Below are positions 1-64,000 of a DNA stretch of 64,000 nucleotides, piece by piece. The notes under the pieces were generated by a model. That model did not search any database, was not told where the DNA came from, and saw nothing but the letters and a program-made list of their open reading frames with translations. Both the position numbers and the translations under genes were made by a program. Each line of letters opens with the position of its first letter. Positions within the stretch are counted from its first letter, which is position 1. Location: positions 62,001 to 126,000 of the forward strand of contig NZ_JANGEY010000006.1 in NCBI RefSeq assembly GCF_024451105.1, given 5' to 3'. Origin of the DNA: Stutzerimonas stutzeri. GTDB lineage: Bacteria; Pseudomonadota; Gammaproteobacteria; Pseudomonadales; Pseudomonadaceae.

Positions 1-612
1 TCGGCGGCCGCCCACGAGCTGGCCGCCGAGCAGGTCGACCTGTACCTGACCTGGGGCGAGCCGCCGCAGGCGGTGGCCGAGAAGATCGCCGACGTGCGCG
101 CCCGCGCTGCCAAACATGGCCGCACGGTGAAGTTCGGCATCCGCCTGCACGTGATCGTCCGCGAGACCAACGAGGAGGCCTGGGCCGCCGCCGAACGGCT
201 GATCAGCCACCTGGACGACGACACCATCGCCAGGGCGCAGGCCTCGCTGGCGCGCTTCGATTCGGTCGGCCAGCAGCGCATGGCCGCCCTGCATGGCGGC
301 AGCAAGGACAACCTGGAGGTGTCACCGAACCTGTGGGCCGGGGTCGGCCTGGTGCGCGGCGGTGCCGGTACCGCGCTGGTCGGCGACGGCCCGACCGTGG
401 CGGCGCGGGTCAAGGAGTACGCCGATCTCGGCATCGATACCTTCGTGTTCTCCGGCTACCCGCACCTGGAAGAGTCCTACCGGGTCGCCGAGCTGCTGTT
501 CCCGCACCTGGACATCGCCCAGCCGCAACGCCCCGAGAGCCACGGCTACGTCAGCCCGTTCGGCGAGATGATCTCCAGCGACATCCTGCCCAAGGCGGCC
601 GCGCAGAGCTGA
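1..612 (+). CDS. ssuD: FMNH2-dependent alkanesulfonate monooxygenase, C-terminal fragment
   Basis: The first 203 codons in the window are open from base 1, so the gene starts upstream and this is roughly its C-terminal half (the family is about 380 residues). The protein is a luciferase-fold flavin monooxygenase that cleaves C-S bonds of alkanesulfonates, releasing sulfite under sulfur limitation. I recognise the stretches [38 protein letters not shown] and [20 protein letters not shown], which are typical of SsuD. It is followed by ssuC, ssuB and ssuF in the usual order. The truncation is only the window edge; nothing suggests a broken gene. Confidence 0.95.
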
Positions 613-630
613 GGCCGCGAACCCCGCTCG

Positions 631-702
631 CCCTGGGCGCGCCGTAGGGGCGAATTCATTCGCCTGCCACAACGCGCCCAGGGCGAATGAATTCGCCCCT
701 AC
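631..702. repeat. palindromic repeat element between ssuD and ssuC
   Basis: Bases 644-664 and 682-702 are a 21-base inverted repeat (GTAGGGGCGAATTC... / ...GAATTCGCCCCTAC). Outside and interleaved with it, 631-641 (CCCTGGGCGCG) and 673-683 (CGCGCCCAGGG) form a second perfect inverted repeat. The element fills most of the 103-base gap between ssuD and ssuC. It resembles the short dispersed palindromes common in Pseudomonas intergenic DNA. It could form a strong hairpin in the ssu transcript and lower expression of ssuCB relative to ssuD, but that is inference. Confidence 0.8.
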
Positions 703-715
703 ACGAGTTGCCATC

Positions 716-1507
716 ATGAGTACGCGCACTACCGAAAAACTCCTCCTGCGCCTGGCGCCCTGGGCCCTGCCGGTCCTGCTGCTCGGCGTCTGGCAGCTGG
801 CCGCGGGCAGCGGCTGGCTGTCCACCCGCATCCTGCCGGCGCCCAGCGCCGTGGCCGCAGCCGGCTGGGCGCTGCTGAGCAGCGGCGAGATCTGGCAGCA
901 CCTGGCGATCAGCGGCTGGCGCGCCGGCATCGGCTTCGCCATCGGCGGCGGCCTGGGCCTCGCGCTCGGCTTCGTCACCGGCCTGTCGACCTGGGGCGAA
1001 CGCCTGCTCGACAGCTCGGTGCAGATGATCCGCAACGTGCCGCACCTGGCGCTGATCCCGCTGGTGATCCTGTGGTTCGGCATCGACGAGAGCGCGAAGG
1101 TCTTCCTGGTCGCCCTCGGCACCCTGTTCCCCATCTACCTGAACACCTACCACGGCATCCGCAGCGTCGACGCCGGCCTGGTGGAGATGGCGCGCAGCTA
1201 TGGCCTGTCCGGGTTCGCCCTGTTCCGCCAGGTGATCCTGCCCGGCGCGCTGCCATCGATCCTGGTCGGCGTGCGCTTCGCCCTCGGCTTCATGTGGCTG
1301 ACCCTGATCGTCGCGGAAACCATCTCGGCCAACGCCGGCATCGGCTACCTGGCGATGAACGCCCGCGAGTTCCTGCAGACCGACGTGGTGGTGCTGGCGA
1401 TCCTGCTCTACGCGGTGCTCGGCAAGCTGGCCGACCTCGCCGCCCGCGGCCTCGAACGCGCCTGGCTGCGCTGGCATCCGGCCTACCAGCAAGGAGGTGC
1501 CAAATGA
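716..1507 (+). CDS. ssuC: sulfonate ABC transporter permease
   Basis: 263 residues, an inner-membrane permease of the nitrate/sulfonate/taurine class with about six hydrophobic helices. The cytoplasmic coupling (EAA-type) loop is visible around residues 155-185 ([10 protein letters not shown] then [13 protein letters not shown]). It works with SsuB and a periplasmic binding protein encoded upstream of this window to import aliphatic sulfonates for SsuD. Its TGA stop overlaps the ATG of ssuB (ATGA), so translation is probably coupled. The repeat at 631-702 lies just upstream of its start. Confidence 0.94.
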
Positions 1508-2301
1508 GCGCCCAGGACCTGAAGCGCGGCATCCCGCTGCACCTGCACGGCGTGGCCAAGGCCTTCGGTGCGCGCACGGTGCTGCACGGCATCGACCTGC
1601 ACATCCCCGCCGGCCAGTTCGTCGCCGTGGTCGGCCGCAGCGGCTGCGGCAAGAGCACCCTGCTGCGCCTGCTGGCCGGCCTGGACCATGCCACTTCCGG
1701 CGAACTGCACGCCGGCAACGCGCCGCTGGCCGAGGCCCGCGAGGACATCCGCCTGATGTTCCAGGATTCGCGCCTGCTGCCGTGGAAACGGGTGATCGAC
1801 AACGTCGGCCTCGGCCTGTCCGGCGACTGGCAGAGCCAGGCACTGCAAGCGCTGGAAGCGGTCGGCCTTGGCGAGCGCGCCCACGACTGGCCGGCGGCGC
1901 TGTCCGGCGGGCAGAAGCAGCGCGTGGCGCTGGCCCGCGCGCTGATCCACCGCCCGCGCCTGCTGCTGCTCGACGAGCCGCTCGGCGCGCTGGACGCACT
2001 GACCCGCATCGAGATGCAGCAGCTGATCGAGCGCCTGTGGCAGCAGCACGGCTTCACCGTGCTGCTGGTCACCCACGACGTCAACGAGGCGGTGGCGGTC
2101 GCCGACCGGGTGATCCTGATCGAGGACGGCCACATCGGCCTCGACTTGGCGATCCCGCTGGCCCGCCCGCGTCCGCACGCCTCGGCAGCGCTGGCCGCGC
2201 TGGAAGCCCGGGTGCTCGAGCGCGTGCTGGCCCTGCCGGCGCAGGAAGAAACCGCCGAGCCCGTATCGCCCCTGCCCACGCAGCTGCGCTGGGCCCTGTA
2301 A
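1504..2301 (+). CDS. ssuB: sulfonate ABC transporter ATP-binding protein
   Basis: 265 residues from the ATG that overlaps the ssuC stop. Walker [10 protein letters not shown] is at residues 44-52, with the signature LSGGQKQR, Walker [14 protein letters not shown] and the switch histidine in VTHDVNEAV. It energises uptake of alkanesulfonates through SsuC. The spacing SSGG-DEP-H is that of the SsuB/TauB/NrtD family, and the ssu neighbours decide the substrate. An AAGGAGG ribosome site lies at 1491-1497, inside the 3' end of ssuC. Confidence 0.94.
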
Positions 2302-2344
2302 CCCACCGATTCCGCATCACCCCTACCCCTCGAGGAGCAAGACC

Positions 2345-2560
2345 ATGACCATCAAGGCCATCAACGTGCGCAACCAGTTCAAGGGCACCATCAAGGAAAT
2401 CGTCCTGGGCGACGTGCTGTCGGAAATCGACGTGCAGACCGCCGCCGGCATCGTCACCTCGGTGATCACCACCCGCTCGGTCAAGGAGCTGGAACTGGAT
2501 ATCGGCAGCGAGGTGATCGCCTTCGTGAAATCCACCGAGGTGTCGATCGCCAAGCTGTGA
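2345..2560 (+). CDS. ssuF: TOBE-domain molybdopterin-binding protein SsuF
   Basis: 71 residues, a single TOBE/MOP-like domain (starts MTIKAINVRNQFKG, ends EVSIAKL). Small molbindin-like proteins of this type close the ssu operon of pseudomonads as SsuF, where they are needed for sulfonate use by an unclear route. It starts 43 bases after ssuB, behind the purine-rich GAGGAGCAAG. By family such domains bind oxyanions such as molybdate; whether SsuF does is not shown by the sequence. Last gene of the operon. Confidence 0.9.
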   Translation: MTIKAINVRNQFKGTIKEIVLGDVLSEIDVQTAAGIVTSVITTRSVKELELDIGSEVIAFVKSTEVSIAKL

Positions 2561-2731
2561 GCCCCCAGTCCCGCCGCTGCCGGCAGACCAGCATGGTTTG
2601 CAGGCAGTGGTGCTCTTCAGTTCAGAGCAAGCGCTAAAACGCGTTCCAGTTGAGCACATCCACCAGATGCCGGGTGCCGGCTACGCAGGCATCGCCCGCA
2701 CGCACGCAGATCAGCTTGGGCAGACGACGCT

Positions 2732-3034
2732 GACCGGCAGCTTGCAGCCGAAACACTGGGCTACCAGCAGGTCGACGGCAACAGCGACTTCCCCTTCCTC
2801 AATCAGGGCGCCGGCGCCTCCAGCTACCTGATCAGCGACCGGCAGACCGCCAAGTTCCAGAATGCCGGCGAGCGTACCTGGCTGACCGGCTACCGCCACG
2901 ACTTCGCCAAGCTCGGCGCGCCGGGCCCGCAGGACAGCGTGGTCTACCTGAGCGGCGACAGCAGCGACACGGCCGATGGCGAGAACCATGCCTGTTCGGA
3001 GAGCTTCTTCCGCAGCCTGAAGTCGAGCGCCTGA
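2732..3034 (+). pseudogene. remnant of an OprD-family outer-membrane porin
   Basis: Reading frame 2 between about 2732 and the TGA at 3032-3034 gives a stretch that looks like the internal beta-barrel part of OprD/OprQ porins: LGYQQVDGNSDFPFLNQG, then AGERTWLTGYRHDFAKLGAPG, then VYLSGD. In the family these blocks are followed by more than 100 further residues; here the frame stops soon after, and no signal peptide or N-terminal barrel is found upstream. I read it as a decayed internal piece, probably left from a porin gene that once followed the ssu operon. No start codon or ribosome site supports expression. Confidence 0.6.
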
Positions 3035-3102
3035 AAACGCTCCTGTCATGCGCGGCATGACTCGGGCCAGAGCGCTCGGCGTCGGAAGACTCGATCCGCC
3101 CC

Positions 3103-3516
3103 TCAGCAGTAGCGCGCGATCACCTCGCGCGGCTCGACCATCTCCTCCGTGTCGACCAAGCGCACCAGCCCCCGCACCCTGCCCCAGGCGAAAACACGCA
3201 CCCCACTCTCCTCGTCGAGGAAGCCATGAAAGGCATGGGCATCCAGGGTCGTCACACCGACCCGCGCATGGGCGACCACCCCGCCGGGGCTGTCGTAGCT
3301 GAATTCGATCGTGAACATCGCCGCCACGGCGACGACGGGCTGCGACGGCAGTGGCACGCTTGCCAGCTTGCGGCCGTTCTCGTCGAGGCCGCGCTCCGCC
3401 ATCAGCTCCCTGAGGGTCTTCTCCGCACGCCCCCGCCCGCCGCCGGCCAGCTCCACTTCCCGGCCCGCGTGCCGCCAGCCCCCGACAATGCTCGTCAACA
3501 CCAGCATCCAGTTCAT
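3103..3516 (-). CDS. small hypothetical protein, possible WYL-like domain
   Basis: 137 residues on the minus strand from the ATG at 3516, chosen because GGAGG lies about 10 bases before it; the frame is open further upstream but without a better site. The N-terminus (MNWMLVLTSIVGG) is hydrophobic, possibly a short membrane anchor. The C-terminal half (IEFSYDSPGGVV... TLDAHAFHGFLDEE... VFAWGRVRGLVRLVDTEEMVEP) has the look of a WYL-type Sm-like beta domain, as seen in short stand-alone proteins. I do not recognise a specific family. Neighbours (porin remnant, DUF6306-like gene) give no functional hint. Confidence 0.5.
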   Translation of the reverse strand: MNWMLVLTSIVGGWRHAGREVELAGGGRGRAEKTLRELMAERGLDENGRKLASVPLPSQPVVAVAAMFTIEFSYDSPGGVVAHARVGVTTLDAHAFHGFLDEESGVRVFAWGRVRGLVRLVDTEEMVEPREVIARYC

Positions 3517-3819
3517 GGAAAACGCGCCTCCATGCTGCCCAGTCGATGATTCCTGAGCGTAGCAGGCAGCTTTCTTCAGCCCCTTCCACTGGTCGCCGGA
3601 CGCGACACGCGGCAGCCAGCGGCCCCACCGGCCGCGTCCGCCAAGAGCCGCCACCACCGATCTCCCGTTGTAAATCAGCGCCTTGCGGCGCCCTGCCGGA
3701 TCGACAGACGGATGCTCCCCGCTCGTCGGACAGCGCCCCCGACCGCTCCTGCCCCGACGGGTGCTCACGAGCACAGGACGAAGCAGCTACCATCAGGCAT
3801 CCGTACAGGGGGAAAGCTC
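3517..3819. other. intergenic stretch without a recognisable gene
   Basis: About 300 bases between the divergent hypothetical gene and the DUF6306-like gene. I see no convincing coding frame, RNA gene or strong promoter. It must contain the promoters of both flanking genes; an AGGGGGA ribosome site at 3807-3813 serves the plus-strand gene. Confidence 0.4.
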
Positions 3820-4215
3820 ATGACCGATACACTCGACGAACTGCTGCAGAGTCTGATCAGCGCCGAGCGCGCCGGCGTCCAGGTCGCCTCCGCCAGCCTG
3901 CGCGAATGCACGGACCCGGCGCTCAGGGCGCTGCTCGAGCGGATCCTCGCCGGCGAGGGAGAAAGCTGCCGGCGCCTGCTGACCTGCCTGAAGCATCTGG
4001 GCCTGGAGCCGAACCGGGAGACCGGCAGCTTTTACGACAAGGCGATGGCGATAGCCGACCTGCAACAACGCCTGGCATTCATCGACCGCGGCCAGCAGTG
4101 GGTGATCCGCAAGCTGCGCGAACACCTGCCGCAATGCGGCGACCCGCTGGTGCACGGCGAACTGGAAGAGGTGCTGCGCATCCACGAGGAGAACAGCGCC
4201 GCCGCGCAGGTCTGA
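3820..4215 (+). CDS. helical ferritin-like/DUF6306-type protein
   Basis: 131 residues, start chosen at the ATG preceded by AGGGGGA. It is almost entirely alpha-helical, with repeated E/H-containing segments (SAERAGVQVASASLRE, GEGESCRRLLTCLKHLG, EEVLRIHEENSAA). This looks like a small four-helix ferritin-like bundle of the DUF6306 kind. The spaced Glu/His residues could bind metal, but I cannot assign a complete ligand set. It converges with cysS, and the two share a hairpin terminator. Function unknown. Confidence 0.55.
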   Translation: MTDTLDELLQSLISAERAGVQVASASLRECTDPALRALLERILAGEGESCRRLLTCLKHLGLEPNRETGSFYDKAMAIADLQQRLAFIDRGQQWVIRKLREHLPQCGDPLVHGELEEVLRIHEENSAAAQV

Positions 4216-4227
4216 ACCCTCCAAACG

Positions 4228-4256
4228 AAAAGGGCCGCCTCGCGGCAGCCCCTTTC
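4228..4256. terminator. bidirectional hairpin between the DUF6306-like gene and cysS
   Basis: AAAAGGGGC-type stem: AAAAGGG at 4228-4234 pairs with CCCTTT near 4250-4255 around CCGCCTCGCGGCAG, with A/T tracts on both sides. It sits between convergent genes ending at 4215 (+) and 4273 (-). Confidence 0.7.
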
Positions 4257-4272
4257 GGCACGGCGGAACGCC

Positions 4273-5658
4273 TTACTCGGCGAGGCGCCAGGTGGTGCCA
4301 CCCTTGCCGTCCTCCAGCACCACGCCCATGGCGGTGAGCTGGTCGCGGATGCGGTCGGACTCGGCCCAGTTCTTCTCGGCGCGTGCGGCCAGGCGCGCAG
4401 CGATCAGCGCCTCGACCGCGGCGGCGTCGACCTTGCCCGCGGCGCCGGCCTGCAGGAAGGCGTCCGGCTCGAGCTGCAGCACGCCGAGCACGCCGGCCAG
4501 CTCCTTGAGGCGCGCGGCCAGCGCGGCGGCGGCGTTCAGGTCGCTCTCGCGCAGGCGGTTGACCTCGCGGATCATCTCGAACAGCACCGCGCAGGCTTCC
4601 GGCGAGTTGAAGTCGTCGTCCATCGCCGCGCCGAAGCGGGCGACGAACTCCTCGCCACCGGCAGGCGCCGCCTCCGGCAGGCCCTTGAGGCCGTTGTAGA
4701 AGCGCTCCAAGGCGCCCCTGGCCTCGCGCAGGCTGTCCTCGGAGTAGTTGATCGGGCTGCGGTAGTGGCTGGACACCAGCAGGTAGCGCACCACCTCGGG
4801 GTGGTACTTCTCCAGCACCTCGCGGATGGTGAAGAAGTTGCCGAGGCTCTTGGACATCTTCTCGCCGTCGACGCGCACCGCGCCGGCGTGCATCCAGGCG
4901 TTGGCGTACAGCTTGCCGGTGGCTGCCTCGCTCTGCGCGATCTCGTTCTCGTGGTGGGGGAACACCAGGTCCGGGCCACCGCCGTGGATGTCGAAGGTCT
5001 CGCCCAGGCAGCAGGTGGACATCACCGAGCACTCGATGTGCCAGCCCGGACGCCCGGCGCCCCACGGCGACTCCCAGCTCGGCTCGCCCGGCTTGGCGCC
5101 CTTCCACAGCACGAAGTCGAGCGGATCTTCCTTGGCCTCGTCGACCTCGATGCGCGCGCCGATCTTCAGGTCCTCGATCTTCCGCCGCGACAGCTTGCCG
5201 TAGCCCTCGAACTTGCCGACCCGGTAGTAGACGTCGCCGTTGCCCGGGGCGTAGGCGAAGCCCTTGTCGATCAGGGTCTGGATCATCGCGTGCATGCCGG
5301 CGATATGGTCGGTGGCGCGCGGCTCGAGGTCCGGACGCAGCACGTTGAGGCGCGCCTCGTCCTCGTGCATCGCTTTGATCATGCGCGCGACCAGATCCTG
5401 GAACGACTCGCCGTTCTCGTTGGCGCGCTTGATGATCTTGTCGTCGATGTCGGTGATGTTGCGCACATAGGTCAGCTCATAGCCGCGATGGCGCAGCCAG
5501 CGGGCGACCACGTCGAACGCCACCATCACCCGCGCATGGCCGATGTGGCAGAAGTCGTAGACGGTCATGCCGCACACGTACATGCGCACCTGGTTGTCGA
5601 CCAGGGGCGTGAAGACGTCCTTGCTCTTGCTCAGGGTGTTGTAGATCGACAGCGCCAT
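4273..5658 (-). CDS. cysS: cysteinyl-tRNA synthetase
   Basis: 461 residues, the normal length. It charges tRNA-Cys with cysteine in the cytosol. The class I signature is visible as CHIGHARV near residue 37 and the KMSKS loop as [12 protein letters not shown] near residue 265. The zinc-site residues include the Cys in YVCGMTVYD, the Cys in WHIECSVM and His/Glu in FPHHENEI. It lies 3 bases downstream of glnS, so the two synthetases form an operon, as in P. aeruginosa. A hairpin terminator follows. Confidence 0.98.
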
Positions 5659-5661
5659 GAC

Positions 5662-7332
<1,671 letters not shown>

Positions 7333-7401
7333 GGGATCCTTGCTATGCGGCACGCGGCTCAGGGTAGGCCGCTCAAGTCAAAGCCCGTATCATAGCCGAA
7401 G

Positions 7402-7419
7402 CTGTCAACCCCCTGACAG
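7402..7419. promoter_or_regulatory. inverted repeat in the divergent glnS/ppiB region
   Basis: CTGTCA at 7402-7407 and TGACAG at 7414-7419 form a perfect 6+6 inverted repeat with a 6-base spacer in the 120-base region between divergent glnS and ppiB. A TATGAT-like hexamer on the minus strand (7389-7394) could be the glnS -10. The repeat may be an operator or chance; no named regulator fits. Confidence 0.35.
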
Positions 7420-7452
7420 GCCTTAGATTTTCCGACAGAGCGAAACGAATAC

Positions 7453-7950
7453 ATGATCAAGCTGCACACCAACTTCGGCGTCATCACCCTGCAACTGTTT
7501 GCCGACAAGGCCCCGGAAACTGCAGCCAACTTCGAGCAGTACGTGAAAGATGGCCACTACGACGGCACCATCTTCCACCGCGTGATCGACGGCTTCATGA
7601 TCCAGGGCGGCGGCTTCGAACCGGGCATGAAGCAGAAGAGCACTCGCGCACCGATCAAGAACGAGGCCAACAACGGCCTGTCGAACAAGAAGTACACCAT
7701 CGCCATGGCCCGCACCATGGATCCGCACTCGGCCAGCGCGCAGTTCTTCATCAACGTCAAGGACAACAGCTTCCTCGACCACAGCGCGCCGACCACCCAG
7801 GGCTGGGGCTACGCGGTGTTCGGCGAGGTCGTCGAAGGCATCGACGTCGTCGACAGGATCAAGGAAGTGAAGACCGGCAACCGCATGGGCCACGGCGACG
7901 TGCCGGTGGACGACGTGATCATCGAGAAGGCCGAAGTCGTCGCCGAGTGA
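7453..7950 (+). CDS. ppiB: cyclophilin-type peptidyl-prolyl isomerase B
   Basis: 165 residues without signal peptide, the length of the cytoplasmic cyclophilin PpiB. It catalyses cis-trans isomerisation of Xaa-Pro bonds. Active-site blocks are [14 protein letters not shown] (catalytic Arg after His, residues 39-53) and [17 protein letters not shown] (residues 84-100). Four bases separate its stop from lpxH, so the two are co-transcribed, matching the ppiB-lpxH pair of P. aeruginosa. Confidence 0.96.
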
Positions 7951-7954
7951 TTCG

Positions 7955-8680
7955 ATGAGCGTCCTGTTCATCTCGGACCTGCATCTCGAAGCGCAGCGCC
8001 CGGACATCGTCCGGGCGTTTCTGCATTTCCTGGACGCCCGCGCCACCGGCGCCGAGGCGCTGTACATCCTCGGCGACTTCTTCGAGGTGTGGATCGGCGA
8101 CGACGGCATGGACGACTTCCAGCGCGCCATCGCCAGCGCCCTGCGTCGCCTGAGCGACAGCGGCACGCGCATCTTCCTGATGCACGGCAATCGCGACTTC
8201 CTGATCGGTCGGCGCTTCTGCCGCGAGGCCGGCTGCACCCTGCTCAGGGAAGGCAGCGTGGTCGAGCTGTACGGCGAGCCGGTGCTGCTGCTGCACGGCG
8301 ACAGCCTGTGCACCCGCGACGAGAGCTACCAGCGCCTGCGCAAGCGCCTGCGCAACCCCTTCTCCCTCTGGCTGCTGCGCAACCTGCCGCTCGCCACCCG
8401 CCACAAGCTGGCGCGCAAGCTGCGCGACGCCAGCCGCCTGCGTACCCGCGAGAAGGCCGCCGAAATCGTCGACGTCACCCCCGAAGCGGTGCCGCAGGTG
8501 ATGGCCGAACGCAAAGTGCGCACCCTGATCCACGGCCACACCCACCGCCCCGCCGTGCACAAGCTGCTGGTCGACGGCCAGAACGCCCGGCGCATCGTCC
8601 TCGGCGACTGGGACAGGCAGGGATGGGTACTCGAGGTCGACGAGCAGGGCTACCGGCTGGACGCCTTCCCTCTGACCTGA
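7955..8680 (+). CDS. lpxH: UDP-2,3-diacylglucosamine diphosphatase
   Basis: 241 residues, a calcineurin-like metallophosphoesterase that hydrolyses UDP-2,3-diacylglucosamine to lipid X in lipid A synthesis at the inner membrane. Metal-binding motifs are in order: SDLHLE (residue 6), [26 protein letters not shown] and IHGHTHRP. Together with lpxK at the far end of the window it belongs to the Raetz pathway. It follows ppiB by four bases. About 140 bases separate it from the secretion operon. Confidence 0.96.
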
Positions 8681-8822
8681 CCCTTGCCGGCTGCCGCAAC
8701 GGCCGCCGGTCGGCGCCCGGCATGGCGCAAGCCGCAAAGCCCGCCTATAACTGGAGAGAAACCCAGCCTGCGGTCGGCGCCTCGCTCCGCCTCATCGGCC
8801 AGTACCGCGCCGGAGGATTTCA

Positions 8823-10562
8823 ATGGACCTGTTGTCGTCCCCCCGCTCCGAACTGGCCGAAGCGTTGTTCCGTCTACGCCGCACCTTCTATGCCGTGGGC
8901 TCGTTCAGCGGGGTGATCAACCTGTTGATGCTGGTGCCGGCCCTGTACATGCTGCAGGTCTACGACCGTGCGCTGATCAGCGGCAACGTCACCACTCTGG
9001 GCATGCTCACCCTGCTGGTGGTCGGCCTTTACGTTCTGATGGGGCTGCTGGAGGTGGTCCGCTCCAGCGTGCTGATCCGCGTCAGCAACCGGCTGGACAT
9101 GACCCTCAACGAGCGCGTGTTCAACGCCTCCTTCGAGCGCAACCTGCGCCGCAGCGGCGCCAACCCCTCGCAGGCTCTGCAGGATCTCTCCCAGGTCCGC
9201 CAGTTCCTCACCGGCAACGGTCTGTTCGCCTTCTTCGATGCGCCCTGGACACCGATCTACCTGGTGGTCATCTCGCTGGTCCACCCGCTGCTCGGCCTGG
9301 TCACCCTGATCGGCTCGCTGCTGCTGGTCGGTCTCGCCTGGCTGACCGAAACCAGCACGCGCAAGCCACTGGCCGAGGCCAACCAGGTCGCCCTCGTTTC
9401 CGCCGCCTCGGCCAACAACAACCTGCGCAACGCCGAGGTGATCGAAGCCATGGGCATGCTGCCGGCGATCCGTCAGCGCTGGCTGGCCAGCCACCTGAGG
9501 GTTCTCGAGCTGCAGGGCCTGGCCTCCGACCGCGCCGCCTGGATCACCGGCCTCACCCGCTTCGTGCGCATCACCCTGCAGTCGCTGATCCTCGGCGCCG
9601 GCGCCCTGCTGGCGATCCGCGGCGAGATCACCCCGGGGATGATGATCGCCTGCTCGATCCTCGGCGGGCGCGCGCTGGCTCCGGTCGAACAGGCCATCGC
9701 GACCTGGAAGCAGTTGCTATCCTGTCGGGCCGCCTGGGGACGCCTGAGCGGCCTGCTCAAGGACTTCCCGGCCCGCCCGGAGGCCATGCCGCTGCCGCCG
9801 CCCAGCGGTCAGCTCAGCGTGGAGAACGTCTTCGCCGGCGCCCCGGGCTCGACCACGCCGATCCTCCGCGCCATCGGCTTCAGCCTCGCGCCGGGCGAGG
9901 CGCTGGGGGTGATCGGCCCTTCGGCGTCCGGCAAGTCGACTCTGGCGCGCCTGCTGGTCGGCGTCTGGCCGGCCCAGGCCGGCAAGGTGCGCCTGGACGG
10001 CGCCGACATCTCCCAGTGGAACAAGGAAGAACTCGGCCCCTGGCTCGGCTACCTGCCTCAGGATGTCGAGCTGTTCGAAGGCAGCATCGCCGAGAACATC
10101 GCCCGCTTCGGCCCAGTGGACGGCGAAGCGGTCATCCTCGCCGCCCGCAAGGCCGGGGTGCACGAGATGATCCTGCGCCTGCCGCAGGGCTACGACACCC
10201 GCCTGGGCGCCGACGGCAGTTCGCTGTCCGGCGGCCAGAAGCAGCGCGTCGCCCTGGCTCGCGCACTGTACGGCGATCCGGCGCTGATCGTCCTCGACGA
10301 GCCCAACTCCAGCCTCGACGATGTCGGCGAGATGGCACTGATCCAGGCGCTCGGCGACCTCAAGCGCCGCGGCAGGACCCTGGTGCTGATCTCGCATCGC
10401 CCCACGGTGCTCAACATCGTCGACAAGATTCTGCTGCTGCGCGAAGGCACGGTGCAGATGTTCGGCAACCGCGACGAGGTGTTCGCCGCGCTGCGCCAGG
10501 CCAGCGTCGTGCCGGCCCCGGCTGCCGGCACCCCGCTGACCTCGGTCAAGACCAGGGAGTGA
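8823..10562 (+). CDS. type I secretion system permease/ATPase
   Basis: 579 residues, the size of the PrtD/AprD family of exporter ABC proteins. The N-terminal membrane domain (residues 20-310) lacks a C39 peptidase. The ATPase follows: Walker A GPSASGKST near residue 363, signature LSGGQKQR and Walker B LIVLDEPNSSLDD. It would energise one-step export of a protein with a C-terminal signal. GGAGG lies 8 bases before the ATG. A TATAAC hexamer at 8746-8751 is a possible -10 in the upstream gap. It heads a three-gene operon with the adaptor and outer-membrane genes. No RTX protease, lipase or inhibitor gene is adjacent, so the substrate is unknown. Confidence 0.92.
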   Translation: MDLLSSPRSELAEALFRLRRTFYAVGSFSGVINLLMLVPALYMLQVYDRALISGNVTTLGMLTLLVVGLYVLMGLLEVVRSSVLIRVSNRLDMTLNERVFNASFERNLRRSGANPSQALQDLSQVRQFLTGNGLFAFFDAPWTPIYLVVISLVHPLLGLVTLIGSLLLVGLAWLTETSTRKPLAEANQVALVSAASANNNLRNAEVIEAMGMLPAIRQRWLASHLRVLELQGLASDRAAWITGLTRFVRITLQSLILGAGALLAIRGEITPGMMIACSILGGRALAPVEQAIATWKQLLSCRAAWGRLSGLLKDFPARPEAMPLPPPSGQLSVENVFAGAPGSTTPILRAIGFSLAPGEALGVIGPSASGKSTLARLLVGVWPAQAGKVRLDGADISQWNKEELGPWLGYLPQDVELFEGSIAENIARFGPVDGEAVILAARKAGVHEMILRLPQGYDTRLGADGSSLSGGQKQRVALARALYGDPALIVLDEPNSSLDDVGEMALIQALGDLKRRGRTLVLISHRPTVLNIVDKILLLREGTVQMFGNRDEVFAALRQASVVPAPAAGTPLTSVKTRE

Positions 10563-10568
10563 GCCGTC

Positions 10569-11915
10569 ATGTCCAGCCTCGGGGGAGAACGCACGGGCCT
10601 GCCGCTGGTCGCCGAGCCGGCGGCGGTGGATGTCGACGACGGTCGACCGCGCCGCTGGGGACTGTGGCTGGTCGCCGCCGGCTTCGGCGGCTTCCTGCTC
10701 TGGGCCAGCCTGGCGCCTCTGGACGCCGGCGTGGTGGCCAACGCCACGGTCAAGGTCACCGACAACCGCAAGACCATCCAGCATCTGAGCGGCGGCTCGG
10801 TCGGCGCCATCCTGGTCCGCGAAGGCCAGCGCGTCCAGCGCGACCAACCGCTGATCGAGCTGGACCCGACCCGCGCCATCGCCGAGCGCGGCGTGCTCAG
10901 AGCCCAGTACATAGTCGCCCGCACCGTGGAGAACCGCCTCGAGGCCGAGCGCGACGGACTGGCGGAGGTGCTCTTCGATCCGGCCCTGACCGAACGTTTC
11001 GCCGGAGATCCGCGCCTCGAGTCCGCCACCGCCCTGCAGCGGCGCCTGTTCGCCACCCGTCGGGCGGCGCTGACCGGCGAGGCCGGCATCCTGCGCGAGA
11101 ACATCCGCGGTGCCGAGGAGCAGCTCAAGGGCCTGCGCCAGGTCCAGGCGGCGCGCAGCGCGCAGATCCGCCTGCTCGGCCAGGAAATGGACGGCGTGCG
11201 CCAGCTCGCCGCCGAAGGCTACGTGGCACGCAACCGTCTGCTCGAACTGGAACGCGGCGCCGCCGAGCTCGACGCCCAGCGGGCGCAGAGCGTGGCCGAC
11301 ATCGGCCGCCTGCACAACCAGATCGCCGAACTCAGGCTGCGCATCCTGCAACTGGAGCAGGACTACCAGAAGGAGGTGCAGTCGCTGCTCACCGAGGTAC
11401 AGAAGGAAGCCAGCGCCCTCGCCGACCGCCTGCGCGCCCTCGACTACGAGGTGGCACACACCGTGATCCGCTCGCCCATCGACGGCCTGGTGCTCGGCCT
11501 GGCCGTCACCACGGTCGGCGGCGTGATCCAGCCGGGAGCGGAGCTCATGAGCGTGGTGCCCGCCGACGAGCCGCTGCAGGTGGACGCCAGGATTCCCGTG
11601 CAGGCCATCGACAGGATGCAGCCCGACCTGCCCGTGGACATCACCTTCCCGGCCTTCAACCACGCCCAGACCCCGAACATTCCCGGCCGGGTGCTGACCG
11701 TATCCGCCGACAGCCTCCTCGACGAGCACAGCAAGGAGCCCTACTACCTGGCCGAGGTGGCGGTGACCGCGGAAGGCATGGACCTGCTCGGCAGCAACCG
11801 CATACGCGCCGGGATGCCGGCCACGGTGATCATCAAGACCGGCGAGCGCAACCTGCTGAGCTACCTGATCAAGCCCCTGCTCGCCCGCATCGACAGCGCC
11901 TTCAAGGAGCAGTGA
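10569..11915 (+). CDS. type I secretion membrane fusion protein (HlyD/PrtE family)
   Basis: 448 residues. One transmembrane helix near residues 32-50 (WLVAAGFGGFLLWASL) is followed by a lipoyl-like half-motif, a long coiled coil (about 110-290, rich in L/E/Q/R heptads) and a beta-barrel domain containing VIRSPIDGLVLGL and VVPADEPLQVDARI. It links the inner-membrane ABC protein to the TolC-like channel. It starts 6 bases after the ABC gene, and its TGA is directly followed by the ATG of the outer-membrane gene. Confidence 0.93.
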   Translation: MSSLGGERTGLPLVAEPAAVDVDDGRPRRWGLWLVAAGFGGFLLWASLAPLDAGVVANATVKVTDNRKTIQHLSGGSVGAILVREGQRVQRDQPLIELDPTRAIAERGVLRAQYIVARTVENRLEAERDGLAEVLFDPALTERFAGDPRLESATALQRRLFATRRAALTGEAGILRENIRGAEEQLKGLRQVQAARSAQIRLLGQEMDGVRQLAAEGYVARNRLLELERGAAELDAQRAQSVADIGRLHNQIAELRLRILQLEQDYQKEVQSLLTEVQKEASALADRLRALDYEVAHTVIRSPIDGLVLGLAVTTVGGVIQPGAELMSVVPADEPLQVDARIPVQAIDRMQPDLPVDITFPAFNHAQTPNIPGRVLTVSADSLLDEHSKEPYYLAEVAVTAEGMDLLGSNRIRAGMPATVIIKTGERNLLSYLIKPLLARIDSAFKEQ

Positions 11916-13259
11916 ATGGCAATGCGCCTAGCCCTCGCCTGCCTGGCCGGACTGGCCAGCCTGCCCGCCGCGGCCATCGATCTGGTCGAGGCCTGGACGC
12001 TCCTGCAGAGCCAGGGGCCCACCTATCGAGCCGCCCTGCACGAGCGCGACGCCGGCCGCGAGAGCCGCGCCATCGGCCGTGCCGGCCTGCTGCCGCAACT
12101 GAGCGCCAGCGCCAGCCGCAGCCGCATCGACGGCACCCGCGAGCAGCGCGATGCCTTCGGCCGGACGGTGGAGAACGATCTCGACTATGACTCGGAAATC
12201 TACGCGGTACGCCTGCGTCAGCCGCTGTACAACCGGCAGAAGTACGTCGAGTACCGGCAGGGCAAGCAGCGTGCCGAGCTCAGCGAGGCCGTCTTCGACG
12301 CCCGCAGCCAGGAGGCGCTGGTGACCCTCAGCGGCCGCTATTTCGACGTGCTGCTGACCCGCGAGACCATCGACCTGGCCGCCACCAGGCTGCGCGCCCT
12401 CGAGCAGCAGGTCAGCGCCGCCCGGCGCCGCTTCGAGCTGGGCGACGGCACCATCACCGACGTCGACCAGGCGACCGCGCGCCGCGACCTGGCACAGGCG
12501 GAGCTGATCGAGGCGCAGGACGCCCTGGTGCTGGCCTCGCGCCGTCTGCAGGAAGTCCTCGGCCTGCGGCCGCAGCGCCTGGCCGGCCTGCGCGCGGAGT
12601 TCCCCACTCCCGCCCTGCAGCCGGAAACCCTGCAGGACTGGCTGAACCGCGCCGAGGCCAACAACCCGGACCTGCGTGCCCAACGCTTCAACCACGCCCT
12701 GGCCGAAGAGGGCGTCGAGCTGGCCCGCAGCGGGCACTGGCCGACCCTGGACCTGGTTCTCGGCTACACCGACAGCGACAGCGACTCGGTGAGCACCATC
12801 GATCAGAAAAACCGCTACGCCAGCGCCGGAGTGGAGTTCAACCTGCCGTTGTTCGCCGGCGGCGGGGTCGGCGCCCGGGTACGTCAGGCCATCGCCAGCC
12901 GCGAACAGGCCGGCGAGGAGCTCAACGCCACCCGCGAAGCGGTGTTCTCCGCCACCACCCGCGAGTTCCGCGGCGTACAGAGCGGCGTGACGCGCATCCG
13001 CGCGCTGGAACGGGCGGTGGCCTCCAGCGAGCGGGCCCAGGACTCGGCGCGCAAGGGCTTCCTGGCCGGCGCCAGCACCAACCTGGACATCCTCGACGCG
13101 GAGGAACAGGTTTTCAACGCTCGCCGCAATCTGCTCGAGGCCAAGCTGCGCTACCTGCAGGCCCGCCTGCAACTGGCCGCCACCGCGGGCCTGCTCGGTG
13201 CCGACGACATCCGCCAGGCCAACGCTTACCTGGGGCCGCGACTGCCCCTGGACGAGTGA
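11916..13259 (+). CDS. TolC-family outer-membrane protein of the type I exporter
   Basis: 447 residues with a signal peptide (MAMRLALACLAGLASLPAAA, cleavage after about residue 20). Two internally similar halves make the outer-membrane efflux protein fold, with coiled-coil helices such as LEQQVSAARRRFELGDGT and ERAQDSARKGFLAGAST. The length and SGRYFDVLLTRE block match the AprF/PrtF class that serves type I exporters. The ATG abuts the stop of the membrane fusion gene, so it is third in the operon. It converges with miaE across only 12 bases, with no clear terminator between them. Confidence 0.93.
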   Translation: MAMRLALACLAGLASLPAAAIDLVEAWTLLQSQGPTYRAALHERDAGRESRAIGRAGLLPQLSASASRSRIDGTREQRDAFGRTVENDLDYDSEIYAVRLRQPLYNRQKYVEYRQGKQRAELSEAVFDARSQEALVTLSGRYFDVLLTRETIDLAATRLRALEQQVSAARRRFELGDGTITDVDQATARRDLAQAELIEAQDALVLASRRLQEVLGLRPQRLAGLRAEFPTPALQPETLQDWLNRAEANNPDLRAQRFNHALAEEGVELARSGHWPTLDLVLGYTDSDSDSVSTIDQKNRYASAGVEFNLPLFAGGGVGARVRQAIASREQAGEELNATREAVFSATTREFRGVQSGVTRIRALERAVASSERAQDSARKGFLAGASTNLDILDAEEQVFNARRNLLEAKLRYLQARLQLAATAGLLGADDIRQANAYLGPRLPLDE

Positions 13260-13271
13260 AGCGGCCGCCGC

Positions 13272-13874
13272 TCAGGCCGCCACGCCGCTGTGGAAGCGGA
13301 ACTCCTCGTCCGGAGTGAGGATCGCCTGGCGCTCGACCTCGGCGAAGAACGCCACCCGCTCGTCGATCGGTCCGTCGGCGTACTGGCGAGCCATCTTCAG
13401 GTAATCCTGGTAGTGGCGCGCCTCGGACTTGAGCAGCGAGACGTAGAACCTGCCCAGCTCCTCGTCGAGGAACGGCGCCAGCCGGTAGAAACGCTCGCAG
13501 GAACGCGCCTCGATGAAGGCGCCGACGATCAGGGTGTCGACCAGCCTGGCCGGCTCGTTCTTGCGGATGTGCGCGTGCAGGCGCTGGGCGTACAGCGAGG
13601 CGCTGATCGGCCGGTAGGCGACGCCGCGCTTCTTCATGATCTCGGCGACCTGCTCGAAATGCCGCAGCTCCTCGCGGGCCAGGCGCGACAGCTTGTACTG
13701 CAGGTCTTCCTTGTCGACGTGACGGAACAGCAGGGTGAGCGCCGTGCCGGCGGCCTTCTTCTCGCAGTTGGCGTGGTCGATCAGCAGGATCTCGGGATGC
13801 TCAAGCGCCTGGTCGATCCAGGTCTGGGGCGTCGGGCAGAGCAGGAAACTCTCGATCTCGGGAAGCAGGGACAT
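13272..13874 (-). CDS. miaE: tRNA-(ms2io6A)-hydroxylase
   Basis: 200 residues, a carboxylate-bridged diiron enzyme that hydroxylates the isopentenyl group of ms2i6A37 in tRNAs reading UNN codons, using O2. The helical ferritin-like fold is visible, with diiron ligands in LAREELRHFEQV (E-x2-H), GAFIEARSCERF and SEARHYQDYLKMA. The start ATG at 13874 gives MSLLPEIESFLLCPTPQ, normal for pseudomonads. Its promoter must lie in the 140 bases shared with the divergent Usp gene. Confidence 0.94.
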   Translation of the reverse strand: MSLLPEIESFLLCPTPQTWIDQALEHPEILLIDHANCEKKAAGTALTLLFRHVDKEDLQYKLSRLAREELRHFEQVAEIMKKRGVAYRPISASLYAQRLHAHIRKNEPARLVDTLIVGAFIEARSCERFYRLAPFLDEELGRFYVSLLKSEARHYQDYLKMARQYADGPIDERVAFFAEVERQAILTPDEEFRFHSGVAA

Positions 13875-13943
13875 GGCAATCCGGCTAGTCTTGGAAAGCC
13901 GCGCATTATACGGCCCTCGCCCGCCCGGGGCATGTCCGCCCGC

Positions 13944-13957
13944 TTGACGTGCATCAA
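13944..13957 (+). promoter_or_regulatory. Anr/FNR box before the universal stress gene
   Basis: TTGACGTGCATCAA is a full match to the Anr/FNR consensus TTGAY-N4-ATCAA. Its centre is 13950.5. The -10-like TAGAGT at 13981-13986 predicts a start near 13992, so the box sits at about -41.5, the classic position for direct activation. It implies induction at low oxygen. Confidence 0.85.
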
Positions 13958-14015
13958 GCGGCGGGCCGCCTGCCCGGGTCTAGAGTTGAAGTCGAAACCA
14001 ACGAGGGAGAACACC

Positions 14016-14882
14016 ATGCAAGCCATCCGCAGCATCCTGGTAGTGCTGGAACCCGACCAGGAGGAAAGCCTGGCGCTCAAGCGCGCGCGGCTGATCGCCG
14101 GCGGCACCGGCTCGGAACTGCACCTGCTGGTCTGCGACGGCCAACACGACCGCGGCGAGTATCTGCGCGAACTGACCGAGGGGCTGGAGGCGGAAGGTTT
14201 CGGGGTCGGCACCCGCCAGGAATGGCAGGACGCCAGCCACGAAATCATCGTCGCCGCCCAGCAGGCCGAAGGCTGCGGCCTGGTGGTCAAGCAGCACTAC
14301 CCGGACAACCCGCTGAAGAAGGCCCTGCTCACCCCGGACGACTGGAAGCTGCTGCGCTACTGCCCCTGCCCGGTGCTGCTGGTCAAGACCGACCGCCCGT
14401 GGGGTGGCGGCAAGGTGCTGGCCGCAGTGGACGTGGGCAACGACGACCCCGAGCATCGGGCCCTGCATGCCGCCATCGTCTGCCACGCCCACGAGCTCGC
14501 CCACCTGGCCAAGGGCGAGCTGCACGTGCTCAGCGCCCATCCGGCGCCGATGCTCACCGCTGCCGACCCGACCTTCCAGTTGCGCGAGGCCATCGCCGCA
14601 CGCTACCGCGAGGCCTGCCAGCGCTTCCAGGACGAGTACGGCCTGAGCAACCGCCAGTTGCACGTCGCCGAAGGCCCGGCGGACCTGCTGATCCCGCAGA
14701 TGGCCCTGCAGCTCGACGCAGTGGTCACGGTGCTCGGCAGCGTGGCGCGCACCGGGCTGTCCGGCGCATTGATCGGCAACACCGCCGAGGTGGTGCTCGA
14801 CGCACTGGAAAGCGACGTGCTGGTGCTCAAGCCCGACGACATCTGCGATCAGCTGGAGAAACTGCTGGAAACGCCGTCCTGA
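14016..14882 (+). CDS. tandem-domain universal stress protein, Anr-regulated
   Basis: 288 residues with two UspA domains (about 5-140 and 150-285); the second ends in the ATP-binding type GNTAEVVLDALESDVLVLKP. Start chosen at the ATG behind AGGGAGA; the frame is open upstream but overlaps miaE antisense. By position (DUF1289 gene and acnB next) it matches PA1789 of P. aeruginosa, one of the Usp genes induced by Anr in anaerobic energy stress. The Anr box upstream supports the same control here. It likely helps survival without electron acceptors; the molecular role is not known. Confidence 0.92.
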   Translation: MQAIRSILVVLEPDQEESLALKRARLIAGGTGSELHLLVCDGQHDRGEYLRELTEGLEAEGFGVGTRQEWQDASHEIIVAAQQAEGCGLVVKQHYPDNPLKKALLTPDDWKLLRYCPCPVLLVKTDRPWGGGKVLAAVDVGNDDPEHRALHAAIVCHAHELAHLAKGELHVLSAHPAPMLTAADPTFQLREAIAARYREACQRFQDEYGLSNRQLHVAEGPADLLIPQMALQLDAVVTVLGSVARTGLSGALIGNTAEVVLDALESDVLVLKPDDICDQLEKLLETPS

Positions 14883-14904
14883 GCCGCCCCCGTCGGCGAC
14901 GCGT

Positions 14905-15381
14905 TCAGACGCGGATATCGTCGCCTTCGATCAGGAAACGCGGGGCGATGTAGCGCTGGTAGTGCGCCTCGGAGAGCAGGAAGAACTCGCGATCGATGGC
15001 ATCGCGCAGTTCCGGCAGGCTGCTGTCGCGGAACTCCGGCAGCAGGGCGATGCCGTATGCCTCGACGCTGCGGATCTGCCGCGCGCCGCGGGCGATCAGT
15101 TGGTAGGCCCAGCAGTAAGGCGACTGCCGGGCCACGAAACGGATCTGTCGCTGCTCCAGCTGACGGCGCAGCAGCGCCGCATCGAACACCTCCAGCTTGG
15201 CCTGCACCACCTGCACCAGCAGGCTTTCCAGACGCTGCCAGACCGCACGCTTCTCCTCCTCGCCGTACAGGTTCCAGTTCACCACCTCGTGGTGAAAGCG
15301 CTTGCAGCCGCGGCACACCAGATCGCCGTAGACCGTGGAGCAGAGGCCGACGCAGGGAGTCTTGATGCGCTGTTGGGACAT
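14905..15381 (-). CDS. DUF1289 domain protein
   Basis: 158 residues. The N-terminal DUF1289 motif contains four Cys and a His pair: TPCVGLCSTVYGDLVCRGC then KRFHHEVVNW (residues 8-36), probably a small metal-binding module. The rest is helical (RLESLLVQVVQAKLEVFDAALLRRQLE) with an SPYCWAYQLIARGARQIRS block. Function is unknown; the family is widespread in proteobacteria and often beside acnB in Pseudomonas, as here. It is divergent from acnB. Confidence 0.85.
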   Translation of the reverse strand: MSQQRIKTPCVGLCSTVYGDLVCRGCKRFHHEVVNWNLYGEEEKRAVWQRLESLLVQVVQAKLEVFDAALLRRQLEQRQIRFVARQSPYCWAYQLIARGARQIRSVEAYGIALLPEFRDSSLPELRDAIDREFFLLSEAHYQRYIAPRFLIEGDDIRV

Positions 15382-15466
15382 GGCGAAAGGGGCAGGCGAG
15401 GATAACGGATCGGCATGTTAGCCCTTTGTCTAAGCCGGGTCATCCGCCGTCGACCGGGAGTCTTGC

Positions 15467-15495
15467 TTAACTTATCGCGGCCTTTCCATTAGAAT
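15467..15495 (+). promoter_or_regulatory. candidate acnB promoter
   Basis: A TAGAAT -10 at 15490-15495 lies 17 bases after a weak TTAACT -35 at 15467-15472. Transcription would begin near 15502, giving an acnB leader of about 210 nucleotides that contains the structured element at 15530-15715. Confidence 0.5.
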
Positions 15496-15529
15496 CCGCC
15501 TGCCTTGTTACAGGCGCGAATGTCCGAGC

Positions 15530-15715
15530 GAAGCTGTTTTCAAAGCGTCACGAGCACAGTAATACCCGGCAGGAAGCGGTTGGTGGGACGAGCCTCGTCA
15601 GACGACTCTCTCACCGACACCCTTCCGTCACAGCCCGGCGTAAAACTTTGAAAACAGCTTCTGGACGCGAGTCCCGGACTCCCGCATGGGACCACTGATG
15701 AGGGTAATACTGTGC
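15530..15715 (+). promoter_or_regulatory. structured acnB leader with two interleaved inverted repeats
   Basis: Repeat A, GAAGCTGTTTTCAAAG (15530-15545), has its perfect complement at 15646-15661. Repeat B, GCACAGTAATACCC (15554-15567), is complementary (13 of 14) to 15702-15715, which covers part of the GAGG ribosome site (15700-15703) and the GTG start at 15712. The order A-B-A'-B' means the stems form either a pseudoknot or two exclusive folds. Inside A, GTTGGTGGGA (15579-15588) can pair with TCTCACCGAC (15610-15619) with G-U pairs. This looks like a start-codon-sequestering switch in the acnB mRNA. Aconitase B is an RNA-binding iron sensor in E. coli, so autoregulation is one idea. Confidence 0.6.
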
Positions 15716-18321
15716 TTGAAGCCTACCGCAAACACGTAGAAGAGCGTGCCGCCCAGGGCGTCGTGCCCCAGCCGCTGAACGCCGAGCAGACCGCAGGCCT
15801 GGTCGAGCTGCTGAAGAACCCGCCGGCCGGCGAAGAAGAATTCCTGCTTGACCTGATCACCAACCGCGTTCCGGCTGGCGTGGACGAAGCCGCCTACGTC
15901 AAGGCCGGCTTCCTGACCGCCCTGGCCAAGGGCGAAGCCAGCTCCCCGCTGCTGAGCAAGACCCGCGCCGTCGAGCTGCTGGGCACCATGCAGGGCGGCT
16001 ACAACATCGCCACCCTGGTCGAGCTGCTGGACAACGCCGAGCTGGCCAACGTCGCCGCCGAACAGCTCAAGCACACCCTGCTGATGTTCGATGCCTTCCA
16101 CGACGTCGCCGAGCGCGCCAAGAAGGGCAACGAAGCCGCCAAGGCCGTGATGGCCTCCTGGGCCGAAGGCGAGTGGTTCACCAGCCGCCCGGCCGTCGCC
16201 GAGAAGATCACCCTGACCGTGTTCAAGGTGACCGGCGAAACCAACACCGACGACCTGTCCCCGGCTCCGGACGCCTGGTCGCGCCCCGACATCCCGCTGC
16301 ACGCCCTGGCCATGCTGAAGATGGCCCGCGACGGCATCAACCCGGACGTTCCTGGCTCGGTCGGCCCCATCAAGCAGATGGAAGAGCTGAAGGCCAAGGG
16401 TTTCCCGGTTGCCTACGTCGGCGACGTGGTCGGCACCGGCTCCTCGCGCAAGTCCGCCACCAACTCCGTGCTGTGGTTCTTCGGTGACGACATCCCGAAC
16501 GTGCCGAACAAGCGTGCTGGCGGCTTCTGCTTCGGCACCAAGATCGCCCCGATCTTCTACAACACCATGGAAGACGCCGGCGCCCTGCCGATCGAATTCG
16601 ACTGCACCAACCTGGCCATGGGCGACGTCATCGACGTGTACCCGTACGCCGGCAAGGTCTGCAAGCATGGCACCGAAGAAGTCATCACCACCTTCGAGCT
16701 GAAGACCGAAGTCCTGCTCGACGAAGTCCGCGCCGGTGGCCGTATCCCGCTGATCATCGGCCGTGGCCTGACCGAGAAGGCCCGTGCCGAGCTGGGCCTG
16801 GCGCCGTCCACCCTGTTCAAGAAGCCGGTCGCTCCGGCCGACAGCGGCAAGGGCTTCACCCTCGCCCAGAAGATGGTCGGCCGCGCCTGCGGTCTGCCGG
16901 AAGGCCAGGGCGTGCGCCCGGGCACCTACTGCGAGCCGAAGATGACCACCGTCGGCTCCCAGGACACCACCGGCCCGATGACCCGCGACGAGCTGAAGGA
17001 CCTGGCCTGCCTGGGCTTCTCCGCCGACCTGGTGATGCAGTCCTTCTGCCACACCGCCGCCTATCCGAAGCCGATCGACGTCAACACCCACCACACCCTG
17101 CCGGACTTCATCATGACCCGCGGCGGCGTGTCCCTGCGTCCGGGCGACGGCATCATCCACAGCTGGCTGAACCGCATGCTGCTGCCGGACACCGTCGGTA
17201 CCGGTGGTGACTCGCACACCCGCTTCCCGATCGGCATCTCCTTCCCGGCCGGCTCCGGCCTGGTCGCCTTCGCCGCCGCCACCGGCGTGATGCCGCTGGA
17301 CATGCCGGAATCCGTGCTGGTGCGCTTCAAGGGCAAGATGCAGCCCGGCATCACCCTGCGTGATCTGGTGCATGCCATCCCCTACTACGCCATCCAGGCT
17401 GGCCTGCTGACCGTCGAGAAGAAGGGCAAGAAGAACATCTTCTCCGGCCGCATCCTCGAGATCGAAGGTCTGGAAGGTCTGACCGTCGAGCAGGCGTTCG
17501 AGCTGTCCGACGCCTCCGCCGAGCGTTCGGCTGCCGGTTGCACCATCAAGCTGCCGGAAGACGCCATCGCCGAGTACCTGAAGTCGAACATCACCATGCT
17601 GCGCTGGATGATCGGCGAAGGCTACGGCGATGCCCGTACCCTGGAGCGTCGCGCCCAGGCCATGGAAGCCTGGCTGGCCAACCCGCAGCTGCTGAGCGCC
17701 GATGCCGACGCCGAATACGCCGCCGTCATCGAGATCGACCTGGCCGAGATCAAGGAGCCGGTTCTCTGCGCGCCGAACGACCCGGACGATGCCCGCCTGC
17801 TGTCCACCGTTGCCGGTCAGAAGATCGACGAGGTGTTCATCGGTTCGTGCATGACCAACATCGGTCACTTCCGCGCCGCCGGCAAGCTGCTGGACAAGGT
17901 CAAGGGTGGCATTCCGACCCGTCTGTGGCTGGCTCCGCCGACCAAGATGGACGCCCACCAGCTGACCGAGGAAGGCTACTACGGCATCTACGGCAAGGCT
18001 GGCGCGCGCATGGAAATGCCGGGCTGCTCGCTGTGCATGGGTAACCAGGCGCGCGTGCAGACCGGTTCCACCGTGGTCTCCACCTCGACCCGTAACTTCC
18101 CGAACCGCCTGGGCGACGCCACCAACGTGTTCCTGGCTTCGGCCGAGCTGGCTGCCGTGGCTTCCATCCTCGGCAAGCTGCCGACCGTCGAGGAGTACAT
18201 GGAGTACGCGAAGAACATCGACAGCATGGCTGCCGACGTCTACCGCTACCTGTCCTTCGACCAGATGGCCGAATACCGCGACGCGGCCGCCAAGGCCAAC
18301 ATCCCGGTGCTGCAGGCCTGA
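15712..18321 (+). CDS. acnB: aconitate hydratase B
   Basis: 869 residues from a GTG start, the usual AcnB length. It interconverts citrate and isocitrate in the TCA cycle and also has methylcitrate-related roles. The AcnB order is HEAT-like domain (1-160), swivel domain, then the catalytic part with the [4Fe-4S] cysteines in SCMTNIGHF and [12 protein letters not shown] near the C-terminus. [13 protein letters not shown] is an active-site block. The GTG start lies inside the predicted long-range stem described separately. Codon use is strongly biased, as for a highly expressed gene. A strong terminator follows. Confidence 0.98.
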
Positions 18322-18348
18322 GTCCGGTAAGCGCTGAACCGCTGTAGG

Positions 18349-18381
18349 AAGAAGCCCCGCCCCGTGCGGGGCTTCTTTTTT
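18349..18381 (+). terminator. acnB terminator
   Basis: GAAGCCCCGC (18351-18360) pairs with GCGGGGCTTC (18366-18375) around CCCGT and is followed by a run of T. A canonical rho-independent terminator. Confidence 0.93.
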
Positions 18382-18389
18382 CTGCCGCC

Positions 18390-18405
18390 TGGCACAGCGC
18401 TTGCT
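18390..18405 (+). promoter_or_regulatory. sigma54 promoter of nasST
   Basis: TGGCACAGCGCTTGCT matches the sigma54 consensus TGGCACG-N4-TTGCW with one mismatch; GG (18391-18392) and GC (18403-18404) are separated by exactly 10 bases. Start predicted near 18416, just before the hexaloop hairpin. It suggests NtrC/RpoN control. Confidence 0.75.
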
Positions 18406-18420
18406 TTGCTCGAGTCAGCA

Positions 18421-18506
18421 GAACGCTCCAACGGCGGAGCCGTTCCCCGACAATGGCGTCGTACCCGTCCTTCGCCCCGCGCGATGGCCGGTACGGCGCT
18501 TTTTTG
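18421..18506 (+). promoter_or_regulatory. NasT-type antitermination leader before nasS
   Basis: GCTCC (18425-18429) and GGAGC (18436-18440) close a hexaloop AACGGC (A at position 1, G at 4, as in ANTAR targets); the stem extends through GAAC/GTTC with one bulged C. An intrinsic terminator follows: GCGTCGTACC (18456-18465) pairs with GGTACGGCGC (18490-18499), then six T (18500-18505). The nasS ATG is 22 bases later. Expected role: transcription ends here unless NasT binds the hairpin, so nasST would control itself. Confidence 0.72.
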
Positions 18507-18527
18507 TGCAGCGATGGAACACACGCG

Positions 18528-19739
18528 ATGACCGACCACCACGCAATGCCTCGCACCGACGCCCTGGCCTGGGTCGCCGGCTCCGATGCCCCGGAAAAGA
18601 ACGTCCTCGAACTCGGCTTCATGGCCCTGGCCGACTCGGCGCCGCTGATCGTCGCCGCCACCCAGGGCTTCGCCCAGCCCTACGGCCTGACCCTCAACCT
18701 GCGCCGCCAGGCCTCCTGGGCCGGCCTGCGCGACAAGCTGCTCGGCGGCGAACTGGATGCCGCGCAGATGCTCTACGGCCAGGTCTACGGCATCCACCTC
18801 GGCCTCGGCAGCCCGATCACGCCCATGGCCATCCTCATGGGCCTGAACCAGAACGGTCAGTCGATCACCCTGAGCCAGGCCCTGCGCGCGGCCGGCGTGA
18901 CCGACGGCGAGGCGCTGCGCGCGCGCACGCACCAGGGCGGTGCACGCCTCACCCTCGCCCACACCTTCCCCACCGGCACCCACGCCCTGTGGCTGTACTA
19001 CTGGCTGGCCAGCCACGGCATCCACCCGCTCACCGACGTGCACAGCGTGGTGGTACCGCCAGCACAGATGGTCACCCACCTGCGCGCCGGACGCATCGAC
19101 GGCTTCTGCGCCGGCGACCCCTGGGGCGCCCACGCGGTGGACGAAGGCCTCGGCTTCACCGTCGCCACCAGCCAGTCGATCTGGCCGGACCATCCGGAGA
19201 AGGTCCTCGGCGTCACCCGCGAGTTCGTCGAGCAGTGCCCCAACAGCGCCCGCGCGCTGACCATGGCCCTGCTCGAGGCCTGCCGCTTCATCGACGCCAG
19301 CACGGAGAACCGCCGCAGCACCGCCCAGCTGCTCAGCGCCGCCGAGTACGTCAACGCGCCGGCGGCCACCCTCGAGCCGCGCTTTCTCGGCCACTACCAG
19401 GACGGCCTCGGCCACGCCTGGCTGGACGCCCATCCGCTGCGTTTCTTCGCCGACGGCGCGGTGAACATGCCCTACCTGTCCGACGGCATCTGGTTCCTCA
19501 CCCAGCTGCGCCGCTGGGGTCTGCTGCGCGACGATCCGCAGTACCATGAACTGGCCGGCCAGGTGCACCAGCTCGCGCTGTACCGCGAGGCCGCCGATGC
19601 GTTGGGCATCGCGATACCCGAGACCATGCGCCGCTCGACCCTGCTGGACGGCAGGGTCTGGGACGGCAGCGATCCGGCCGGCTACGCGCGCAGCTTCGAC
19701 CTGCACGCATTGGCCGAACGCCAGAAGCTGGCCCTCTGA
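18528..19739 (+). CDS. nasS: nitrate/nitrite sensor NasS
   Basis: 403 residues, related to the periplasmic nitrate-binding protein NrtA but without a signal peptide, which marks the cytoplasmic sensor NasS. In Azotobacter, Paracoccus and Pseudomonas, NasS holds NasT inactive and releases it when nitrate or nitrite binds. Binding-protein blocks [37 protein letters not shown] and [17 protein letters not shown] parallel those in the nrtA product at 23135. The ATG at 18528 lies after the leader terminator. nasT follows by 11 bases. Confidence 0.93.
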
Positions 19740-19750
19740 TAGCGGGAGAC

Positions 19751-20335
19751 ATGTCCATGCTGCGCATCCTCCTGATCAACGACACCGCGAAGAAGGTCGG
19801 CCGCCTGAAGAGCGCGCTGAACGAAGCCGGCTTCGAGGTGATCGACGAATCCGGGCTGACCGTCGACCTGCCGGCGCGGGTGGCCGCCGTGCGCCCGGAC
19901 GTGATCCTGATCGACAGCGAGTCGCCCGGCCGCGACGTCATGGAGCAGGTCTGCCTGCTCAGCCGCGACCAGCCGCACCCCATCGTCATGTTCACCGACG
20001 AGCACGACCCCGGCGTGATGCGTCAGGCCATCCGCTCCGGGGTCAGCGCCTACATCGTCGAGGGCATCCACGCCCAGCGCCTGCAGCCGATCCTCGACGT
20101 GGCCATGGCCCGCTTCGAGAGCGACCAGGCCCTGCGCGCCCAGCTCAACGCCCGCGACCAGCAGCTCGCCGAGCGCAAGCGCATCGAACTGGCCAAGGGC
20201 CTGCTGATGAAGATGCGCCAGTGCAACGAGGAAGAGGCCTACACCCTGATGCGCCGCCAGGCGATGAGCAAGCAGCAGAAGCTGATCCAGGTGGCCGAGC
20301 AGATCATCTCGATGCACGAGATGCTCGGCAACTGA
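19751..20335 (+). CDS. nasT: ANTAR antiterminator response regulator NasT
   Basis: 194 residues. A receiver-like domain (residues 3-120) with the Asp in [13 protein letters not shown] is followed by a coiled-coil linker and the ANTAR RNA-binding three-helix bundle ([17 protein letters not shown]... [13 protein letters not shown]). When freed from NasS it binds hexaloop hairpins in leaders of nitrate genes and prevents termination. Matching leaders are found before nasS, nrtA and nasA here. MSML start preceded by GGGAG; a start two codons later is possible. Confidence 0.95.
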
Positions 20336-20442
20336 GGCCCTCGACAAACGGGTGGCCGGCGGCGTATCGTCGCCGGCGCAGGCCAGCGCACTGGCCGACG
20401 TCGCTCGGACGGTTCCGGGCGCTTACGTACTCCGAGGAAATC

Positions 20443-21669
20443 ATGGCCGAACAGGGCAAGCGCCGTTTTGCGCGCATCGATCGTCTCCCCCCCTACGTCT
20501 TCAACATCACCGCCGAGCTGAAGATGGCCGCCCGCCGCCGCGGCGAGGACATCATCGACTTCAGCATGGGCAACCCCGACGGCGCCACCCCGCCGCACAT
20601 CGTCGACAAGCTGGTGCAGGTCGCCCAGCGCGACGACACCCACGGCTACTCGACCTCGCGCGGCATCCCGCGCCTGCGCCGCGCCATCTCGCGCTGGTAC
20701 CAGGAGCGCTACCAGGTGGAGATCGACCCGGACAGCGAGGCCATCGTCACCATCGGCTCCAAGGAAGGCCTGGCGCACCTGATGCTGGCCACCCTCGACC
20801 ACGGCGACACCGTGCTGGTGCCCAACCCCAGCTACCCGATCCACATCTACGGCGCGGTGATCGCCGGCGCCCAGGTACGCTCGGTACCGCTGGTGCCCGG
20901 CGTGGACTTCTTCGCCGAGCTGGAACGGGCGATCCGCGAGGCGATTCCCAAGCCGAAGATGATGATCATCGGCTTCCCCTCCAACCCCACCGCGCAGTGC
21001 GTGGAGCTGGACTTCTTCGAGCGCGTGGTGGCGCTGGCCAGGCAGCACGACATCCTGGTGGTGCACGACCTGGCCTACGCCGACATCGTCTACGACGGCT
21101 GGAAGGCGCCATCGATCATGCAGGTGCCGGGCGCCAAGGACGTCGCCGTGGAGTTCTTCACCCTGTCGAAGAGCTACAACATGGCCGGCTGGCGCATCGG
21201 CTTCATGGTCGGCAACCCCGAGCTGGTCAGCGCCCTGGCGCGGATCAAGAGCTACCACGACTACGGCACCTTCACCCCGCTGCAGGTGGCCGCCATCGCC
21301 GCGCTGGAAGGCGACCAGCAGTGCGTGCACGAGATCGCCGACAAGTACCGCGAGCGGCGCAACGTGCTGGTCAAGGGCCTGCACGAGATCGGCTGGATGG
21401 TCGAGAAGCCCAAGGCGTCGATGTACATCTGGGCGAAGATCCCCGAAGCCTACGCCCACCTCGGCTCGCTGGAGTTTTCCAAGAAGCTCTTGGCCGAGGC
21501 CAAGGTCTGCGTCTCGCCCGGCATCGGCTTCGGCGACTACGGCGACGACCACGTGCGCTTCGCGCTGATCGAGAACCTCGACCGCACCCGCCAGGCGATC
21601 CGCGGCATCAAGGCGATGTTCCGCGCCGACGGGCTGCTGCCGGCGAAGGCGGCCAAGGGCGATAGCTGA
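20443..21669 (+). CDS. alaC: alanine/glutamate-pyruvate aminotransferase
   Basis: 408 residues, fold-type I PLP aminotransferase. The Schiff-base lysine lies in [15 protein letters not shown], with [19 protein letters not shown] and HDLAYADI as other active-site blocks. The start block [21 protein letters not shown] and overall length fit AlaC (YfdZ), which makes alanine from pyruvate and glutamate. It lies between nasT and pfkB. A link to nitrogen assimilation is possible but it has its own 107-base upstream gap. GAGGAAA precedes the ATG. Confidence 0.85.
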
Positions 21670-21683
21670 TCCACGGGTAGGGA

Positions 21684-21752
21684 GGGAAACTGCCGAAGGC
21701 AGTTCCCACCTTGGAGCCGCCCACGGTGGACAAGGCTGCGCCGTTGTCCACC
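21684..21752. repeat. two hairpin repeats between convergent alaC and pfkB
   Basis: Hairpin 1: GGGAAACTGCC (21684-21694) with GGCAGTTCCC (21698-21707). Hairpin 2: GGTGGACAA (21725-21733) with TTGTCCACC (21744-21752), flanked by TAGGG-like ends. They resemble dispersed Pseudomonas palindromes and could also end both convergent transcripts. Confidence 0.65.
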
Positions 21753-21759
21753 CTACGTA

Positions 21760-22683
21760 CTACCCCCCGAACAACCGCTGCACATCCTCCGCCCGGCACA
21801 GCTCGGTGCCCGGGCGCATGATGGTCGCCGAGCCGGCGGCGATGCCGTAGCGCACCGCCTCGTGCAGGCTCCAGCCGCGGCTCAGGGCCAGGACCATCGC
21901 GCCGACCATGCTGTCGCCCGCCCCCACCGTGCTGCACACCGGCACGTCCAGCGGCGCGAAGCGCTCGATACCCTCCCGGCTGGCCAGCACGGCGCCCTCG
22001 CCGCCCAGCGACAGCACTATCACCTCCGCCACGCCACGTTCGATCAGCTCGCGCAGCGCCGCCTCCTGCGCCGCTGCGCCCGCCACCTGGCCGCCCACCA
22101 GGGTGCCCAACTCGCTGAGGCTCGGCTTGAGCAGATAAATGCCGCCGCGGCTGGCGGCGTACTGCAGCGCCTCGCCCGAGCAGTCGAGCACCAGCCGCGC
22201 CCCGATGCGCCGCGCCAGCGCGGCCACCGCGTCGAAGTAGGCCAGCTCCACGCCGGGCGGGAAACTGCCGCTGAGCACCAGGTAGGCTGGAGCGGGATCG
22301 AGCGCGGCAATGGACTCCAGGCAGGCCTGCTGCTCGGCCGCCGACAGCTCCGGGCCGGGCAGCACGAAGCGGAACTGCCGGCCCGTGGCGCTCTCGTCGA
22401 CGGTAAAGCTCTCGCGGGTGTCGCCGGCAATCGGCACGCGCCGCTGCGGCAGCGCCAGGCCGGCGAGGATGCGCTCGAGCATGTCGCCGAACGGCCCGCC
22501 GGCCGGGTAGACCGCCACGGCGTCGCCACCGAGTTCGGCGACCACCCGCGCCACGTTGATGCCGCCGCCGCCCGGATCGTAGCGCGGCAGGCTGCAGCGC
22601 AGCTTGCGGGTCGGCTCGACCTGGGCGGTGGCGGTGGACAGATCCATCGCCGGGTTGAGGGTCAGGGTGGCAATGCGCGGCAT
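21760..22683 (-). CDS. pfkB: PfkB-family 6-phosphofructokinase
   Basis: 307 residues from ATG 22683 (MPRIATLTLNPAMDLS), close to E. coli Pfk-2 (309). It is a ribokinase-fold enzyme phosphorylating a sugar phosphate: GGGGINVARVVAELGG near residue 40 binds substrate, and TVGAGDSMVGAM holds the catalytic Asp. PfkB, fructose-1-phosphate kinase and tagatose-6-phosphate kinase share these motifs. The N-terminus and length favour PfkB. Most pseudomonads lack a classic phosphofructokinase, which makes the gene noteworthy. It sits convergent to alaC and divergent from nrtA. Confidence 0.8.
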   Translation of the reverse strand: MPRIATLTLNPAMDLSTATAQVEPTRKLRCSLPRYDPGGGGINVARVVAELGGDAVAVYPAGGPFGDMLERILAGLALPQRRVPIAGDTRESFTVDESATGRQFRFVLPGPELSAAEQQACLESIAALDPAPAYLVLSGSFPPGVELAYFDAVAALARRIGARLVLDCSGEALQYAASRGGIYLLKPSLSELGTLVGGQVAGAAAQEAALRELIERGVAEVIVLSLGGEGAVLASREGIERFAPLDVPVCSTVGAGDSMVGAMVLALSRGWSLHEAVRYGIAAGSATIMRPGTELCRAEDVQRLFGG

Positions 22684-22978
22684 CGGAAGCTCCAGACTGG
22701 CCCGCGGCAGCGGGATGGCGGGCTGGTTCGTGTGCCCCCTATTCTGCCCCAGGCGGTGGCACGCGCGCCGCAAAAGGCGGCGTTCCAGCGCCCGGCGCCG
22801 AACCAAAACGGCCCTCTCGCGGCCCGCGCTGCACAACACTGGCCCAGACTGCCAGTGCGGGGGCCGCCGCATCGACTGCCACCTGACAAGGCAACCCATT
22901 GATTTTCCTGAAGATCCCCTGAGCCGCGGGATTCCGAATCAGGCGTTCACGTCACGCCCCTGCAGACAGCGGCAAAAC
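22684..22978. other. pfkB/nrtA intergenic region, upstream part
   Basis: No gene seen. It must hold the pfkB promoter on the minus strand. CACTGGC (22837-22843) and GCCAGTG (22851-22857) form a perfect 7-base inverted repeat about 150 bases before the predicted nrtA start. That is a plausible enhancer position for an RpoN activator, though it does not clearly match the NtrC consensus. Confidence 0.4.
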
Positions 22979-22994
22979 TGGCAAGCCCTTTGCT
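22979..22994 (+). promoter_or_regulatory. sigma54 promoter of nrtABC
   Basis: TGGCAAGCCCTTTGCT: GG (22980-22981) and GC (22992-22993) are 10 bases apart; one mismatch to TGGCACG-N4-TTGCW. Predicted start near 23004. Confidence 0.75.
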
Positions 22995-23008
22995 ACGGTG
23001 AACGTACA

Positions 23009-23110
23009 TCCGTCTTCGGATCGCCAACGGCGGTGATCGGGACGAACTGACAAAGACGTCAAAAGCTGGCTGATCCCTGCAGGATCGCCGCGCTTGCGAC
23101 GTCTTTTTTC
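23009..23110 (+). promoter_or_regulatory. NasT-type antitermination leader before nrtA
   Basis: GATCGCC (23019-23025) pairs with GGTGATC (23032-23038) around the hexaloop AACGGC, identical to that before nasS. A small hairpin ATCCG-TCTT-CGGAT lies just upstream (23008-23021) and overlaps its base. The intrinsic terminator has AAAGACGTC (23052-23060) pairing with GACGTCTTT (23098-23106), an inner GATCC-ctgca-GGATC hairpin, and a T tract. nrtA starts 25 bases later. Confidence 0.75.
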
Positions 23111-23134
23111 GTTTCTGACCTTGGAAAAATCACC

Positions 23135-24499
23135 ATGCACACTCGCAGCCACCGTCGACTCTTCAAGCATGCCCTGGCCGCCGCCACCCTGCTGCTCGGC
23201 AGCGCCATCGCCCAGGCCGCCGATCCGGAGAAGGAGGAACTCAAGCTCGGCTTCATCAAGCTCACCGACATGGCGCCGCTGGCCATCGCCTACGAGAAGG
23301 GCTACTTCGAGGACGAGGGCCTGTACGTCAGCCTCGAGGCCCAGGCCAACTGGAAGGTGCTGCTCGACCGGGTGATCACCGGCGAGCTGGACGGCGCGCA
23401 CATGCTGGCCGGCCAGCCGCTGGGCGCGACCATCGGCTTCGGCACCCAGGCCGAGGTGGTCACCGCCTTCTCCATGGACCTCAACGGCAACGCCATCACC
23501 GTGTCCAACGCGGTCTGGCAGGAAATGAAGAAGCACGTGCCGATGGCAGACGGCAAGCCGGTGCACCCGATCAAGGCCGACGCGCTCAAGCCGGTGATCG
23601 AGCAGTTCAAGGCCCAGGGCAAGCCGTTCAACCTCGGCATGGTGTTCCCGGTGTCCACCCACAACTACGAGCTGCGCTACTGGCTGGCCGCCGGCGGCAT
23701 CAACCCCGGCTACTACGCCCCGGCCAAGGGCGACATCACCGGCACCCTGAGCGCCGACGCGCTGCTCTCGGTCACCCCGCCGCCGCAGATGCCGGCCACC
23801 CTCGAGGCCGGCACCATCCACGGCTACAGCGTCGGCGAGCCGTGGAACCAGCAGGCGGTGTTCAAGGGCATCGGCGTGCCGGTGGTCACCGACTACCAGA
23901 TCTGGAAGAACAACCCGGAGAAGGTGCTCGGCGTGTCCAGGGCCTGGGCCGAGGCCAATCCGGAGACCCACAAGCGCCTGGTCAAGGCGCTGATCCGCGC
24001 CGCCATGTGGCTGGATGCGGACGACAACGCCAACCGCATGGAGGCCGTCGAAATCCTCGCCCGCCCCGAGTACGTCGGCGCCGACGCCAAGGTGATCGCC
24101 AACTCGATGACCGGCACCTTCGAGTACGAGAAGGGCGACAAGCGCGAGGTCCCGGACTTCAACGTGTTCTTCCGCCACCACGCCACCTACCCCTTCTACT
24201 CCGACGCCATCTGGTACCTGACCCAGATGCGCCGCTGGGGGCAGATCGGCGAGCACAAACCGGACAGCTGGTACTTCGAGACGGCGCAGAAGGTCTACCT
24301 GCCCGAGGTCTACCGCGCCGCCGCCGCCGAACTGGTCGCCGAGGGCAAGGCGCAGGCCAGCGACTTCCCGCCGGCCGACAGCGACGGCTTCCGCGCGCCG
24401 AGCAGCGAGTTCATCGACGGCCTGACCTACGACGGCCGCCAGCCCAACGCCTACCTCGAGCAGTTCGCCATCGGCCTGAAGGCCGACGCCAAGCTGTGA
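23135..24499 (+). CDS. nrtA: periplasmic nitrate-binding protein of ABC transporter
   Basis: 454 residues with a signal peptide ([23 protein letters not shown], cut near residue 31; the run of R/H/K before it could also be Tat-like). The mature part is the NrtA/NasF nitrate/nitrite-binding fold: [51 protein letters not shown] and [15 protein letters not shown]. It delivers nitrate to NrtB/NrtC. Being paralogous to NasS, the two give a transporter and a sensor of common descent in one block. First gene of nrtABC, behind its antitermination leader. Confidence 0.94.
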
Positions 24500-24558
24500 C
24501 CTCACTTCCGCCCCGGGAGCCGGCCAAGCCGGCCCCCCATCGCCCAGAGGATACGACG

Positions 24559-25551
24559 ATGAGCAATCCCGCCGTCGCCAAGCCCATCCAGGACACTCTC
24601 AAATCGGCGCGCAAGGTCGCCCTGCTGCAGCGCTGGCTGCCCGGCCTGCTGCTGCCGGTGGTCGGCATCCTGGCCTTCCTGCTGGTCTGGCAGATCGCCG
24701 CCAGCCGGATCGACACCAGCCTCGGCAAGTTCCCCGGCCCGACCCAGGTGGTCGGCCAGTTCTCCGGCCTGCTGGCCGAACACCGCGCTGAACAGCGCAA
24801 GGCCGATGCCTTCTACCAGCGCCAGGAGGCGCGCAACGCCGAGCGCCTGGCCAGGGACCCCGACGCCCGGGTCACGGTGCGCCCCTACACCGGCAAGCCG
24901 ACCTTCTTCCGGCAGATCCTCACCAGCCTGTACACGGTGCTGACCGGCTTCGCCCTCGCCGCCCTGCTGGCCATCCCGCTGGGCATCGTCTGCGGCCTGA
25001 GCAAGCCGATCTACAACGCGATCAACCCGCTGATCCAGGTGTTCAAGCCGGTCTCGCCGCTGGCCTGGCTGCCGCTGGTAACCATGGTGGTCAGCGCCGT
25101 CTACACCAGCAGCGATCCGCTGCTGGCCAAGTCCTTCGTCACCTCGGCCTTCACCGTGGCGCTGTGCTGCCTGTGGCCGACGGTGATCAACACCACGGTC
25201 GGCGTCGCCAACCTCGACAAGGACCTGCTCAACGTCAGCCGCGTGCTCAGCCTGTCGCCGCTCGACCACGTGCGGCGCATCGTGCTGCCGGCCGCCATCC
25301 CGATGATCTTCACCGGCCTGCGCCTGTCGCTGGCCACCGGCTGGATGGTGCTGATCGCCGCCGAGATGCTGGCGCAGAACCCGGGCCTCGGCAAATTCAT
25401 CTGGGACGAGTTCCAGAACGGCAGCTCCAACTCCCTCGGCCGCATCATGGTCGCCGTGCTCGTCATCGGCCTGATCGGCTTCGTCCTCGACCGCCTCATG
25501 CTCCTGCTCCAGCGCCGCGTCAGCTGGGACAAGAACGCCGACCTGCGCTAA
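24559..25551 (+). CDS. nrtB: nitrate ABC transporter permease
   Basis: 330 residues. One N-terminal helix (LPGLLLPVVGILAFLLVW), then a hydrophilic charged segment of about 45 residues (roughly 75-117, EHRAEQRKADAFYQRQEARN...), then the remaining helices with the coupling loop VSRVLSLSPLDHVRRIVLPAAIPMI. The charged segment makes it longer than cyanobacterial NrtB (about 280) and probably faces the periplasm between helices 1 and 2. Inner-membrane channel for nitrate import. Starts at ATG 24559; nrtC follows after 10 bases. Confidence 0.92.
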   Translation: MSNPAVAKPIQDTLKSARKVALLQRWLPGLLLPVVGILAFLLVWQIAASRIDTSLGKFPGPTQVVGQFSGLLAEHRAEQRKADAFYQRQEARNAERLARDPDARVTVRPYTGKPTFFRQILTSLYTVLTGFALAALLAIPLGIVCGLSKPIYNAINPLIQVFKPVSPLAWLPLVTMVVSAVYTSSDPLLAKSFVTSAFTVALCCLWPTVINTTVGVANLDKDLLNVSRVLSLSPLDHVRRIVLPAAIPMIFTGLRLSLATGWMVLIAAEMLAQNPGLGKFIWDEFQNGSSNSLGRIMVAVLVIGLIGFVLDRLMLLLQRRVSWDKNADLR

Positions 25552-25561
25552 GGAGACCGCC

Positions 25562-26356
25562 ATGCACAACGCACACCTCGAACTGACCGGCGTCGGCATC
25601 AGCTTTCCCACCGACAAGGGTCTGTTCTGCGCCCTGCGGGGCGTCAGCCTGAAGATCGCCAGGGGCGAGTTCGTCTCGCTGATCGGCCACTCCGGCTGCG
25701 GCAAGTCCACCGTGCTCAACATCGTCGCCGGCCTCTACCAGGCAACCACCGGCGGGGTGATCCTCGACGGCAAGGAAGTCAACGCCCCCGGCCCCGAGCG
25801 TGCGGTGGTGTTCCAGAACCACAGCCTGCTGCCCTGGCTGACCTGCTACCAGAACATCGAGCTGGCCGTGCAGCAGGTGTTCAAGGGCAGGAAGGGCAAG
25901 GCCGAGATGCGCGAGTGGATCGAGCACAACCTCGCCCTGGTGCACATGAGCCATGCCCGCGACAAGCGTCCCGGCGAGATCTCCGGCGGCATGAAGCAGC
26001 GCATCGGCATCGGTCGCGCGCTGGCCATGCAGCCCAAGGTGCTGCTGATGGACGAGCCGTTCGGCGCCCTCGACGCGCTGACCCGCGCCCACCTGCAGGA
26101 CTCGCTGATGGAGATCCACGCCGAGCTCGGCAACACGGTGATCATGATCACCCACGACGTCGACGAGGCGGTGCTGCTCTCCGACCGCATCGTGATGATG
26201 AGCAACGGCCCGGCGGCCACCGTCGGCGACATCCTCGACGTCCGCCTCGCCCGTCCGCGCGAGCGCATGGCCCTGGCCCACGATCCGTGCTACCACGAGT
26301 ACCGCGCCGCGGTGCTGGAGTTCCTCTACCAGCGCCAGAAGCGCCCGGCGGCCTGA
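25562..26356 (+). CDS. nrtC: nitrate ABC transporter ATP-binding protein
   Basis: 264 residues: Walker A GHSGCGKST near residue 41, signature ISGGMKQR, Walker B VLLMDEPFGALDA, switch His in ITHDVDEAV. It lacks the extra C-terminal binding domain of cyanobacterial NrtC, so in that scheme it would be NrtD; proteobacterial operons usually call it NrtC/NasD. It powers nitrate import through NrtB. Last gene of the operon; a terminator follows directly. Confidence 0.92.
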   Translation: MHNAHLELTGVGISFPTDKGLFCALRGVSLKIARGEFVSLIGHSGCGKSTVLNIVAGLYQATTGGVILDGKEVNAPGPERAVVFQNHSLLPWLTCYQNIELAVQQVFKGRKGKAEMREWIEHNLALVHMSHARDKRPGEISGGMKQRIGIGRALAMQPKVLLMDEPFGALDALTRAHLQDSLMEIHAELGNTVIMITHDVDEAVLLSDRIVMMSNGPAATVGDILDVRLARPRERMALAHDPCYHEYRAAVLEFLYQRQKRPAA

Positions 26357-26374
26357 AGGCGCACCAGCAAAAGG

Positions 26375-26402
26375 CAGGGGCGGCGCGATCCGCCCCTTTT
26401 TG
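26375..26402 (+). terminator. nrtABC terminator
   Basis: AGGGGCGG (26376-26383) and CCGCCCCT (26390-26397) form an 8-base stem around CGCGAT, followed by TTTT-TG. Canonical intrinsic terminator 20 bases after nrtC. Confidence 0.92.
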
Positions 26403-26536
26403 TTTCACCCGACCGACTCCGCCGCCGCCTGCGGCCCGCACACCGGCAGCGCGTCCGCCCCGGACGGCCCCGTCGGCCGGCGATCCGGGCCGATCCCGCG
26501 CGGAATGCACCCGCGCACGCCCGGCTTCGCAGGAGT

Positions 26537-26552
26537 TGGCCCGTAACCTGCA
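26537..26552 (+). promoter_or_regulatory. sigma54-like promoter of nasA
   Basis: TGGCCCGTAACCTGCA: GG (26538-26539) and GC (26550-26551) are 10 bases apart; two mismatches to the consensus. Predicted start near 26562, immediately before the hexaloop hairpin. The 130 bases before it (26403-26536) show no gene. Confidence 0.6.
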
Positions 26553-26566
26553 AGGTATCGGCAACG

Positions 26567-26646
26567 GCAGCCAATGGCGGCTGCTCCAACCCGACAAAGG
26601 CGTCGCACCACCCAGCTCCGGCTGGCGTGATGCGGCGCCTTTTTGT
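26567..26646 (+). promoter_or_regulatory. NasT-type antitermination leader before nasA
   Basis: GCAGCC (26567-26572) and GGCTGC (26579-26584) close the hexaloop AATGGC (A1, G4). Next comes an intrinsic terminator: AAAGGCGTCGCA (26596-26607) with TGCGGCGCCTTT (26631-26642), an inner CCAG/CTGG hairpin, and five T. The nasA start is a further 190 bases downstream; the region 26647-26832 has no recognisable gene. Confidence 0.72.
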
Positions 26647-26832
26647 TTGCCCCAACGAATGGGGGCGAGCGTCGCGCGCGATCCGCCGACGCTCCCGGTG
26701 TCCTGTCCCGCTGGTGGCCCTGCCACCGACGTCCGGCCACAAGCCGGACGTATCCGGAGGGCGGGTGGAACAGCCAGATCCACCACCCGTCACCCGGTCT
26801 TTTTCGCCACCCTAGCCTGGAGGTGCTCCACG

Positions 26833-28044
26833 ATGAACACCAGCTTCTGGAAAGCCGGCCACACCCCGACCCTGTTCGCCGCCTTTCTCTATTTCGACCT
26901 GAGCTTCATGGTCTGGTACGTGCTCGGCCCGCTGGGCGTGCAGATCGCCGCCGACCTCGGCCTGACCACCCAGCAGCGGGCGATGATGGTCGCCACGCCG
27001 ATCCTCGCCGGCGCGGTGCTGCGCTTCCTGATGGGCCTGCTCGCCGACCGCACCTCGCCGAAAGCCGCCGGCCTGTTCGGCCAGGTGGTGGTCATCGCCG
27101 CCCTCGCGGTGGCCTGGCTGCACGGCGTGCACAGCTACCAGCAGGCGCTGCTGCTCGGCCTGTTCCTCGGCTTCGCCGGCGCCTCCTTCGCCGTCGCCCT
27201 GCCGCTGGCCTCGCAATGGTATCCGCCGCAGCACCAGGGCAAGGCCATGGGCATCGCCGGCGCCGGCAACTCCGGCACCGTGCTCGCCGCGCTGTTCGCC
27301 CCGGGCCTGGCCGCGCTGTTCGGCTGGGGCAACGTGTTCGGCCTGGCGCTGATCCCGCTGGTGCTGACCCTGGCGATCTTCGCCGTCGCCGCGAAGAACG
27401 CCCCGCAACGCCCCCAGCCCAAGGCCATGGGTGACTACCTCAAGGCGCTCACCGACCGCGACAGCTGGTGGTTCATGCTGTTCTACAGCGTCACCTTCGG
27501 CGGCTTCCTCGGCCTGGCCAGCACCCTGCCCGGCTACTTCCACGACCAGTACGGCTTCGACCCGGTCAAGGCCGGCTACTACACCGCCGCCTGCGTGTTC
27601 GCCGGCAGCCTGCTGCGCCCGCTCGGCGGCGCCCTGGCCGACCGCATCGGCGGTATCCGCACCCTGCTGGCGATGTACACCGTCGCCTCGCTGTGCATCG
27701 CCGCGGTCGGCTTCAACCTGCCCAGCTCGAGCGCCGCGCTGGCTCTGTTCGTGGTCGCCATGCTCAGCCTGGGTGCCGGCAACGGCGCGGTGTTCCAGCT
27801 GGTGCCGCAGCGCTTCCGCCAGACCATCGGCGTGATGACCGGGCTGATCGGCATGGCCGGAGGCATCGGCGGCTTCGCCCTCACCGCGGGCCTCGGCGCG
27901 GTCAAGCAGTCCACCGGCGACTACCAGCTCGGTCTGTGGCTGTTCGCCGCCCTCGGCGTGGTCGCCTGGATCGGCCTGCACGGCGTCAAGCAGCGCTGGC
28001 GCACCACCTGGGGCTCGGCGGCGGTGACCGCCGCGCGGGTCTAA
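26833..28044 (+). CDS. nasA: MFS nitrate/nitrite transporter
   Basis: 403 residues, about 12 transmembrane helices of the NarK/NasA (nitrate-nitrite porter) family. Two glycine-rich nitrate-signature helices are visible: GFAGASFAVALPLASQWYPP with GIAGAGNSGTVLAALF in the N-half, and SLGAGNGAVFQLVPQRF with GMAGGIGGFALT in the C-half. Conserved Arg occurs in the helix-2 block AGAVLRFLMGLLADR. It imports nitrate across the inner membrane for assimilation. GGAGG precedes the ATG by 8 bases. In P. aeruginosa nasA is also next to the kinase gene that follows here. Confidence 0.93.
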   Translation: MNTSFWKAGHTPTLFAAFLYFDLSFMVWYVLGPLGVQIAADLGLTTQQRAMMVATPILAGAVLRFLMGLLADRTSPKAAGLFGQVVVIAALAVAWLHGVHSYQQALLLGLFLGFAGASFAVALPLASQWYPPQHQGKAMGIAGAGNSGTVLAALFAPGLAALFGWGNVFGLALIPLVLTLAIFAVAAKNAPQRPQPKAMGDYLKALTDRDSWWFMLFYSVTFGGFLGLASTLPGYFHDQYGFDPVKAGYYTAACVFAGSLLRPLGGALADRIGGIRTLLAMYTVASLCIAAVGFNLPSSSAALALFVVAMLSLGAGNGAVFQLVPQRFRQTIGVMTGLIGMAGGIGGFALTAGLGAVKQSTGDYQLGLWLFAALGVVAWIGLHGVKQRWRTTWGSAAVTAARV

Positions 28045-28052
28045 GACTGTAG

Positions 28053-28068
28053 GGTGCGCCTGCGCACC
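28053..28068. repeat. short palindrome between nasA and the kinase gene
   Basis: GGTGCGC (28053-28059) and GCGCACC (28062-28068) with a 2-base centre, preceded by TGTAG. Same style as the GTAGGG... palindrome at 644-702. Confidence 0.5.
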
Positions 28069-28097
28069 ATTGCACCCCAACCTGACAGGACCGTCCC

Positions 28098-29768
28098 ATG
28101 CCCCTGCAGTTGACCATCGGCGAAGCCAGCGCCACCGGCCCGCGGGCCGAGAACCAGGACGCCATCCGCGTGGTGACCCCGGCGCCGGCGCTGGCCGCCA
28201 GCAAGGGGCATCTGCTGGCGCTGGCCGACGGCGTCAGCCAGTGCGCCGACGGCGGCCTGGCGGCGCGCGCTACCCTGCAGGCGCTGGCGCTGGACTACTA
28301 CGCCACCCCGGAAACCTGGCCGGTGGCGCAATCGCTGGACCGCCTGCTGGTGGCGCACAACCGCTGGCTGCACAGCGCCGGCAATGGCCAGCCGCTGCTC
28401 ACCACCCTCACCGCGCTGGTGCTGCGCGGCCGGCGCTTCACCCTCGCCCACGTCGGCGACTGCCGCGCCTACCGCTGGCACGCCGGCAGGCTGCGGCGCC
28501 TGACCAGCGAGCACGTCTGGGAGCAGGAAGGCATGCAGCACGTGCTCAAGCGCGCCCTCGGCCTCGACCAGCACCTGGCGATGGACTACCTGGACGGCGA
28601 CCTGCAGGCCGGCGAGACTTTCCTGCTGCTCTGCGACGGCATCTGGGCGAGCCTCGACGACGGCGTGATCGGCGACATCCTCACCGCCGAGCAGGAGCCG
28701 CAGGCGATCGCCGACGCCCTGGTGGCCACCGCCCACCGCGCCGGCAGCCAGGACAACGCCAGCGCCGTGGTGGTGCGCGTCGACGAGCTGCCGGAAACCA
28801 GCCTGGCCGACACCCTCGCCAGCCTGCCCGAGTGGCCGCTGCCGCCGCGCCTGCGCGAGGGCCAATCCTTCGAGGGCTGGCAGGTCGAGGGCCTGCTCGC
28901 CGAGAGCCGCCAGTCGCTGCTCTACCGGGTGCGCGACGGCCAGGGTCGCGCCTGGCTGCTGAAGACCCTGCCGGCCAGCCGCGCCGCCGAGCCCGGCGCC
29001 CAGCAGGCGCTGCTGCAGGAGGAGTGGTTCCTGCGCCGGGTCGCCGGCCTCGGCTTCCCCGAGGTGCACGGCCTGGCACAGCGCCAGCACCTGTACTTCG
29101 CGATGCGCGAGTACCCCGGGCAGACCCTGGCCGCGCGCCTCGAGCAGCAGGGGCCGCTGCCGCTGGCCGACTGGCAGCAGACCGCGCGCAGCCTGCTGCG
29201 CGCCCTCGGCCAGCTGCACCGGCGCAACATCCTGCACCGCGACATCAAGCCGGAGAACCTGCTGGCTCAGGACGCTGGCGAGCTGCTGCTGCTCGACTTC
29301 GGCCTGGCCTACTGCCCCGGCCTGTCCGGCGACGAAGCGCACAGCCTGCCCGGCACGCCCAGCTACATCGCCCCGGAAGCCTTCGTCGGCGCCGCCCCGG
29401 AGCCGCGCCAGGACCTGTTCGCCGCCGGCGTCTGCCTGTACCGCCTGCTTACCGGCCAGTACCCCTACGGCGAGCTGGAGCCCTTCCAGCAGCCGCCGAA
29501 CAAGGCGCCGACCCCGGCCAGCCGCTACCGGCCGGACCTGCCGGCCTGGCTCGACGAGCTGCTGCTCAAGGCGGTTGCCGCCAACCCGGCACAGCGCTTC
29601 GAGACCTGCGAGGAATGGCTGCTGGCGCTCGACCAGGGCGAGCGCCGCGCCCGCGACACGCCGCCGCGCCCGTTGCTCGAGCGCGAACCGCTGCAGTTCT
29701 GGCGCGGCCTGGCGCTGCTCTCGCTGCTGGGCAACCTGGCGCTGCTGGTGCTGACGCTCGGGCCGTAG
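28098..29768 (+). CDS. bifunctional PP2C phosphatase-Ser/Thr kinase, membrane anchored
   Basis: 556 residues joining two opposite activities. Residues 5-235 are a PP2C-type phosphatase: ENQDAIRV, LADGVSQC, HVGDCRAYRW, LLLCDGIWASLDD and GSQDNASAVVV carry the metal-binding Asp residues. Residues 255-520 are a Hanks-type kinase: invariant Lys in WLLKTLP, catalytic loop ILHRDIKPEN, DFGLAY and APEAF, all intact. A hydrophobic C-terminal helix (about 535-553) anchors it with both domains in the cytoplasm. Orthologue of PA1782, next to nasA in P. aeruginosa. A role in tuning nitrate uptake or assimilation is likely but unproven. Confidence 0.92.
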   Translation: MPLQLTIGEASATGPRAENQDAIRVVTPAPALAASKGHLLALADGVSQCADGGLAARATLQALALDYYATPETWPVAQSLDRLLVAHNRWLHSAGNGQPLLTTLTALVLRGRRFTLAHVGDCRAYRWHAGRLRRLTSEHVWEQEGMQHVLKRALGLDQHLAMDYLDGDLQAGETFLLLCDGIWASLDDGVIGDILTAEQEPQAIADALVATAHRAGSQDNASAVVVRVDELPETSLADTLASLPEWPLPPRLREGQSFEGWQVEGLLAESRQSLLYRVRDGQGRAWLLKTLPASRAAEPGAQQALLQEEWFLRRVAGLGFPEVHGLAQRQHLYFAMREYPGQTLAARLEQQGPLPLADWQQTARSLLRALGQLHRRNILHRDIKPENLLAQDAGELLLLDFGLAYCPGLSGDEAHSLPGTPSYIAPEAFVGAAPEPRQDLFAAGVCLYRLLTGQYPYGELEPFQQPPNKAPTPASRYRPDLPAWLDELLLKAVAANPAQRFETCEEWLLALDQGERRARDTPPRPLLEREPLQFWRGLALLSLLGNLALLVLTLGP

Positions 29769-29776
29769 AGCGCCGC

Positions 29777-30697
29777 TCAGCCCTGCAGGCGGGCGCGGAA
29801 CAACGGCTGGTGGCGGCGGCACTGCTCGGCGGCGAGCACGAACACCCCGTGGCCGCCGCGCGTGAACTCCGCCCAGACGAAGTCGACCTCCGGATAGGCC
29901 GCCTCGACGTGCACCTGGCTGTTGCCCACCTCGACCACCAGCAGACCGTCGTCGGTCAGGTGGTCGGCCGCCTCGGCGAGCATGCGCCGCACCAGGTCGA
30001 GGCCGTCCGCACCGCAGGCCAGCCCCATCGCCGGCTCATGGTGGAACTCGGCCGGCATGTCGGCGAAGTCCTCGGCGTCCACGTAGGGCGGGTTGGAGAC
30101 GATCAAGTCGAAGCGCTGCCCCGGCAGGCCGTCGAAGCCGTCGCCCTGCACGGTGTAGACGCGCTCTTCCAGCTGGTGGCGCTCGATATTGAGGTTGGCC
30201 ACCTCCAGCGCCTCGAACGACAGGTCGGCGAGCACCACCTCGGCCTCGGGGAAGGCGTGGGCGCAGGCGATGCCGATGCAGCCCGAGCCGGTGCACAGGT
30301 CGAGGATGCGCGCCGGAGCGCGCTTGAGCCAGGGCGCGAAGCGCCGCTCGATCAGCTCGGCGAGCGGCGAGCGCGGCACCAGCACCCGCTCGTCGACACA
30401 GTACGGCTGGCCGCAGAACCAGGCCTCGCCGAGCAGGTAGGCGGCGGGAATGCGCTCGTCGATGCGCCGCTGCAGCAGCGCGCGCACCGCGTCCAGCTCG
30501 TCGCTCTCCAGGCGGCAGTCGAGGTAGTCCGCCGGCATGTCCCAAGGCAGTTGCAGGCCGCCGAGCACCAGTTGGCGCGCCTCGTCCCAGGCGTTGTCGG
30601 TGCCGTGGCCGAAGTACAGTTCGGCCTCGTGGAAGCGGCTGACGCCCCAGCGGATCAGGTCGCGGATGCTGCGCAGGCGGCTGGCGGATTCGGTCAT
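29777..30697 (-). CDS. prmB: 50S ribosomal protein L3 glutamine methyltransferase
   Basis: 306 residues from ATG 30697 ([18 protein letters not shown]), the common start in pseudomonads. SAM-dependent N5-glutamine methyltransferase of ribosomal protein L3. SAM-binding motif [13 protein letters not shown] near residue 137, and the catalytic NPPY motif (IVSNPPYVD) near residue 206. The N-terminal helical domain matches PrmB rather than PrmC. Converges with the kinase gene (8-base gap) and is divergent from nhaD. Confidence 0.93.
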
Positions 30698-30813
30698 GGC
30701 GGAGGACTCCGGTAGGTGGGCGCGCATTCTAGCCGAGCGGCCCTGCGCATACACCTCGCACGTCCGCACGATTCAGGCCGGATGGCCCATTACAGACGCC
30801 CCGGCGCATGCGA

Positions 30814-30819
30814 TACAAT
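30814..30819 (+). promoter_or_regulatory. candidate -10 of nhaD
   Basis: TACAAT in the context GATACAAT is a good -10; the -35 17 bases upstream (TACAGA, 30791-30796) is weak. The transcript would carry a 45-base leader dominated by a C/T tract (30831-30855) without a Shine-Dalgarno. Confidence 0.45.
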
Positions 30820-30868
30820 TTGCAACAATTTACCCCCCCTCTCCTCCCCCTCCGGAATCCACTTCCAA

Positions 30869-32158
30869 ATGGCAATCGAACCCTTCTCGCTGACCGGCCT
30901 GCTGGTGCTGGCGATATTTCTGATCGGCATGACCATGATCGTCTTCGAGGCACAGCTCGAGATGGACAAGTTCAAGCCGGCGATGTTCATGATGTCCGGT
31001 CTGATCGTCATCGGCGTGCACTACGCCGTCACCGACCCGGCGCACCTGGCCCACTTCCTCGAGGCGCAGAACCATACCAAGGAGGAGCTGTTCGGCCTGA
31101 TCGCCTTCATGGCCTTCATGTGGATGATCGTCGAGCTGCTCAACGAGCGGAACGTGTTCACCGCGCTCAACGGCTTCCTGCTCGCCCGCGGGCTCGGCGC
31201 ACGCGGCATGTTCTGGGCCACCGGCGCGCTGTGCGCGCTGCTCTCGCCGTTTCTCAACAACATCACCACGGCGATGATCTTCGGCAAGACGGTGAAGAGC
31301 ATCTCGGTCGACCCGCGCTACACCCATGCCGCGCTGTGCAACATCGTAGTGGCCTCCAACACCGGGGTGTGGTTCCTCGGCACCTCGACCTCGCTGATGG
31401 TGGTGCTGGCCGGCAAGATCAGCATCGCCGGCCTGCTGCTGCTGATTCCCTCGGCGCTGGTCGGCTGGCTGCTGTTCGCCCTGACCATGCACTGGCTGTA
31501 CCTGCGTCCGTTGCGCGACGCGGGCCTGATCCGCCAGGTGGAGCCGGAGGAGTCCGGCCTCAAGCCGGGCGGTGCCGGCCTGGCGGTGGTCGGCCTGCTG
31601 GCGGTGGTCGGTGCGGTGCTGTGCAACATCTTCCTCAGCGTGAGCATCGAGTTCGCCATCGGCATCGGCCTGGGCATGGTCGCCCTCTACGCCTGGCTGC
31701 TGATGCGCCGCGGCATCGAGCTGCCCTGGCAGGACCAGTTGCAGAAGGTCGAGTGGAACGCCCTGCTGTTCTTCATCGGCATCATCACCGCGGTGGCCTG
31801 CCTCAACCACGTCGGCTGGCTGAGCTACATCTCGCGGCTGTTCGAGCTGCTCGACCCGACCGCGGTCAACGTGCTGCTCGGGGTATTCTCCGGGGTGCTC
31901 GACAACGTGCCGGTGGAGGCTGCCGCACTGATGTCCAACCCGCAGCTGGATCTCTCGCAATGGGCGCTCAACGCACTGATGGTCGGCATCGGCGGCTCGC
32001 TCACGGTGGTCGGCTCGGCCGCCGGCGTGATGGCGATGAGCCTGGACAAGAGCTACAGCTTCGGCGTGCACCTGAAGTTCCTGCCGGCGATCCTGGTCAA
32101 CTTCTTCGGCTCGCTGGGCATCTGGTACCTGCAGTTCAGCGTGCTCGGCCTGTACTGA
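30869..32158 (+). CDS. nhaD: NhaD-type Na+/H+ antiporter
   Basis: 429 residues, about 12 helices, in the ion-transporter superfamily containing NhaD and ArsB. The two conserved half-repeats show as LSPFLNNITTAMIFGKTV with SNTGVWFLGTSTSLM, and SGVLDNVPVEAAALM with GGSLTVVGSAAGVMAM; the buried Asp in LDNVP is the expected cation ligand. It would exchange Na+ (or Li+) for protons at the inner membrane. ATG 30869 is the start that keeps the first helix intact, but no Shine-Dalgarno precedes it. Confidence 0.9.
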   Translation: MAIEPFSLTGLLVLAIFLIGMTMIVFEAQLEMDKFKPAMFMMSGLIVIGVHYAVTDPAHLAHFLEAQNHTKEELFGLIAFMAFMWMIVELLNERNVFTALNGFLLARGLGARGMFWATGALCALLSPFLNNITTAMIFGKTVKSISVDPRYTHAALCNIVVASNTGVWFLGTSTSLMVVLAGKISIAGLLLLIPSALVGWLLFALTMHWLYLRPLRDAGLIRQVEPEESGLKPGGAGLAVVGLLAVVGAVLCNIFLSVSIEFAIGIGLGMVALYAWLLMRRGIELPWQDQLQKVEWNALLFFIGIITAVACLNHVGWLSYISRLFELLDPTAVNVLLGVFSGVLDNVPVEAAALMSNPQLDLSQWALNALMVGIGGSLTVVGSAAGVMAMSLDKSYSFGVHLKFLPAILVNFFGSLGIWYLQFSVLGLY

Positions 32159-32231
32159 GCCGTACCCGCCGCGCTGTTCTCCGCACCGACGCGCATTCCG
32201 TTAAAATGCGCGTCTGTCGCGGAGAACCAGC

Positions 32232-32792
32232 ATGCAAGACGACGATTTTTCCCTGTTCCACAGCGAGATGCGCGGGGTCAAGCGCATCAAGGTCGAGGAG
32301 CGCGCCGACACCGGCAGGCCGAAGGCGGACCGCCAGCAGCTCGCCGAGCGCCAACAGAACGCGATCCTCACCCAGCAGACCACCACGGTGGACGGCCTGT
32401 CCGACCTGTTCGTGATCGACGTCGGCGCCGAGGACGAGCTGTACTGGGCGCGCGACGGCGTGCAGGACGGCCAGATGCGCAAGCTCAAGGCCGGGCAGAT
32501 TCCCTTCGAGGGCAGCATCGACCTGCACGGCATGAGCGTCGAGAAGGCGCGCGCCACCCTATGGGAGTTTCTCGCCGAAGCGGCGCGTTTCGAGGTGCGC
32601 TGCGTGCGCGTGACCCACGGCAAGGCGGCGCGTACCGACGGCCGGCGGCCGATGGTCAAGAGCCACGTCAACACCTGGCTGCGCCAGCACCCGCAGGTGC
32701 TCGGCTTCGCCTCCTGCCTGGCCAGGCATGGCGGTACCGGCGCGGTCTACGTGCTGCTCAGACGCACCATGCTGGAAGGTCGCGACGAATAG
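32232..32792 (+). CDS. Smr-domain endonuclease-like protein
   Basis: 186 residues. A charged N-terminal half (to about 85) precedes a Smr (small MutS-related) domain: [19 protein letters not shown] near residue 98, [13 protein letters not shown] and [16 protein letters not shown] at the end. Stand-alone Smr proteins such as SmrA/YdaL and SmrB have nicking or mRNA-cleaving activity; SmrB acts on collided ribosomes. I cannot tell which. AGAACCAG precedes the ATG. It is 119 bases upstream of folE. Confidence 0.85.
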
Positions 32793-32911
32793 CGGCCAGC
32801 AGCGGGCATCCGCCTCCGGCGAACGCCGCTTGCCCGAGCAGCGCACTGGGACTTGCCAGAGCCTCGCACGCCCCCTACCCTGCGCCCCTTTGCCCAACCA
32901 CAGGAAACCCA

Positions 32912-33457
32912 ATGTCCCTGGAACAGCACTACACCGCGATCCTCGGTCTGCTCGGCGAGGACGTCGAGCGCGAAGGCCTGCGCGACACCCCCAAGCGCGC
33001 CGCCAAGGCCATGCAGTACCTCTGCCGCGGCTATGCGCAGAGCCTCGAGGAGGTCACCAACGGCGCCCTGTTCAGCTCGGACAACAGCGAGATGGTGCTG
33101 GTCAAGGACATCGAGCTGTACTCGCTGTGCGAGCACCACCTGCTGCCGTTCATCGGCAAGGCCCACGTCGCCTACCTCCCCGCCGGCAAGGTGCTCGGGC
33201 TGTCCAAGGTGGCGCGCATCGTCGACATGTTCGCCCGCCGCCTGCAGATCCAGGAGAACCTCACCCGGCAGATCGCCGAGGCGGTTCAGGAAGTCACCGG
33301 CGCGCTCGGCGTGGCAGTGGTGATCGAGGCCCGGCACATGTGCATGATGATGCGCGGGGTCGAGAAGCAGAACTCGGCGATGCTCACCTCGGTGATGCTC
33401 GGCGAGTTCCGCGACAACCCGGCAACGCGTAGCGAGTTTCTCAACCTGGTGCGCTGA
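32912..33457 (+). CDS. folE: GTP cyclohydrolase I
   Basis: 181 residues, the normal length of type IA FolE. It converts GTP to 7,8-dihydroneopterin triphosphate, the first step of folate (and tetrahydrobiopterin) synthesis. Zinc and active-site residues show in [19 protein letters not shown] (Cys, His-His) and [12 protein letters not shown] (second Cys). Start at ATG 32912 behind AGGAAA. Confidence 0.96.
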
Positions 33458-33468
33458 CCCTCCCGCCA

Positions 33469-33492
33469 ACCGGCCGTTTCAGGCCGGTCTTG
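33469..33492 (+). terminator. hairpin after folE
   Basis: ACCGGCC (33469-33475) pairs with GGCCGGT (33482-33488) around GTTTCA, followed by CTTG. The weak T tract makes termination uncertain; it also overlaps the stop codon of the minus-strand gene. Confidence 0.5.
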
Positions 33493-34135
33493 CACCGCCC
33501 TCGCCCAGCTCGCCGGCCGCGGCGAAGAATACCCAGGCCAGCGCCGCAGCGGCGCCCAGGCCGAGCAACAGCGCCGGCAACAGCAGCACCACGCTGGCCG
33601 CCGCGGCACCGGCGAGCAGCAGCAGCCAGGCGAACAGGCGCAGCGCCGGCCAGGGCCGGCGAATGCGCCGCAGACGCAGGGCGAACCACGCCAGGCTCAG
33701 CCCGAGGGCGACGAACAGGGCGAAATAGGCGATCGCCAGCACCTCGTCGGCCCGCTCCAGCCAATCCTCGTCGAGCAACGCACCGATGCCGGTGGCCAGC
33801 AGAGCGAACAACAGCTGCAGCAGCAGCGGCCGTTCCAGGCCGGCGAGCGCATAGCGCGCCGCGAGCAGATCCCTCAGGCGCAGCAGCAGGTAGCTCCACA
33901 GCAATACCAGCAGCAGGCTGAGCAGGTGGACGAAAGACAGCGGCGGCGGCAGCGGATTGAACAGCCGCCACAAGGCCACCAGCAGAAGGACCAGCAGCCC
34001 GGACAGGCAGCCCAGGCTCAGCGCGCCGAGCACGCGCAGTTGGCCGCGGCTCCAGTCGCCGCCGACGAAGGCTGGCGGCAGGTGCGGATCGAGCAGCGGC
34101 GCCCGCGGCGGGCGATAGGGATCGTAGTCGCTCAT
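33479..34135 (-). CDS. hypothetical inner-membrane protein
   Basis: 218 residues. A proline-rich cytoplasmic N-terminus (SDYDPYRPPRAPLLDP) is followed by about six hydrophobic helices, very rich in Leu and Ala (for example LSLGCLSGLLVLLLVALW, LLALRLFAW-type segments). Such DPYRPP starts are common in small uncharacterised membrane proteins of pseudomonads. No catalytic motif seen. It lies 21 bases upstream of nothing co-directional except pyrF, whose transcript runs parallel but starts separately. Confidence 0.75.
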   Translation of the reverse strand: MSDYDPYRPPRAPLLDPHLPPAFVGGDWSRGQLRVLGALSLGCLSGLLVLLLVALWRLFNPLPPPLSFVHLLSLLLVLLWSYLLLRLRDLLAARYALAGLERPLLLQLLFALLATGIGALLDEDWLERADEVLAIAYFALFVALGLSLAWFALRLRRIRRPWPALRLFAWLLLLAGAAAASVVLLLPALLLGLGAAAALAWVFFAAAGELGEGGARPA

Positions 34136-34156
34136 CGCCCGCCGCGCCGCCGGAGG

Positions 34157-34855
34157 TCAGCCGCGCAGCTCGGCGACCACCGCGGCCAGCGCGGCGGCCG
34201 GATCAGCGGCCTGGCTGATCGGCCGACCGATCACCAGATAGTCGGAGCCGGCCTCCAGCGCCTGGCGCGGGGTGAGGATGCGGCGCTGGTCGTCCTGGGC
34301 GCTGCCGGCCGGACGAATGCCCGGGGTGACCAGTTGCAGGGCCGGCTGGGCAGCTTTGAGCGCCGGCGCTTCCTGGGCCGAGCAGACCAGACCGTCGAGA
34401 CCGGCGCGGGCAGCCAGCCCGGCCAGCCGCAGGACCTGCTCCTGCGGCTCGACATCCAGGCCGAGGCCGGCCAGGTCCTCACGCTCCATGCTGGTCAGCA
34501 CGGTGACGCCGATCAGCAGCGGCCTGGGGCCGCTCATTGCATCGAGGGTCTCGCGACAGGCGGCCATCATCCGCAGGCCGCCGGAGCAGTGCACGTTGAC
34601 CATCCACACCCCCAGCTCGGCGGCGGCCTTGACCGCCATCGCCGTGGTGTTGGGGATGTCATGGAATTTCAGGTCGAGGAACACCTCGAAGCCCCTGCCG
34701 GCCAGGGTCTCGACGATCTGCGGGCCGCAGCGGGTGAACAGCTCCTTGCCGACCTTGACCCGGCACAGTTGCGGATCGAGGCGCTCGGCGAGGGCCAGGG
34801 CGGCTTCGCGGGTGGGAAAGTCCAGGGCGACGATGATCGGGGTCTGGCAGGACAT
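34157..34855 (-). CDS. pyrF: orotidine 5'-phosphate decarboxylase
   Basis: 232 residues, a TIM-barrel enzyme making UMP from OMP, last step of pyrimidine synthesis. The catalytic Lys/Asp network lies in [17 protein letters not shown] (near residue 60); [12 protein letters not shown] opens the barrel and VIGRPISQA binds phosphate. ATG 34855 gives the usual start. Divergent from the small DUF2897 gene. Confidence 0.96.
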
Positions 34856-34991
34856 GGGGCTCTCTCGGCAGGTCTTGACGCCGCGCATTGTAGCGCAAGG
34901 GCGGCGTGCCGGGCGGACGCATGCGGCAGGCGAGACAGCGCTGGCGGACGGCGCTATGGTGGAGACAGTCATTCCCGCCCCGGAGAATCCC

Positions 34992-35171
34992 ATGCCCTGG
35001 TACGCCTGGTTGTTTCTGGCCCTCGCCGTCGGCTCGGTGGTCGGCAGCCTGCTGCTGCTGCGCGACAGCGCCGACAAGATGCCGCTCAGCGAGGAGGAGC
35101 TGCAGCGTATACGCGAACGCAATGCCGAGCTGGAAGCCAAGGCGCGCCGCGAGGACGGCGAGGACGAATAG
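34992..35171 (+). CDS. small membrane protein, DUF2897 family
   Basis: 59 residues: one N-terminal helix ([21 protein letters not shown]) then a charged cytoplasmic helix ([24 protein letters not shown]). This matches DUF2897, a short bitopic protein of pseudomonads with unknown role. GGAGAAT precedes the ATG. Its stop is 2 bases from the stop of the convergent lipoprotein gene. Confidence 0.8.
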
Positions 35172-35173
35172 CT

Positions 35174-35689
35174 TCAGCGCAGGAAGCGCAGCTCCAGCTC
35201 GGCGCCCTCGACGGCCCGCCAGGCGTCCTCGTCGTCGCGCTCGTTGGTGATCAGCCGACCGCCCAGCTCGAAGGAACGCACCTCGTCCACCCGGGCGTCG
35301 AACAACGAGGGCAACAGCGCCCGCCGCTCGACCAGCGCCGCCTGCGGCTCGTCCGCGGGCAGGCGCTGCAGCAGCTCCTCGGGCAGGCTGAGATCCAGCG
35401 GGGCCTGGGCCACGGGCGGTTCCGCGCTGGCCGGTGGCACCGGCCGGGACGGGGGCAATGTCCGCGCGCTGGCCGCAGGCCTCTCGGCACGCACGGGCGG
35501 AGCCTGGACCGGCGTATCGGCAGGCTCGGTCACGGCGGGCTCCGGCGCCACCGCGGCTTCTCGAACCGGTTGCGCAGCTGGCGTCCGCTCCGCAACCGGC
35601 TCGCGCGGAGATGGCGGATCGGGCCGCTCGCCGTCGCAGGCGGCCAGCATCGCCAGCAGTACACAGAGAGAAACGCGCACCACGCTCAT
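35174..35689 (-). CDS. proline-rich lipoprotein
   Basis: 171 residues. Type II signal peptide with lipobox LAAC (Cys at about residue 19). The next 80 residues are a Pro/Ala/Glu-rich linker that could span periplasm or peptidoglycan. The C-terminal 60 residues (LSLPEELLQRLPADEPQ... LITNERDDEDAWRAVEGAELELRFLR) are a small conserved-looking domain without a name I know. Last gene of a minus-strand envelope operon (78 bases after the OmpA-type gene). Confidence 0.75.
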   Translation of the reverse strand: MSVVRVSLCVLLAMLAACDGERPDPPSPREPVAERTPAAQPVREAAVAPEPAVTEPADTPVQAPPVRAERPAASARTLPPSRPVPPASAEPPVAQAPLDLSLPEELLQRLPADEPQAALVERRALLPSLFDARVDEVRSFELGGRLITNERDDEDAWRAVEGAELELRFLR

Positions 35690-35766
35690 TGCAGGCCTCG
35701 CTGAAGGATATGCCGGCAGCGCGACCGGCATGGGCGGCCCATTGTCGCCGGTCGCTGCCTCGCGCA

Positions 35767-36576
35767 CTACTCGCGCAGCGGCGACAGTTGCCCCTGCTCG
35801 TCGGAAAACACGATCTCCACCCGGCGATTCTGTGCACGCCCGCGTGACGAGGCGTTGGCCGCCACCGGGAAGGCGCCGCCATAGCCGTACACCTGGACGC
35901 GCTCGGCGGCGATGCCCAGATCGATCAGCACGTCCGCAACCGCCTGGGCCCGCGCACGCGACAGCGCCAGGTTGTCCTCCATCCGACCGCGATTGTCGGT
36001 GTATCCCTCGATGCGCACGCTGCGCTGCGGGTTGAGCTGGAGGAACCGGAACAGCCTGAGCACCGTGCGGTTGGCCTCGCCCCTGAGCTCGGCACGCCCG
36101 GCATCGAACAGCACGTCGCCGAGCGACAACACCAGGCCGCGCGCGCCGTCGAGGCTCGCCAGGCCGAGCAGTTGCTCCTCCAGCCAGCGCCCCTGCTGCT
36201 GTGCGCCGAACAGCCGCGCCTCGCGCAAGGCCAGTTGCAGCCGCTCGCGCTCCAGCTGCAGGCGGGCCAGCTCGGCCTGCTGCGCCGCCAGGGCGCCGTG
36301 CTCGCGGGCGATGGCGCTGTAACGCTCGCTCAGATAGGCGTAATGGGCGACATCCTCGGCACTGCCCCAGTAGCCTGCCAGGCGCTCGGCGCGCTCCAGC
36401 GAGTCGCCGGCGCGCATCACATCCTTCGGCGCGCTGGCCACCACCGCGGAGTCGGCCGCCACCTGCCGGTAGCTGGTGCGGGACTGTTCGAGAACCTGCT
36501 GCACGGACTGGGGAGTGGCACAGCCGGCCAGCAGGAACGCCGCGGCGGCAGCCAGGGAAATCGCGAGGATACGCAT
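35767..36576 (-). CDS. OmpA-family peptidoglycan-binding lipoprotein
   Basis: 269 residues from ATG 36576 (MRILAIS); a GTG one codon upstream is possible. Lipobox LLAGC at residues 15-19, a helical DUF4398-like region with coiled coil (50-145), then an OmpA C-terminal domain: VLFDAGRAELRGEA, VRIEGYTDNRG, NLALSRARAQAVADVLIDLGI and GRAQNRRVEIVF, with the Asp and Arg that hold meso-diaminopimelate. It would tether the outer membrane to peptidoglycan. Its ATG overlaps the stop of the preceding DUF4398 gene (TGATG). Confidence 0.9.
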   Translation of the reverse strand: MRILAISLAAAAAFLLAGCATPQSVQQVLEQSRTSYRQVAADSAVVASAPKDVMRAGDSLERAERLAGYWGSAEDVAHYAYLSERYSAIAREHGALAAQQAELARLQLERERLQLALREARLFGAQQQGRWLEEQLLGLASLDGARGLVLSLGDVLFDAGRAELRGEANRTVLRLFRFLQLNPQRSVRIEGYTDNRGRMEDNLALSRARAQAVADVLIDLGIAAERVQVYGYGGAFPVAANASSRGRAQNRRVEIVFSDEQGQLSPLRE

Positions 36577-36926
36577 CACGGCTGCTCCCCCAGCTCGGTA
36601 CGCAGGCGACGCAACTCGGCGCGCAGCTCGGCGACCTGCGCACGCTGCCTGTCGGCCAGGAGCTGCGCCTCGGCCAGGCGGGCATCCAGTTCGGCCCGCT
36701 CGGCCAGCATGCGCGCCCGGCGGTACTCCTCGCCCTCGAACGCCCGGCGCGCCTCGGCCAGGCCCTGCTCGGCCAGGCGCAGCTCGGGCCGTTCGGCATC
36801 GGCGTCCAGGGCACGCGCCTGGCTCAGCGCCTGCTCGGCGATCTGCATCTGCGCCACCGGCGCCGGATCGCTGGCGCAGCCGGCCAGCAGGGAAAGTGCC
36901 AGTACGGCACAGCTACGTGAAATCAT
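36576..36926 (-). CDS. DUF4398 lipoprotein
   Basis: 116 residues. Lipobox SLLAGC (Cys 17) followed by one long amphipathic helix/coiled coil (IAEQALSQARALDADAERPEL... LAERAELDARLAEAQLLADRQ), typical of DUF4398. Paralogous in style to the N-terminal part of the following OmpA-type protein, with which it is translationally coupled; the two may form a periplasmic coiled-coil complex. Function unknown. Confidence 0.85.
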   Translation of the reverse strand: MISRSCAVLALSLLAGCASDPAPVAQMQIAEQALSQARALDADAERPELRLAEQGLAEARRAFEGEEYRRARMLAERAELDARLAEAQLLADRQRAQVAELRAELRRLRTELGEQP

Positions 36927-36941
36927 CGGAAAGATCCTGCA

Positions 36942-37760
36942 TCAGGGCGTGAGCGGAGGGCGCTCCTGGGCCTTCCAGCGCTCGACGTTGCGCAACAGCA
37001 GGGCCTGCGGCAGGCCGGCAGCGCGAAACTCGGTCATCTTCCGCGCCAGCTGACCGCGCAGCCAGGGGTCGTTGCACGCCGAGCTGTGCGATATGGCCAG
37101 GTACAGAGGCTCGACGGACAGCGCCGGCTCCAGCGGCAGCAGCTCGCCGGCGAGCCCCTGGCGCTCGACCAGCGCGCGGCCAGCGTGCCGTTCGAGCAGC
37201 AGGTAGTCGACCTTGCCCTGCTGCAACTGCTGCAGGGCGTCGACGCCCCGGGCGATGCGCCGGGCCTTGAACTGCTCGTCCGCCTGGCGCGCCAGCGCCG
37301 CGGGAAAGTGGCCGGCCTCCACCGCCAGGCCGCGATGGCCGGCCAGATCGGCCAGACGGGCGAACAGCGGCGCCTTGTCGCGCTGCGCCCAGACGTGCAC
37401 CGGCACCTCGAGATAGGCCGGATGGACGAAGTCGAACTGCTCGAGCCGCTCCGGGGTCAGGTAGCTGCCCAGCAGCAGATCGACCCGGCCGTTGCGGGCA
37501 TCGGCCTCGGCGGCGCCGGCCTTGCCGGCATGGATCACTTCCACTGCCACGCCCAGCTCGCCGCCCAGCGCCCTGAGCAGGTCGGCGCCGGCGCCGATCA
37601 ATTGCTGTGGATTCTGCGGGTCGCGCCACAGGTAGGGCGCCTGATCAGGGCTGCCGGTGGCGATCAGCCGCTCGCACTTGCCGGCCGCGTGAGCCTGGCT
37701 CGAACCGGCCAGCACCAGCAGCGCCAGGGCGAGCCGTGACAGGGTGGAACGGGTGGGCAT
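36942..37760 (-). CDS. periplasmic solute-binding protein (family 3-like)
   Basis: 272 residues with signal peptide (LALALLVLAGSSQAHA, cut near residue 25). The fold is that of amino-acid-type binding proteins: APYLWRDPQNPQQLIGAGADLLRALGGELG, GRVDLLLGSYLTPERLEQFDF and VDYLLLERHAGRALV. No permease or ATPase gene is near, so it may act as a sensor or scavenger rather than a transporter component. First gene of the minus-strand envelope operon. Confidence 0.82.
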   Translation of the reverse strand: MPTRSTLSRLALALLVLAGSSQAHAAGKCERLIATGSPDQAPYLWRDPQNPQQLIGAGADLLRALGGELGVAVEVIHAGKAGAAEADARNGRVDLLLGSYLTPERLEQFDFVHPAYLEVPVHVWAQRDKAPLFARLADLAGHRGLAVEAGHFPAALARQADEQFKARRIARGVDALQQLQQGKVDYLLLERHAGRALVERQGLAGELLPLEPALSVEPLYLAISHSSACNDPWLRGQLARKMTEFRAAGLPQALLLRNVERWKAQERPPLTP

Positions 37761-37842
37761 GGGAAACCTCGCGAGTCGATGGCTGCGCCAGTGTAGGACA
37801 GGGCGGGGCCCAGCCGACGGACGGAACAGGGCGCGAGACGAA

Positions 37843-37866
37843 GAACCCGCTCCGGGGAGCGGGTTC
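37843..37866. terminator. hairpin after etfA
   Basis: GAACCCGCTCC (37843-37853) and GGAGCGGGTTC (37856-37866) form a perfect 11-base stem with a 2-base centre, between etfA and the solute-binding gene. Only short T runs follow, so it may act as terminator or processing/stability hairpin. Confidence 0.65.
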
Positions 37867-37885
37867 TGCGCGCAAGGAAGCGGGC

Positions 37886-38815
37886 TTACAGGGCCTTTTC
37901 CAGCTCGGGGACGATCTCGAACAGGTCACCCACCAGGCCGTAGTCGGCGACCTGGAAGATCGGCGCCTCCTCGTCCTTGTTGATCGCCACGATCACCTTG
38001 GAGTCCTTCATGCCGGCCAGGTGCTGGATCGCGCCGCTGATGCCGACGGCGATGTACAGCTGCGGCGCGACGATCTTGCCGGTCTGGCCGACCTGCAGGT
38101 CGTTGGGCACGAAGCCGGCGTCCACCGCCGCGCGCGAAGCGCCGACCGCGGCGCCGAGCTTGTCGGCCAGCTTGTAGAGCAGCTGGAAGTTGTCGCCGTT
38201 CTGCATGCCGCGCCCACCGGAGATCACCACCTTGGCGGCGGTCAGTTCGGGACGCTCGGACTTGGCCAGTTCCTCGCCGACGAAGGCGGAGATACCGGCG
38301 TCGCCGCCACCCGCTACCGCCTCGATGGCCGCATTGCCGCCTTCGGCGGCCACGGCGTCGAAGCCGGTGCCGCGCACGGTGATCACCTTGACCGCCGCGC
38401 CGGACTGCACGGTGGCGATGGCGTTGCCGGCGTAGATCGGGCGCTTGAAGGTGTCGGCGCTCTCGACCTTGACGATCTCGGAGATCTGGTCGACGTCCAG
38501 CAGCGCGGCGACCCGCGGCAGCACGTTCTTGCCGGTGGTGGTGGCGGCGGCCAGCACGTGGCTATAACCTTTGCCCAGTTCGGCGACCAGCGGGGCGAGG
38601 TTTTCCGGCAACTGGTGGGCGAAGGCGGCCTGGTCGGCGACCAGAACCTTGCTCACACCGACAACCTTGGCGGCGGCTTCGGCGACGGCGGCGCAGCCGG
38701 TGCCGGCCACCAGTACATGGATGTCGCCACCGATCTGCGCCGCGGCAGCCACGGTGTTCAGGGTCGCAGCACCCAGCGCTGCATTGTTGTGCTCGGCGAG
38801 TACCAGGATTGCCAT
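37886..38815 (-). CDS. etfA: electron transfer flavoprotein alpha subunit
   Basis: 309 residues. Together with EtfB it forms the soluble ETF that carries electrons from acyl-CoA and amino-acid dehydrogenases to ETF-QO. The C-terminal FAD-binding domain is clear: [56 protein letters not shown] and [10 protein letters not shown]. Its ATG overlaps the stop of etfB by one base (TGATG), the usual etfBA coupling. Confidence 0.97.
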
Positions 38816-39564
38816 CAGATCACCTTCGCTTCGTTCTTCAGTTTCTCGACCAGTTCGGCCACGGACTTGACCTTGATGCCGGCCTGGCGGGCGGCCGGCG
38901 CCTCGACCTTGAGGGTCTTCACGGTCGAGGCGGTGGACACGCCGAGAGCCTCCGGAGTGACGGTCTCCAACGGCTTCTTCTTGGCCTTCATGATGTTCGG
39001 CAGCGAGGCGTAGCGCGGCTCGTTGAGACGCAGGTCGGTGGTGACGATGGCCGGCAGCTTCAGCGCCACGGTCTGCAGGCCGCCGTCGATCTCGCGGGTG
39101 ACGTTGACCTGGTCGCCGACGACTTCAACACGGGAGGCGAAGGTACCCTGGGCGAAACCGGTCAGCGCGGCGAGCATCTGGCCGGTCTGGTTGTTGTCGC
39201 TGTCGATGGCCTGCTTGCCGGTGATGATCAGCTGCGGCTGCTCCTTGTCGACCACGGCCTTGAGCAGCTTGGCGATGGCCAGCGAACCCAGCTCCTCGCC
39301 GGTCTCGACCAGCACGGCGCGGTCGGCGCCGAGGGCCAGGGCGGTGCGCAGCTGCTCCTGGGCAGCGGTCGGCCCAACGGAGACGGCCACGATCTCGGTA
39401 GCGACGCCCTTCTCCTTGAGACGCACCGCTTCCTCCACGGCGATCTCGCAGAACGGGTTCATCGACATCTTGACGTTGGCGAGGTCGACGCCGGAGTTGT
39501 CCGCCTTGACGCGGACCTTGACGTTGTAATCGACCACTCGCTTGACAGCTACCAGAATCTTCAT
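38815..39564 (-). CDS. etfB: electron transfer flavoprotein beta subunit
   Basis: 249 residues from ATG 39564 ([16 protein letters not shown]). It binds AMP and contributes to the FAD site. ETF-beta blocks: [46 protein letters not shown] (conserved QAIDxDxxQ signature) and [28 protein letters not shown]. First gene of etfBA, divergent from ETF-QO, the membrane acceptor of its electrons. Confidence 0.97.
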
Positions 39565-39882
39565 GGATTCCTCGTGTTCTCCGGTGAGTTGATGTGGCGG
39601 CACCAGGAGGCCGCCAGGCCGGGCTGCCCGCCGGACCGAACCGACTCTCAGCCATGCCGCGACCGACATAAACGCCGTATCTTGACCATATCCCCCGGAC
39701 CGGTCAATACGACAAAACTTCCACTGCAGCGGCGGCGCCCTTTAAAATGGGCCGTTTCAGCCAACCTGCAACGAAAGCTTGTACCGGCATTGCCGTCCAG
39801 CGTAAACATGTTGCGCTGCACAATAACCGCCCAGCGGACTTCCAACAAGCAGATTGCCAGCCTTGAGTTAGGAGATTAGAGA
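39565..39882. promoter_or_regulatory. divergent etfBA / ETF-QO control region
   Basis: 318 bases without a gene, holding promoters for both ETF and its quinone reductase. CAGCG (39798-39802) and CGCTG (39814-39818) flank TAAACATGTTG, a candidate operator. A fatty-acid-responsive repressor such as PsrA would make sense, but the match to its GAAAC-N4-GTTTC-like site is weak. TAGGAGA at 39869-39875 is the ETF-QO ribosome site. Confidence 0.4.
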
Positions 39883-41538
39883 GTGGAACGCGAATACATG
39901 GAATTCGACGTTGTCATCGTCGGAGCGGGCCCCGCCGGTCTCTCCGCCGCCTGCCGCCTGAAGCAGAAGGCCGCCGAAGCCGGCCAGGAGCTCAGCGTCT
40001 GCGTGGTGGAGAAAGGCTCCGAAGTCGGCGCCCACATCCTCTCCGGCGCGGTGTTCGAGCCGCGCGCGCTGGCCGAGCTGTTCCCCGACTGGAAGAGCCT
40101 CGGCGCCCCGCTGAACACCCCGGTCAAGCGCGACGACATCTACCTGCTCAAGGACGCCGAGGCCGCGCGCAGGATCCCCGACTTCGCCGTGCCCAGGACC
40201 ATGCACAACGAGGGCAACTACATCGTCTCCCTCGGCAACCTGTGCCGCTGGCTGGCCCAGCAGGCCGAGAACCTCGGCGTCGAGATCTACCCGGGCTTCG
40301 CCGCCCAGGAAGCGCTGATCGACGCGCACGGCGTGGTCCGCGGCATCGTCACCGGCGACCTGGGCGTCGACCACGAGGGCAAGCCCAAGGACGGCCTGTA
40401 CACCCCGGGCATGGAGCTGCGCGCCAGGTACACCCTGTTCGCCGAAGGCTGCCGCGGCCATATCGGCAAGCAGCTGATCGCCAGGTACAAGCTCGACGCC
40501 CAGGCCGACGCCCAGCACTACGGCATCGGCATCAAGGAGCTGTGGGAGATCGACCCGAGCAAGCACGAGCAGGGCCTGGTGGTGCACACCGCCGGCTGGC
40601 CGCTGAACGACGACAACCCGGGCGGCTCCTTCCTCTATCACCTGGAGAACCACCAGGTGGTGGTCGGCCTGATCGTCGACCTGTCCTACAGCAACCCCTA
40701 CCTGTCGCCGTTCGACGAGTTCCAGCGCTACAAGCACCACCCGGTGATCAGGCAGTACCTGGAAGGCGGCAAGCGCATCGCCTACGGCGCCCGCGCCATC
40801 TGCAAGGGCGGCCTCAACTCGCTGCCGAAGATGGTCTTCCCCGGCGGTGCGCTGATCGGCTGCGACGCCGGCACCCTCAACTTCGCCAAGATCAAGGGCA
40901 GCCACACCGCGATGAAGTCCGGCATGCTCGCCGCCGAGGCGATCGTCGAGGCGCTGGGCGCCGGCCGCGAGGGCGGCGACGAGCTGAACAACTACGTCAA
41001 GGCCTTCGAGGACAGCTGGCTGTACGACGAGCTGTACCGCAGCCGCAACTTCGGCGCGGCGATCCACAAGTTCGGCGCGATCCTCGGCGGCGCGTTCAAC
41101 TTCGTCGACCAGAACCTGTTCGGCGGCAAGATCCCGCTGACCCTGCACGACAACACGCCGGACCATGCCACCCTGAAGCCGGCCGCCGAGTCCCAGCGCA
41201 TCGACTATCCCAAGCCGGACGGCAAGCTCAGCTTCGACAAGCTGTCCTCGGTGTTCCTCTCCAACACCAACCACGAGGAAGACCAGCCCTGCCACCTGAA
41301 GCTGGCCGACGCGTCGATCCCGCTGGCCAGGAACCTGCCGCTCTACGACGAACCGGCGCAGCGCTACTGCCCGGCCGGGGTGTACGAGGTGGTCACCCAG
41401 GAAAACGGCGAGCAGAAGTTCCAGATCAACGCGCAGAACTGCGTGCACTGCAAGACCTGCGACATCAAGGACCCGGCGCAGAACATCACCTGGGTGGCCC
41501 CGGAAGGCACCGGCGGGCCGAACTACCCCAACATGTAA
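39883..41538 (+). CDS. electron transfer flavoprotein-ubiquinone oxidoreductase
   Basis: 551 residues from a GTG start (MEREYMEFD..., matching pseudomonad homologues; the internal ATG at 39898 is less likely because the ribosome site fits the GTG). Monotopic membrane enzyme passing ETF electrons to ubiquinone. N-terminal FAD motif VVIVGAGPAGLSAA, VVEKGSEVGAHILSGAVFEP, and the C-terminal [4Fe-4S] cysteines in CPAGVYEVV and NCVHCKTCDIKDPAQNI. Divergent partner of etfBA, with which it forms one electron route. Confidence 0.97.
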   Translation: MEREYMEFDVVIVGAGPAGLSAACRLKQKAAEAGQELSVCVVEKGSEVGAHILSGAVFEPRALAELFPDWKSLGAPLNTPVKRDDIYLLKDAEAARRIPDFAVPRTMHNEGNYIVSLGNLCRWLAQQAENLGVEIYPGFAAQEALIDAHGVVRGIVTGDLGVDHEGKPKDGLYTPGMELRARYTLFAEGCRGHIGKQLIARYKLDAQADAQHYGIGIKELWEIDPSKHEQGLVVHTAGWPLNDDNPGGSFLYHLENHQVVVGLIVDLSYSNPYLSPFDEFQRYKHHPVIRQYLEGGKRIAYGARAICKGGLNSLPKMVFPGGALIGCDAGTLNFAKIKGSHTAMKSGMLAAEAIVEALGAGREGGDELNNYVKAFEDSWLYDELYRSRNFGAAIHKFGAILGGAFNFVDQNLFGGKIPLTLHDNTPDHATLKPAAESQRIDYPKPDGKLSFDKLSSVFLSNTNHEEDQPCHLKLADASIPLARNLPLYDEPAQRYCPAGVYEVVTQENGEQKFQINAQNCVHCKTCDIKDPAQNITWVAPEGTGGPNYPNM

Positions 41539-41547
41539 GCACCGACG

Positions 41548-41576
41548 AAAAGGCCCTGCGGGGCCTTTTCCGTTTC
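41548..41576 (+). terminator. ETF-QO terminator
   Basis: AAAAGGCC (41548-41555) pairs with GGCCTTTT (41562-41569) around CTGCGG, followed by a T/C tract. It may also end the convergent DUF1285 transcript. Confidence 0.88.
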
Positions 41577-41580
41577 CGTC

Positions 41581-42147
41581 CTATTCCGGCTGCGGCGCGA
41601 TGGGAAACAGCACGCCGTCGCTCCACACACCAAGCCAGGGCTCGTCGTTGCGTTCGCAGGGCACCGCCAGCTCCACCAGGCGATAGAACACGTTGCGATG
41701 GATCAGCGCCTCGAGACCGGCGCGCACGTGCACGTAGGGCGACGGCTCGCCGCTCTCCACGTCGAGCACGAAGCGCAGCGGATGCTCGGCGCCGGCCAGC
41801 ACCTCGTCGCCGACGCTGGTGCGAAAGCGCAGTCGCTGGGCTTCGCCCTCGCCGTCCACCGCCATCTCCACCGCCACGAAGGGCGCGTCGTCGACACGGA
41901 TGCCGACCTTCTCCACCGGCGTCACCAGGAAGTAGTCGGCACCGTCGCGGCGCAGGATCGTGGAGAACAGCCGCACCATCGCCGGGCGGCCGATCGGCGT
42001 GCCCAGGTAGTGCCAGCTGCCGTCGCGGGCGATACGCATGTCGATGTCGCCGCAGAACGGCGGATCCCACAGGTGCACCGGCGGCAACCCGCCCTTGCCC
42101 GCCGGAATCTGCTGCAACAGCTCGCCCGCCTTGCCATCATCCTTCAT
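41581..42147 (-). CDS. DUF1285 protein
   Basis: 188 residues from ATG 42147, chosen because GGAGG lies 9 bases upstream; a GTG two codons earlier is too close to that site. The family is a soluble two-beta-barrel protein with unknown role. Recognisable blocks are [45 protein letters not shown] and FYRLVELAV. It lies between ETF-QO and an aminotransferase, as DUF1285 genes often do near etf genes in pseudomonads. Confidence 0.85.
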
Positions 42148-42248
42148 CGCCACTCACCTCCGCCTGCCTGTCGAGCGTCACGCCGGAGCAGACCGCTGCC
42201 CGGACAGCTGTATCATGCCGCAATCCGCCCACTCGAGGAGCAACGACG

Positions 42249-43376
42249 ATGAGCCCGTGGCACGACGAATTCCCCCAGGAACCCGGCCTGCGCTATCTCA
42301 ACCATGCCGCCGTGGCGCCCTGGCCCAGGCGCGCCAGCGCCGCGGTGTGCGCCTTCGCCGAGCAGAACCTGCGGGTCGGCGCCCGCGACTATCCGCAATG
42401 GCTGCAGCTCGAGCAGCGTCTGCGCCAGCGCCTGGCGCGGCTGCTCAACGCCCCCTCGACGGCGGACGTGGCGCTGGTGAAGAACACCTCGGAGGCGCTG
42501 TCGTTCGTCGCCTTCGGCCTCGACTGGCGCCCCGGCGACCAGGTGGTGATCAGCGACCAGGAATTCCCCTCCAACCGGGTGGTCTGGGAGGCGCTGCGCC
42601 CGCAAGGCGTCGAGGTCATCGAGGTGGACATCGCCGGCCGCGACCCGGAAGGCGCCCTGCTCGCCGCCTGCACGCCGCGCACCCGCCTGCTGGCGATCAG
42701 CGCGGTGCAGTACGCCAGCGGCCTGCGCCTGGACATGCCGAACCTCGGCGCCGGCTGCCGGCAGCGCGGCGTGCTGCTGTGCATCGACGCCATCCAGCAG
42801 CTCGGCGCCCAGCCGTTCGACGTGCAGGCCAGCGACTGCGCCTTCGCCATGGCCGACGGCCACAAGTGGCTGCTCGGCCCGGAAGGGCTCGGGGTGTTCT
42901 ACTGCCGCCGCGACCTGCGCGAGCAACTCAGGCTGCACGAATACGGCTGGCACATGCTGGAGGACGCCGGCAACTACGACAGGCGCGACTGGCAACCGGC
43001 GAAAACCGCCCGGCGCTTCGAGTGCGGCAGCCCGAACATGCTCGGCGCGATGGCGCTGGAGGCCAGCCTCGGGCTGCTCGAGGAGGTCGGCATGGCGCAG
43101 GTGGCGACCCTGCTCGAGCAGCGCATTGCCCAGTTGCACGCAGGAATCGCCGTGCTGCCCGGTGCGCGCCTGCTGAGCCCGCAGGAGCCCGGCCGGCGCG
43201 CCGGCATCCTCACCTTCGCCCTCGACGGGCGGGACAATGCCGGACTGTTCGAGGCGCTCAGACAGGAACAGGTGGTCTGCGCGCAGCGCGGCGGCGGCAT
43301 CCGCCTGTCGCCGCACTTCTACACGGCGGAGGCGGCGATCGAGGAAACCCTCGCCGTGCTGCGCCGCCTGGCCTGA
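42249..43376 (+). CDS. class V PLP-dependent aminotransferase/desulfurase-like protein
   Basis: 375 residues. Class V fold with the PLP lysine in MADGHKWLLGPEGLGVFY (near residue 205), preceded by VKNTSEALSFVAFGLDW, SDQEFPSNRVVWEAL and CIDAIQQLGAQPFDV (PLP Asp and Gln). No conserved loop cysteine is apparent in the C-terminal part, so a cysteine desulfurase role is doubtful; kynureninase, isopenicillin-N epimerase-like and other lyases share the fold. CGAGGAGC precedes the ATG. Substrate unknown. Confidence 0.85.
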   Translation: MSPWHDEFPQEPGLRYLNHAAVAPWPRRASAAVCAFAEQNLRVGARDYPQWLQLEQRLRQRLARLLNAPSTADVALVKNTSEALSFVAFGLDWRPGDQVVISDQEFPSNRVVWEALRPQGVEVIEVDIAGRDPEGALLAACTPRTRLLAISAVQYASGLRLDMPNLGAGCRQRGVLLCIDAIQQLGAQPFDVQASDCAFAMADGHKWLLGPEGLGVFYCRRDLREQLRLHEYGWHMLEDAGNYDRRDWQPAKTARRFECGSPNMLGAMALEASLGLLEEVGMAQVATLLEQRIAQLHAGIAVLPGARLLSPQEPGRRAGILTFALDGRDNAGLFEALRQEQVVCAQRGGGIRLSPHFYTAEAAIEETLAVLRRLA

Positions 43377-43515
43377 GGGCGACGGCAGCAGCCGCCGCCC
43401 GCCGAAAGGCCGTCATTCGTCCATCCTGATGCGGCGACGCACTCAGCAAATGCGGAACTATTTCGAATCCGTTTTAAAACAAGGGGATTCCTGCCGGTAA
43501 AGTGCCGGAGACTGG

Positions 43516-43523
43516 TCAATACT
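43516..43523 (+). promoter_or_regulatory. RpoS-like -10 of the small-RNA gene
   Basis: TCAATACT resembles the stationary-phase -10 consensus CTATACT; predicted start near 43530. Confidence 0.5.
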
Positions 43524-43529
43524 CATCAT

Positions 43530-43650
43530 TACTGATGCGCGGCACCTCCCCCCAAGTGCCCGTCAGGCGGAGCGGCGTGGGAACGCTTGTTCCGGTTTCA
43601 CTCCTAATGGTCTTGACCCGGATTCCCCCCCAGAGTCCGGGTTCTTTTTG
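43530..43650 (+). ncRNA. rgsA: small RNA, probable RgsA (P16)
   Basis: A non-coding stretch of about 120 bases ending in a textbook terminator: ACCCGGATT (43616-43624) pairs with AGTCCGGGT (43634-43642) around CCCCCCCAG, followed by TTCTTTTT. It lies directly upstream of tatD, convergent to it. In P. aeruginosa the RpoS-dependent, Gac-influenced sRNA RgsA occupies exactly this place (between PA2958 and the tatD gene) and is about 120 nucleotides. The RpoS-like -10 agrees. I identify it by synteny, size, promoter and terminator, not by aligned sequence. Confidence 0.72.
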
Positions 43651-43659
43651 TCCGCCCGC

Positions 43660-44442
43660 TCAGCTCGTCCGGGCGAGGGGGAACAGCCGCTCGAAATTGC
43701 TCGTGGTCTGCTCGGCCAGCACCTCGAACGGCACCCCGCGCAGCCCGGCGAGGAATTCGGCGACGTCGCGCACGTACTCCGGCAGGTTCGGTCTGCCGCG
43801 ATGCGGCACCGGCGCCAGATAGGGGGCATCGGTCTCCACCAGCAGGCGGTCGGCCGGCACCCGACGGGCCACCTCGCGCAGCGCCTCGGCATTGCGGAAG
43901 GTGACGATGCCGGACAGCGAGATGTAGTAGCCGAGGTCGAGCGCCGCGCGGGCCATCTCCCAGTCTTCGGTGAAACAGTGCAGCACGCCGGCCTGGGGCA
44001 GGTCGGCCTCGCGCAGCATGGCCAGGGTATCGGCGCGCGCCTCGCGGGTATGCACGATCACCGGCTTGCCGGTCTGTCGCGCCGCCTGCAGATGCAGGGC
44101 GAAGCCTTCCTGCTGCAGGCGCGCGGCCTCCGGCTGGTAGTGGTAGTCCAGGCCGGTCTCGCCGATGGCCACCACTCGCGGATGCGCCAGCTCGCTCAGC
44201 AGCCAACCGAGCGCCGGCTCGCAGCCAGGCTCCAGATCCAGCGGGTGCACGCCGACCGAGCAATACACGTCGGCGTAGCGCTCGGCCAGCCGGCGCACCG
44301 CAGCGGCGTTGTCGGCGCTGACGCCGATGCACAGGAAGCGGCCGACGCCGCGAGCGCGGGCTGCCGCCAGGGCGGCATCCAGGGAGCCGCCGTGGGCCTT
44401 GAGGTCCAGGCGGTCGAGATGGCAGTGGGAATCTACGAGCAT
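43660..44442 (-). CDS. TatD-family metal-dependent hydrolase
   Basis: 260 residues from MLVDSHCHLD at 44442; a GTG two codons upstream (44448) would overlap the pilZ stop as GTGA and is possible. TIM-barrel metalloenzyme with ligands in DSHCHLD, AIGETGLDYHY, VIVHTREA, HCFTEDWEM and VETDAPYLAP. Closest in layout to E. coli YcfH, which likewise follows holB. By family it has 3'-5' exonuclease or D-aminoacyl hydrolase activity. Confidence 0.92.
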   Translation of the reverse strand: MLVDSHCHLDRLDLKAHGGSLDAALAAARARGVGRFLCIGVSADNAAAVRRLAERYADVYCSVGVHPLDLEPGCEPALGWLLSELAHPRVVAIGETGLDYHYQPEAARLQQEGFALHLQAARQTGKPVIVHTREARADTLAMLREADLPQAGVLHCFTEDWEMARAALDLGYYISLSGIVTFRNAEALREVARRVPADRLLVETDAPYLAPVPHRGRPNLPEYVRDVAEFLAGLRGVPFEVLAEQTTSNFERLFPLARTS

Positions 44443-44444
44443 GG

Positions 44445-44798
44445 TCACATGGTCAGGGTCGGTCGCTCGGACTTGAGCGCGCCGGCCAGGTAGGTCTCGA
44501 TCTTGTTGCGGGTGCTGCGGTCGCCGTCGTTGAACTGCACGCCGATGCCGGCGGTGCGGTTGCCCTGGGCGCCCTTGGGGGTGATCCAGACCACCTTGCC
44601 GGCCACCGGAATCTTCTCCGGCTCATCCATCAGGGTCAGCAGCATGAACACCTCGTCGCCGAGGTGGTAGCTCTTGTTGGTTGAGATGAACAGTCCGCCG
44701 TTGCGCACGAAGGGCATGTAGGCCGCATACAGCTGCGCCTTGTCCTTGAGGGTCAGGGTGAGGATCGCGTTGCGACCGCCGAGGGGGGGCATGCTCAT
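44445..44798 (-). CDS. pilZ: PilZ protein for type IV pilus biogenesis
   Basis: 117 residues, matching the founding PilZ (118 in P. aeruginosa): YMPFVRNGGLFISTNKSYHLGDEVFMLLTLMDEP and GVQFNDGD...RNKIETYLAG. The founding member lacks the RxxxR arm needed to bind c-di-GMP and acts through FimX and PilB; the same is true here, since the N-terminus (MSMPPLGGRNAIL) has no RxxxR. It is between holB and tatD as in all pseudomonads. Confidence 0.96.
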   Translation of the reverse strand: MSMPPLGGRNAILTLTLKDKAQLYAAYMPFVRNGGLFISTNKSYHLGDEVFMLLTLMDEPEKIPVAGKVVWITPKGAQGNRTAGIGVQFNDGDRSTRNKIETYLAGALKSERPTLTM

Positions 44799-44832
44799 GG
44801 GGCGGATTCCGTGACAGTTCCGGACGACGATT

Positions 44833-47489
<2,657 letters not shown>

Positions 47490-47493
<4 letters not shown>

Positions 47494-48313
47494 GCGCGGA
47501 CTTCCAGAAGATCGCCGATCAGGCCCTGCAGTCTACGGGTCAACCCGCCGAGCGGCCAGCCATGCTCCTCCAGCGCCACCACCGGCCAGATGCCGTACTG
47601 GCTGTTGCACAGGAACACTTCGTCGGCGCTCAGCAGCTGCGGATAGTCGATGTCGCAGACCCGCGTGGCGATGCCGGCCGCCGCGGCACGAGCGAGGATC
47701 TCCGCACGCATCACCCCGGCCACCCCGCAGCGTTGCAGCGCCGGGGTCAGCAGTTCGCCGTCGCGGACCACGAACAGGTTGCTGAACACCCCTTCCACGA
47801 CCCGACCACTGCCGTCGCGCATCAGCCCCTCGGCGCAGGCCGGCTCCTGCCACTCGGCGCGGGCCAGCACCTGCTCGAGGCGGTTGAGGTGCTTGAGACC
47901 GGCCAGCAGCGGCTGCTCGGCCAGGCGGGTGGCGCAGGAAAACAGGCGGACGCCCTGCTCGCGGTGACGCGCCGGATAGGCCGGCGACGGACTGCCGAGC
48001 AGAATGCGTCGGCAGCGGGCATCGGCCGGCGGCGCATAGCCGCGCAGACCGTCGCCGCGGGTGACGATCAGCTTGGCCACGCCGTCGCCGAGCACGCCGG
48101 CGAAAGCCAGCAGCTCGCCGCGCACTCGCTCCGGATCCAGCGGCAGGGCGAGGCGCCGGGCACCCTCGCCGAGACGCTGCATATGGCGCTCGAGCAAGGG
48201 CATGCGGCCGGCGCGCACGGCGACGGTCTCGAACAGACCGTCGCCGTAGGCCAGACCGCGGTCGCCGAGCGGCAGGCTGTCCGCCGGGCGGCCGTCGATC
48301 CAGGCCAACCCCA

Positions 48314-48314
<1 letters not shown>
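47490..48314 (-). CDS. pabC: aminodeoxychorismate lyase
   Basis: 274 residues, class IV PLP enzyme converting 4-amino-4-deoxychorismate to p-aminobenzoate for folate. LGDRGLAYGDGLFETVAVR near residue 16, the PLP lysine in LKHLNRLEQVLA, and EGVFSNLFVV / DEVFLCNSQYGIWPV. Its ATG overlaps the fabF stop by one base (TGATG); coupled to mltG after it. Confidence 0.95.
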
Positions 48315-49558
<1,244 letters not shown>

Positions 49559-49633
49559 AGCGCTCTCCTCTTGTTGTCCACTACAGCGACGAAGCCTAGC
49601 CGAACTGCCGCTACGACTTCCTTTTACCCAAAG

Positions 49634-49669
49634 AAAAACCGCACGTCTTTTCAAGGACGTGCGGCTTTT
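49634..49669 (-). terminator. acpP terminator
   Basis: On the minus strand, GCCGCACGTC pairs with GACGTGCGGT around CTTGAAAA and is followed by TTTTC; A/T tracts flank both sides. It lies between acpP and fabF and probably gives the short abundant acpP transcript, with partial read-through. Confidence 0.9.
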
Positions 49670-49691
49670 TCCGGTCGGAACCGACGATTAC

Positions 49692-49931
49692 TTACTGCTG
49701 GCCGTGAGCATTGATGTAATCGATGGCTTCCTGAACGGTGGTGATCTTCTCAGCCTGCTCGTCCGGGATTTCGGTCTCGAATTCTTCCTCGAGAGCCATG
49801 ACCAGCTCCACGGTGTCCAGGGAGTCAGCGCCCAGGTCTTCCACGAAGGAAGCGCTGTTGGTCACTTCTTCTTCTTTTACGCCAAGCTGCTCGGCAACGA
49901 TCTTCTTGACGCGTTCTTCAATGGTGCTCAT
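49692..49931 (-). CDS. acpP: acyl carrier protein
   Basis: 79 residues, acidic, with the phosphopantetheine serine in [20 protein letters not shown] (Ser near 38). It carries growing acyl chains for Fab enzymes, PlsX and Lpx enzymes. Codons are strongly biased, as expected of one of the most abundant proteins. Own promoter at 49981-50008 and terminator at 49634-49669. Confidence 0.98.
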
Positions 49932-49980
49932 ATCTCGTTCTCACTCCTATGGAGAGTTCCATGTAGCTGGTGGCGGCTAG

Positions 49981-50008
49981 TGTATAGAAAGGGTTTTCAG
50001 CTTTTCAA
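49981..50008 (-). promoter_or_regulatory. acpP promoter
   Basis: On the minus strand TTGAAA (50003-50008), a 16-base spacer and TATACA (49981-49986) make a good sigma70 promoter; start near 49974, 43 bases before the acpP ATG. A GGAGTGAGAA ribosome site follows. Confidence 0.75.
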
Positions 50009-50135
50009 GCAAAACCCTTGCCGGCCTGCCGAACCGCATTCTTGCAACCGCCGGGAAAACGCCTTGCAAAACAGCGACATGGCGTCGTACCGAGATTCCG
50101 GCCGCAAAAAGCCGAGCGCAAGCCGGCGGGATTTT

Positions 50136-50876
50136 TCACATGTACATGCCGCCGTTGACCGGGATGGTCGCGCCGGTCACGTAGGCGCCGCCCTCACCGG
50201 CGAGGAAGCCTACCACGCTGGCGATCTCCTCGGCCTGCCCCAGACGACCCAGCGGAATCTGGGTCAGCAGATTCTGGCGATGGGCCTCGGGCAGATCGCG
50301 GGTCATGTCGGTATCGATGAAGCCCGGCGCCACCGCGTTGACGGTGATGCCGCGCGAACCCACCTCGCGGGCCAGGGCGCGGCTGAAGCCTTCGACGCCG
50401 GCCTTGGCCGCCGCATAGTTGGCCTGGCCGGCGTTGCCCATCGAGCCGACCACCGAGCTGATGTTGATGATCCGCCCCCAACGCGCCTTGGTCATGCCCT
50501 TGAGCACGGCCTTGGTCAGCCGGTAGATGCTGGTCAGATTGGTGTTGATGACGTCGTGCCACTCCTCGTCCTTCATGCGCAGCATCAGATTGTCGCGGGT
50601 GATGCCGGCGTTGTTGACCAGGATGGCCGGCTGGCCGAGGTGCTGCTGGATGTGCTCGAGGGTCTGGGCCACCGACTCGTCGCTGGACACGTCGAGGACC
50701 AGGCCGGCGCCTTCGATGCCGGCCGCCTTGAGGTACTCGGCGATACGTTCGGCACCGGCGGCAGTGGTGGCGGTGCCGATGACGATGGCGCCCTGGCGGC
50801 CCAGCTCGAGGGCGATGGCCTGGCCGATGCCGCGGGTGGCACCGGTGACCAGGGCTACCTTACCTTGCAGACTCAT
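50136..50876 (-). CDS. fabG: 3-oxoacyl-ACP reductase
   Basis: 246 residues, NADPH-dependent short-chain dehydrogenase reducing beta-ketoacyl-ACP. GATRGIGQAIA near residue 12 binds cofactor; NNAGITRDN, the catalytic Ser in INISSVVGSMG, and YAAAKAG (Tyr-x3-Lys). It lies 18 bases after fabD. A weak GC hairpin with five T follows (50105-50127). Confidence 0.97.
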   Translation of the reverse strand: MSLQGKVALVTGATRGIGQAIALELGRQGAIVIGTATTAAGAERIAEYLKAAGIEGAGLVLDVSSDESVAQTLEHIQQHLGQPAILVNNAGITRDNLMLRMKDEEWHDVINTNLTSIYRLTKAVLKGMTKARWGRIINISSVVGSMGNAGQANYAAAKAGVEGFSRALAREVGSRGITVNAVAPGFIDTDMTRDLPEAHRQNLLTQIPLGRLGQAEEIASVVGFLAGEGGAYVTGATIPVNGGMYM

Positions 50877-50894
50877 GGGTGTTTCTCCTGATGA

Positions 50895-51833
50895 TCAGGC
50901 CAGCGCCGCACGGGCAGCGGCGAAGGCCTCGGGGGTATCCAGATTGTGGGTGTTGACGCCCTTGGCGCAACGCTTGTTGAGGCCGGACAGCACCTTGCCC
51001 GGCCCACACTCGACCAGCTCGGCCACGCCGCGATCGGCGAGGGCGACCACGCTTTCCACCCAGCGCACCGGGCTGTACAGCTGGGCCAGCAGCTCGCGCT
51101 TGAGTTCGTCCAGCGAGGCCGGCACGGCAGCGGTGGTGTTCTGCACGATGGCGATCTGCGGAACCTGCCAGTCGATGGCCTCGACCGCCGCGGCGAACTG
51201 CTCGGCGGCCGGACGCATCAGCGCACAGTGCGACGGCACGCTGACCGGCAGCGCCATGGCGCGCTTGGCGCCCTTGCCCTTGCAGGCCTCGATGGCGCGC
51301 TCGACGGCCGCCGCGGCGCCGGCTATCACCACCTGACCCGGAGCGTTGAAGTTGACGGCGCTGACCACCTCGCCCTGCGCCGCCTCGACACAGGCGGCAC
51401 GCACGGCGTCGTCGTCCAGGCCGAGGATCGCCGCCATGCCGCCCTGCCCGGCCGGCACCGCCTGCTGCATCAACTGGCCGCGCAGCTCCACCAGCTTCGC
51501 CGCCGCGGCGAACGGCAGGCTGCCGGCCGCAACCAGCGCCGAGTACTCGCCCAGGCTGTGGCCGGCGACGAAGGCCGGCTGCGCGCCGCCCTCGGCCTGC
51601 CAGAGGCGCCACAGGGCGACGGAGGCGGCGAGGATCGCCGGCTGGGTCTTGTCGGTCCGATTGAGACGCTCGGCCGGACCCTCCTGGGTCAGCGCCCAGA
51701 GGTCGTAGCCCAGGGCGGCCGAGGCTTCGGCGAAGGTCTCGCCGATCACAGCGTGCTGCGCGCCCAGCTCGGCGAGCATGCCGACCGCCTGGGAGCCCTG
51801 ACCGGGGAAAACGAATGCGAGGGAAGAAGACAT
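50895..51833 (-). CDS. fabD: malonyl-CoA-ACP transacylase
   Basis: 312 residues from ATG 51833 (MSSSLAFVFPGQGSQ). It moves malonyl from CoA to ACP. Nucleophile Ser in GHSLGEYSALV near residue 92, catalytic His in PVSVPSHCALM, and the oxyanion Gln in FPGQGSQ. AGGGAAGAAG precedes the start. 102 bases after plsX, so it may have an additional promoter. Confidence 0.97.
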   Translation of the reverse strand: MSSSLAFVFPGQGSQAVGMLAELGAQHAVIGETFAEASAALGYDLWALTQEGPAERLNRTDKTQPAILAASVALWRLWQAEGGAQPAFVAGHSLGEYSALVAAGSLPFAAAAKLVELRGQLMQQAVPAGQGGMAAILGLDDDAVRAACVEAAQGEVVSAVNFNAPGQVVIAGAAAAVERAIEACKGKGAKRAMALPVSVPSHCALMRPAAEQFAAAVEAIDWQVPQIAIVQNTTAAVPASLDELKRELLAQLYSPVRWVESVVALADRGVAELVECGPGKVLSGLNKRCAKGVNTHNLDTPEAFAAARAALA

Positions 51834-51935
51834 GGAGCAAGTCCCTTGTGTACGTGTTGGCCGGCACGGCTGCGCAGGGCACAGCGCACCGACCTGTTGG
51901 ATGGCGGGCATGGACCTGCGGTCACGCCCGGGGAA

Positions 51936-52946
51936 TTAAAGCAGCAGATGCTCGAGACGCCCATGCAGACGCTGCGGCAGATTCTCGTCGACCTCCGTCA
52001 GCGCGCGCCGGACAGCCGCCCGGAAACCCTCCGGACCGGCACCGCCGTGGCTTTTTACCACAATGCCTTGCAATCCGAGAAAGCTCGCGCCGTTGTGCCG
52101 AGCCGGCCGCAACTCGTCCTGCAGGCCGCGCAACAGCGGCAGCGCCAGCAGGCCGGCGAGGCGCGCGAAGGGACCGCTGCGAAAGCGCGCGGCGATGCGC
52201 GCGGCGATCATCGCCGCCAGCCCCTCGCTGGCCTTGAGCACCACGTTGCCGACGAAGCCGTCGCACACCACCACGTCGGCTTCGCCCCGATACAGGCCGT
52301 CGCCCTCGACGAAGCCGATGTAGTTGAGCGCCGACGCCCGCTGCAGCAGGCTGGCCGCCAGCTTCACCTGCTGGCTGCCCTTGATCTCCTCGGTACCGAC
52401 GTTGAGCAGCGCCACCCGCGGCCGCGCCAGCCCCTGCGCCTCGGCGGCAACCGCGCCCATCACGGCGAACTGGAAGAGGTTCTCGGCGCTGCAGTCGATG
52501 TTGGCGCCCAGATCGAGCAGCAGGCAGCTGCCCCGCTCGGTGGGTATCGCGCTGACCATCGCTGGCCGGTCGATGCCGGGCAAGGTCTTCAGCACGTGGC
52601 GCGACAGCGCCATCAGCGCCCCGGTATTGCCCGCGCTCACGCAGGCCTGGGCCGCGCCGTCGCGCACCAGCTCAAGGGCCCGGCGCATCGAGGAATCGGA
52701 CTTGCCGCGCAGCACCTGGGCCGGACGCTCGCCCATGGCGATCACTTCACTGGCAGGATGCACGCGCAGGCGAAAGCGTTCGCCGGAGGGGACCTCGGCG
52801 ATCAGCGGTTCGATGAGGGAGGACTGGCCGACGAGGATCAGCCGCAGGGAGGGATGTTCGGCCAGACAGGAAAGGCAGGCCGGAACAATGCAGTGGGGAC
52901 CGAAGTCCCCACCCATTGCATCGATCGCGAGGACCGGAGCGACCAA
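51936..52946 (-). CDS. plsX: phosphate acyltransferase PlsX
   Basis: 336 residues. The reading frame begins at a TTG (52946) three bases after the rpmF stop; homologues start at the same place (..[15 protein letters not shown]), and no ATG exists before residue 11. It makes acyl-phosphate from acyl-ACP for phospholipid synthesis. Conserved blocks: [55 protein letters not shown] and [15 protein letters not shown]. Rare start codon plus tight spacing suggests coupling to rpmF. Confidence 0.94.
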
Positions 52947-52949
52947 GGA

Positions 52950-53132
52950 TTACTCGGCAGCGCCCTTGTCGACGATCTTGCGACCACGATAGAAGCCGTC
53001 CGGGCTCACGTGGTGGCGCAGGTGGACTTCACCGGTGCTCTTCTCGACGGACAGCGCGTTGGCCTCGAGCGCATCGTGGGAACGACGCATGTCGCGAGCG
53101 GAACGGGACTTTTTGTTCTGTTGAACAGCCAT
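52950..53132 (-). CDS. rpmF: 50S ribosomal protein L32
   Basis: 60 residues, basic: [22 protein letters not shown] then [21 protein letters not shown]. Part of the large subunit. The N-terminal VQQNKKSxSxRxMRRSHD block is diagnostic. It carries no zinc cysteines, as in most gamma-proteobacteria. In the yceD-rpmF-plsX operon. Confidence 0.97.
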
Positions 53133-53144
53133 TCTGATTAACTC

Positions 53145-53675
53145 CTAAACGTTTGGGTCACGTTTCAACTGCGCCAGTACATCGAACGGGTTGGACCGCG
53201 GAACCTCGTTGACGCTCGGTTCTGGTGCTGCTGCATAACCGGCTGGATGCTGGCATGCATCGGGTTCGTGGGCCGGCACAATGGGAAGCGCAAGCAGCAG
53301 CTCATCCTCGACCAGCTCGAGCAGATCGAGAGGCTCCTCGCCCACTTCCAGCGCGTCGTAGCTCTTCGGCAGGGAATCCGCCGAGGCGCCCTCCCGCAGC
53401 ACGGCATAGACGAACTCGCAGTGCACCGGGAGGCTCGCCGGCTCCAGACAACGCTGGCATACCATCTGCACCTCGACCTCGAGTTCGCCGCGCATGACGA
53501 TCAGCCCCTGCTCGTCGCGACCGAACTCGAGACGAGCCTGGACGCTGCCGGCATCGCTGACCAACTGCTCGCACAACCGCGAAAACTGCGCGACCGGCCA
53601 CTCACCCTGGAGGATGGCGTCGCGATCTGCCAGCTTGCGCGGATCGATGTGAGGTGGAATCGGCCCTTTCAACAT
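53145..53675 (-). CDS. yceD: YceD/DUF177 23S rRNA accumulation protein
   Basis: 176 residues. DUF177 with the Cys pair MVCQRCLEPAS near residue 82 and the acidic PLDLLELVEDELLLALPIVPAH. In E. coli YceD supports 23S rRNA accumulation and is co-transcribed with rpmF, as here (12-base gap). The promoter just upstream would give an mRNA with a 0-3 base leader, and no Shine-Dalgarno precedes the ATG. Confidence 0.93.
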   Translation of the reverse strand: MLKGPIPPHIDPRKLADRDAILQGEWPVAQFSRLCEQLVSDAGSVQARLEFGRDEQGLIVMRGELEVEVQMVCQRCLEPASLPVHCEFVYAVLREGASADSLPKSYDALEVGEEPLDLLELVEDELLLALPIVPAHEPDACQHPAGYAAAPEPSVNEVPRSNPFDVLAQLKRDPNV

Positions 53676-53684
53676 AAGCGCGCC

Positions 53685-53713
53685 ATTCTAGGGATACCCC
53701 TTTTAACTGTCAA
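53685..53713 (-). promoter_or_regulatory. strong sigma70 promoter of yceD-rpmF-plsX
   Basis: On the minus strand TTGACA (53708-53713), 17-base spacer, TAGAAT (53685-53690): near-perfect consensus. The predicted start is at or within three bases of the yceD ATG (53675), so the transcript is practically leaderless. Confidence 0.85.
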
Positions 53714-53782
53714 AGAAATTCCTTGCGTGCAGCGACCCCCCGGGGACGCCTAGAATCGCCGGCACATTCCACGGAGACCGTC

Positions 53783-54364
53783 ATGCTGCCACTGCTGCTC
53801 GCTTCCAGCTCGCCCTATCGTCGCGCCCTGCTCGAACGCCTGCGCCTGCCGTTCGAATGCCGCTCGCCGGACATCGACGAAAGCGCCCATCCCGGCGAAC
53901 CGCCCGAGCAACTGGTCCGCCGCCTCGCCGAGGCCAAGGCGCGCGCCCTTGCCGAACGCCACGACCGCCACCTGATAATCGGCTCCGACCAGGTCGCCGC
54001 CCTGCCCGACGGCCGCATCCTCGGCAAGCCGCACGACTTCGCGCGCGCCCGCGAGCAACTGCGCGCCGCCAGCGACAGCAGCGTGACCTTCCACACCGGC
54101 CTGTGCCTGCACAACTCGCAGAGCGGCAGAAGCCAGGTCGACTGCATACCCTTCACCGTACACTTCCGCCCGCTGGACGACGCCCGCATCGAGCGCTACC
54201 TGCGCCTCGAGCAACCCTACGACTGCGCCGGCAGCTTCAAGTCCGAAGGGCTCGGCATCAGCCTGTTCCGCGCGACCAGCGGCACGGACGCCACCAGCCT
54301 GATCGGCCTGCCGCTGATCCGCCTGGTCGACATGCTGCTCGCCGAGGGCGTTCGGATACCCTGA
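53783..54364 (+). CDS. Maf-family nucleotide pyrophosphatase
   Basis: 193 residues from ATG 53783 (MLPLLLASSSPYRRALLERL). House-cleaning enzyme hydrolysing modified nucleotides; the YceF-type subfamily prefers 7-methyl-GTP. Motifs: LASSSPYRR (residues 6-14), PDIDES, IIGSDQVAAL and CAGSFKSEGLG. It stands alone on the plus strand between yceD and sppA, converging with sppA across 7 bases. Confidence 0.93.
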   Translation: MLPLLLASSSPYRRALLERLRLPFECRSPDIDESAHPGEPPEQLVRRLAEAKARALAERHDRHLIIGSDQVAALPDGRILGKPHDFARAREQLRAASDSSVTFHTGLCLHNSQSGRSQVDCIPFTVHFRPLDDARIERYLRLEQPYDCAGSFKSEGLGISLFRATSGTDATSLIGLPLIRLVDMLLAEGVRIP

Positions 54365-54371
54365 ACGCCGC

Positions 54372-55349
54372 TCACTGCAACTGCGGCGCGCGCAGCCCCA
54401 TCCACAGCGAAATCTGTTCGGCCATGCCGGCGCCGAGGCGCTTGGCGAAACGATCGATCGGCGACTCCTTGCGAGTGAAGTCGACCAGGTTTTTCTCGCC
54501 AACCACCTCGCGCGCCACGAAGCTGGCGCTGCCCAGTCCGTCCACCAGCCCCAGCTCCAGCGCCTGCTCGCCGGACCACACCAGACCAGAGAACAGCTCG
54601 GGGTGCTCGGCGTCCTTCAGCCGCTCGCCGCGCCCCTCCTTGACGCTGGCGATGAACTGACGATGGGTGGTCTCCAGCACGCCACCCCAGAAGCGCGTCT
54701 CGTCCTCCTTCTGCGGCATGAACGGATCGAGGAAGGTCTTGTGCTCGCCGGAGGTATAGGTGCGCCGCTCGACGCCCAGCTTCTGCATCGCCTCGACGAA
54801 GCCGAAGCCCGAGGCGGTCACGCCGATGGAGCCGACCAGACTGGCCTTGTCGGCGTAGATCGCATCGGCGGCGCTGGCGATGTAGTAGGCACCGGAAGCA
54901 CCCAGGTCGGCGATCACCGCATACAACCTGATGTCCGGATGCTCGTCGCGCAGGCGGCGGATCTCGTCGTAGATGTAGCCGGACTGCACCGGACTACCGC
55001 CCGGACTGTTGATGCGCAGGATCACCGCGCGAGTATTCTTGTCCTTGAAGGCCGAGCGCAGACTGCCGACGATGTTGTCGGCACTGGCCCGCTCCTCGTC
55101 GGCGATCACCCCGCGCACCTCGATCAGCGCGGTGTGCGGCTTGAGCGCGGCCGCCTTGTCCAGGCTCGACCAGGGCGAGAGCAGGAGCAGCACGCCGAAC
55201 AGGTAGAGAAAGCCCAGACTCTTGAAGAAGATACCCCAGCGTCGTGCCCGCCGCTGCTCGACCACCCCGGCCAGCACCGCCTTCTCCAGCAACTTCCAGG
55301 TCTTCTCGTCGCTCGGCGCCGACGGCGCCTTCCATTCATCCGACTGCAC
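54372..55349 (-). CDS. sppA: signal peptide peptidase SppA-like serine protease
   Basis: 325 residues from a GTG start with a strong GAAGGAGG site, overlapping the HAD gene by 14 bases. One transmembrane helix (residues 39-60, GIFFKSLGFLYLFGVLLLL), then a ClpP/crotonase-like S49 protease domain: INSPGGSPVQSGYIYDEI, nucleophile Ser in ADLGASGAYYIASAADAIYA and the general-base Lys in the following DKASLVGSIGV region. The short single-domain form resembles SohB or archaeal SppA. Degrades cleaved signal peptides in the membrane. Confidence 0.93.
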   Translation of the reverse strand: MQSDEWKAPSAPSDEKTWKLLEKAVLAGVVEQRRARRWGIFFKSLGFLYLFGVLLLLSPWSSLDKAAALKPHTALIEVRGVIADEERASADNIVGSLRSAFKDKNTRAVILRINSPGGSPVQSGYIYDEIRRLRDEHPDIRLYAVIADLGASGAYYIASAADAIYADKASLVGSIGVTASGFGFVEAMQKLGVERRTYTSGEHKTFLDPFMPQKEDETRFWGGVLETTHRQFIASVKEGRGERLKDAEHPELFSGLVWSGEQALELGLVDGLGSASFVAREVVGEKNLVDFTRKESPIDRFAKRLGAGMAEQISLWMGLRAPQLQ

Positions 55350-56037
55350 GTTCGCCAGCCTCCTTCTTGATGCGATTGCGCCGCGCCTCGAGCCACTCGC
55401 CGAGCGCCGCGAAACGCTCGATGGCCAGATGCGGGCGATACCCCTGCAGGACCGACAGCGGCTGCGCACCGTAACCCACGGCCACCGCGGTCATGCCGGC
55501 ATTGTGCGCCATCTGCAGATCGAACGGCGAGTCGCCGACCATCAGCGCCTGCCCCGACGCCACGCCGCAATGCGCGAGGATCTCGCGCAGCATGCGCGGA
55601 TCGGGCTTGCTGGCCGTTTCGTCGGCACAGCGGGTGATGTCGAAGAATTCCAGCCAGCCGTGCCCGGCCAGTACCCGATCGAGACCGCGCCGACTCTTGC
55701 CGGTGGCCACCGCAAGGCGGTAGCCCTGCTCGCGGAACGCCAGCAACGATTCCAGCACCCCCTCGAACAGCGGCGAAGGCGTGCTTTCCAGATAAAGATA
55801 GTGGTCACTGTAGACCCTGCGGAACACGACCTGGCTCGCCTCGTCATCCTCCAGTCCGGGATACAGGGCACGGATCGCCTCGGGCAAGCCGAGGCCGATG
55901 ATGCCGCGAATCGCCGCCTCGTCGAGCTGCGGCAGACCACAGGCATCGGCCGCCGCACACATCGACTCGACGATTCGCGCCACGGAGTCGACCAACGTAC
56001 CGTCCCAGTCGAACACCAGCAGCCGGTAGTCAGGCAT
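55336..56037 (-). CDS. HAD-superfamily hydrolase (phosphoglycolate phosphatase-like)
   Basis: 233 residues. Motif [10 protein letters not shown] near residue 10 (nucleophile Asp), motif [11 protein letters not shown], motif III Lys in [11 protein letters not shown], motif [19 protein letters not shown] helical cap sits between I and II. Similar to Gph/PpaX enzymes; the true substrate is unknown. It overlaps rluC by 8 bases and sppA by 14, so it is translated in a coupled run. Confidence 0.92.
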
Positions 56038-56983
56038 CCAGGCGCTCCAGGGTCTGCGCCCACATATCGTCCACCGGCGCCTCCAGCGCCAGCACCTCGC
56101 CGCCGGGCAGGCTCACCCGCAGCGCATAGGCATGCAGGAACAGGCGCTTGCCGCCCAGCTCGCGGATCTCGCGAGTGAAGTCGTCGTCGCCATACTTGCT
56201 GTCGCCGGCGATCGAATGACCGGCATGCTTGGCGTGCACTCGGATCTGATGGGTGCGCCCGGTGATCGGGCTGGCCTCGACCAGGGTGGCGAAGTCACCG
56301 AAGCGGCGCACCACGCGGAACTCGGTCAGAGCGTCCTTGCCCTCGGGATTGACCTCGACCATCCGCTCGCCCGAGCGCAGGTTGTTCTTCAGCAGCGGCG
56401 CGCTGACCTTCTTCTTCGAGGTCGGCCAACTGCCGCGCACCAGCGCCAGATAGCGCTTGTCGACACCGTCGCCGCGCAGCGCCTCGTGCAGGTGACGCAG
56501 CATGCTGCGCTTCTTGGCGATCATCAAAAGACCCGAGGTGTCGCGATCCAGACGATGCACCAGCTCGATGTCCCTGGCCTCCGGGCGCAGCTGGCGGAAC
56601 GCCTCGATCACCCCGTAGCTCAGCCCGCTGCCGCCGTGCACGGCAATGCCGGCCGGCTTGTTGAGCACGATCAGCGCCTTGTCCTCGTAGACGATGGCCG
56701 CCTCGAGGCGCTGCAGCAGCCCCTGGGCGAGCGGCTCGGGCTCGTCGCGCTCGGCTACCCGCAGCGGCGGCACGCGCACCACGTCGCCGGCCTGCAGCTT
56801 GTACTCGGGCTTGATCCGCCCCTTGTTCACCCGCACCTCGCCCTTGCGCAGGATGCGGTAGATCAGGGTCTTGGGAACACCTTTCAGCTGAGCGCGGAGA
56901 AAGTTGTCGATGCGTTGTCCGGCCAGTTCCGGCTGCACTTCGAGCAGCTGGACGCCGGTGGAGATTTGCGAGGGAGTCGTCAT
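56030..56983 (-). CDS. rluC: 23S rRNA pseudouridine synthase RluC
   Basis: 317 residues from ATG 56983. It makes pseudouridines 955, 2504 and 2580 in 23S rRNA. N-terminal S4 domain ([34 protein letters not shown]), catalytic block [19 protein letters not shown] with the essential Asp, and [20 protein letters not shown]. No Shine-Dalgarno is close to the ATG; a TATGAT -10 (56990-56995) only 6 bases upstream suggests a leaderless mRNA. Divergent from rne, as in many gamma-proteobacteria. Confidence 0.96.
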
Positions 56984-56989
56984 GCGCGA

Positions 56990-57040
56990 ATCATAGCAAT
57001 TTTTCCCTGAATTGAAGCATTTAATGATTGCTGCTATATT
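56990..57040. promoter_or_regulatory. back-to-back rluC and rne promoters
   Basis: Plus strand: TTGAAG (57012-57017), 17-base spacer, TATATT (57035-57040), start near 57047 for rne. Minus strand: TATGAT (56990-56995) 16 bases from CTTCAA, the same -35 bases read on the other strand. The two promoters may compete for polymerase. Confidence 0.65.
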
Positions 57041-57046
57041 CCGGCA

Positions 57047-57532
57047 GCCGTCAAAAGCGGCATTCCGCGCGCATGCGAGCCGACTGCTCGCCGCCGGACA
57101 CACAATCGCCGGACGCCAGGCCGTCCGACGGGTTGCCCGCGCAAGCATCACGGCGACTCGGAAAACCAGGCCTTGAGACACATGAGGTGCGAAACGCCCG
57201 GCGTTTCGCGCAAAAGCTAACCCGCTACGGATTCAGCGAGCGGCACCCCGATTCTCAGGGAATACGTGCAGGGCGGAGATGCACAAACGACGGACTGCGT
57301 AGCACTCGACTTTCCAGACGCCTTGATCGTCCGCAGCGTTGTTTGATTCCTCCTCCTGAATGAGTGCTTCTGTACCCACAGTTAGCAGGAGCCGCCAGTC
57401 GCGCGCAGGCCCAATCGCCTGCGAGGCTTGACAAGGGCAACGGCAAGGCCGTTCCCGGCGCACCTGACACCGACCACGAGAGTCGTGCGTGCCAACCGCC
57501 GTTTCCGGCAGCCCGGAAACCATTGGTACTAC
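57047..57532 (+). promoter_or_regulatory. long structured 5' UTR of rne
   Basis: About 486 bases without a gene. Hairpins: GCGAAACGC (57189-57197)/GCGTTTCGC (57201-57209); AACGG/CCGTT (57439-57453); and GTTTCCGG (57501-57508)/CCGGAAAC (57513-57520) only 12 bases before the ATG. No Shine-Dalgarno is seen between the last hairpin and the ATG. RNase E represses itself through leader hairpins in enterobacteria, and a Pseudomonas-specific rne leader motif (rne-II) has been described; this region is the place for it. Confidence 0.6.
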
Positions 57533-60500
57533 ATGAAAAGAATGCTGATCAACGCAACTCAGCCCGAAGAGTTGCGTGTTGCCCTGGTCGACGGCCAACG
57601 CCTGTTCGACCTCGACATCGAATCGGGCGCCCGCCAGCAGAAGAAGGCCAACATCTACAAGGGTCGCATCACCCGCGTCGAACCCAGCCTTGAGGCCGCC
57701 TTCGTCGACTTCGGCGCCGAGCGCCACGGCTTCCTGCCGCTCAAGGAAATCTCCCGCGAGTACTTCAGCAAGAGCCCCGAGGGCCGCGTCAACATCAAGG
57801 ACGTGCTCAAGGAAGGCCAGGAAGTCATCGTCCAGGTCGAGAAGGAAGAGCGCGGCAACAAGGGCGCGGCGCTGACCACCTTCATCAGCCTGGCCGGCCG
57901 CTATCTGGTGCTGATGCCCAACAACCCGCGCGCCGGCGGCATTTCCCGGCGCATCGAGGGCGAGGAGCGCAACGAGCTGCGCGAGGCCCTCAACGGACTC
58001 AACGCTCCGGCCGACATGGGCCTGATCGTGCGCACCGCAGGCCTCGGCCGCTCCAGCGAGGAGCTGCAGTGGGATCTGGACTACCTGATCCAGCTGTGGA
58101 CCGCGATCAAGGAGGCCTCGCAGGACCGCGCCGCGCCCTTCCTGATCTACCAGGAAAGCAACGTCATCATCCGCGCGATCCGCGACTACCTGCGCCAGGA
58201 TATCGGCGAGGTACTGATCGACAGCATCGAGGCCCAGGAAGAGGCGCTGAGCTTCATCCAGCAGGTGATGCCGCAGTACGCCAGCAAGATCAAGCTGTAC
58301 CAGGACAGCGTGCCGCTGTTCAACCGCTTCCAGATCGAGAGCCAGATCGAGACCGCCTTCCAGCGCGAAGTGAAGCTGCCCTCCGGCGGCTCCATCGTCA
58401 TCGACCCGACCGAGGCACTGGTCTCCATCGACATCAACTCGGCGCGCGCCACCAAGGGCAGCGACATCGAGGAAACCGCCCTGCAGACCAACCTGGAAGC
58501 GGCCGAGGAAATCGCCCGCCAGCTGCGCTTGCGCGACATCGGCGGTCTGATCGTCATCGACTTCATCGACATGACCCCGGCGAAGAACCAGCGCGCCGTG
58601 GAAGACCGCATGCGCGAGTGTCTCGAAGCCGACCGCGCGCGCGTCCAGGTCGGGCGCATCTCGCGCTTCGGCCTGCTGGAGATGTCCCGCCAGCGCCTGC
58701 GCCCGTCGCTCGGCGAAACCAGCGGCGTGGTCTGCCCGCGCTGCAACGGTCAGGGCATCATCCGCGACGTCGAATCGCTGTCGCTGGCGATCCTGCGCCT
58801 GATCGAGGAAGAAGCGCTCAAGGACCGCACCGCCGAGGTGCGCGCCCAGGTGCCGATCCCGGTAGCCGCCTTCCTGCTCAACGAGAAGCGTAACGCGATC
58901 ACCAAGATCGAGCTGCGCACCCGTGCGCGCATCGTCATCCTGCCCAACGACCACCTGGAGACCCCGCACTTCGAAGTGCAGCGCCTGCGCGACGACAGCC
59001 CGGAGGCGCAGGTCGGCCAGTCCAGCTACGAGATGACCCCGACCGAGGTCGAGGAAGTCCAGCCGGTCGCCGCCACCCGTACCCTGGTACGCCAAGAAGC
59101 GGCGGTGAAGACTGTCAGCCACGAGCGCCCGGCTCCGCCGGCGGCGGAAGCACCGCAGGCCGCCCCTGCTCCGCAGGCCCACCCGACCCCCGAGCCGAGC
59201 CTGTTCAAGGGCCTGATCCGCTCGCTGGTCGGCCTGTTCGCCGGCAAGGAGGAAGCGAAGCCGACCAGCGAGGCCGCGCCGCAGCCGAGCGCCGGCGAGC
59301 GCCCTTCGCGCAACGATGAGCGTCGTGGCGGCCGCCAGCAGAACCGCCGCCGCGAAGGCGAGCGAGCCGAGCGCGGCGAACGCAAGCCGCGCGAGGAGCG
59401 CAAGCCGCGCGAGGAACGCCAGCCGCGTGAGGAGCGCCAGCCGCGTGAGGAGCGTCAGCCCCGCGAAGAGCGCCAGCCGCGTGAGGAGCGTCAGCCCCGC
59501 GAAGAGCGTCAGCCGCGTGAGGAGCGCCAGCCGCGTGAGGAGCGCCAGCCCCGCGAAGAGCGCCAACCGCGTGAGGAGCGTCAGCCCCGCGAAGAGCGTC
59601 AACCGCGTGAGGAGCGTCAGCCGCGCGAAGAGCGCCAGCCACGTGAGGAACGTCAGCCCCGCGAAGAGCGCCAGCCGCGCGAAGAGCGTCAGCCCCGCGA
59701 GGAGCGCCAGCCCGCCGAGGAGACCGTCGCTCGCGAGGAAGGTGTCGGCGTAGAAACCGTCGAGCCGAACGAGGGCCGCCGCGAGGAACGTGGCGAGCGT
59801 CGTCCGCGCGGCGAGCGTCCGCCGCGCCCGGCCCGCGAGGAGGAAACCTTCGAGCAAGCTAGCGAAGAAGCCGAAGGCATCGACGATGAAGCCGTCCAGG
59901 ACGAAGGCGCCGAGGGCGAGCGTCCGCGCCGCCGTTCGCGTGGCCAGCGTCGTCGCAGCAACCGCCGCGAGCGCCAGCGCGAAGCCGGCATCGAACTGCC
60001 GGGCGAGGAGGAAGGCGCTGCCGCCACCGTCGCCGAGACCGTGACCTTGGCTGGGGTTGCCGCCGTAGTCGCAGCCGCCAGCGATGCGAGCGGCGAGACC
60101 CAGGCCGGCGAGACCGCTCAGCCGACTGCCGAGGCCGACGAGCAGGCGACCGAGCCACAGCGCGGAGAACCGGGCGAACCGACCGCCGGCATCGGCGAGG
60201 CGATCGAGCCCGCGGCGACCAGCAGCGAGTCGCAGCTGGCAGCCGCCGGCGAAGCCCCCGGCACCGAAGCCGAGGAAGCCGGCGAAGTTCAGCCGGCAGC
60301 CGGCGGCCGCGCGCCCAACGACCCGCGCGAGCGTCGCCGCCGCCGCGAGGCCGAGCGCCTGGCCCGCGAGGCAGCCGCTGCGCAACCGGGCGTCGAGCAG
60401 GCACAGGTCAGCGAGCAGCCTGTCGCCCCTGTCGATGCAGCATCGACCGCGACCGTCGCCGAAACCGTCGAGCCCTCGCCCGCCGCCGAGGCGCTGCCGG

Positions 60501-60664
60501 CCAGCGAGACCGCTGCCGAGCACGCGGCCGAAAGCCCCGCGGAGGAGCCCAAGCGCGACAGCGGCGAAGCCGTCGCCGAGGCGCCCGTCCAGCCGGCCGA
60601 TGCGCAGAGTGCTGCCGAAACCGCGGCACCCGCCGTCGAGGAACAGCGCAAGCCCCAGGCCTGA
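57533..60664 (+). CDS. rne: ribonuclease E
   Basis: 1043 residues from ATG 57533 ([18 protein letters not shown]). Endoribonuclease that starts mRNA decay and matures rRNA/tRNA, and scaffold of the degradosome. Catalytic half (1-530): S1 domain [17 protein letters not shown], DNase I-like site [11 protein letters not shown] and VIDFIDM, zinc link CPRCNGQG near residue 402. The C-terminal half is disordered: an arginine-rich stretch holds 18 tandem hexapeptides (residues 620-727), then Ala/Glu-rich tracts to the end. A short segment [16 protein letters not shown] (near 560) looks like the amphipathic membrane-binding helix. Confidence 0.96.
59390..59713 (+). repeat. 18 x 18-bp tandem repeat inside rne
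   Basis: One REERKP unit followed by 17 REERQP units, all in frame. At DNA level the units alternate between CGTGAGGAGCGC-like and CGCGAAGAGCGT-like versions, so the array grew by duplication of blocks larger than one unit. It lies in the RNA-binding, arginine-rich part of RNase E. Confidence 0.95.
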
Positions 60665-60686
60665 CAGGCCCGGGCAGCGCCCAAGC

Positions 60687-60720
60687 AAAAGGGGGAATGC
60701 CGCAAGGCATTCCCCCTTTT
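60687..60720. terminator. bidirectional terminator between rne and murB
   Basis: AAAAGGGGGAATGCC (60687-60701) pairs with GGCATTCCCCCTTTT (60706-60720) around GCAA. A 15-base perfect stem with A and T tracts, able to stop rne (plus) and murB (minus) transcripts. Confidence 0.95.
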
Positions 60721-60779
60721 GCGTTTCCGTCCGCGGCGTCCAGCGGCGTCCAGCGGAGCCCCGCGTCGCGAGCGACGCT

Positions 60780-61799
60780 TCAGCGCACCAGCGGCTCGAT
60801 CTCCAGTTCGACGCCGAAGCGCGCCCGGATGTCCGCCTGGATGCGCCGCGCCAGGGCCAGCAGCTCGCCCCCCGTGGCGCGGCCGTGGTTGACCAGCACC
60901 AGCGCCTGCTCGGCATGCACCCCGGCGTCGCCGTCGCGATAGCCCTTCCAGCCGGCCTGCTCGATCAGCCAGCCGGCCGCCAGCTTGACCTGCCCCTCCC
61001 CAGCCGGATAGCCGACCAGCCCCGGCCAGCGGGCGCGCAGCTCGGCGGCCTTGGCCGCGCCGACTACCGGGTTCTTGAAGAAGCTGCCGGCATTGCCGAG
61101 CAGTTGCGGGTCGGGCAACTTCTCGCTGCGGATCGCGCAGACCGCCCGGCTGACATCCGCTGCGGTCGGCTGCTCGATGCCCTGCTGCTGCAGGCGCTGA
61201 CGCAGCGGGCCGTAATCCAAATGCAGAGCCGGCGTACGGCTCAGGGCGAAGCGCACCCGCAGGATCAGCCAGCGCCCGGCCTCGCGCTTGAAGCGGCTGT
61301 CGCGGTAGGCGAAGGCGCACTCCTCGACCCCGAATTCGCGCAGCTCGCCGCTCCGGCGATCCAGCGCCAGCAGGCTGTGCAGCACGTCCTTGAGCTCGAC
61401 GCCATAGGCGCCGATGTTCTGCATCGGCGCGGCGCCGACGGTGCCGGGGATCAGGCTGAGGTTCTCCAGGCCGCCGAGGCCCTGCTCGAGGGTCCACAAC
61501 ACGAACGGGTGCCAGGGCTCGCCGGCCTCGGCCTCGACCAGCACTCGGCCGCCCTCCTCGCCCAGCAGACGCCGGCCGCGGCTGGCCATGCGCAGCACGA
61601 AGGCGTCCAGGTCGGCGGTCAGCAGCAGGTTGCTGCCGCCGCCGATCGGCAGCAGCTCGGCGCCACGCGCGGCGGCGGCGGCCAGCGCCTCGCGCACCTC
61701 GGCTTCGTCGCGGGCCTCGGCGAACCAGCGCGCCGCCACCTCGACGCCAAAGGTGTTGCAGGCCTTCAGGGAATGACGCTCGTGGATGCTCAGGCTCAC
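60780..61799 (-). CDS. murB: UDP-N-acetylenolpyruvoylglucosamine reductase
   Basis: 339 residues from a GTG start, a type I MurB of E. coli length. FAD enzyme reducing enolpyruvyl-UDP-GlcNAc to UDP-MurNAc for peptidoglycan. FAD loop LLPIGGGSNLLLT near residue 55, GLENLSLIPGTVGAAPMQNIGAYG, and the proton-donor Ser in LGNAGSFFKNPVV. It starts 12 bases after the kdsB stop; ptpA, which lies between them in P. aeruginosa, is absent. Confidence 0.96.
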   Translation of the reverse strand: MSLSIHERHSLKACNTFGVEVAARWFAEARDEAEVREALAAAAARGAELLPIGGGSNLLLTADLDAFVLRMASRGRRLLGEEGGRVLVEAEAGEPWHPFVLWTLEQGLGGLENLSLIPGTVGAAPMQNIGAYGVELKDVLHSLLALDRRSGELREFGVEECAFAYRDSRFKREAGRWLILRVRFALSRTPALHLDYGPLRQRLQQQGIEQPTAADVSRAVCAIRSEKLPDPQLLGNAGSFFKNPVVGAAKAAELRARWPGLVGYPAGEGQVKLAAGWLIEQAGWKGYRDGDAGVHAEQALVLVNHGRATGGELLALARRIQADIRARFGVELEIEPLVR

Positions 61800-61811
61800 A
61801 GGGCGAACACC

Positions 61812-62576
61812 TCAGGCGCCCAGCAGCTGGCGGACGCGCTGCAGGTCTTCCGGCGTGTCGACCCCGGCCGGCGGCGCCTCGATGGCGTCGGCGACGTGGA
61901 TGCGCACGCCGTGCCACAGCGCGCGCAGTTGTTCCAGGCACTCGGTGTCCTCCAGCCAGCACGGCCCCCAGGCGACGAAGTCGTGGAGGAAGCCGGCGCG
62001 GTAGGCGTAGATGCCGATGTGGCGGCGGAACGGCACGCCGGCCGGCAGGCTGTCGCGCCCGGCGGCGAAGGCGTCGCGCGCCCAGGGCAACGGTGCGCGG
62101 CTGAAGGTCAGCGCCAGCCCGCTGGCGTCGGCGACCAGCTTGACCACGTTGGGGTTGAACAGCTGCTCGGCAGCCTGGAGCGGTTCGGCCAGGGTGGCGA
62201 TGCCGGCCTGCGGGTTGGCCGCCAGGTTGGCGGCCACCTGGTCGATGATCGCCGGCGGGATCAGCGGCTCGTCGCCCTGCACGTTGACCACGATGGCATC
62301 GCCGGGCAGAGCGAGCTGGCCGGCCACCTCGGCGAGCCGGTCGGTGCCGGAGCTGTGCTCGGCCCGGGTCAGCAGCACCTCGGCGCCGAAGCCCCGGCAA
62401 GCCTCGACGATGCGCGCATCGTCGGTGGCCACCACCACGCGGCTGGCGGAACTCCTGCGCGCCTGCTCCCAGACATACTGGATCATCGGCTTGCCGGCGA
62501 TGTCCTGCAGCGGCTTGCCGGGCAGGCGGGTGGAGGCGTAGCGGGCGGGTATGACGACGACGAAGTCCATGCTCAT
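61812..62576 (-). CDS. kdsB: CMP-KDO synthetase
   Basis: 254 residues from ATG 62576, overlapping the upstream stop (ATGA). It activates KDO with CTP for lipopolysaccharide core. [29 protein letters not shown] opens the nucleotide site; [12 protein letters not shown] and [13 protein letters not shown] are conserved. In the exbD-lpxK-trm112-kdsB-murB run. Confidence 0.97.
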
Positions 62577-62758
62577 TTGTCCAGGCGCTCGTCGACGGTC
62601 AGGGTGCGCGCCTCGCTCTCCAGCATCACCGGGATGCCGGCGCGCACCGGATAGGCCAGGCCGTCGGCCTTGCAGATCAGTTCGGACTTGTCGTCGCTGA
62701 GCTTGAGGGGGCCCTTGCACAGCGGGCAGGCGAGAATGTCGAGCAGTTTGGGGTCCAT
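62573..62758 (-). CDS. Trm112 family small protein
   Basis: 61 residues. [20 protein letters not shown] carries the first Cys pair; only one further Cys ([12 protein letters not shown]) replaces the usual second pair. Related to YcaR, found between lpxK and kdsB in many gamma-proteobacteria. Trm112 proteins activate methyltransferases in eukaryotes; the bacterial role is unclear. Confidence 0.93.
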
Positions 62759-62798
62759 GGTCCGCTCCAGGCAGAGGAATCTGGGGGACCCGTGCGCC

Positions 62799-63797
62799 TC
62801 AGCGCGGCAGCAGGCGCTCCAGCCGCTCGTCGAACCAGGCCACGAAGGCCGGCGACGGCTGGCCATCGACCGCCAGATACCACCAGTCAGCGCCGGCGAA
62901 TCCCCGGCATTTCACCGCATCCTTCTCGGTCATCAGCACGGGCAGAGCCGGCACGAAGCGCAGATCCTCGGGGCCGTAGGCCGCGTGGTCGGCGAAGGGA
63001 TGCGGAACCGGGCGCCAGTGTAGCGCCTCGAGGGTGGCGAAGAAACGCTGCGGGTTGCCGATCCCGGCCACCGCATGCACCGCCTGCCCGGGCGGCAGAT
63101 GGTCGAGCGGGTAGCGCGCTCCGCTGGCCAGATGCACCAGCGCCGCCGGGCGCAGGTTGAAGGCGAAGCCATCCGCGCCGTCGCCGGCGGCGCCGTTGAG
63201 CAGGCAGGCGTCCACCGCCTGAAGGCGCTCCGGCGGCTCGCGCAGCGGCCCGGCGGGCAGGCAGCGGCGGTTGCCCAGACCACGGGCGGCGTCGATCAGC
63301 ACCAGCTCCAGGTCGCGGGCCAGGCGGTAGTGCTGCAGACCGTCGTCGCTGAGGATCAGGTCGAGCGGCTCCTGCTCGAGCAGCGCACGCACCGCGCGCG
63401 GCCGGTCGGGGTCGATCGCCAGCGGCACGCCGCTGCGCTCGACGATCATCAGCGGTTCGTCGCCGGCCTCGGCGGGACTCTGCCCGGCGCGCACTCGCCA
63501 GGGCAGGCTCGGCGGCGTGGCGCCGTAGCCGCGGCTGACCACGCCGACGCGCAGGCCGCGGGCGCGGCAGTGCTCGATCAGCCAGAGGATCAGCGGGGTC
63601 TTGCCGGTGCCGCCGACGCTGAGGTTGCCGACCACGACGACCGGCACGGGCGCATGCCAGGCCGGCTTGCGCCCGGCGAGGAAGTCGTCGCGACGACGCT
63701 GGACCACCCAGCGGTACAGGGCTTCCAGCGGCCGCAGCAGGACCAGAGCCGGATGCCCCCGGTACCAGGCGGCGGCGAGACGCTCTGCCAGGCGCAT
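62799..63797 (-). CDS. lpxK: tetraacyldisaccharide 4'-kinase
   Basis: 332 residues. Inner-membrane kinase adding the 4'-phosphate of lipid A. One N-terminal membrane helix region precedes the P-loop [15 protein letters not shown] (near residue 55-69); [30 protein letters not shown] and [12 protein letters not shown] follow. Its ATG overlaps the exbD stop by one base. Confidence 0.96.
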
Positions 63798-64000
63798 CAG
63801 GGCTGCGCCGACGGCGCTTCGACGGTGCTGATGCGCAGGTGCGAGAAACCCAGCTTGCCGGCGGCGTCCATGGCGGTGATCACCGCCTGGTGCGGGGTGC
63901 GCGCATCGGCACTGATCACCAGCGGCAGGCTGTTGTCGCCGCCGGACTCCTTCTGCAGCGCGCTGCTCAGGGTCGCCAGGTCACTCTTGACCAGCTCCTG
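63797..64000 (-). CDS. exbD: ExbD/TolR-family biopolymer transport protein, C-terminal fragment
   Basis: The last 67 codons of a gene that continues beyond the window. The visible part (SALQKESGG... [35 protein letters not shown]) is the periplasmic domain of ExbD/TolR. Position before lpxK matches PA2982 (with exbB expected further upstream). It uses the proton gradient to energise outer-membrane transport. Confidence 0.9.

Follow-up and report, generated by a model that had tools for sequence, protein, structure and literature searches.

A conserved structured RNA leader of acnB in Pseudomonadaceae whose predicted helices compete or form a pseudoknot at the ribosome-binding site

Translational riboswitches and other leaders that sequester the ribosome-binding site (RBS) are conserved 5' leaders whose alternative or pseudoknotted folds cover the RBS. 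Aconitase B, the product of acnB, is a central iron-dependent enzyme. Passages of PMC4150767 report that aconitase B of E. coli is a moonlighting RNA binder, that RyhB blocks acnB translation, and that apo-AcnB bound to the 3'UTR protects the mRNA from cleavage. In P. aeruginosa, acnB is de-repressed at low iron when prrF is deleted, as stated in an excerpt of PMC2851614. PMC2864571 gives sucA-II and sucC as candidate structured leader RNAs of Pseudomonadales or gammaproteobacteria; by their names, these would stand at TCA-cycle genes. Its main text contains neither 'acnB' nor 'aconit', and acnB is likewise absent from the main text of PMC8297930. Among the open-access titles and abstract openings listed, none reports an acnB leader element in Pseudomonas. 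The results of the present analysis support the view that the acnB leader, apparently undescribed, is a real, family-wide, structured RNA in Pseudomonadaceae with competing or pseudoknotted helices over the RBS.

The acnB locus and the parts of its leader

The window, meaning the whole 64,000-nucleotide stretch of DNA analysed, carries a gene taken for acnB in the initial annotation, and TIGR00117 of NCBIfam confirmed this identity with 1540 bits (cutoff 1287). Only one copy of acnB was seen in the window's genome. From the promoter-like element upstream, transcription is predicted to start at about 15503, and the A and B arms should thus both be in the transcript. A matching promoter-like element lay 25-45 nt 5' of A in 144 of the 157 leaders with P2 and enough upstream sequence. 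For comparison, 158 leaders, whose genera are given the working labels g1 to g19, were reduced by a similarity filter to 90 distinct ones. From these, 25 short leaders (A1) and 46 long leaders (A2) were taken, leaving out four g7 leaders, three g12 leaders, six very long leaders or loops and six close relatives in g6 and g11. The features of the locus are as follows.

15467..15495, + strand: promoter-like element TTAACT-17-TAGAAT (motif scan, 1 found vs 0.1 expected)
15522..15526, + strand: P1 5' strand, GUCCG (RNAalifold on A1, columns 10-14; pair counts)
15530..15545, + strand: A arm, the P2 5' strand, GAAGCUGUUUUCAAAG (inverted repeat; exact in 82 of 90 distinct leaders)
15546..15549, + strand: P2b 5' strand, CGUC, partner GGCG at 15637-15640 (RNAalifold on A2; 99.5% of cells paired)
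15551..15560, + strand: B core, CGAGCACAGU, the anti-start segment (p 0.003 vs shuffled loops, window)
15561..15567, + strand: extension of B in the window, AAUACCC, facing GGGUAAU at 15702-15708 with one mismatch (inverted repeat)
15593..15601, + strand: anti-SD segment, CCUCGUCAG, facing CUGAUGAGG at 15695-15703 (p 0.01 vs shuffled loops, window)
15637..15640, + strand: P2b 3' strand, GGCG (RNAalifold on A2, pair counts)
15641..15645, + strand: UAAAA bulge between P2b and P2 (UAAAA in 79 of 90 distinct leaders)
15646..15661, + strand: A' arm, the P2 3' strand, CUUUGAAAACAGCUUC (inverted repeat; exact in 62 of 90 distinct leaders)
15662..15666, + strand: P1 3' strand, UGGAC (RNAalifold on A1, columns 163-167)
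15671..15675, + strand: hairpin C 5' strand, GUCCC, partner GGGAC at 15688-15692 (RNAalifold, pair counts)
15688..15692, + strand: hairpin C 3' strand, GGGAC (RNAalifold, pair counts)
15695..15703, + strand: CUGAUGAGG, the stretch that the cis anti-SD faces; also the predicted seed site of PrrF (predicted from complementarity)
15700..15704, + strand: Shine-Dalgarno (SD), GAGGG (spacing to the GTG at 15712)
15709..15718, + strand: B' core, ACUGUGCUUG, containing the GUG start (complement of B, pair counts)
15712..18321, + strand: acnB, aconitate hydratase B, 869 aa (ORF, NCBIfam)

The inverted repeats described in the initial annotation were recovered. A (GAAGCTGTTTTCAAAG) and A' form a perfect 16-base repeat (15530-15545 / 15646-15661; 16/16 complementary), B at 15554-15567 is complementary to B' at 15702-15715 at 13 of 14 positions, and this right arm holds the GGG of the SD and the GTG start at 15712-15714. 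A second, independent search gave the same repeats as I1 and I2, with I2 at 15553-15567/15702-15716 (93%). When 15501-15730 was shuffled 1000 times with dinucleotides kept, no perfect inverted repeat exceeded 11, against 16 in the real sequence, and the leader strand folded at -97.5 kcal/mol (z = -3.1), an energy as low being reached in 1 of 200 shuffles. The order A-B-A'-B' likewise stood, with one correction: as A and B do not overlap, the RNA is not forced to choose between them, and a pseudoknot with both is possible.

An ATGTCC about 10 nt 5' of A is common, and the ORF that it opens in the window has 43 codons and ends inside A'. Both features would suit a leader-peptide attenuator, in which translation of a short upstream ORF across A and B opens the hairpin. 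However, an ATG within 40 nt 5' of A is missing from 26 of the 88 leaders in the first set, the ATG of g6 is in another frame, and the ORF ends vary. With neither ATG nor frame conserved, this explanation was rejected as very improbable. Perfect inverted repeats directly after a promoter could also act at the DNA level, as transcription-factor sites or a cruciform, but most changes in the arms keep G-U pairs, the stems on either side show covariation of RNA pairs, and the RBS has matches in both B and the anti-SD. The mostly pair-keeping changes in the arms and the covarying flanks led us to reject a repeat of DNA only, to which we give next to no credence.

Other elements were observed in the window. 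GTTAGCCCTTTGTCTAA at 15417-15433, 5' of the acnB promoter, recurs 5' of acnB in other Pseudomonas loci and may belong to the promoter from which the divergent gene 14905-15381 is read. This gene had no NCBIfam match, and we take its product to be a DUF1289-like protein. Rfam matches over the gathering score comprised the rne-II leader (57262-57522, +), the RgsA sRNA (43444-43640, +) and two narK RNA motifs (26538-26606, +, and 18391-18462, +), the second of which was barely above the cutoff (44.6 vs 43.2 bits).

Conservation and distribution

Leader DNA matched 290 of 298 sampled Pseudomonadaceae genomes (E<=0.001), many matches covering part of the query only. Loci were examined in two sets, the best 80 acnB loci and 87 regions drawn from 81 of the 97 family genomes with a match; 12 of the 29 loci among L083-L111 were left out, their start not being located. 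The sets overlap (e.g. L012/L085), and locus counts are therefore not species counts. Both A and A' were present in 70 of the best 80 loci, the other 10 being from other families (seven), from Halopseudomonas (two) or cut by a contig end (one). The conservation of the arms across the family, named as a check in the initial annotation, was borne out by 70 of 81 primary Pseudomonadaceae loci with both A and A'; P2 was missing in all 10 g5 loci and in the single g3 locus among the primary loci. Six paralogous or decayed acnB copies were also without A/A'.

P2 hardly varies in sequence. Besides its exact copies, the A arm showed a change keeping a G-U pair in five of the 90 distinct leaders, and the A' arm one A-to-G change keeping a U-G pair in 24. 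All 16 pairs, G-U counted, can form in 87; the other three, all of g7, carry a single mismatch towards the upper end of the helix. The presence of this near-unchanging 16-bp helix throughout the family calls for a binding partner.

Of 18 family genomes chosen for a search with model R1 of the leader, 13 gave a full match at acnB and the other five (g5, g3) matched over the RBS end only (78-109 nt), the remaining weak matches being P2 on the opposite strand. The leader is single-copy, at acnB, and no further copies were found in the genome, making it a single-copy candidate RNA family. Outside Pseudomonadaceae, the leader core was not found among 145 genomes of the order and 369 of the class. 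The leader DNA search of the 145 order genomes matched 12, five in the family and seven at the RBS only. R1 matched 17 of the same genomes, the five of the family at full length and 12 over short stretches (35-59 nt, 23-33 bits), of which seven were shared with the leader DNA search. The A pattern matched five of the 369 class genomes, two in the family (0 mismatches) and three elsewhere (3 mismatches), and a reversed A-pattern control also matched three. For the window leader and 20 related loci, no Rfam family reached the gathering score and only sub-threshold matches (E 8-9) were obtained, in agreement with the initial statement that no described element was known here.

Several loci deviate from this arrangement. 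A second acnB-like gene without the leader, 79-86% identical over the first 100 residues, is present in L183, L186, L191 (g1), L194 and L196 (g11). L182 (G027, contig C12) carries an extra, apparently truncated acnB start with an open frame of 118 aa, a decayed A arm and one change in A'. The g5 leaders (L130-L132, L145, L152, L157-L160, L170) are without P2, keep the RBS hairpin and share a different conserved sequence 3' of the same kind of promoter; in most of them CAGUUACC could face the RBS.

Base pairing, complementarity to the RBS and alternative folds

RNAalifold predicted P1 flanking P2, P2 itself as A/A', and hairpin C from A1, and P2, P2b (CGUC/GGCG) with the UAAAA bulge, a hairpin D in the loop, and C from A2, where P1 was not predicted. 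A pairing of 5' UGUCCG with the CGGACA of hairpin C was dropped, as RNAalifold on A1 found P1 instead. The named pairs were formed in 94.6% of the cells of A1 and 94.7% of those of A2; sliding the partners gave at most 47.1% and 43.0%, and shuffling the columns gave 93.8% and 93.2%, respectively. Double changes in A2 affected nine pairs and 31 cells, against 4.1 and 6.2 in shuffles (0/500 each), and were located in P1 (one pair), B (one), D (five) and C (two). In A1, 13 cells had double changes against 4.7 in shuffles (0/500), in two pairs, a number reached by 163 of 500 shuffles. P2 had no double changes in either set, its sequence being too invariant, and its pairing thus rests on conservation, wobble changes and P1. 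The anti-SD had none in A2 because the SD is nearly invariant. B was paired in 98.4% of cells in A2 and in 84.8% in A1, which includes seven g18 leaders without B, and a pair-keeping change from G-C to A-U occurred in L019 and L135. Covariation of both stems, a further check named in the initial annotation, was found in part: in one pair of B, and in P1, D and C, and not in P2.

The element is thus larger than first described, comprising P1, the near-invariant P2 with its UAAAA bulge, B and, in many genera, a second, anti-SD loop. In g18 leaders L184, L185, L187 and L188, a small hairpin with changing stems (GGGUUAAACCC, GGGUUUUACCC, GGGUUUCGCCC and GAGUUUUACUC) replaces B just 3' of the A arm. 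Long leaders of A2 have an extra domain between A' and hairpin C, absent from the window's clade, consisting of a small hairpin with a variable stem (GCGGC/GCCGC, CAGC/GCUG) and an A-rich loop (e.g. CCAAAAA).

B has its complement in the start region; the second loop, CCCUCAUCAG, which many genera have, has its complement in the SD. Compared with dinucleotide-shuffled loops, 65 of the 90 distinct leaders reached p<=0.05 for the start complement and 53 for the SD complement; the window had p of 0.003 and 0.01, respectively. Both tests were failed by g7, g18 and g19, the start test by most g6 and the three g12 leaders, and the SD test mostly by g15, g17 and g9 leaders, with single failures elsewhere; in g7, g18, g19 and most of g6, B no longer has a complement at the start or keeps a degenerate one. 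Among 59 leaders with an SD complement, chosen by score, 54 hold it in the quarter of loop windows with the least pairing (median rank 0.09); for the window's own segment the unpaired value was 0.58 and the rank 0.18. It is placed in an apical loop in g6, L019, L030, L058, L095 and L195, and in a bulge or junction in many others. In g12, B is shifted to pair with the SD spacer (L193, GUAUUAUC/GGUAAUAC; L197, GUAUUACC/GGUAAUAC), and in three of four genomes, two of them close relatives, the loop changes together with the SD, with CCCUCUUU or UCCUCUUU matching it; L197, the fourth genome, is without such a match. Within these data, g12 is the one genus whose sequences support covariation of the anti-SD.

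As the arms cross in the order A-B-A'-B', a nested fold holds either P2 or the RBS helices. When each fold was forced in the 67 leaders with B, the two differed by a median of 3.3 kcal/mol; 51 of these leaders had a gap of no more than 6 kcal/mol, and the closed fold was the lower in 17. Furthermore, P2 was forbidden by penalties in 85 of the 90 leaders (five longer than 330 nt were left out), with 20 shuffled RBSs for each. The loop then paired with a median of 19 of 29 RBS bases, compared with 4.4 for shuffled RBSs. The median cost was 4.6 kcal/mol, and 11.0 kcal/mol when the RBS was shuffled. The cost was below the leader's own shuffled mean in 72 of 85 leaders, and at most 1 of 20 shuffles was as low in 58 of 85; in the window it was 2.3 against 9.9 kcal/mol, with 0 of 20 shuffles as low. 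The closed nested fold was no better than shuffles in g6, g7, g19 and most g18 leaders, and its advantage was weak in some leaders of g10, g12 and g9. In g6, g7, g19 and most of g18, a pseudoknot or another role of P2 must therefore hold. On capture of the RBS, P2 may open as in a switch or stay as in a pseudoknot, and genera may vary in this respect.

Two readings without a switch bear on these results. P2 and the loops facing the RBS might be formed permanently together, as a static pseudoknot or kissing element that sets a fixed low translation or a ribosome standby. This arrangement is allowed by the lack of overlap between A and B and by the linkers of 30-252 nt between A' and the SD among the leaders listed, and it agrees with g6, where P2 is intact, the anti-SD lies in an apical loop free of any pairing and the P2-open fold does not surpass shuffles. 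However, in most leaders with B the two nested folds have similar energies, which speaks against it, and a static tuner leaves the invariant sequence of the 16-bp helix unexplained; we regard it as unlikely, though with some weight. Alternatively, the main role of P2 could lie in processing or stability, such as that of an RNase III site or a 5' cap-like hairpin, with the complementarity to the RBS secondary. The double-stranded P2 is indeed the most conserved part, even where the RBS complement is weak (g7, g18, g19), but that complement has been kept through different sequences, positions and registers across genera, making a mainly processing role improbable.

Proposed control of acnB and comparison with known systems

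Of 18 genomes, among them that of the window, 14 have PrrF (12 over the cut-off), as do all 15 of a chosen set from the family (11 over the cut-off). A comparison limited to the seed and the RBS showed the PrrF segment CCUCAUCAG to be complementary to CUGAUGAGG, the acnB SD, both in the window and in the majority of the genera compared; in an unrestricted PrrF scan of the window leader, other sites ranked first. The cis anti-SD is thus a near copy of the PrrF seed. In g12, the complement of the PrrF seed was absent from the acnB RBS, and PrrF keeps CUCAUCAGG in all four genomes (CUCCUCAUCAGG in three and GUCUCAUCAGG in G029). Three of these four genomes have a cis loop that follows the SD, with CUCAUCAGG kept in PrrF. 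The reading of the CCUCAUCAG loop as a mere copy of PrrF that tracks it was rejected on this ground.

Considering these results, the leader is probably a cis-acting translational control element of acnB in Pseudomonadaceae. The conservation, the complementarity beyond chance in most genera, the partial covariation and the two nested folds close in energy in most leaders support this. Sequence and folding models give strong signs that the leader may capture its own RBS, and such capture would control translation. The g6, g7, g18 and g19 leaders fit capture only partly, and g5 and g3 are without P2. We propose that the nascent RNA would fold into the P1/P2 hairpin, whose loop would show two segments complementary to its own RBS, B to the GTG start and the anti-SD to the SD. 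With the RBS captured, translation would be off and the predicted PrrF site in the SD hidden; with the loop segments free, ribosomes would bind and, at low iron, PrrF too.

A trans-acting factor presumably reads the near-invariant P2 and its UAAAA bulge. Response of the leader to iron, AcnB, citrate or another metabolite, called plausible in the initial annotation, is putative. Apo-AcnB is the first candidate for the factor reading P2, though a rather doubtful one. It is a tentative possibility, somewhat less doubtful than that candidate, that the leader represents a bistable class tying the synthesis of aconitase B to the iron-sulfur state of that enzyme or to a TCA metabolite through a P2-reading trans factor, the closed state, with its near copy of the PrrF seed, both silencing translation and making the mRNA immune to PrrF. 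The leader would then be a concrete meeting point of iron, the TCA cycle and an sRNA in Pseudomonas and relatives.

RBS-sequestering leaders share with the acnB leader a conserved 5' position and, as predicted for the latter, alternative or pseudoknotted folds over the RBS. Riboswitches, in contrast, have a compact pocket, whereas the most conserved part of the acnB leader is a long plain helix, and we file it as a variant of the RBS-sequestering leader RNAs rather than as a riboswitch. sucA-II and sucC (PMC2864571) are similarly candidate structured leader RNAs in Pseudomonadales or gammaproteobacteria, but the acnB leader does not match them, no Rfam family having reached the gathering score. 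PrrF in P. aeruginosa concerns the same gene (excerpt of PMC2851614), and its CCUCAUCAG and the cis CCCUCAUCAG face the same SD; however, PrrF is a trans sRNA, whereas the cis loop of the leader follows the SD in three g12 genomes. The control of acnB in E. coli, in the passages of PMC4150767, has in common acnB, iron, an sRNA at the RBS and a silent mRNA kept from decay. In E. coli, the site of apo-AcnB binding is in the 3'UTR, close to an RNase E site, whereas the present element is a 5' leader, located 5' of the acnB start and not at the 3'UTR position of the E. coli type. By analogy, the closed state of the leader could shield the mRNA from PrrF and so do a similar job to that in E. coli by other means.
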